DNA of 24,598 nt from a virus. Under the pieces are notes generated by a model. The model made no database searches and had not been told where the DNA came from. It saw nothing but the letters and a program-made list of their open reading frames with translations. The translations under genes were made by a program, and so were the position numbers. Of this stretch, positions 1 to 24,598 are shown one piece after another (within the stretch, counting starts at the first letter, position 1; each line of letters begins with the position of its first letter). The stretch covers positions 1 to 24,598 of the IMG/VR virus record IMGVR_UViG_3300050821_011441, one strand, 5' to 3'.

Positions 1-2
1 AG

Positions 3-278
3 TATAAAGAAGCTCGCGCTGGATACAAAGAAGAGGTTGGACCGTACTTAAACAGCAAGATTATCCAACAATATCAGAAAGGAAATATTAGAAAAGGAAA
101 GCTTGCCGACGCTCTTCTTCATGATGAAAAATTCCTTGCAAAAAAAGGAGAGCATCATCCTGAATTAAGACAAAGAGAAATTATTTCAAAAATATTAAAG
201 AATCCTATTACTAAACATGCAGCTGGATATGGGCTTGCGTTTCTGGGTTTAAAATCATTATCAAATCTTCTTAAGTAA
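3..278 (+). CDS. C-terminal part of an unknown protein, truncated by the window edge
   Basis: The frame is open from the left edge to a TAA at 276-278 and gives 91 residues. The visible part is charged and helical, rich in Lys, Glu and His, and ends in a more hydrophobic stretch (KHAAGYGLAFLGLKSLSNLL). I do not recognise it. It lies upstream of a small membrane pair on the same strand and converges on the late operon, so a virion-associated, ejection or lysis role is possible, but this is inference from position only. Codon choice and the lack of stops over 270 bases in an AT-rich region support real coding. Confidence 0.7.
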   Translation, partial: YKEARAGYKEEVGPYLNSKIIQQYQKGNIRKGKLADALLHDEKFLAKKGEHHPELRQREIISKILKNPITKHAAGYGLAFLGLKSLSNLLK

Positions 279-339
279 TGATTGTTATTTATTCATGATG
301 CAAATATAATACTTTCATGTTTATTTATTGGATTGTAAA

Positions 340-417
340 ATGGCTGTATTAGGTTTTATTGGTATCATAGTTATGATTCTCGGTATTATTGGATGTATTT
401 GGGAAATTTTTGAATGA
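340..417 (+). CDS. 25-residue single-span membrane peptide
   Basis: ATG at 340 gives MAVLGFIGIIVMILGIIGCI followed by WEIFE and TGA. Nearly the whole peptide is one hydrophobic helix. The stop overlaps the next ATG in an ATGA junction (414-417), which suggests translational coupling. No strong Shine-Dalgarno is visible. A tiny membrane peptide coupled to a coiled-coil membrane protein fits a holin or lysis accessory pair, but this is inferred. Confidence 0.5.
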   Translation: MAVLGFIGIIVMILGIIGCIWEIFE

Positions 418-632
418 CCCCCGAAGACTACATAAACCATGAAGTCCGCATAAGAATTCTTGAAGATATCGCAAAGAAGATAGACAAACGATTTGATAAT
501 ATCGAATCTAAAATCGATGCGGGGATGAAATCTATGGACTCTAAATTAGAATCGAAATTTATGATGACGATAGGATTGATACTGACCTCGATTATCATTC
601 CAGTTTTATTACATTATTTGAGCTTGAAATGA
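414..632 (+). CDS. XhlA-like coiled-coil membrane protein, possible holin or lysis accessory
   Basis: The protein has 72 residues. Residues about 10-46 form a charged amphipathic helix (IAKKIDKRFDNIESKIDAG, then a second repeat of Met-Lys-Ser-Met-Asp-Ser-Lys type), typical of a coiled coil. Residues about 48-70 form one hydrophobic span (MMTIGLILTSIIIPVLLHYL). This N-terminal coiled coil plus C-terminal anchor resembles the haemolysin XhlA type of phage lysis accessory proteins. Its start overlaps the stop of the 25-residue membrane peptide by four bases. A structural or tail-anchoring role cannot be excluded. Confidence 0.6.
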   Translation: MTPEDYINHEVRIRILEDIAKKIDKRFDNIESKIDAGMKSMDSKLESKFMMTIGLILTSIIIPVLLHYLSLK

Positions 633-732
633 GAAGCCGGGGCAGTGATGAGCCGCCCTTTTCGCTCCGTCGAGCTAGGCTAATAGATTGTAGTATATCA
701 GGTATTTGATTATTATCAATTGAATAAAAATG

Positions 733-1518
733 TTACGTATTGCGCCATCCATGACCAATATTTACATCGCCCCAATTATAACCACTTTGGTTATTTGCAA
801 ATAATATTGATAACTTTTTCATCGATAAATCAGGAGGAGACAAATACATCATTTTGCGGATATAACTTTGATATATAGCTTCTGATTGAGGACTAAACAT
901 AACGCCAAACTCATTACACATGTACCTTGCCAATGCAAATCGTAACATTTCTATATAACTTGTATCATAACCTTGATTAGAGCTATTGATAAAAGTATAG
1001 GGAGTGTAAAAAGGAATATTATTTGGATTAGAAAATGATTCTGATATATTTGTTAAATCAGTTGTCAGCTGAACCTCAGTTAAGAATATTTTAACCTTCA
1101 TTTTAAGAGGATATGGCTGGTCTGGAATAAAATACATCCCAAGATTTCCACCGCCCAAAGCTCTATCATAATTGTAAGAAAATGGTAGCGTCTCAATATT
1201 ATCTACGCGAGAGGATCCAAAATAATTGGTCCGAGGCTGTGATACCATGGGGTACCTAACGACTCCCAAATTAAAAGTCATAACCTCTATCTCGGCAACA
1301 TAAGGAAGGTAGTAGTATTCCTGGCCAGGGACAGCATTGAAGGTGATATATTGGTAATAATTTATGAGCTCCGTTTCAACCTGCTTAAAGTCCAACAATG
1401 CATTAAGAAGATACAGCCCGTCCTCTATTTCATCACCAATGGGGTACTGAAGGTTCCTCGCAACAATCCCCGAAAGGAACCATGACCTAGTTATCAACTC
1501 TTGAGCTGTATAAGCCAT
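733..1518 (-). CDS. P22 gp4-like tail accessory factor / head completion protein
   Basis: The protein has 261 residues. It opens MAYTAQELITRSWFLSGIVA and goes on with LQYPIGDEIEDGLYLLNALL, the helical N-terminus usual in P22 gp4-type proteins that bind below the portal and begin the tail. The middle and C-terminal parts are aromatic-rich beta segments and helices, including EMLRFALARYMCNEFG. An AGGAG site lies seven bases before the ATG. It is the last gene of the late operon, after coat and an unknown virion protein, which fits a connector role. Assigned on N-terminal resemblance, size and position; a related head-tail joining protein is the alternative. Confidence 0.65.
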   Translation of the reverse strand: MAYTAQELITRSWFLSGIVARNLQYPIGDEIEDGLYLLNALLDFKQVETELINYYQYITFNAVPGQEYYYLPYVAEIEVMTFNLGVVRYPMVSQPRTNYFGSSRVDNIETLPFSYNYDRALGGGNLGMYFIPDQPYPLKMKVKIFLTEVQLTTDLTNISESFSNPNNIPFYTPYTFINSSNQGYDTSYIEMLRFALARYMCNEFGVMFSPQSEAIYQSYIRKMMYLSPPDLSMKKLSILFANNQSGYNWGDVNIGHGWRNT

Positions 1519-1534
1519 GGTTTTCTCCTAATAT

Positions 1535-2314
1535 TTACACAGTCACTTGAAATGAAAGTACATATAACGTCACGCTATCTCCTGAGCCTACTTTATATAC
1601 AACGGCTGGGGAAGAACCTACATATCCTGACATTAAATAACTAACATTCGACTGTATCTGGGACACTACGTCACAAAAATAAACGACATAATTAGTATTG
1701 GTATTATTATGATTATAAAGATTGAGAGCATTTCCTAGTGTACCACCAGTATAATAACTCAATGTTCCTACAATAACTTGAGAAATACCTGAGGGTACTA
1801 CAGCACTAACATCTACGACGGCCGTAATATTCGAGGTACCAGCTGTAAGAACTATCTGTTGTGAGTCATAATTAAAAGTTAAGTTATTACCTTGCGCGCT
1901 ATAATAACCTTGGCTTAAACTAGTGACATCATTTGTGGGCCAAAATCCAATTAATCTATAAGAATCATATCCTGCAGGTAATAGCGGAACTGCAGATAAG
2001 CTTGCTATGCAACCTACAGGTTGGTAATACCTGGAATCAGCTATAACAAAAATATTGTACATTCTACTTGAAGTTAATGTTCCTGTATCAAGTCCGTTCA
2101 CTCCATTAACATTCATATTCAATATAATGGGAGCAGATACCGTTTCGTTTTCAACGTTTGAATAGCCCAAATTAATATCGATAGTATTATTTGAATCTCT
2201 ACAATTTCCAGCGCCTAGCGATAGGTGCGTCGCATCTCCATAGGTTAATACTAATCCGTTCTTATAAAGATTGGGTAAATTTATGATTGGATCATTTTGA
2301 ATTTGTTCTTGCAT
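1535..2314 (-). CDS. Virion protein of unknown function, possibly decoration or fibre
   Basis: The protein has 259 residues, is rich in Ser, Thr, Asn, Gly and Val and looks all-beta with no charged helices. Near the N-terminus is a recognisable stretch, LTYGDATHLSLGAGNCRDSN, followed by INLGY. I associate such stretches with phage structural proteins of unknown role encoded beside the coat gene. AGGAG precedes the ATG at good spacing. It sits between coat and the gp4-like protein. A capsid decoration protein or head fibre is plausible; no catalytic motif is visible. Confidence 0.55.
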   Translation of the reverse strand: MQEQIQNDPIINLPNLYKNGLVLTYGDATHLSLGAGNCRDSNNTIDINLGYSNVENETVSAPIILNMNVNGVNGLDTGTLTSSRMYNIFVIADSRYYQPVGCIASLSAVPLLPAGYDSYRLIGFWPTNDVTSLSQGYYSAQGNNLTFNYDSQQIVLTAGTSNITAVVDVSAVVPSGISQVIVGTLSYYTGGTLGNALNLYNHNNTNTNYVVYFCDVVSQIQSNVSYLMSGYVGSSPAVVYKVGSGDSVTLYVLSFQVTV

Positions 2315-2340
2315 TTTTTTGCTCCTGAAAAATCATTAAG

Positions 2341-2369
2341 TGGGTCGATGACAATATATCATCGACCCA
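2341..2369 (-). terminator. 11-bp hairpin just downstream of the coat gene
   Basis: TGGGTCGATGA at 2341-2351 is perfectly complementary to TCATCGACCCA at 2359-2369, with a 7-base loop. It begins eight bases after the coat stop codon. On the transcribed strand a short T-rich stretch follows only after about eight bases, so it may be a partial terminator or an mRNA-stabilising hairpin that gives extra coat synthesis relative to the two genes beyond. Confidence 0.6.
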
Positions 2370-2376
2370 TCCATCA

Positions 2377-3690
2377 TTAACCTTGGGACAATGGAATAAT
2401 ATAACGTAGTGAATATTCAGGAACGATGACAGAACCATGGGTTTCGTCATAAATCATACCTGTTTGGTTTTGCCCAAATAAAGAACCATAAGTTAATCGC
2501 AATGAACAACCTGTGTCTTCATCATATTCATTCGCAGTGTCATATGGTGATTGTTCTGGAAGCTGAGGCATTGCTAAGTAAAAAGCTTCTCCTCCCAATA
2601 TACCCCCACATCTATGAGAAGGCAGACCAGTAATTTCCATACCAACTTGAATAGGATTGTTTAGGTTTTGATTTTGGCCGCCGGCCCAATTCAATGCGGG
2701 AGTAATTGTTAACACAACATTCCCAGCACCAGAAGCTGAAGCATCTGCGGTTACACGGAATTGCACAGGATTGGCACTAGGAAAGTGACCAATAAATGTT
2801 AAATAACGCATATTTGGAAAGCCAGAAATATCTATAAACTGGAACAAATCGCCGGAAAATACTGCATCTGCATCGGAAGCTGTGGCTCCAGAAACAGTAA
2901 TTTGAGTTACATTTTGACCTGTTGGATCGTTAGTACTTACAACAGTCAATACCTGTCCTAATACACCTGTATTACCAGAAATATGAATGGGCATTAAGTT
3001 TGATTGATAGTAATTAACTAAAGGAGTGCCAAAATCGCCAACTTCCCATGACATAGCAATATCATCGTTTCGTTTGGGAACGAATTGATTTAAACCACTA
3101 CCAACAATAGCAGGTACAATAGTGTCAGGTAAGTAAACTTTAATACCTTCAGCGACTGAACCATAATTTTTAAACAACATAATAGATTGGGCTAATTGCT
3201 GATAACTTGTCAATGCTGTTGAGCCATTGCCAAAGAACCTATAAGGACCTGAAAAGGTATTTAATGTATTAGTCAACTGACTGTTTACACTAGAATCCCA
3301 ATTTTTGGCAATATTACCTTCCACCTGGGTGGCAAGTTCAGCGATGAAACTTTTACCAAACACACGCATATAATCTTCTTCGCCTTTTTCCAAGTTGAAG
3401 ATACGTTGTTGTGAGGTGACGGAGAATGATGAGTTATTTGCTTGGTCACAAGCGAGTGTCTGTACACGCTGCACAGCTGGTTGAAATGCTGCAACAAGAC
3501 CCGCAACTGTAGTTGCACGTGGGGGCAAGTCGAATGTGACTACAGAACCAAGATTTGCCTGGATGTTGTCGAAATCTTTGAACTTAGTATTGGCTGTACT
3601 AATGTGACAGCAAAGGTTTTGTAATAAAGCCAAGCCAGAACGTTGATAGGTCTGCACTTGCTGTAAAATATTATTGGGAAAAACGGCCAT
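2377..3690 (-). CDS. Major capsid (coat) protein, P22-like
   Basis: The protein has 437 residues, close to the 430 of P22 gp5. It opens MAVFPNNILQQVQTYQRSGL. The sequence then alternates the beta-rich and Ala/Asn-rich segments expected of an HK97-fold coat with an inserted domain (about residues 250-340, rich in Gly, Ala, Thr and Val). AGGAG lies before the ATG at 3690. It follows the scaffold-like gene and is followed by a stable hairpin, the usual setting for a highly expressed coat gene. The gene order scaffold-coat-gp4 supports the call more than any single motif. Confidence 0.8.
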   Translation of the reverse strand: MAVFPNNILQQVQTYQRSGLALLQNLCCHISTANTKFKDFDNIQANLGSVVTFDLPPRATTVAGLVAAFQPAVQRVQTLACDQANNSSFSVTSQQRIFNLEKGEEDYMRVFGKSFIAELATQVEGNIAKNWDSSVNSQLTNTLNTFSGPYRFFGNGSTALTSYQQLAQSIMLFKNYGSVAEGIKVYLPDTIVPAIVGSGLNQFVPKRNDDIAMSWEVGDFGTPLVNYYQSNLMPIHISGNTGVLGQVLTVVSTNDPTGQNVTQITVSGATASDADAVFSGDLFQFIDISGFPNMRYLTFIGHFPSANPVQFRVTADASASGAGNVVLTITPALNWAGGQNQNLNNPIQVGMEITGLPSHRCGGILGGEAFYLAMPQLPEQSPYDTANEYDEDTGCSLRLTYGSLFGQNQTGMIYDETHGSVIVPEYSLRYIIPLSQG

Positions 3691-3745
3691 TTTGGCACTC
3701 CTAACTATAATTAAATAGGTCGGATATCAAATAGCTACTTGTTGA

Positions 3746-4474
3746 CTAGCCTTTGTATTTTGACTTTAAATCACGCATAGACAACGCATTACTACCGGAA
3801 TCCGTTCCAAGATTAGAAGGTCGTTGTTGACTTAAAGGTGCATTAGGTGTTCGTCTGCTACTTGCAGCTTCGTTGTTTTTGATTGAATCAGCAAGACGTC
3901 GCAAGTCGTGGATAGCTTCCTGTGGAAACTCCCGAGCTGTTAATTCTAGTTGAGCCAATTTTGCACGATTCTTGCTTAATTCATAAAGCACATCATGTGG
4001 GTTATCTACCATCTCAGCCAACATGTGTACGGTATTAGGGAATCGTTGCAATTCAACGTCACCAGTAACTTTCTCAAAGTCTTCGTATTTATCTTTGCCA
4101 ACTGCCATTTTATCGTAAAAGTTCTTTACGATTCTCTGGGCATTTTCAGTTTCACTGCGTGTCTGCCATTCTGACCGTTCGGTATCGCGAATCTTTTGTG
4201 CTTCCTCCGCCGCTACCTGCCTATACCGCTCCTCGCTCATCGAATAATTCTGTTGAGTCTGAGGTGGTGATGGCTGATAGTTGGATTGTGCTGACTCTTG
4301 GGAGCGCTTGTACTGCTCTACCGCTCGAGACGCTGCCTCCTGCGATCGCTTACCTACAATGTCATTAACTTCGGACTGCCTTAGCATCTTCTCTTGCGGA
4401 GCTGATGTTTCAGGGGCTGAAACTGGTGCTGGTGTCGATACTTCCGTGCTTTGACCTATTACATCATCCATCAA
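3746..4474 (-). CDS. Scaffold-like internal capsid assembly protein
   Basis: The protein has 242 residues and is very hydrophilic. A Pro/Ser/Gln-rich disordered N-terminal third is followed by charged helices with coiled-coil character (about 85-200). It ends in a short basic segment, SMRDLKSKYKG, the kind of C-terminal basic helix that scaffolding proteins of P22-like phages use to bind coat. AAGGA precedes the start; two adjacent ATGs are possible. It is directly upstream of coat, as expected. Shorter than P22 gp8 (about 300 residues). Confidence 0.7.
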   Translation of the reverse strand: MMDDVIGQSTEVSTPAPVSAPETSAPQEKMLRQSEVNDIVGKRSQEAASRAVEQYKRSQESAQSNYQPSPPQTQQNYSMSEERYRQVAAEEAQKIRDTERSEWQTRSETENAQRIVKNFYDKMAVGKDKYEDFEKVTGDVELQRFPNTVHMLAEMVDNPHDVLYELSKNRAKLAQLELTAREFPQEAIHDLRRLADSIKNNEAASSRRTPNAPLSQQRPSNLGTDSGSNALSMRDLKSKYKG

Positions 4475-4638
4475 TTACATCCTTCTAGCTGTTAACGCCG
4501 CCACGCTGTTGCCTCAATTTAAAGTTTGAGTGAACTAGCTGTTGCCCCGCTACGGTAAATATCCTCGCTATGTGTCACGAGTCTACATACTGAAATTGTT
4601 AGATAGACTGTAATAAATAATGATTTTTTGAGCAAAGC

Positions 4639-4667
4639 TTGTTACAATTGGTTCATGATTTTCATAA
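4639..4667 (+). promoter_or_regulatory. Sigma-70-like promoter for the inserted HTH gene
   Basis: TTGTTA at 4639-4644, a 17-base spacer and TCATAA at 4662-4667 face the HTH gene, whose AGGGA ribosome site is at 4674-4678. The elements deviate from consensus, but the spacing is ideal and there is no other way to transcribe this gene against the late operon. Confidence 0.45.
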
Positions 4668-4685
4668 AAATACAGGGATTTATTG

Positions 4686-4883
4686 ATGATAAAATTGATG
4701 AATGAAATGGTTATGACCGATAAAGAGGCCGCGGATAGATATGGATATTCTCCGTATTGGTTTCAAAAGATGCGTTCATTGAAGAGAGGCCCACCGTATT
4801 TACAGATGAAGGGCAAAGGAAAGGTTTATTATTATGTTGAGAAGACTGATGAATGGTTTAGAGAAAATATGGTGGAAAAATAA
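4686..4883 (+). CDS. Small helix-turn-helix protein (excisionase/AlpA-like), moron-type insertion
   Basis: The protein has 65 residues. MTDKEAADRYGYSPYWFQKM matches the N-terminal helix-turn-helix of the excisionase/HTH_17 type. It is followed by a basic RSLKRGPPYLQMKGKGKVYY wing and a short helix (TDEWFREN). I use the ATG at 4686, seven bases after AGGGA, rather than the TTG just before it. The gene runs against the late operon, between scaffold and an appendage gene, with its own promoter upstream and a 16-bp hairpin downstream. That is a typical moron arrangement, allowing expression from a silent prophage or early in infection. It could regulate late genes, act in excision or modify host transcription. 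Confidence 0.65.
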   Translation: MIKLMNEMVMTDKEAADRYGYSPYWFQKMRSLKRGPPYLQMKGKGKVYYYVEKTDEWFRENMVEK

Positions 4884-4908
4884 ATTAATTTATAAATTTA
4901 AAGAAGCA

Positions 4909-4944
4909 AACCCAATTAATCTTAAGAATAAGATTAATTGGGTT
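4909..4944. terminator. 16-bp perfect inverted repeat, bidirectional terminator
   Basis: The arms 4909-4924 and 4929-4944 are exactly complementary over 16 bases with an AGAA tetraloop. The hairpin lies between the end of the HTH gene (+) and the end of an appendage gene (-). The minus direction is followed by TGCTTCTTT and further AT-rich sequence. It likely insulates the inserted gene from the late operon. Confidence 0.75.
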
Positions 4945-4960
4945 GCCCAATATATTATAG

Positions 4961-6289
4961 TTATACTAACTGAGATAGGGTCAGGAAAGTATTTCCTGGA
5001 CCTCCTCCAGAAAGTATTATTCTGTTTGCTCCCGAATTTTGATTGGTTGACAATGTTAATATTTGACCGGAAGTTAGAAACATAACGCCGTTAGCAGCAC
5101 TTGTTACTAGCGTTACATCTGCATTAGCTACAGCCCCAGTATTCGCTAGAAATTGCGAGGCTACTCCATTAATGTAAACAGCACTTGTTAATATAATCCC
5201 CGTATCGCCACTCATTAATTGTAAAATTATTTGATAACTAACATAGTAATATCCAGTAACTCTGACCGTGTAAGCATTAGCTGCAAATGATGATGCAGTA
5301 TCAAACGTTACTGTATCTAAAGTAAGTTGTGTATAAACTCCAGAAGGAACAGATTGTGCTACTGCAGGTCCTTGAGATGCATATAATTTGGGTTGAGCAT
5401 TTTGGACAATAATAGTTGATGAGGATATTCCTGAATCTATCATTATACCTGCTGTTCCCTGTGCAACAGGAAAGTTTCCGTTTACAAAAGGTGCATTGCC
5501 TGGTCCCAATAAAATTTGTGCTGACGCATTGGCGGGATCAGGTATGGTAATATTTGTTACTTGTCCATAAGGAGCTAGCTCTAGAGCTATTGAATAATCT
5601 CCTAAGTTTGTAGGGCAATTAATGATAAAGTTACCTGAGTTTGCGTCTGGAGGATAACAAATGAAGCTTCCTGCGGTTCCACTAAGTCCAGCCTGGATAT
5701 CACCAGCATTAATGGTTGCTCCCGGAGCAGAAGTTATGTTTCCGGTGACACTTGAAAATTTAGCTATATAATCTATTGATGCAGGTGGTGAAGTTAATGA
5801 TACTAATGCCGAAGATGATATCCCGCTGTCTTTAATGGAACCCATATTATCGGAAAATACGACAACATCCCCAGAAACCGGGGTTATTGTTAAATCCACC
5901 ATAGAAACATTTGACAAACTGCTATTAGAGGGTTTGTATCCAGAATCAGCCAACGCTCCAGAAGTATTTGCCCAGTTTGCAAAATCTCCCGTCGTAACTG
6001 GTAAAATTATTTCCCCTGGAATTGAAGTTGGCATCAGAGTGATAATTCCATCTGTTATAGAGACACTAAAAGAACCATATAATCCAACTTGAGTTTGTGG
6101 ATTAAAATTATAAAGAATTTGCAAAATATCTGTAGTAGAAACAGGATTGCTTTGTAAATCTACTTGATTAAGATACCCTTCGGTTGAAATCGTGGAAAGA
6201 TCGTCCCCACATACCATTGCTTTAAAATTAGGAGATATTCCCACAGTCGCAGGCCACGGTGTAGGTAGTTGATAAATTGTAACGCTCAT
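4961..6289 (-). CDS. Appendage/fibre protein with C1q-like C-terminal domain
   Basis: The protein has 442 residues. Residues about 15-95 form a domain shared with the next two appendage genes (SPNFKAMVCGDDLSTIS, GYLNQVDLQSNP, FSVSITDGIITL). A central Gly/Ser/Asn-rich region holds three copies of a D-S-G motif (GALADSGY, GSIKDSGISSS, GIMIDSGISSS). The last ~130 residues (from about VPSGVYTQLTLDTVTFD, with YYVSYQI, AVYINGV and a terminal GNTFLTLSQL) look like a C1q/TNF-type jelly roll, which often trimerises and binds receptors. AAGGA lies before the ATG. Probably the receptor-binding appendage; attachment by the shared N-terminal domain is inferred. Confidence 0.65.
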   Translation of the reverse strand: MSVTIYQLPTPWPATVGISPNFKAMVCGDDLSTISTEGYLNQVDLQSNPVSTTDILQILYNFNPQTQVGLYGSFSVSITDGIITLMPTSIPGEIILPVTTGDFANWANTSGALADSGYKPSNSSLSNVSMVDLTITPVSGDVVVFSDNMGSIKDSGISSSALVSLTSPPASIDYIAKFSSVTGNITSAPGATINAGDIQAGLSGTAGSFICYPPDANSGNFIINCPTNLGDYSIALELAPYGQVTNITIPDPANASAQILLGPGNAPFVNGNFPVAQGTAGIMIDSGISSSTIIVQNAQPKLYASQGPAVAQSVPSGVYTQLTLDTVTFDTASSFAANAYTVRVTGYYYVSYQIILQLMSGDTGIILTSAVYINGVASQFLANTGAVANADVTLVTSAANGVMFLTSGQILTLSTNQNSGANRIILSGGGPGNTFLTLSQLV

Positions 6290-6316
6290 AATCAGTCCTT
6301 TATATATATTAAATAA

Positions 6317-7048
6317 TTAAGTGACGATAAAATATCCAAAATTAATGGTTCCATTCAACGCGCCAGAATTTAGATTTAAAAGTTCAACAACTATAGGTTG
6401 ACCTAGATTAGATATTGCATAACTAAAGGATATATTATTCCCCGCTGTATTGGATCCATCATGTCTTAATTGAAATAAAACAACAGACGCCACAGGCAAG
6501 ATAAATGGAGGCGTTATTGTAACGGTATAAAATGATCCTGAAGCAGTTGATAATGCATCCGTGGTAATGATTCCAGCTTGCGTAGTAACAGTTACGCTAC
6601 CACCAGGGGCAGTATAAATATTAGTAGTGAAAATCAGACCACCGTTAGTATTAAATGAATTAATGATATTCCTATTCAACAGATCGGACGTTGATACTCC
6701 AGTGTCAGAAATGGCCCCATTTGTATCATAAAATTGAGCAACATTACCTCGGACAACTGGAAAAATAACATTTCCCTCGCTAATCTCAGGGCTTAAAGTG
6801 ATAACTCCATTATCTATAGAGACAGAAAATGCATTATATATTCCAACTTGCGTTTGCAAATCAAAACTATAAAGCATCTGTATTACATCCGTACTCGCGA
6901 TAGGATTGCTTTGAAGATCTATTTGATTTAAATATCCCGCAGTGGTTACCGTAGATAAATTATCACCACTCACGAGGTATTTAAAATTAGGAATAACATT
7001 TGTTGTTCCTACAATAGAAATAGGCAATTGATATATCAGTGCGCCCAT
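6317..7048 (-). CDS. Second appendage protein sharing the N-terminal domain
   Basis: The protein has 243 residues, using the second of two adjacent ATGs because AAGGAA is five bases upstream of it and only two from the first. The N-terminal ~95 residues are clearly homologous to the larger neighbour (IPNFKYLVSGDNLSTVT, GYLNQIDLQSNPIASTD, QTQVGIY, FSVSIDNGVITL), as is one D-T-G motif (GAISDTGVSTSDLL). The C-terminal half is a different all-beta Thr/Ser/Asn-rich sequence without the C1q-like end. It is probably an alternative or co-assembling fibre. Confidence 0.6.
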   Translation of the reverse strand: MGALIYQLPISIVGTTNVIPNFKYLVSGDNLSTVTTAGYLNQIDLQSNPIASTDVIQMLYSFDLQTQVGIYNAFSVSIDNGVITLSPEISEGNVIFPVVRGNVAQFYDTNGAISDTGVSTSDLLNRNIINSFNTNGGLIFTTNIYTAPGGSVTVTTQAGIITTDALSTASGSFYTVTITPPFILPVASVVLFQLRHDGSNTAGNNISFSYAISNLGQPIVVELLNLNSGALNGTINFGYFIVT

Positions 7049-7060
7049 CATTATTCCTTA

Positions 7061-7276
7061 TTAAGCTTTGCGTGGAGTTAATGACGCGTCAGAACGCTTC
7101 CAATTCTTCTCGGAACCAGCACCTTTTCCCCACCCATCTTTCATGCTGCCATGATGACCGGCAGAATCAGCTGGATTCTTTTCGCTTTTACGTTGCATAA
7201 CTCTGCTTATGCCTTCCTGGTGAGTGTCTTTAACCATTCTGTTATCTATCATTCCCTTCATCATCTTATTGCTCAT
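7061..7276 (-). CDS. Small basic protein of unknown function
   Basis: The protein has 71 residues and is rich in Lys, Arg, Gly and Met, with no predicted membrane segment. Readable features are HQEGISRVMQRKSEKN and a His/Gly/Trp segment (HHGSMKDGWGKGAGSEKNW). AAGGAG is placed well before the ATG. It lies between two appendage genes in the late operon and may be a minor virion or DNA-associated protein. I do not recognise the family. Confidence 0.55.
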   Translation of the reverse strand: MSNKMMKGMIDNRMVKDTHQEGISRVMQRKSEKNPADSAGHHGSMKDGWGKGAGSEKNWKRSDASLTPRKA

Positions 7277-7290
7277 TTTAGCTCCTTAAA

Positions 7291-7566
7291 TTACCAACCC
7301 TGCAAAGTGATTATTCCATTACCATCAATAGATACGCCGAAAAAGTCAAAATTATAAATAGAACCGCCCGTTTGAACATTGTAACTATAGAAAGCCATGA
7401 TAACAGAATTATTGGTAAGCGGCGGAATACCAGAAATATCTGTATTATTTAAATAGCCTGGAGCAGCAATTGTGTCATAGCTATCCACAAAGGCAGCCAT
7501 CCTAAAATCCGGAACAAATCCCACTGATCCAATAAAAGGAAGTGGGGGAGAAAATATATTAGACAT
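7291..7566 (-). CDS. Stand-alone copy of the appendage N-terminal domain
   Basis: The protein has 91 residues. It aligns along its length with the N-terminal domain of the two larger appendage proteins: VPDFRMAAFVDSYDTIAAPG, GYLNNTDISGIP, VQTGGSIYNF, then GVSIDGNGIITLQGW, where it stops. It thus consists of the shared domain alone. It could be a truncated fibre, an adaptor on which the longer proteins assemble, or a decoy that lowers fibre number. The reading frame is intact. Confidence 0.65.
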   Translation of the reverse strand: MSNIFSPPLPFIGSVGFVPDFRMAAFVDSYDTIAAPGYLNNTDISGIPPLTNNSVIMAFYSYNVQTGGSIYNFDFFGVSIDGNGIITLQGW

Positions 7567-7577
7567 TTATTTTCCTT

Positions 7578-7835
7578 TCACATAGTTGCGGAGTCAGATA
7601 TATTAGATTGTACCGCCGATATTGTGGTATTTACAACTGTAGGCACGATGGCACTTATATTGTTAAGAACGGGATTAATATCAGCGGCAATTGTAGTAGA
7701 TTTACCAGATATATAACCCTCAAGTTTTGTTATTAATAACTGCATTTCAGCAACTATTGTGGGTTCTTCGGCTATCAATGCTGCTTCAATCATTGATAGT
7801 AAATGTGAAATCAACAGACTAATTACTATAGACAT
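7578..7835 (-). CDS. Small late protein of unknown function, helical
   Basis: The protein has 85 residues. An N-terminal hydrophobic helix (MSIVISLLISHLLSMIEAAL) is followed by long Ala/Ile/Thr-rich helices ending VQSNISDSATM. GGAGA precedes the ATG. No family recognised. The N-terminal helix could insert in a membrane or in a virion, and the hydrophobic heptad-like spacing suggests oligomerisation. Confidence 0.5.
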   Translation of the reverse strand: MSIVISLLISHLLSMIEAALIAEEPTIVAEMQLLITKLEGYISGKSTTIAADINPVLNNISAIVPTVVNTTISAVQSNISDSATM

Positions 7836-7848
7836 TCAATTCTCCATA

Positions 7849-8082
7849 TTAATATTTACAATCCTTCATATCTTTCTTTCCAGGCATCTTAATCTTATCT
7901 TTCATTGATTTCTTTCCGCCAACATCAGGCTTTGCCACCATCTTCTTGCTTTTTTCAGCAATCTTTTTAACAGGACGAACCGATTTCTCAGTAGACGCTA
8001 CCGCCTTTTTATTATCTTTTGATTCCCGTTTGTTATAAGGCGTGGCTTTGCCTTTTTCGCCTCTTCTTGAATTAACATCCAT
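7849..8082 (-). CDS. Lysine-rich basic small protein
   Basis: The protein has 77 residues; about one third are Lys or Arg (for example KKIAEKSKKMVAKPD, KDKIKMPGKKDMKDCKY). It is histone-like in composition and without folded-domain motifs. GAGAGGG precedes the start. The 5' third overlaps, in another frame, the end of the preceding small gene. A DNA-binding internal virion protein is plausible, by composition only. Confidence 0.5.
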   Translation of the reverse strand: MDVNSRRGEKGKATPYNKRESKDNKKAVASTEKSVRPVKKIAEKSKKMVAKPDVGGKKSMKDKIKMPGKKDMKDCKY

Positions 8083-8168
8083 TGCTCTACCCTCTCTAGT
8101 CGTTGGTGGAATGCTGTCATTACATTTGCTGTAGCTTCTATAATTTTCTCGAATTCTTCTTCTGTCAT
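7998..8168 (-). CDS. 56-residue coiled-coil protein overlapping the next gene
   Basis: ATG at 8168 directly follows the TAA of the upstream gene (TAAATG). The frame runs to TAG at 7998-8000, encoding MTEEEFEKIIEATANVMTAF and then a helix with HQRLERVEQWMLIQEEAKK. The acidic start and heptad pattern look like a genuine small coiled coil. Its last 85 bases overlap the Lys-rich gene in a different frame. AAAGGAA lies about 11 bases upstream. The tail beyond Lys 40 may be unconstrained. Confidence 0.45.
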   Translation of the reverse strand: MTEEEFEKIIEATANVMTAFHQRLERVEQWMLIQEEAKKAKPRLITNGNQKIIKRR

Positions 8169-8381
8169 TTATTTTGCGTTCCTTTCTGGTAAGTCAAAAC
8201 TTATTTCACTGCCATTCATTATTTCATTAAATGATTTGAATCCATAATTTGATATATTATTATTTAAAATTAAATTTACAACTTCCTTTTCAATGGCGCT
8301 TTCAAATCTACTTGCATAAAAAGTGAAAGAATCAAACATATCATCGGTCATCCAGGGATAGTTATTTCGATTATAACTCAT
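8169..8381 (-). CDS. Small late protein of unknown function
   Basis: The protein has 70 residues, starting MSYNRNNYPWMTDDMFDSFT. I prefer this ATG (8381) to one three codons upstream: it has AGGA eight bases before it and forms an ATGA overlap with the stop of the preceding 36-residue gene, whereas the upstream ATG is fused to the AGGA itself. Acidic, aromatic N-terminus and helical centre (ESAIEKEVVNLILNN). No family recognised. Confidence 0.5.
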   Translation of the reverse strand: MSYNRNNYPWMTDDMFDSFTFYASRFESAIEKEVVNLILNNNISNYGFKSFNEIMNGSEISFDLPERNAK

Positions 8382-8488
8382 TTCATACATCCTGATTTAA
8401 CCATTTTCTTGACTAACATCTTATCAGCCTTTTCATCCATATGCTTCTTAGGCTTTTTAACTTCTTTTTTTCGTTTCATTTCTTTCAT
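8378..8488 (-). CDS. 36-residue lysine-rich peptide
   Basis: ATG at 8488 gives MKEMKRKKEVKKPKKHMDEK and a further 16 residues ending in TGA that overlaps the next ATG. Its own start overlaps the stop of the upstream gene (ATGA at 8485-8488). AAGGAAG is eight bases upstream. The two four-base junctions and the ribosome site make it likely that this very basic peptide is made. Possible DNA-binding or packaging accessory. Confidence 0.5.
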   Translation of the reverse strand: MKEMKRKKEVKKPKKHMDEKADKMLVKKMVKSGCMK

Positions 8489-8631
8489 TTTTTCTTCCTT
8501 TTCTTTTTTTCGCCTGATTCGACGTAGGCTATCTTTACAGCTTGTTTCTGAGGCTTTCCAGCGGATATCTCTGCTTTGATATTCTTCTTAAAACCCGCAG
8601 TTCCCGGTTTCGCATTTTTTATTAAAGGCAT
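8485..8631 (-). CDS. Small basic phage protein (DUF6496-like, 48 residues)
   Basis: Starts MPLIKNAKPGTAGFKKNIKA and continues GKPQKQAVKIAYVESG before a Lys/Arg tail. The pattern 'MPLIK...F..N...E...GKPQKQAVAIA' is one I recognise from many small phage proteins of unknown function. AGGAGG lies eight bases before the ATG at 8631, which decides this start over a longer frame opening at 8712. It overlaps the end of the CHC2 gene by 44 bases and the start of the 36-residue gene by four. Confidence 0.6.
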   Translation of the reverse strand: MPLIKNAKPGTAGFKKNIKAEISAGKPQKQAVKIAYVESGEKKKRKKK

Positions 8632-8893
8632 CTTCTTCCCCTCCTGACAACATTCTGGCCAATTCATAACCATCGCAATTTTTACCGCATGAGAAGCAAT
8701 GGTAATCATCACTTAAAGCATCATAAATACCACTTGCTGTTTTTTCCGAATGAAAAGGACAGTGACATAAATAATAAAATCCTTTTTTTCTTAAATGTTC
8801 CTGCAATATCTCTCTGGTCCATTTAACCTTTTCAGCTTCTATTTGACGACCCATCTCTATAGCTTGACTAAAGTAATCTTGTGCTTCTGACAT
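8588..8893 (-). CDS. Stand-alone CHC2-type zinc finger protein (primase zinc domain)
   Basis: The protein has 101 residues. A helical N-terminus (to about 35) leads into a CHC2 zinc-binding pattern: C-x-CPFHSEKTASG at about 43-55, then YHCFSCGKNCDGYELARML. This matches the DnaG/phage primase zinc ribbon (CPFHxEKTPSF...YxCFxCGxxGD). No TOPRIM or polymerase domain follows; the protein ends about 25 residues later. It lies in the late operon between the portal-proximal gene and small basic genes, not with the replication genes. It could supply a primase zinc domain in trans or bind DNA during packaging. GAGGT precedes the ATG. Confidence 0.7.
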   Translation of the reverse strand: MSEAQDYFSQAIEMGRQIEAEKVKWTREILQEHLRKKGFYYLCHCPFHSEKTASGIYDALSDDYHCFSCGKNCDGYELARMLSGGEEDAFNKKCETGNCGF

Positions 8894-8896
8894 TTA

Positions 8897-9076
8897 CTAC
8901 CTCTTATTCGCAGGGGTCCAAACTTCTTTATAAACAGACTTCATTTCTTCGCGGGTGGCACCATCCAAATGCTTGCGCACGCCCATTTCAAGCTGCTTAT
9001 CATTAAGTTTATAAACTCTTTTAATCTCATCAAAAGGAGCACCTTTTAAATCTCCCCATGTTGGTCCTTTAGCCAT
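8897..9076 (-). CDS. 59-residue small late protein, coupled to portal
   Basis: ATG at 9076 lies inside the portal stop region (ATGGCTAA) and the frame runs to TAG at 8897-8899. The product starts MAKGPTWGDLKGAPFDEIKR and is followed by VYKLNDKQLEMGVRKH and a short helical tail. GAGGAAA sits upstream. Balanced composition, clean overlap and filling of an otherwise empty 170-base gap support coding. The function is unknown. Confidence 0.6.
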   Translation of the reverse strand: MAKGPTWGDLKGAPFDEIKRVYKLNDKQLEMGVRKHLDGATREEMKSVYKEVWTPANKR

Positions 9077-11189
9077 TTGCTCTTTCCTCTTTAGGTTTCA
9101 TGTTCTTCATATGATGCACTTCTATCGCTTCTTTAAGGTGGCGATGACTCATGTCCATTTTCTTAATTTCCAAATCCGTATGTTTTGCTAATCGCTCTGT
9201 CATCGCCTTAACTAATTGCACACTTCCGGATGTTTCATTCATATGGATGTCGGCTTCTGTTTTGTACTTCTCGAGCTGTATTTTTTCCATATCGACCGCA
9301 AACTGTGCTTCATTCTTTTTAGCTTCCATTTGTAACTTCTGCATATCTACTTGTAACTTCATCTTGGCAGGATTATTTTGAGCTTCTTCTTGCTGCATTT
9401 GCATAGCTTGCTGTTTCATCTTTTCTTGTTCTTGTTGCCATGCTTCAACCATTGTCTTCAACTGTTCAACACCTTTGCCCTCGACGTTCTCAAGGATAAA
9501 GTTAATACCCTTGGTGCCGATAAAGTTAGCAAACTCAGGTGACATCTGCATAACTTGTTTGACCATATCGATGGTACGAGCTTTTTGCACCTGGAAGCTA
9601 GCGCCCGCTTTGACGACAATGTTTAATGCGTTTGTATCAAAGTCAAAGGGTACGCCGTCTTTTGTGTTAATTTTAATGGAATTCCTTTTCCCTTCTTCGT
9701 CCAATATTGGTATTGTTCTTGGTGTTGCGTAGTACTTGGGAAGCAAATCAACGTATATCTGCGCGGCTCTTTGCAATCCTTGCATAAAGCCTACAATATA
9801 GGGCATCGCTGCACTATTAGACTGGGTAGCTCCTTCAACAATAGCAACGCCTGAAAGCTGATTGTTGTTAATACCTAGACTGGCATCATACGAACCCAAA
9901 ACCTGCTCTACCAGTGAATCCGCACCACTAAACGCCTGCACAATTTCAGGAGGGCACGGCATCTTTTGTACTTCCTTGATTGGATTGCTGATCGGCATCT
10001 CTGGGTTAGACTCATGAACTGAATTAAATACGTAAACATTTGCTGTTTGTGGGTTCTTATACGCATCTAATAAATCTTCTTCTTTCGGCAATGCTTCTTT
10101 CGCTACCATTAGTTTAGCTTGAGTAGAATTTTCTATCTCGTTAGCTAACGCAATACCAGCATAATTTTTAAGGCGTTGCGCACCTTTGGCATTATATACA
10201 TAAGGCCTGCAAACTTGCCGTACATTGCCGTTCTTTGGCGTCTTAACCATGACGCTTGAGCCATCTACAAACACCAGTGGTAGCATAGTGTAATCAGTCT
10301 GTTCATACTCAAGAACCTGGTTATCTATAACACGATATCTATCTATTCTGTCTATTGTGGTCTTACGAGGCTTACCAATCTGCACAGGTGGCATCGTGAT
10401 ATCATCCCATTCATCCAATAACTTTCGGTATGCTTGAGAGGTCATTACTTTACCTGATGGATTCTTATCATCACGAACATTAACGATAGTCTGTTCGCGC
10501 TTAACTTTCTCGTAATAGTCAGCAACTAGGATAATAGATGAATTGTCATTGATATATGACCAGTTAAAGCCTGCAAAATCTCTTCTGAATGATAATGTAT
10601 TCGTAGGCGTATCAGGAAATTCTTCTTCGAAGTCTTCCTTGCTTTTGGGAAATAACTCAGCGCAGAACATGCCATCGCCTTTATGCGGCAATCGGGCCAG
10701 CTTGTCGAACACGCATAGCGTGGGTTCTGCGCGTTTTATGTTTATTACTTGATCCATTGACATGGAGTTTGCGTAGTCTGTGTATACTTTAAAAACAGAA
10801 AATCCACCAGCTAATAAGTCCTTGTAAACCTCATACCTAGTATGTTCATTACCTATATCTAGCAGAGTGTGGCGCAAATGCATTTCAACAACTTTCATCG
10901 TTAACGCATCGGCTTTAGTCTCGTCATCTGCGGTCACATAAATGTCAGGCTCTTGTTTGCTAAACTCCCCGAGTAATCGACTAATCCTCGACTCTAATAT
11001 GTTGAATTCTAATTGGGGTCTATTGATAGATTGCAGAAGGGTTATCTCATCTCCTGACAAATTGGACTCAAAGACAAACCGTATAAATTCGTTATATCTG
11101 TCATAGTTTTCTTTGAAGTAATCGTGTGCGTTACGGACTCGATTTTTTATCTTCCCTAATCGTTCCTGATGTCGTTGAGCAACTTGCAT
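9069..11189 (-). CDS. Portal protein, P22-like
   Basis: The protein has 706 residues, close to the 725 of P22 gp1. Helical N-terminus with NAHDYFKENYDRYNEFIRFV; then LNILESR-type alpha/beta clip and stem regions, including NRPQLEFNILESRISRLLGE and EVLGSYDASLG-like wing residues. The last ~130 residues are a Gln-, Met- and Lys-rich continuous helix (EQEKMKQQAMQMQQEEAQNN and on), as in the long C-terminal barrel of P22 portal. It forms the dodecameric DNA gate at one capsid vertex. It follows TerL with a 23-base gap and overlaps the next small gene by eight bases. AGGAC lies before the ATG. Confidence 0.85.
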   Translation of the reverse strand: MQVAQRHQERLGKIKNRVRNAHDYFKENYDRYNEFIRFVFESNLSGDEITLLQSINRPQLEFNILESRISRLLGEFSKQEPDIYVTADDETKADALTMKVVEMHLRHTLLDIGNEHTRYEVYKDLLAGGFSVFKVYTDYANSMSMDQVINIKRAEPTLCVFDKLARLPHKGDGMFCAELFPKSKEDFEEEFPDTPTNTLSFRRDFAGFNWSYINDNSSIILVADYYEKVKREQTIVNVRDDKNPSGKVMTSQAYRKLLDEWDDITMPPVQIGKPRKTTIDRIDRYRVIDNQVLEYEQTDYTMLPLVFVDGSSVMVKTPKNGNVRQVCRPYVYNAKGAQRLKNYAGIALANEIENSTQAKLMVAKEALPKEEDLLDAYKNPQTANVYVFNSVHESNPEMPISNPIKEVQKMPCPPEIVQAFSGADSLVEQVLGSYDASLGINNNQLSGVAIVEGATQSNSAAMPYIVGFMQGLQRAAQIYVDLLPKYYATPRTIPILDEEGKRNSIKINTKDGVPFDFDTNALNIVVKAGASFQVQKARTIDMVKQVMQMSPEFANFIGTKGINFILENVEGKGVEQLKTMVEAWQQEQEKMKQQAMQMQQEEAQNNPAKMKLQVDMQKLQMEAKKNEAQFAVDMEKIQLEKYKTEADIHMNETSGSVQLVKAMTERLAKHTDLEIKKMDMSHRHLKEAIEVHHMKNMKPKEERANG

Positions 11190-11212
11190 ACCTGCGTCGT
11201 CCTCATAGATAA

Positions 11213-12745
11213 TTATTTATAGGCTTTATGCCTTAGTTTCTCTACGCTATTCTGCTTGGAAACTAAACTTCTCGCCATTTGATTATAATCTGTTTGGTTA
11301 GTATTTGCATGTATTAATGTTTTGTCAATAAGTGCGATGCGGATGGCATCACATAAAGTATCTCCAATATCATCGAAACGATGTGTTTCGTTTGCCGTCA
11401 ATTTAATCATGTGGTCGATACACATTTTAGGATGTCTAGCATTCAAGGTAAAACTTATCTTTTTAGCTGCCACATGAGGCTGACATTCCAAAAATCTTTT
11501 GGTCTTATTCCCAGTGGCAGCATTTCGTGGTATATCTCTTATCTGCATGCCGCGAATGTCCTTGAGGGCTGATAAAAGCGAGCTTCCGGTGCTCTTCTTT
11601 TCGATAGCTGCCATTTGAGGTGGCATTTTATGCCGCATGCAGCCTGACCAGAAGTCTATAAATGTTGAGTGTAAATCGCATGGTTCTATTCTTGTCTCCA
11701 AGCAATCTATCCAATGCAACCCATATTCGCCAGTTTTGCGGCCCATATTCTCTATTTCATACAGTCCAAAGAAACTAAACACTGTCGCATCATTGTAGTC
11801 TTTGTCAGTTTCCGCAGTATCCGCAGTAATGAAAGTCGCCAGCATTTGTGGCTCATAATCCATGATTATAAACCATTCGTCTTTAAACACGGCACCACCT
11901 GCTGGTTGTGGATCTTGCTGAAATTGTGAGGAAAACATATAAATATCATGTTCCTGTCTTATTCGTAGCATATCTAAAGGAAAAGCTTCTGGGTATAAAG
12001 GATTCCCGACCTCATCTATCGCTTTCAATATCACTCTATGCCAATAATGACCATCTTCACCTGCCAGCAGATAAGCTGCTAAATCTGCCTCATGTAGACG
12101 TTGACCTATATAAACTGTCGGTACATTTATCCCACGAGCTCGCTGCTGTATAGTTTCTCTGTAATTACTGTTAACTTTATCTCGCATTGTATCGGAGTGA
12201 GCATCATCTGGCTTCAAAGCATCATCAATAATTGTAGCTCCTGAAAATCTTGGTAACCCGGGAAGCCCACTATCCCTTCCCGTTATAGCACCTCCACTGC
12301 CAAAAGCCGCGACCTGCCCGCCTTCTGTTGTCTGGAAAAAATCTTTAGCCTTGGAATCTGATCGCAAATGAACGTCAAATAATTGCTTATATTCGGCAAG
12401 CATCATAATACGACGAATGGTATCAGTATGAGACGCTGCTAAAGTCTGAGAATATGATATATAAAGAAATCTAGAATCAGGATATTTGGCCAAGCACCAT
12501 GCCACCCACATTGATAATAATGTGCTTTTTCCATGCCCTGGTGGAACGTTAATTATTAATTTATTTGTTTCTAGCTTTGCAACTTTTACTAATTCCCTAC
12601 AAATAGTAACTATATGATTTTCTCTACCGGGGGGACATGGAATAATAAAATCACGACCAGTTAATAAAGGATAAAAGGTTCGAGTAAACAGAAAAAAACT
12701 TGATTGTAAATCAGATATTAATTGGGCATGGTCATTTTGATTCAT
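11213..12745 (-). CDS. terL: Terminase large subunit (ATPase/nuclease)
   Basis: The protein has 510 residues. Walker A is PPGHGKST at about 68-75, Walker B is TIIDD at about 171-175, with a coupling region around VPTVYIGQRLHEADLA. The RNase H-like nuclease acidic residues lie at FITADTAETDKDYNDAT (about 305-321), AIEKKSTGSS (about 380-389) and HRFDDIGDTLCDA. This motor packages DNA through the portal and cuts the concatemer. I chose ATG 12745 because GGAG lies ten bases upstream; a TTG two codons earlier is only four bases from it. The start overlaps the previous gene by 14 bases. Confidence 0.92.
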   Translation of the reverse strand: MNQNDHAQLISDLQSSFFLFTRTFYPLLTGRDFIIPCPPGRENHIVTICRELVKVAKLETNKLIINVPPGHGKSTLLSMWVAWCLAKYPDSRFLYISYSQTLAASHTDTIRRIMMLAEYKQLFDVHLRSDSKAKDFFQTTEGGQVAAFGSGGAITGRDSGLPGLPRFSGATIIDDALKPDDAHSDTMRDKVNSNYRETIQQRARGINVPTVYIGQRLHEADLAAYLLAGEDGHYWHRVILKAIDEVGNPLYPEAFPLDMLRIRQEHDIYMFSSQFQQDPQPAGGAVFKDEWFIIMDYEPQMLATFITADTAETDKDYNDATVFSFFGLYEIENMGRKTGEYGLHWIDCLETRIEPCDLHSTFIDFWSGCMRHKMPPQMAAIEKKSTGSSLLSALKDIRGMQIRDIPRNAATGNKTKRFLECQPHVAAKKISFTLNARHPKMCIDHMIKLTANETHRFDDIGDTLCDAIRIALIDKTLIHANTNQTDYNQMARSLVSKQNSVEKLRHKAYK

Positions 12746-12947
12746 TTTCAATTTTCTCCAGACTCTCGAAAATTATCTGCAAAAATCCTTTATCAGCGTC
12801 TGGATGACTGTCGATTTCTTTCAATACTTCAGGGGGATATAAGTCGCATTTATAAAGAATCCCATGATGCCCATGAACTTTACAAAATCGAGCATGAGCC
12901 CATTTTGGATCGTCAGCGCATATTTTTCCATGTTTAGATTGATTCAT
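12732..12947 (-). CDS. Small Cys/His-rich protein upstream of TerL
   Basis: The protein has 71 residues. A cluster of possible metal ligands occurs early: C10, H18, C22, H25, H27, H28, C34 (ARFCKVHGHHGILYKCDLYP). A helix follows (PPEVLKEIDSHPD) and an acidic end. The start overlaps the upstream stop by ATGA and GGCGGA precedes it. Possibly a zinc-binding adaptor; no family recognised. Coupled to TerL by overlap. Confidence 0.55.
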   Translation of the reverse strand: MNQSKHGKICADDPKWAHARFCKVHGHHGILYKCDLYPPEVLKEIDSHPDADKGFLQIIFESLEKIENESK

Positions 12948-13249
12948 CTATCCGCCAAATTTTTAAGTGCTCCAGCATATTTATTCATGATTTTATCAGT
13001 CTCTTTATCTATATCACTGGGAGTTTCGAGAAGAGGCATCCAATAAACGACATCTAACCATTTGTAATCTTTCAAAGAAAGCCACGAAAGATTATCGTAC
13101 GGTAAATAATAATCATATACAGCCAATTCAGGTATTAACTTTCTACCTCGAAATTCAGGATAATATTTATCATACATAACTATATAAATATCTGAACATT
13201 TTCCATCTTTATCAGGCAATCTATCGTTACATTTTATCCATTTATTCAT
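12944..13249 (-). CDS. DUF551-like protein 1
   Basis: The protein has 101 residues. It begins MNKWIKCNDRLPDKDGKCSD and ends the domain with WLDVVYWMPLLETPSD, matching the DUF551 pattern (W-I-x-C/V-x-D-R-L-P ... Y-W-M/I-P-L-x-x-P) of small phage proteins of unknown function. A C-terminal helix of about 20 residues follows. Start overlaps the upstream stop by eight bases (ATGAATAA); stop overlaps the next ATG by four. Confidence 0.65.
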   Translation of the reverse strand: MNKWIKCNDRLPDKDGKCSDIYIVMYDKYYPEFRGRKLIPELAVYDYYLPYDNLSWLSLKDYKWLDVVYWMPLLETPSDIDKETDKIMNKYAGALKNLADR

Positions 13250-13478
13250 CTATTTCTACCGGACTAGGGATACAAAAGTGAGTTACTTTATCTGTCATAT
13301 CATCTTCGTAGTCTTCTTTATCGCCTGACCATTCAAAATACCTTCCATCCGCATACCTTCCATCCGTAAAATAAACTATTTCTAATCTATCTTCGTCACT
13401 TTTAAAAGTCCACTTTGCACGTACAAACATCATTCCTGATTGTACTGGCTTATATTTATTAACTGAATACCATTTCAT
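13242..13478 (-). CDS. DUF551-like protein 2 (divergent)
   Basis: The protein has 78 residues, MKWYSVNKYKPVQSGMMFVR and on. The opening W-x-S-V-x-x-Y-K-P, the central VYFTDGRYADGRYFEW and the ending VTHFCIPSPVEID follow the DUF551 layout in weaker form. AAGG precedes; ATG 13478 gives better spacing than a GTG two codons earlier. One of four related genes clustered here. Confidence 0.5.
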   Translation of the reverse strand: MKWYSVNKYKPVQSGMMFVRAKWTFKSDEDRLEIVYFTDGRYADGRYFEWSGDKEDYEDDMTDKVTHFCIPSPVEIDE

Positions 13479-13491
13479 ACTCACTCAACCT

Positions 13492-13902
13492 TTAATAGGG
13501 ACAAGGATAGGTCAATGGAAGCCAAAACACAGGATTATCCTCACTATCTATAAAATCACACCACATTTCAACATCGTCCACCCAAACTGAAAATTTATTT
13601 TCTTCCCATCTGACATTTCCACAAAAATGCATTCCTTCTTGATATATTAAGAATCCCTCTTGATTCATCTCTAAATCATTTGGAGTAGCATCAGATAGTC
13701 TATTCCAAATACAAAGATGAATTTTATTCTTGATAGACTCGACATATTCCTTTATTTCATCAATTTGTATTTCGAATCGATTAGAAATTTCTTCTTCAAA
13801 GTCAGATATTATTCTTTGCAGGTTTTCATTGCGCTCTTCTGCTTTATCGTAAATAGCCACAACCAACTCTTCCCAGGTTTTATTGATATATTCATCACTC
13901 AT
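13492..13902 (-). CDS. Coiled coil fused to a DUF551-like domain
   Basis: The protein has 136 residues. Residues about 1-60 are an acidic helix (NLQRIISDFEEEISNRFEI, EIKEYVESIKNKI). Residues about 64-136 resemble DUF551: CIWNRLSDATPNDLEMNQEG, a middle beta part with VRWEENKFSVWVDDVEMW, and an ending PVFWLPLTYPCPY. The fusion to a helix is unusual among its neighbours. The ribosome site is weak (AGGCTG), and the gene follows the structured tRNA-like region. Confidence 0.55.
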   Translation of the reverse strand: MSDEYINKTWEELVVAIYDKAEERNENLQRIISDFEEEISNRFEIQIDEIKEYVESIKNKIHLCIWNRLSDATPNDLEMNQEGFLIYQEGMHFCGNVRWEENKFSVWVDDVEMWCDFIDSEDNPVFWLPLTYPCPY

Positions 13903-13926
13903 TATTTACAGCCTATTTTTAATGGC

Positions 13927-13985
13927 GCTCTGCAAGCTTAAGCGCACGCCAACCAGGATTAACTGGCCGCAGACAATTGCAGAGC
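13927..13985 (-). ncRNA. Structured RNA element closed by a 9-bp stem
   Basis: GCTCTGCAA at 13927-13935 pairs with TTGCAGAGC at 13977-13985. Within the 41-base interior, CCAG and CTGG close a small inner hairpin (minus strand, 6-base loop) and GCTTAAGC is a palindrome. It lies just upstream of the coiled-coil/DUF551 gene and downstream of the tRNA-like element. It could be a leader structure controlling the downstream gene or a processing signal. No known family recognised. Confidence 0.35.
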
Positions 13986-13994
13986 ATAGTTAAT

Positions 13995-14015
13995 GCCCTT
14001 CGTCACGTGAAGGGC
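13995..14015. terminator. 7-bp hairpin without a T tract
   Basis: GCCCTTC (13995-14001) pairs with GAAGGGC (14009-14015) around a 7-base loop. It lies about 30 bases downstream of the tRNA-like element in the direction of transcription. No T run follows, so RNA processing or pausing is as likely as termination. Confidence 0.4.
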
Positions 14016-14044
14016 TTGTCACACTCGTTAAAATCGAAAGGGTT

Positions 14045-14147
14045 GACAATCGGTACGATTCGAACGTACGAGCCCGTGCGTGTAGGTTCTAGTACCACGC
14101 CAGCCTGCTATACTAGATTCGCTTTAAGACCACTCAGCCACGATTGT
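14045..14147 (-). tRNA. tRNA-like gene (type II, Ser/Leu-like); anticodon not assignable
   Basis: On the minus strand, ACAATCG pairs with CGATTGT as a 7-bp acceptor stem (extendable to 9 bp). T8 and G9 are followed by a D arm GCT...AGC around GAGTGGTCTTAA, and a T arm GTACG/CGTAC encloses the canonical TTCGAAT loop. Discriminator C; no encoded CCA. The length of about 103 bases exceeds a normal type II tRNA. No 5-bp stem with a 7-base loop forms where the anticodon arm should be. Instead TCTAGTA and TACTAGA pair across a 16-base loop. It is either a degenerate tRNA, one with an insertion in the anticodon loop, or a tRNA mimic. It sits between two DUF551-like genes. Confidence 0.5.
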
Positions 14148-14156
14148 CATAATAAA

Positions 14157-14218
14157 TACCCCTATCGAGGGGACTACAATTAGTAATTATCTGGCCATAA
14201 CACACGCCGATAGGGGTA
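14157..14218 (-). promoter_or_regulatory. Mutually exclusive hairpins upstream of the tRNA-like gene
   Basis: TACCCCTATCG (14157-14167) and CGATAGGGGTA (14208-14218) form a perfect 11-bp inverted repeat with a 40-base spacer. The same arm at 14157-14167 can instead pair with CCCCT at 14168-14172 (minus-strand reading), giving a short hairpin followed by TATTTATTAT. The arrangement is that of an attenuator or antiterminator between the DUF551-like gene and the tRNA-like gene. Confidence 0.4.
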
Positions 14219-14223
14219 AAGGG

Positions 14224-14466
14224 TTATTTTTCGGTAATGTTTGTCTCGTTAAAAGCTTCTAAGGGGATCCATCTCTCAACGCCTGTAATTATATAACCCT
14301 TCATAGCGCCAAGTTCGTTGTCAAAATGATATGAGTACCATTGCTCGTCAACAAAACTAACGGGCATGATAAGATGTATATATCGAGTAAGCCACCATAC
14401 ACTAACATATCCATTCACCACATCATTTTTATCCGGCTTTTCTTTTTCTACATCAATCCAAAACAT
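14224..14466 (-). CDS. DUF551-like protein 4
   Basis: The protein has 80 residues, opening MFWIDVEKEKPDKNDVVNGY with beta-rich VSVWWLTRYIHLIMPVSFVD, and closing with GVERWIPLEAFNE. The W-I-x-V-x-x-E-x-P and W-I-P-L marks fit DUF551. The start ATG overlaps the TerS stop by one base (TAATG), so translation is coupled to TerS. Confidence 0.6.
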   Translation of the reverse strand: MFWIDVEKEKPDKNDVVNGYVSVWWLTRYIHLIMPVSFVDEQWYSYHFDNELGAMKGYIITGVERWIPLEAFNETNITEK

Positions 14467-14933
14467 TATATCTCGCTACTGTTTGTTTTGTTTAAATCAT
14501 CAACTAAAGATTTAATCTTAGACAATGTATCTTGAGGGTTTGAATCTTCGCCTGTCTTTTGCACAGCATACATTTTAGGATTGAGTCTGGCTGCCTGATG
14601 AGTCTTTTGATTCGCAATGGCTTTTTTAGCGGCAACCACTCCTGAATCTACACATATAGCACCATTATTGGGGTTAGTGTAGAAATAGTCCTGTATTGAT
14701 TCTACTTCGTCAATGGCTGATTCGAACATAGCATGCGTTTGTTTGAACCGACTGGCCAAGTACTCATCAGAAAACTGAGAATATTGATGTCTCCACTGGT
14801 TGATAGTTTCTGGCGTAGGAATGTCCGGGTAAGCTTTGCATAGCTTTTGAACGCCCCAACCATGTGTGGCAATTAAATCACAGATTCTCTTGCACATTTC
14901 AGGAGTGTATTTTGTAGGACGGCCACCAGCCAT
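14466..14933 (-). CDS. terS: Terminase small subunit
   Basis: The protein has 155 residues. MAGGRPTKYTPEMCKRICDL followed by a helix-turn-helix (VQKLCKAYPDIPTPETINQW) is the usual start of phage small terminases that recognise the packaging site. The centre is helical (oligomerisation) and the end carries PKMYAVQKTG-like residues typical of the C-terminal TerL-contact region. AAGG lies before the ATG. TerL follows five genes downstream in the same operon; four small genes and the tRNA-like element lie between them, which is unusual. Confidence 0.8.
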   Translation of the reverse strand: MAGGRPTKYTPEMCKRICDLIATHGWGVQKLCKAYPDIPTPETINQWRHQYSQFSDEYLASRFKQTHAMFESAIDEVESIQDYFYTNPNNGAICVDSGVVAAKKAIANQKTHQAARLNPKMYAVQKTGEDSNPQDTLSKIKSLVDDLNKTNSSEI

Positions 14934-14985
14934 GATAAAACCTTATAAATAATTAAATAGTGAGCCTCCTGGTAGCCAGTTATTC

Positions 14986-15052
14986 CCCGCCGTTGGGCTA
15001 CTCCGCGATAACCTAGGCTTTCATCTTTCGAATCATCAGTCGCGAAAGCGGG
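14986..15052 (-). ncRNA. Candidate type I hammerhead self-cleaving ribozyme
   Basis: On the minus strand, CUGAUGA (15039-15033) is followed by a short stem II, UUC-GAAA-GAU (two pairs plus a U-U mismatch), then GAA (15022-15020). Stem III is AGC-CUAG-GUU (one G-U pair), then H17 = A at 15009. Stem I CGCGA/UCGCG (15044-15040 with 15008-15004) can extend through U-G/U-A/U-G and, past a 10-base bulge, by CCCGC/GCGGG (15052-15048 with 14990-14986). Every invariant core base is present; the predicted cleavage is after A 15009 (UUA). Weak points are the two-pair stem II and the non-GUC site. It lies in the mRNA between the zinc gene and TerS. Confidence 0.4.
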
Positions 15053-15101
15053 CAAGATGTCATCTGCGCAGAAGCTCTTTGATGACCCACGATTTAATTA
15101 C

Positions 15102-15335
15102 TCATAACTTGTTAAATTCTTCATCAAATATCCGAGCAGCTTCATCTTTCGACACGCCGGACTCCATAATCTTTTTAATCGCTTGCCTATAATGAGCACT
15201 TCGCTTGTCGAGGACTGGCGACGTCTCTATCGCCCCAATGCCATCGCCCTCACATTTACGACAGTCAGAGGCCATCATGCCCAACCCGACAACTGTACCA
15301 CTCCCAGCACAAGCCAAACATTTACCAGACGCCAT
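15102..15335 (-). CDS. Small DnaJ-type zinc-finger protein
   Basis: The protein has 77 residues. Two CxxCxGxG repeats appear at the N-terminus: CLACAGSG and CRKCEGDG, the zinc-binding pattern of DnaJ's central domain. A helix follows (HYRQAIKKIMESGVSKDEAA). One pair of such repeats can bind a single zinc ion. GAGAGA precedes the ATG. First substantial gene of the late operon. It may act as a small chaperone or protein adaptor; a DNA-binding role is possible. Confidence 0.65.
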   Translation of the reverse strand: MASGKCLACAGSGTVVGLGMMASDCRKCEGDGIGAIETSPVLDKRSAHYRQAIKKIMESGVSKDEAARIFDEEFNKL

Positions 15336-15429
15336 ATGTTTCTCTCAAATATACTATATAAGCATCAACACTATCAAGATATAATCTAAGTGCCTTCATA
15401 TTATCTGTACATTCCGTATACAATTCCAT
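15322..15429 (-). CDS. Possible 35-residue leader peptide of the late operon
   Basis: ATG at 15429 opens a frame (MELYTECTDNMKALRLYLDS, then VDAYIVYLRETYGVW) ending at TAA 15322-15324, 14 bases inside the next gene. The sequence has a clear amphipathic helix and an end overlap typical of this operon. Only a weak GGAT ribosome site is visible, and a DnaA-box-like site and dyad lie just upstream. Plausible but not secure. Confidence 0.35.
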   Translation of the reverse strand: MELYTECTDNMKALRLYLDSVDAYIVYLRETYGVW

Positions 15430-15431
15430 AA

Positions 15432-15466
15432 TTATCCACAAATTCTGTGCGTAAATCTGTTAACAG
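15432..15466. promoter_or_regulatory. DnaA-box-like site and two dyads in the divergent control region
   Basis: TTATCCACA at 15432-15440 is a perfect consensus DnaA box. CACA-AATTC-TGTG (15437-15449) is a short dyad overlapping it, and CTGTTAACAG (15457-15466) is a perfect 10-base palindrome. They lie in the 180-base AT-rich gap between the late and early operons, where repressor operators would be expected. Confidence 0.4.
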
Positions 15467-15493
15467 TCTACATAAAATCAATAAAAACAACAA
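15465..15493 (-). promoter_or_regulatory. Possible late-operon promoter
   Basis: On the minus strand, TTGTTG (15493-15488), a 17-base spacer and TAGACT (15470-15465) face the late genes. The palindrome CTGTTAACAG (15457-15466) overlaps the end of the -10 and could be an operator. Consensus fit is only moderate. Confidence 0.35.
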
Positions 15494-15551
15494 TCCCTTG
15501 CCATGTATATTTATCACCCAAAACTACCATAAAAATAATTAGCCCTAAGGC

Positions 15552-15579
15552 TTGACTTAGCCGTATTGTCTGCTACAAT
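15552..15579 (+). promoter_or_regulatory. Strong early promoter with extended -10
   Basis: TTGACT at 15552-15557, a 16-base spacer and TACAAT at 15574-15579 preceded by TGC (extended -10). Transcription would start near 15586 and read through the whole plus-strand set of small genes up to the terminator near 20620. This is the best promoter in the window. Confidence 0.75.
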
Positions 15580-15596
15580 ACACACATCAATAACAA

Positions 15597-15603
15597 ACAA
15601 GGA
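15597..15603 (+). promoter_or_regulatory. ACAAGGA ribosome site resembling a CsrA target
   Basis: The Shine-Dalgarno of the first early gene lies in ACAAGGA, which matches the ACARGGA core that CsrA binds. The same core recurs before ATGs at 15808, 17244, 19948 (ACAGGGA) and 20331, and on the minus strand before 23515. CsrA binding here would block ribosome entry; whether it occurs is inference. Confidence 0.35.
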
Positions 15604-15609
15604 AACAAA

Positions 15610-15768
15610 ATGACAAGAGCCGACGTAATAAAAAAATTATTAGAAGTACAGAATAACAAGTTCTTCGCAAACCAAGACATTATGACAATAACAGGATTCA
15701 TGAAAACAACAACTGAAGTTCTGCACCACCTAATGAGCTGCAAAAGACAGATAGAGAATGCGGCCTAA
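15610..15768 (+). CDS. 52-residue early protein
   Basis: First gene after the early promoter. ATG 15610 to TAA 15766-15768: MTRADVIKKLLEVQNNKFFA, then NQDIMTITGFMKTTTEVLHH and a basic end. It looks helical, with a pattern (T-x-A-D-V-I-x-x-L-L) that could be a small winged or helix-turn-helix fold. AAGGA lies seven bases upstream within ACAAGGA, a possible CsrA site. Function unknown. Confidence 0.6.
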   Translation: MTRADVIKKLLEVQNNKFFANQDIMTITGFMKTTTEVLHHLMSCKRQIENAA

Positions 15769-15807
15769 CGGTCGCTTCACATCAACAACAAAACAAGGAA
15801 AACAAAA

Positions 15808-16008
15808 ATGAAAACTCATTACTCAACACTAATAAAAAATATCCCACATTCAGCGGTTCAAAAAAAAATATATGGTGAAGATGTTTATTGGGCAGTTGTA
15901 AAGGGTGGTCACTTTAATCATGAAATCCTCTATAAATGCAATGAAAGAGAAGACGCGATAAATCACATAAAATTGTTATGGGAGAAAAGCAAATGTTTAA
16001 ATGTATAA
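15808..16008 (+). CDS. Small early protein of unknown function
   Basis: The protein has 66 residues: MKTHYSTLIKNIPHSAVQKK, YGEDVYWAVVKGGHFNHEIL, then a helix EDAINHIKLLWEKSK. The alternating beta-beta-alpha layout suggests a tiny mixed fold. Its leader (AACAAAACAAGGAAAACAAA before ATG) closely repeats that of the first early gene, as if duplicated. No family recognised. Confidence 0.55.
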   Translation: MKTHYSTLIKNIPHSAVQKKIYGEDVYWAVVKGGHFNHEILYKCNEREDAINHIKLLWEKSKCLNV

Positions 16009-16310
16009 AAGGGGGAGTATTTGGGTCTCACCTTCATTGCAATGATAAAGAAAGATTGGAGTGTATGGTTTTTTCCTTTAGAGATAAAGAATGCAGATTA
16101 TATGAGCGAGAAGATAAGTCATCAAATCCCTATTTTGGAGCAATATTTAATAGTGTTAGCGCCAAAATTCTTAGGGACTGGTTGGACGAATGTTTAAAGT
16201 CATCCTTAGAAAAATGTGATTTTTGCTATGACTACAAAATGAGCGAAGGATTAAAAATTACCGGCACAGTACTGTGTGATCACTGCGGATCAAAAATTTA
16301 CAATATATGA
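15993..16310 (+). CDS. Early protein with C-terminal zinc ribbon
   Basis: The protein has 105 residues, starting MFKCIKGGVFGSHLHCNDKE. ATG 15993 is preferred because GGAG lies eight bases upstream; the ATG at 15978 has none. Near the end, CDFCYDY and CDHCGSK give two CxxC pairs 24 residues apart, a zinc ribbon. It overlaps the previous gene by 16 bases. Possibly a nucleic-acid or protein-binding accessory factor. Confidence 0.6.
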   Translation: MFKCIKGGVFGSHLHCNDKERLECMVFSFRDKECRLYEREDKSSNPYFGAIFNSVSAKILRDWLDECLKSSLEKCDFCYDYKMSEGLKITGTVLCDHCGSKIYNI

Positions 16311-16404
16311 TTCAGAAGAAGGTGAGTGGAAAAAATATTTTGATATCGACGAGCTAATTGATTATTTAAAAGGGTTAAAAAATGAACATTCACGAAGGTT
16401 ATGA
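16276..16404 (+). CDS. Possible 42-residue overlapping small gene
   Basis: A frame opening with GTG 16276 encodes ADQKFTIYDSEEGEWKKYFD and IDELIDYLKGLKNEHSRRL up to TGA 16402-16404. The composition is convincingly protein-like. It overlaps the end of the zinc-ribbon gene and the start of the next gene, in other frames. There is no ATG and no clear ribosome site. It may be a coupled small gene or the remnant of an earlier, longer C-terminus of the zinc-ribbon gene. Confidence 0.3.
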   Translation: MITADQKFTIYDSEEGEWKKYFDIDELIDYLKGLKNEHSRRL

Positions 16405-16681
16405 ATACAACATAGAAACATACGTAGAAGAGATAAATACAAGTTACTGGACTGGTTCTAAACCTGAAGAACAGGTCAGTTACGTATACACCATATTTAC
16501 AGAGCACACAGACTATGATTCAGACCAATATTATAATACAGAACAAGAAGCAGAAGAGGCGGCTAAGTCCCATATAGACACTTTTTTTGACGGACCAGAC
16601 GAACCCGACTATGACGCACCAACAGCACAAGAGATGTACGAACGAGCGCATGAAGATAGGCAAAAGTTGAGAGGATATTAA
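16382..16681 (+). CDS. Acidic early protein
   Basis: The protein has 99 residues, strongly acidic and Tyr-rich: MNIHEGYEYNIETYVEEINT, TEHTDYDSDQYYNTEQEAEE, then FFDGPDEPDYDAPTAQEMYE. AAGGG lies before the ATG. Such acidic small early proteins often mimic DNA or bind host enzymes, but nothing specific can be read here. It is followed after two bases by the next gene. Confidence 0.55.
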   Translation: MNIHEGYEYNIETYVEEINTSYWTGSKPEEQVSYVYTIFTEHTDYDSDQYYNTEQEAEEAAKSHIDTFFDGPDEPDYDAPTAQEMYERAHEDRQKLRGY

Positions 16682-16683
16682 AA

Positions 16684-16941
16684 ATGAAATCCAAAGAAGC
16701 AAGAGAGCTAATAGAACTATGCCGAAACGACGATGGCTATCTAGACAAAGACGAAATAGAGGATCTAGTGATCTGGGCATACGACAAAGGATGGACAGAG
16801 GCAATTAAAGAATTAGTAGAAGAGGATTTAATGTTAAATAGACTAAAAAAACCACTATTGAGCAATAAATTATTGATTGAAGAAGTTCTACGACGATTTC
16901 CAAAAGAATATGAAGTTTTAAAAGGAGAAAAAAATGATTAG
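16684..16941 (+). CDS. Helical early protein
   Basis: The protein has 85 residues: MKSKEARELIELCRNDDGYL, DKDEIEDLVIWAYDKGWTEA, with helices throughout and an end VLKGEKND. GAGAGGA precedes the start. The stop overlaps the next ATG by eight bases. DDGYLDKDEIE recalls a loop-helix of EF-hand type, but one loop alone does not support a calcium-binding call. Confidence 0.5.
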   Translation: MKSKEARELIELCRNDDGYLDKDEIEDLVIWAYDKGWTEAIKELVEEDLMLNRLKKPLLSNKLLIEEVLRRFPKEYEVLKGEKND

Positions 16942-17059
16942 CCAATATGATTCATACTTCGGAGATGAAGAAGAGCAAGCCTACGACGACTTACAACGAA
17001 AACTAGACTATGAAGACGACCACCAATCCGACTACAAATACGAGGATGAATTTAAATGA
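16934..17059 (+). CDS. 41-residue acidic peptide
   Basis: ATG 16934 with AAAGGAG upstream, to TGA 17057-17059: MISQYDSYFGDEEEQAYDDL then an acidic Tyr/Asp tail. It overlaps the gene before by eight bases and the gene after by ATGA. Strongly acidic, so possibly a binding peptide; role unknown. Confidence 0.5.
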   Translation: MISQYDSYFGDEEEQAYDDLQRKLDYEDDHQSDYKYEDEFK

Positions 17060-17247
17060 CCATACAAACCCAAATAGACGCATGTCTACTAAAAAAAGAC
17101 TATATGGAGCAATCCATATGTCTTAAAGAATTGAAAGCAGACCAGTCTCAACAACTTGTCCATGTAGTAGGGGCGTCCGCTATATTATCAATAATTGTAG
17201 TCGGTACGTTATTATTACTACATCACAAGACAAGGAGTAAAAAATGA
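17056..17247 (+). CDS. Tail-anchored small membrane protein
   Basis: The protein has 63 residues. A helical N-terminus (QIDACLLKKDYMEQSICLKE) is followed by one hydrophobic span at about 38-57 (VVGASAILSIIVVGTLLLL) and a basic tail HHKTRSKK. The topology suggests the N-terminus outside or in the cytoplasm with the basic tail in the cytoplasm; it cannot be fixed from sequence. Coupled at both ends by ATGA overlaps. Confidence 0.55.
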   Translation: MTIQTQIDACLLKKDYMEQSICLKELKADQSQQLVHVVGASAILSIIVVGTLLLLHHKTRSKK

Positions 17248-17423
17248 TTGACATAGAAAAACTAGAAGACCACAGAAAATATCAAATCGAAGAAAATCGA
17301 AAAATAAGCAGACGAGTAGACGAATACGGATTAATTATATGTGAGCTACAAGGACAAGTGAATGACTTAAGGTGGAGAATGAACGAAGTATGTAATAAAT
17401 TACATTTGGAAGAAAAATTATGA
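17244..17423 (+). CDS. 59-residue coiled-coil early protein
   Basis: ATG 17244 to TGA 17421-17423: MIDIEKLEDHRKYQIEENRK, ISRRVDEYGLIICELQGQVN, then a helix with NDLRWRMNEV. Highly charged and helical. Its start motif MIDxEKL recurs in the next gene and at 19948. The ribosome site lies in ACAAGGAGT (17230-17238), the best CsrA-like site in the window. ATGA overlaps at both ends. Confidence 0.55.
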   Translation: MIDIEKLEDHRKYQIEENRKISRRVDEYGLIICELQGQVNDLRWRMNEVCNKLHLEEKL

Positions 17424-17959
17424 TTGACTACGAAAAACTTAAAAAAGCGCATAAATTGGCTGATAAATATACAGAAATGAATTTCCCACGAATTGTAAAC
17501 ATTTCTACAATCCATGGAAAAGAAATTTTAAGCTGGCGCTTGTTTTGTTTAGAAATAACAGATGATTCAAAATTAGTATTTGATTGGAAATTTACTACCG
17601 AAGATGACCTACTCGACAAACTTAAAGAATTAACGCAACCAGAACCAAAATACAAAGTAGGCGATGAAGTATGGATTGTTGAGGATGATGAATGCCAGTC
17701 CTATGTTGTCGATGGTATATCGGGTAGTAGATATTATTTGAGCCATCCCTACAATAGAGGCCTCATCTACGAATCAAAATTATACCCCACAAAACAAGCC
17801 CTAATCGAAGCCCAAATAGCCTACTGGTTATCTCTAAAAATAGATGAGGATGCCAAAGAATTGGGTATGCAAAAAATCGGTGAATGCCAACACGAAAGCG
17901 ACTCCACACAGTTCGGCCCTCCTTGGAGATGCAAAAAATGCGGAGAATTCTACAAATGA
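17420..17959 (+). CDS. Early protein with C-terminal zinc ribbon, larger member
   Basis: The protein has 179 residues. N-terminal module (1-75): MIDYEKLKKAHKLADKYTEM, beta strands, and LVFDWKFTTEDDLLDKLKEL. Middle module (about 80-145): YKVGDEVWIVEDDECQSYVV and then a KOW/SH3-like beta set with a helix. C-terminal zinc module: ECQHESD...WRCKKCGEFYK. The zinc module recurs in the next gene at protein and DNA level. The N-terminal module looks distantly like the gene at 20331. Possibly an adaptor between proteins or nucleic acids. Confidence 0.6.
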   Translation: MIDYEKLKKAHKLADKYTEMNFPRIVNISTIHGKEILSWRLFCLEITDDSKLVFDWKFTTEDDLLDKLKELTQPEPKYKVGDEVWIVEDDECQSYVVDGISGSRYYLSHPYNRGLIYESKLYPTKQALIEAQIAYWLSLKIDEDAKELGMQKIGECQHESDSTQFGPPWRCKKCGEFYK

Positions 17960-18153
17960 ACGATGAAAAATTACCCTTATTTCCAGGTATTACTGTAACA
18001 GGAAATGCTACGGTAAAAGTGGGCGTCTGTTGTTCGATAGTTGAAAAGGTTGAATGCCAACACGAAAGCGATGGGAAATATTGGATGCAATCTACGTTTC
18101 CTAACAATCATTGCGGATATGAATGCAAAAAATGCGGAGAATTCTACAAATGA
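17956..18153 (+). CDS. Small protein with duplicated zinc-ribbon module
   Basis: The protein has 65 residues, MNDEKLPLFPGITVTGNATV and then VKVGVCCSIVEKVECQHESD, ending CGYECKKCGEFYK. The start ATG forms an ATGA overlap with the upstream stop, which decides it over a longer frame beginning at 17884. The end is nearly identical to the end of the upstream protein. The 30 bases covering CKKCGEFYK and the stop are identical at 17930-17959 and 18124-18153. Confidence 0.6.
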   Translation: MNDEKLPLFPGITVTGNATVKVGVCCSIVEKVECQHESDGKYWMQSTFPNNHCGYECKKCGEFYK

Positions 18154-18218
18154 TTTACATCACAATAATTGTATGCGTTGTCATAATATGCGCCACACTT
18201 GTACAAATATTTGGCTAA
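18150..18218 (+). CDS. 22-residue membrane peptide
   Basis: ATG 18150 overlaps the preceding stop (ATGA). It encodes MIYIT and a hydrophobic helix IIVCVVIICATLVQIFG, ending in TAA at 18216-18218. Almost entirely transmembrane. Coupled small membrane peptides are common in phage early regions; no function can be assigned. Confidence 0.4.
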   Translation: MIYITIIVCVVIICATLVQIFG

Positions 18219-18233
18219 AGGAAGATTCTATAG

Positions 18234-18392
18234 ATGATAATAAGTGAAAAACAGATAATTCAATTAATGATATATCTAACAGATTCTCTGGATGGAAAAA
18301 TAACCCCCGTAGAAATGGATGAAGCCTATTGGCTTCTAAATGATATTTCTAATCAACAAACTGTGTCAGAAGAATTAAAGGAAATAAAATGA
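18234..18392 (+). CDS. 52-residue acidic helical protein
   Basis: ATG 18234 with AAGGAAG nine bases upstream: MIISEKQIIQLMIYLTDSLD, then GKITPVEMDEAYWLLNDISN and a Glu/Lys tail. Helical and acidic. The stop overlaps the next ATG (ATGA at 18389-18392). Family not recognised. Confidence 0.5.
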   Translation: MIISEKQIIQLMIYLTDSLDGKITPVEMDEAYWLLNDISNQQTVSEELKEIK

Positions 18393-18559
18393 CTCCAAAA
18401 GAAATATTCTGTCACTACCTTGAAGAAACAGTAAATGAATTAAGAACGCACCCAGAAACAAACGTTTATATCTACGAGGTCTGTAAAAACCTAATTGAAT
18501 ATACAGAAGAATTTTGTGAAGAAAGCATAAAAAAAAATAAAGTAAGGATAATAAGATGA
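18389..18559 (+). CDS. 56-residue early protein with Cys residues
   Basis: ATG 18389 with AAAGGAA upstream: MTPKEIFCHYLEETVNELRT, HPETNVYIYEVCKNLIEYTE, then EFCEESIKKN. Two helices with three Cys. The stop overlaps the next start by ATGA. No family recognised. Confidence 0.5.
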   Translation: MTPKEIFCHYLEETVNELRTHPETNVYIYEVCKNLIEYTEEFCEESIKKNKVRIIR

Positions 18560-18822
18560 ATTATTACGTTTTTATTGACGATAACAATGGACATTTTCAA
18601 GAATATTTTAATTTTAAATCTAATGCTACTAAAGAGCAGATACTGGACATAACTGAATCCATGAAGAAATGTAATGGCGCGTATGGTAGATGTGGTAGCA
18701 AAGTACATAATCTGTATGAAGAGTTAACAAAAAACGGATTTGACTTTAAGATCGAAAATAATCCTAGAGATCGTCTATATATTGATCGAACGCGCATATG
18801 GTGCATATCAGGAAATTATTAA
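18556..18822 (+). CDS. Small early alpha/beta protein
   Basis: The protein has 88 residues: MNYYVFIDDNNGHFQEYFNF, a helix KEQILDITESMKKCNGAYGR and a beta-rich end NPRDRLYIDRTRIWCISGN. AAGGA precedes the start. The next gene starts immediately after its TAA. Function unknown. Confidence 0.5.
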   Translation: MNYYVFIDDNNGHFQEYFNFKSNATKEQILDITESMKKCNGAYGRCGSKVHNLYEELTKNGFDFKIENNPRDRLYIDRTRIWCISGNY

Positions 18823-18987
18823 ATGAATGACTTCATGAAATCAACATTAAAATGGATGTTAAGAAGTTCTGTATGGGCATTCTCTGGATATCTTATGAGC
18901 TGCTCATTTTCACAAATTAATTCATTTTCAGCTGAGATGTTATTCACTGTTGGTGCATTATTGTTTATTGGAGCATTTAGGATATGA
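18823..18987 (+). CDS. 54-residue two-span membrane protein with MNDF start
   Basis: ATG 18823 to TGA 18985-18987: MNDFMKSTLKWMLRSSVWAF, then two hydrophobic segments (SVWAFSGYLMSC and AEMLFTVGALLFIGAF). The first 13 bases (ATGAATGACTTCA) equal those of the five MNDFTKEE genes that follow, but the rest does not match them, so it looks like the same start seam joined to a different body. Confidence 0.5.
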   Translation: MNDFMKSTLKWMLRSSVWAFSGYLMSCSFSQINSFSAEMLFTVGALLFIGAFRI

Positions 18988-19181
18988 ATGACTTCACAAA
19001 AGAAGAACTAGAAGATATTTATGAAGCAGTGATGGATACATCCATTGCTATGTTCATATATTTACCCTCTAAAATCCAATCAATGATTGACAACTACTGC
19101 GATCATAAAGAAAAATTTAATGATTACGATACATGCCCAATTGAAAGATGCAAAAATTGTTGTGGGATTATAAATGAATGA
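18984..19181 (+). CDS. MNDFTKEE family protein A, zinc-binding
   Basis: The protein has 65 residues. Three parts are shared with its neighbours: MNDFTKEELEDIYEAV start helix, a middle KIQSMIDNYCDHK helix, and a Cys-rich end (CPIERCKNCCGIINE). The Cys/His spacing suggests one zinc site. The start overlaps the upstream stop by ATGA. First of five tandem relatives. Function unknown; such N-terminal FTKEEL proteins occur in other phages, and a partner-binding role is likely. Confidence 0.6.
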   Translation: MNDFTKEELEDIYEAVMDTSIAMFIYLPSKIQSMIDNYCDHKEKFNDYDTCPIERCKNCCGIINE

Positions 19182-19341
19182 CTTCACAAAAGAAGATGAA
19201 TTAGTACATAAGCTTGAGAAATTACATCAATATTTAAGCGGCGCACATTCCGTATGTGATCATGATAATTCAAGTGCTACTTTTCACCAGGCGGTTCATA
19301 CAGTGCTAGAAATTATATTATGGATTAGAGAAAATGAATGA
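19174..19341 (+). CDS. MNDFTKEE family protein B, lacking the zinc end
   Basis: ATG 19174 gives MNDFTKEDELVHKLEKLHQY, then YLSGAHSVCDHDNSSATFHQ and an end LEIILWIRENE. It shares only the start motif with its neighbours: no KIQSMIDNY helix and no CxxC. It overlaps A by eight bases and C by eight bases (ATGAATGA). It therefore shows the seam with a different body. Confidence 0.6.
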   Translation: MNDFTKEDELVHKLEKLHQYLSGAHSVCDHDNSSATFHQAVHTVLEIILWIRENE

Positions 19342-19561
19342 CTTCACAAAAGAAGAATTAGAGCATATTCGAGATGGATTAGAATTATGGAATTCAAAAC
19401 ATTTCTGTTCGGGTATGAGAAATGTTTATCTAAAAATTCAATCCATGATAGATAACTATAATGAAGCATGTGAACACGTTCCTGGATTAATTGGTCATAA
19501 AACACCTGATGGCCATAGTGTTGGTTTAATAACATGCATTAAATGTGGGGTTATAATATGA
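19334..19561 (+). CDS. MNDFTKEE family protein C, zinc-binding
   Basis: The protein has 75 residues: MNDFTKEELEHIRDGLELWN, KIQSMIDNYNEACEH, then GLITCIKCGVII. C, H and a CxxC pair form the likely zinc site. Start and middle helix match A and E closely. The stop overlaps the next ATG by ATGA. Confidence 0.6.
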   Translation: MNDFTKEELEHIRDGLELWNSKHFCSGMRNVYLKIQSMIDNYNEACEHVPGLIGHKTPDGHSVGLITCIKCGVII

Positions 19562-19746
19562 ATGACTTCACAAAAGAAGAGCTAATGATTTTTATTTACT
19601 ACGAAGAACAAGCAAATGGTCAATCTCCTCTTTACGATAAAATCAAATCCATGATTGAAAACTATTGCGAACATGAAAGCTATCGAAAAGATGAATGGAT
19701 GATATGCATATGTAATAAATGTCATAAGGTATTTGATGATGAATGA
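19558..19746 (+). CDS. MNDFTKEE family protein D, zinc-binding
   Basis: The protein has 62 residues: MNDFTKEELMIFIYYEEQAN, KIKSMIENYCEHESY, then ICICNKCHKVFDDE. The true start is ATG 19558, overlapping the stop of C; a frame opening 15 bases earlier lacks the family start. Its end overlaps E by eight bases. Confidence 0.6.
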   Translation: MNDFTKEELMIFIYYEEQANGQSPLYDKIKSMIENYCEHESYRKDEWMICICNKCHKVFDDE

Positions 19747-19924
19747 CTTCACGAAAGAAGAATTAATATTGCTAAAATCATTATCAGAACATAGGGGCAC
19801 GATGAAATTAATCAATAAAATCCAATCCATGCTCGATAACCATTGCAATCACAATCTAGCAATCTACATAGGACCAAACGGCACAAAAGTCAGCTGCCAA
19901 AAATGTAAAAAAGAATTTCAATAA
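19739..19924 (+). CDS. MNDFTKEE family protein E, zinc-binding
   Basis: The protein has 61 residues: MNDFTKEELILLKSLSEHRG, KIQSMLDNHCNHN, then VSCQKCKKEFQ. The start is ATG 19739, inside the eight-base overlap with D. Last member of the array; the next gene has a separate ribosome site after a 23-base gap. Confidence 0.6.
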   Translation: MNDFTKEELILLKSLSEHRGTMKLINKIQSMLDNHCNHNLAIYIGPNGTKVSCQKCKKEFQ

Positions 19925-19947
19925 TAACAAACAGGGACTGAAAACAA

Positions 19948-20133
19948 ATGATAGACCTAGAAGACCTAATGACCCACACATACCACATAGATATAGACAC
20001 ATTGGATGACAATACAAAGATGTTAACGTTCCTGTATGAGCCCCATGACTACGCACAAGAATTTTCAATAAAAAACGACGAACTATTGAGGCTAAGAGGC
20101 AATCTACAACGATTAGAACGACTGATAAAATAA
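19948..20133 (+). CDS. Small acidic early protein, MIDxExL start
   Basis: The protein has 61 residues: MIDLEDLMTHTYHIDIDTLD, DNTKMLTFLYEPHDYAQEFS, then helix LLRLRGNLQRLERLIK. Beta-beta-alpha layout. AGGGA in ACAGGGA (19931-19937) precedes the start, another CsrA-like core. It shares its opening MID-x-E-x-L with genes at 17244 and 17420. Confidence 0.5.
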   Translation: MIDLEDLMTHTYHIDIDTLDDNTKMLTFLYEPHDYAQEFSIKNDELLRLRGNLQRLERLIK

Positions 20134-20145
20134 GGACATAATGAA

Positions 20146-20334
20146 ATGTTAATGCTAACTAGAAGGCCCGGAGAGTCAATCGTAATTGACGGTCACATAG
20201 AAATATTTGTTCAAGAAATAATGGTAGGAGGAACCTACAGCAACCAGGTTCGTCTAGGAATTATTGCAAAAAAAGAGATAACAGTTCATCGCAAGGAAAT
20301 ACAACAAAAAATAGACAAGGAGACGGCCAAATGA
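20146..20334 (+). CDS. csrA: CsrA/RsmA homologue (phage-encoded post-transcriptional regulator)
   Basis: The protein has 62 residues, against 61 in E. coli CsrA. MLMLTRRPGESIVIDGHIEI aligns with the MLILTRRVGETLMIGDEV start, and NQVRLGIIAKKEITVHRKEI with [20 protein letters not shown]. The RNA-binding Arg of the LTRR strand and the VHR motif are present; the central loop is about two residues longer (MVGGTYSNQ). CsrA dimers bind GGA motifs over ribosome sites and repress or stabilise mRNAs. AAGGA is upstream, and the stop overlaps the next gene (ATGA). Several early-gene ribosome sites here contain ACARGGA. Confidence 0.92.
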   Translation: MLMLTRRPGESIVIDGHIEIFVQEIMVGGTYSNQVRLGIIAKKEITVHRKEIQQKIDKETAK

Positions 20335-20579
20335 TACCAACATTCGAACAACTCCGAGACGCAAACAATCTATGTTCACTCTTAAGAATGAGCAAAGCCT
20401 GTGTAGAGCTAAATTTTCAATATAAGATAGGCACATCGTCAGATAAGTATGCAAAAATTAAAGTATTAGTGAATGGAAAACTCTATCACTTTTCCGACCC
20501 AAACTGGGATATCGTCAACAAACAATTATCGACACTGTTAGAAACCGTAATAATAAAATCAAAAGTAAAAAGTTCTTAA
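20331..20579 (+). CDS. Small early protein, last of the operon
   Basis: The protein has 82 residues: MIPTFEQLRDANNLCSLLRM, ELNFQYKIGTSSDKYAKIKV, LVNGKLYHFSDPNWDIVNKQ and a helical tail. The layout (N-terminal helix, strands, then W-D-x-V and helix) resembles the first 75 residues of the 179-residue protein at 17420. Coupled to csrA by an ATGA overlap; ACAAGGA at 20315-20321 lies before it, inside csrA. Confidence 0.5.
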   Translation: MIPTFEQLRDANNLCSLLRMSKACVELNFQYKIGTSSDKYAKIKVLVNGKLYHFSDPNWDIVNKQLSTLLETVIIKSKVKSS

Positions 20580-20594
20580 ATCTTCTTAGGGGTG

Positions 20595-20619
20595 GTTTAC
20601 CGTAGTTTACCGTAGTTTA
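20595..20619. repeat. Tandem 10-bp repeat GTTTACCGTA (2.5 copies)
   Basis: GTTTACCGTA is repeated at 20595-20604 and 20605-20614, followed by GTTTA. A further copy of TTTACCGTAG lies on the minus strand at 4550-4559, upstream of the scaffold gene. It may be a protein-binding site with one helical turn period; it also directly precedes the terminator. Confidence 0.5.
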
Positions 20620-20646
20620 GGGGGGGCAAGTTACCCCTCCCCTTTT
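20620..20646 (+). terminator. G7/C4TC4 hairpin with T tail ending the early operon
   Basis: Seven G (20620-20626) pair with CCCC (20634-20637) and TCCCC across CAAGTTA, followed by TTTT at 20643-20646. It separates the convergent early and replication operons. Confidence 0.65.
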
Positions 20647-20649
20647 GCC

Positions 20650-20907
20650 CTATCTCCGAGCAATAGCAATACATTCCTTCTGTATGAAGATATTACCCCT
20701 CCCGCGCCCAGATCCCTGCTTTTTAAGAGGTTGTAGCTCCTCACTCATACCTTTACGCCACTCAAGCAAATAAGCGCTTAAAACCCCCTTAACTTCATCC
20801 GGAGGGACATATGACACCCAGCGGTTGATATACGCCACATCCTCGTCCATGAGGTCGATTTTTTCCTTCTTGCAGAATTTTACGAATTGGGGAATTAGTG
20901 GGTTCAT
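20650..20907 (-). CDS. Small basic protein at the end of the replication operon
   Basis: The protein has 85 residues: MNPLIPQFVKFCKKEKIDLM, YINRWVSYVPPDEVKGVLSA, then YLLEWRKGMSEELQP and a Gly/Arg tail with GSGRGRGNIF. The Tyr/Trp-rich helical centre and basic tail suggest DNA or protein binding. It overlaps the previous gene by ATGA. It is unknown, with a replication-linked role inferred from position. Confidence 0.5.
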   Translation of the reverse strand: MNPLIPQFVKFCKKEKIDLMDEDVAYINRWVSYVPPDEVKGVLSAYLLEWRKGMSEELQPLKKQGSGRGRGNIFIQKECIAIARR

Positions 20908-21146
20908 TTTATTCTCACTAATTTATCACGATATTTATCAAGAAATTTTATCTTTTTTTTAAGAGACCAATCATCATCACCTGATAATTCACGACCACAG
21001 TTGATATCCAAACATCTTATATATTTTCCTCTATCCATAAATATAGGAAGACTACATTTTGGACAAAAAAATATATCATTTTTAAATTGTTCGGCATAAT
21101 CTATTAATTCTCTTAGCTCGGAACATTTAGGAACTAAATAAAGCAT
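20904..21146 (-). CDS. Zinc-ribbon protein of the replication operon
   Basis: The protein has 80 residues. CPKC at about 28-31 and C...C (YIRCLDINCGRE) at about 45-50 form a four-Cys zinc ribbon; flanking segments are charged helices. It overlaps the helicase stop by one base (TAATG) and has GAGGGGG upstream. It may assist helicase loading or DNA binding; this is inferred. Confidence 0.55.
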   Translation of the reverse strand: MLYLVPKCSELRELIDYAEQFKNDIFFCPKCSLPIFMDRGKYIRCLDINCGRELSGDDDWSLKKKIKFLDKYRDKLVRIK

Positions 21147-22486
21147 TATTTCCCCCTCACGTTTTTATATTTCTCTTGCATAGTTCTTTCTTCGTCCCAT
21201 TTAGCCATCCCAATTTTTTTTGGTTCATTCATAGGAAATATTTGTTGAGTCTCGCCAAATGTTGCCGAGTTAAAGTCAAATAAAACTTTCCAAGGTTTTC
21301 CCCAGCGATTCTTTCGGCATTTTACAATAAACTGGTTATCTAACTGCTTGTCATCGTCGTCATCAACGCAGGGTCTATGAATTCCCAGCCAATAGCCGCT
21401 AGACCGCTCACTACCGCTAGAATCAGCAGCATCAGAGGTAATAGGACATTTATCCATACGAGAAGCATAATCACGGTTAACCTGACATAACACAATAACA
21501 ATGCAATTTAATTCAATAGCCAGAGCTGAAAGACGCATAGCAATGTCAGCCTGCCTGAGCGCATGAGATTCAAATGGCTTCGTATTTTGAACGATATTAA
21601 TATAATCAACCACAATAACTGATATAGGCTTTGTTAAAGAAAATATACGCGAAGCAGTCTCTACATAGTCAATAGTAGCTAATTTTCTATCACTTATTGA
21701 AATAGGAACTTCCAAAGAGCGAGCGATCGCCAATGATTTTTCATGTTTAGTAAAAAATTCAGGGTGTTTCCCAATGACAGAAGCCCAATATTTTTCCAAA
21801 ATATCTTTCTTAGACATTTCTAGGCTAAAGAACAAAACCTGGTGGTCGGGATGATTCTCTGCCAGTTTAAACGCCAAATGGGTAGCAAATCCGGTCTTTC
21901 CCATGCCAGACCTACCAGCGATAGTGATTAGAGATTTAACCTTAAAACCACCGTTATTTACGCTATCCATGGACTCTATACCGGTTGGTATCAAAAGCGT
22001 GCTTTCATCAGCTGTCAAATATTCCTCGATTAACTTCTCAATATGGGAAATATCATTATCCTCAATCATAGCTTCTCTGGCTAATTGTATAGCGCTTTCA
22101 ATAGCTGATTCACATGCAATCTTTGGAGAACCCTCGTTATTGAAATTATCAGCCATGGTTTTTATATTCTTTCCCACTCGTCGAGCTCTCGCAGAGTCTA
22201 CTAAGAAATTTATGTCTTCTGGGAATGAGCGAACTGAATAGTATTCCGCTGATAAACTAATAAACGTCTCAAAATATTCTCTATCGATAGAACGCTGCAA
22301 ATGTTCGTAGTCAAACCATTCTTTATTTTTGTAAAACTTACAAACAACATTAAAGATTCCTATTGAATCATAGGCAATAAAACAGTCTTTATCTAACAAA
22401 ATCATGGCCTGTTGTACTTTTAAATCTGCGGGATCACCAATATGTACCAAAGCTCCTAAAACTTTCTTCTCAATCTCATAACTCAT
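21146..22486 (-). CDS. dnaB: Replicative helicase, DnaB-like
   Basis: The protein has 446 residues, near the DnaB family size. An N-terminal helical DnaB domain (1-105) is followed by the RecA-like core: Walker A GRSGMGKT at about 191-198, SLEM at 221-224, Walker B VIVVDY at about 289-294, LCQVNR at 333-338, and the SGSERSSGYWLGIHRP region near 357-372 that replaces the usual SGxIEQDAD segment. The GRSGMGKT and SLEM patterns are typical. It unwinds the fork in 5'-3' direction. The gene follows the iteron-bearing initiator after two bases and is translationally close to it. Confidence 0.88.
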   Translation of the reverse strand: MSYEIEKKVLGALVHIGDPADLKVQQAMILLDKDCFIAYDSIGIFNVVCKFYKNKEWFDYEHLQRSIDREYFETFISLSAEYYSVRSFPEDINFLVDSARARRVGKNIKTMADNFNNEGSPKIACESAIESAIQLAREAMIEDNDISHIEKLIEEYLTADESTLLIPTGIESMDSVNNGGFKVKSLITIAGRSGMGKTGFATHLAFKLAENHPDHQVLFFSLEMSKKDILEKYWASVIGKHPEFFTKHEKSLAIARSLEVPISISDRKLATIDYVETASRIFSLTKPISVIVVDYINIVQNTKPFESHALRQADIAMRLSALAIELNCIVIVLCQVNRDYASRMDKCPITSDAADSSGSERSSGYWLGIHRPCVDDDDDKQLDNQFIVKCRKNRWGKPWKVLFDFNSATFGETQQIFPMNEPKKIGMAKWDEERTMQEKYKNVRGK

Positions 22487-22488
22487 AA

Positions 22489-23298
22489 CTATTTATCCTC
22501 AAATTCGCCGTTAAATGACCTTTTAATAATGTCCGGACGTAAAATCACAAAAAAATCGTTAGTTTTTATATCTCCTCTTTTATTGGGGTAAGCAGTATAA
22601 AGCCATTTAGAACATTTCACTGATAAACATTCTAGATACTTCGTTAAATCAAAATTTAGATCTTCCAATGTCGAAATTGCAACCATTAACATTTTATCAG
22701 CTTTTTTCCCGGGCAATGGCGCCTCAATATTAAAAAGAGAAAATAAATCATAGTAGTGGTGGTGTTTTGAAGGGGTAGATACCTGAGGTACCGGGAGTAA
22801 AATATTTTCTGATTTCTCACTACTATTTATTTTTATTTCTTTTATATTTATGTCCGTCACTTTTGACGGGGGGGTACCGTCACTTTTGACGGGGGGTGCC
22901 GTCACTTTTGACGGGGGGGTGCCACATGGTTGTGCGGAGGGTGTTTTATAAGATAAATTTTTATTTATAGGAACATGCATCCATTCATGATCATAAAATT
23001 CATAATGATTTAATCCACCTGCTTGAGGATGGTATGTACCAATTAATCCAACATCTTTAAGCTCTTTTAAATGTCTTTCAATAGAACTTATTCCCGCGCC
23101 TAATTCTTCAGCCAATTGTGGGCAAGATCGAAATACTTGTCCTGTTTCATTGCTCCATTGAGATAATCTTCCATATAACATCTTTGCATTATTGGATAAT
23201 AATTTAGTAGATACCTGAATTAACCAGCAAGGAATGTAAACAGAAGGATAGTCAGAACGAGGATTATAAAGTTTTTTAGTGGTATTTTTCTTATCCAT
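22489..23298 (-). CDS. Replication initiator, lambda O-like, with in-gene iterons
   Basis: The protein has 269 residues. The N-terminal winged helix (about 25-105: NNAKMLYGRLSQWSN, SCPQLAEELGAGISSIERHL) is of the HTH_36 type used to bind origin repeats. The middle (127-149) is a Pro/Ser/Lys/Thr-rich linker that the DNA iterons encode. The C-terminal part (about 180-269) is helical and would load the helicase encoded next. The order initiator-helicase equals lambda O-P or P22 18-12. AAAGGA precedes the ATG. Confidence 0.7.
   Translation of the reverse strand: MDKKNTTKKLYNPRSDYPSVYIPCWLIQVSTKLLSNNAKMLYGRLSQWSNETGQVFRSCPQLAEELGAGISSIERHLKELKDVGLIGTYHPQAGGLNHYEFYDHEWMHVPINKNLSYKTPSAQPCGTPPSKVTAPPVKSDGTPPSKVTDINIKEIKINSSEKSENILLPVPQVSTPSKHHHYYDLFSLFNIEAPLPGKKADKMLMVAISTLEDLNFDLTKYLECLSVKCSKWLYTAYPNKRGDIKTNDFFVILRPDIIKRSFNGEFEDK
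22854..22921. repeat. Three origin iterons inside the initiator gene
   Basis: Three copies of CCGTCACTTTTGACGGGGG occur at 22854-22876, 22877-22898 and 22899-22921, each 22-23 bases. Each holds the dyad CCGTCA-CTTT-TGACGG. Because the periods are 23 and 22, the middle copy is read in another frame (TAPPVKSDG versus TPPSKVT). Conservation therefore lies in the DNA. AT-rich sequence at about 22808-22853 flanks the repeats and could be the unwinding element. Confidence 0.7.
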
Positions 23299-23377
23299 TT
23301 GATATTATCCTTTGGTTGGGATATTCATAATCATTTATGTTTATCCTTTGTCCTAGACAGACAGTACAGGTTGTTGA

Positions 23378-23420
23378 CTCTTGTGGTGGTACACAAGAGC
23401 TTGGGCTGGATGCCCGTTTT
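23378..23420 (+). terminator. Two consecutive hairpins followed by T-rich sequence
   Basis: CTCTTGTG (23378-23385) pairs with CACAAGAG (23392-23399); then GGGC (23403-23406) pairs with GCCC (23412-23415), followed by GTTTTATTTCTTATT. As read on the plus strand this looks like a short terminated RNA. On the minus strand the hairpins lie in the leader of the initiator gene. Confidence 0.45.
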
Positions 23421-23425
23421 ATTTC

Positions 23426-23515
23426 TTATTCCATAGCCTCGCTATTATACTCTTCTGCCTCTTGCATTACTCCCAATACTCTGTTCAAATACTTGTGATT
23501 GATTAATTTATTCAT
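23426..23515 (-). CDS. 29-residue small peptide
   Basis: ATG 23515 overlaps the preceding stop by eight bases (ATGAATAA) and has CAAGGAAG upstream, within ACAAGGA. It encodes MNKLINHKYLNRVLGVMQEA then EEYNSEAME. Helical, unknown. The clear ribosome site and overlap support it despite the length. Confidence 0.4.
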   Translation of the reverse strand: MNKLINHKYLNRVLGVMQEAEEYNSEAME

Positions 23516-23669
23516 TGTTATCTTCCTTGTTAGTTAAGGCCTCCTTATCAGAGGCCTTTTTAATTAATGAATTCCATTCCTTCTCCATGAGCCTAACTCT
23601 GCCCGTATGAAATGATAGCGGATATCCAGGTGCCACCTCTAACGATTTCTTTATAAATAATTTACGCAT
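23508..23669 (-). CDS. 53-residue basic protein
   Basis: ATG 23669 with AGAGGGA upstream, to TAA 23508-23510: MRKLFIKKSLEVAPGYPLSF, HTGRVRLMEKEWNSLIKKAS, then a hydrophilic tail. Likely the first gene of the replication operon after the leader. A hairpin with T-tail on the other strand (23536-23562) falls inside the coding region. Unknown function. Confidence 0.5.
   Translation of the reverse strand: MRKLFIKKSLEVAPGYPLSFHTGRVRLMEKEWNSLIKKASDKEALTNKEDNNE
23536..23562 (+). terminator. 8-bp hairpin with T tail on the plus strand, inside a minus gene
   Basis: AAGGCCTC (23536-23543) pairs with GAGGCCTT (23551-23558) around a 7-base loop, followed by TTTT. It has the form of an intrinsic terminator for plus-strand transcription, although it lies within the 53-residue minus gene. 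It may limit antisense RNA. Confidence 0.5.
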
Positions 23670-23786
23670 GATAAAAATCCCTCTTAGTAAAAAGACGTAA
23701 AAAACGAAAAACTTCTTGCATTATATTGTTTGTATGGGTAATATAAGTACATAATCTGCTTCTTAGAAAAGCATGGTTAATTCACC

Positions 23787-23834
23787 GGTCTACGACCAGG
23801 ACTGGGCACACACCGCCAAGTGTTTGCTTAGTCC
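23787..23834 (-). ncRNA. Structured leader at the start of the replication transcript
   Basis: GGACT/AGTCC (23799-23803 with 23830-23834) closes a domain containing ACAC/GTGT. A second hairpin GGTC-TAC-GACC lies at 23787-23797. The predicted transcript start is near 23831, so the RNA begins with this stem. The section is markedly richer in G+C than its surroundings. No known riboswitch recognised. Confidence 0.35.
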
Positions 23835-23837
23835 ATC

Positions 23838-23865
23838 ACTATACTACTTTTGACAATAAGATCAA
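23838..23865 (-). promoter_or_regulatory. Promoter for the replication operon
   Basis: On the minus strand: TTGATC (23865-23860), 16-base spacer, TATAGT (23843-23838). It points towards the 53-residue gene, the initiator and the helicase. On the plus strand a TTGACA (23850-23855) and a TATAAT (23877-23882) also occur but are 21 bases apart. The rest of 23866-23994 shows no gene. Confidence 0.45.
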
Positions 23866-23994
23866 TAACCTATCAGTATAATCATCCAAAATACCAGTTA
23901 GCCACCCACCCGCCAAGATGCCAACCAGTATAAAAAAAACAGAATATCTTCAAATAAAATGTCAAACCCTGAATAACAATACGAGCAAACATAC

Positions 23995-24234
23995 TCAACC
24001 CCCTATATACTCTGCCCCACACAACAAACAAGCATGCGGGTAGGCAAAGTCAAAACTATGATCGCAGTACTTAGGACTCTTGCAGTAGTTAGGGTTCACG
24101 TCCATTTTAGGGCGCATGTTGTCTATCTCGGATTGGATGGAATCACAGCGTTTTTCGAGAGCATGAATCATTAGTTGAAGTTCCATAATCATTTGTTCAG
24201 AGGTCTTTTTAGTTGTTTTAATTTCATTATTCAT
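23995..24234 (-). CDS. Coiled-coil protein with Cys/His end
   Basis: The protein has 79 residues: MNNEIKTTKKTSEQMIMELQ, a helix LMIHALEKRCDSIQSEIDNM, then CKSPKYCDH and ACLLCGAEYIGG, a plausible zinc site (Cys, Cys, His, CxxC). The start ATG 24234 is in an ATGAATAA overlap with the upstream gene and has AAGGA upstream; a longer frame starting at 24345 lacks both. Zinc end similar in style to the early proteins. Confidence 0.6.
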   Translation of the reverse strand: MNNEIKTTKKTSEQMIMELQLMIHALEKRCDSIQSEIDNMRPKMDVNPNYCKSPKYCDHSFDFAYPHACLLCGAEYIGG

Positions 24235-24427
24235 CTTCAATCCTTCGAATCGTATCGCATAGAAATAATCTATTAAAAGGCACCATGTTTTTAAAGTTAT
24301 CCTTATCCCATGTAACCCATACCATTCCTCGCATATCAATGCCATTCATAGTTACTAACTCAGCATCGCCATTGTTATGAATGTAATATGCTTTTTTATC
24401 CATATAATCAGGATTATCTATCATCAT
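24227..24427 (-). CDS. Small protein of unknown function
   Basis: The protein has 66 residues: MMIDNPDYMDKKAYYIHNNG, a beta part ELVTMNGIDMRGMVWVTWDK and FNRLFLCDTIRRIEDE. The layout suggests a small SH3-like beta fold. AAAGGAG lies seven bases before the ATG. It overlaps both neighbours. Confidence 0.55.
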   Translation of the reverse strand: MMIDNPDYMDKKAYYIHNNGDAELVTMNGIDMRGMVWVTWDKDNFKNMVPFNRLFLCDTIRRIEDE

Positions 24428-24598
24428 CCAGAATCTCCTTTAGTCGCCTGCTTACGGCCTCTAGGGCCTCACGTTTGGATTTATAACATCTTGCTAAATC
24501 TGATGAACACATCCAGATCTCATCCTCCAAACCCACACTTCCATCGTCATCATCAACTTCTGTTATAACATCTGATTGCAAATACCAATCATCTTGCT
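24414..24598 (-). CDS. C-terminal part of an unknown protein, cut by the right edge
   Basis: A frame open from the right edge ends at TAA 24414-24416. The visible part includes QDDWYLQSDVITEVDDDDGS, EIWMCSSDLARCYKSKREAL and EAVSRRLKEILDDDR. Acidic with a C-terminal helix. It overlaps the next gene start by 14 bases. No family recognised. Confidence 0.6.
   Translation of the reverse strand, partial: QDDWYLQSDVITEVDDDDGSVGLEDEIWMCSSDLARCYKSKREALEAVSRRLKEILDDDR

Follow-up and report, generated by a model that had tools for sequence, protein, structure and literature searches.

Two conserved coding boxes and independently assorting gene halves in an array of small phage genes

Related systems and the array locus

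Mosaicism among the accessory genes of phages is well known, and small "ORFan" genes arise quickly. In lambdoid mosaicism, conserved short boundary or linker sequences at overlapping gene boundaries are candidate recombination points and whole genes are exchanged, whereas at the locus described here an internal box (CORE) appears to recombine parts of one protein. PeSL, which are intergenic promoter/stem-loop elements, were reportedly described by Arbiol et al. in 2010 as mobile regulatory cassettes of T4-type phages, short repeats between accessory genes that are said to have been proposed for modular shuffling; in contrast, the seams here are protein-coding, leave no intergenic space and split genes into halves. 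In the cluster K mycobacteriophages, a short asymmetric repeat (SAS/ESAS) lies at the starts of many unrelated small genes (PMC3203893). The box at the gene starts of the present locus (HEAD) resembles it in that one repeat sits on the starts of genes of different families. However, SAS (GGGATAGGAGCCC) is located upstream of the start codon, whereas HEAD is coding, begins at the ATG and includes two stops; moreover, CORE forms a second box inside the gene, and half-gene shuffling is not known for SAS. Redbeta, RecT and Erf recombine short, diverged homologies and produce mosaics, as shown in E. coli laboratory phages (PMC3945230).

We analyzed a 24.6-kb IMG/VR virus record, a fragment, over its whole length of 24,598 nucleotides (the window). 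The genes annotated in it were terminase, portal, coat, scaffold, a DnaB-like helicase and a replication initiator, and a block of small rightward genes, with the terminase on one side and the helicase on the other, contains the array. Sequence comparison bore out the first-pass annotation in that five genes (18984, 19174, 19334, 19558 and 19739) share an almost identical start, ATGAATGACTTCAC(A/G)AAAGAAG, and a sixth (18823) has only the first 13 nt (ATGAATGACTTCA) in common with them and diverges thereafter. AATGACTTCA occurred at six plus-strand sites of the window, namely the six starts, and at none on the minus strand. The previous stop lies within the seam, as had also been described, with overlaps of 4 nt (ATGA) at 18823/18984 and 19334/19558 and of 8 nt (ATGAATGA) at 18984/19174, 19174/19334 and 19558/19739; the TAA of the gene at 18556 directly abuts the 18823 start. 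The KIQSMIDNY-type core, likewise correctly assigned to four members, was found in 18984, 19334, 19558 (KIKSMIENY) and 19739 (KIQSMLDNH), and the repeat is visible in the DNA too. The 19174 body is unrelated, and the 18823 product looks like a membrane protein from its sequence; relatives also have short-head or membrane-like genes (e.g. L183:5141). For the last array gene, the ORF tool placed the start at TTG 19733, and the family start is ATG 19739. The features are as follows, with V1 and V2 denoting the variable segments before and after CORE and relatives given by L-number.

17244 to 17423, plus strand: open reading frame with a MIDIEKLE head, of the same head class as MIDYEKLK
17420 to 17959, plus strand: second constant head family (MIDYEKLK, ATGATTGAC), with tail modules PKYKVGDEVW and CKKCGEFYK
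18234 to 18392, plus strand: third modular family, MIISEKQ...NQQ-tail; in L156, an MNDF gene carries this tail as a fusion
18823 to 18987, plus strand: open reading frame with a partial head (first 13 nt of HEAD; MNDFMKST...) and, from reading the sequence, a probable membrane body
18984 to 19181, plus strand: head-and-core gene 1; V1 as in L001, V2 as in L185 and L003, the other halves of those partners being unrelated
18984 to 19010, plus strand: HEAD box copy 1, 27 nt; further copies at 19174, 19334, 19558 and 19739, and a partial copy at 18823
19071 to 19106, plus strand: CORE box copy 1, KIQSMIDNYCDH; further copies start at 19433, 19639 and 19817
19174 to 19341, plus strand: head gene 2; body LEKLHQYLSGAHSVCDHDNSSATFHQ without CORE, found elsewhere under the heads MIDYEKLK and MNPLA
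19334 to 19561, plus strand: head-and-core gene 3
19558 to 19746, plus strand: head-and-core gene 4; V1 common to L062 and L160, where it is joined to a different V2
19739 to 19924, plus strand: head-and-core gene 5; V2 common to L170 and L120, V1 unrelated

A CsrA-like gene adjoins the array (window 20146-20334, plus strand; Pfam 1.4e-16), and CsrA genes were found in 12 of the 45 genomes searched.

Box conservation and the stop/start joint

The typical gene runs HEAD (MNDFTKEEL), V1, CORE (KIQSMIDNYCEH) and V2, the zinc end, for which we infer zinc binding from its C.H...C..C pattern. The start repeat is far beyond chance: the head recurs in at least 209 distinct genes from at least 120 IMG/VR genome groups, with 1 to 6 per group. 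This gene set combined a one-query IMG/VR search, which gave at least 130 relatives, with a degenerate-codon pattern scan, and the relatives were uncultured metagenomic assemblies throughout.

Codon choice in the boxes was assessed with one gene per genome, the expectation being that genome's own codon usage. The results showed the same rare codons kept across genomes in both HEAD (ACG, 68 observed vs 16 expected; TTC, 63 vs 29; GAG, 65 vs 31) and CORE (TCC, 52 vs 7; AAC, 72 vs 27; ATC, 40 vs 12). The Cys codons of the zinc CxxC, which served as the control, were neutral, though Cys is equally conserved as protein. Since rare codons are kept in the boxes and the zinc Cys codons are neutral, these results indicate that the boxes are held as nucleic acid. 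The first-pass annotation had made its proposal of exchange depend on unequal synonymous divergence of seam and body, and this is what we found: seam codons are conserved and comparable body codons are not. Such conservation could serve translation or RNA regulation instead of recombination, and homogenization by exchange is another possible source. The boxes show some synonymous drift, with 147 different 27-nt heads among the 209, and synonymous identity of heads was 0.67 within a genome vs 0.62 between genomes, indicating only slight within-genome homogenization. An Rfam search gave no match, and a tRNA search found none. Near the V2 ends, the Gly codon of CxxCG was GGG above expectation (z 5.1); a role of CxxCG as Shine-Dalgarno sequence for the next gene was rejected because this enrichment is not specific to positions near starts.

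The 8-nt overlap ATGAATGA carries TGA in both non-head frames, and both stops are in use, the upstream open reading frame ending at the first in 61 cases and at the second in 80. TGA was present at positions 2-4 in 207/209 heads and TGA or TAA at positions 6-8 in 198/209, so that about 95% of the 209 have stops in both other frames. Thus, whichever of the two other phases an incoming body is in, it would be ended and the next gene restarted. The second head, ATGATTGA, also has stops in both other frames by inspection. The first-pass annotation had recognized the stop within the seam and overlooked both its presence in the two other frames and the second constant head, MIDYEKLK, in the window.

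Assortment of gene halves and exchange between relatives

We compared 176 core-bearing genes in 15,400 pairs after collapsing DNA-identical genes. V1 was homologous in 79 pairs and V2 in 176, and no pair was homologous in both, against 0.9 expected if the two were independent; at looser thresholds, both were homologous in 6 pairs vs 6.2 expected. In the half-segment control, linkage was 57x within V1 and 8x within V2, whereas between V1b and V2a, across the 10-residue CORE, it was 0.7x chance. Across HEAD, pairs sharing V1 or V2 had a homologous neighbor in 3/57 and 3/112 cases (background 3.5% and 2.7%), in tests that covered 41 tandem junctions and have less power than those of the core. These results show independent assortment of V1 and V2, both from one another and from the neighboring genes, and hardly any two phages have a combination in common. 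Within the window, the gene at 18984 has its V1 in common with L001 and its V2 with L185, and the gene at 19558 has its V1 in common with L062, the other half being unrelated each time. Synonymous identity in V1-homologous pairs (0.518 vs 0.444 by chance) is near saturation, so the divergence is deep.

Heads and tails were also exchanged beyond the core genes. The 19174 body follows an MNDFTK-type head in the window and in four relatives, MIDYEKLK in L207 and MNPLA in L205/L206, and an MNDFTKEQF head precedes an AlpA domain at L109:6114-6338 (PF05930, 1.4e-13, residues 16-63). Altogether, the head is borne by unrelated bodies, namely core genes, AlpA, membrane-like, zinc and HSVCDHDNSS. Conversely, tails of the MIDYEKLK family (PKYKVG... 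and CKKCGEFYK) and the NQQSEELK tail of the third family were found on MNDF genes in L169, L094 and L156. In the window itself, a 31-nt identical repeat (17929-17959 and 18123-18153) encodes the CKKCGEFYK end of two adjoining open reading frames, a duplicated tail module.

In three pairs of close relatives, exchange limits lay within short shared homology, the edges falling at HEAD/CORE or at the zinc CEH. L036 and L089 are ~97% identical over kilobases, and in the array only HEAD-V1-CORE is kept (~92%); both sides are replaced, and the replaced segments stop at the HEAD start and the CORE end. L047 and L076 share a 299-bp block, 99% identical against a background of 81-89%, that begins at CORE in one gene and ends at the zinc CEH in the next. 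In L040 and L062, the preceding gene and the following V2 are kept and the V1 between them is replaced. Contig flanks were collinear on either side of the swaps. Proof is confined to such high-identity pairs and to the linkage of protein halves; BLAST block edges alone were set aside because conserved boxes attract alignment ends. The swapping of gene bodies at the seam, as proposed in the first-pass annotation, is therefore seen at the head, but the proposal was incomplete: a further seam, no less sharp, lies within the gene at CORE, so that protein halves are exchanged as well as bodies.

Among 17 phages with a TerL 57-79% identical to that of the window, TerS was kept in 12 and the 15102 gene in 13, and none shared a V1+V2 combination of the window. 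The nearest TerL relative (79%) had two array genes, neither orthologous to those of the window, in permuted order. Gene order in related phages is thus not kept, the opposite of the fixed order that would have spoken against exchange.

Explanations for the mosaic array and its products

We consider it probable that the locus encodes an array of small modular proteins, each with a helical N-terminal part and a zinc end, reshuffled by short-homology recombination at the boxes. HEAD would provide the start codon and MNDFTKEEL, V1 the rest of the N-terminal helix, CORE the second helix and first zinc ligands, and V2 the zinc end, followed by the HEAD of the next gene. The boxes may act as short homologies for annealing recombination, performed by a RecT-type phage recombinase (about a third of genomes) or by host functions, and cassettes would be spliced between co-infecting phages, with the seam keeping each product stopped, restarted and translationally coupled. 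Only tentatively do we go further and suggest a dedicated gene-assembly locus, in which selection would maintain two coding boxes, one of them also a frame-independent stop/start joint, as recombination sites. The phage population would then draw on a common pool of N- and C-terminal cassettes and combine them into new proteins of two parts, like a natural domain-shuffling library. If the boxes are true recombination sites, the arrays would constitute a natural library in which small zinc proteins, probably host-directed, are put together combinatorially, and they would provide a testable model of how new phage genes form. Sequences from more than 100 uncultured phages directly reveal the exchange unit, the joints and the frame rule, and the assortment of halves can be measured.

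A RecT-type recombinase (PF03837) was found in 16 of 45 genomes, and neither in the window fragment nor in the remaining 29. Erf was dropped as the recombinase, having been found in 0/44 genomes. Reverse transcriptase (PF00078) was found in 0/45 and tyrosine integrase in 1/45; additionally, six of the 45 carried resolvase/invertase-type genes of ~200 aa (G007, G019, G023, G024, G036 and G037). A diversity-generating retroelement was rejected for want of a reverse transcriptase, and a shufflon or site-specific cassette system because most carriers have no dedicated recombinase. The frequency of RecT, its ability to use short homologies, the absence of reverse transcriptase and the scarcity of integrase and resolvase genes together make recombination at the boxes the best reading. 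Rad52-like relaxed recombination is general and not tied to dedicated repeated boxes (PMC3945230); here, the RecT genes of those 16 relatives make it a candidate. In L075 (G041), whose record has a PF03837 match, a recT-like open reading frame (3958-5001) lies directly upstream of an MNDFTKEEL gene, its stop overlapping the start seam.

Other explanations account for parts of the pattern. Box conservation at the RNA level (for efficient initiation, or for binding by an antisense RNA or by a regulator, for example the CsrA encoded nearby), with mosaicism arising from the usual illegitimate recombination and selection so that joints survive only where frame and coupling are kept, would agree with the strong rare-codon preference, with a head at the start codon, as mycobacteriophage SAS adjoin starts, and with the csrA gene beside the array and in 12/45 genomes. 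However, CORE shows the same codon conservation in mid-gene, block edges stopping at CORE are left unexplained, Rfam gave no match, and csrA was not found in most array-bearing relatives; we judge this explanation unlikely. Quite improbable, in our estimate, is ordinary tandem duplication and divergence, in which protein need alone keeps head and core while the rest drifts beyond recognition. It fits the tandem layout, the common head and core and the deep divergence of V1 pairs near synonymous saturation, but it should keep V1 and V2 homology in the same pairs, which the linkage test contradicts; moreover, unrelated bodies (AlpA, membrane-like, HSVCDHDNSS) bear the head, whole cassettes differ between near-identical phages, and codon choice shows no bias at the zinc Cys positions, which are conserved to the same degree.

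Constant ends with variable segments, and a resolvase-type gene in 6/45 genomes, recall programmed diversity through a retroelement, shufflon or site-specific cassette exchange. The counts of reverse transcriptase (0/45) and integrase (1/45) make this very improbable, as does the appearance of V1 and V2 segments, which look unrelated rather than like mutated copies; in the window, we noticed no store of silent cassettes. Metagenome-assembly chimeras joined at the 27-36-nt repeats are scarcely credible: the relatives are all metagenomic and repeats that long can confuse assembly, but independent datasets contain the same arrays (L010/L011, 99.9% over 9.7 kb; L089/L096/L106, 98-99% across the array; L073/L074, 99.8%), and flanks in one contig are collinear on either side of the swaps.

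Under recombination at the boxes, the products may be early host-interaction or counter-defence proteins in which new combinations are selected; we infer this role with less confidence, as it fits the rapid turnover of small zinc proteins. The array proteins had no Pfam match above cut-off, no match to the PADLOC anti-phage defence profiles and no convincing PHROG match, with at most 2 of the 105 members hitting any one PHROG. A tblastn search of cultured phages gave no convincing relative of the array proteins, and a helicase used as bait found no relatives. GTDB genomes yielded only two phage-sized contigs in MAGs (34-37 kb), so the array carrier is not a common prophage; the two contigs, L226 and L227, come from Planctomycetota and Bacteroidetes MAGs and are probably binned phage genomes. 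AlphaFold2, run with 105 sequences, predicted a helix at 6-18, a helix at 27-36 and two short strands forming a hairpin (mean pLDDT 75). On the contact role that the first-pass annotation had given the head, the model says only that the end of the head falls at the start of a helix. No solved fold in the PDB matched the predicted model; the nearest predicted folds belong to uncharacterized proteins of uncultured Caudovirales in BFVD (A0A6J5NL45, A0A6J5L3L3 and A0A6J5NL35), which resemble the array proteins in predicted fold at 34-37% identity.
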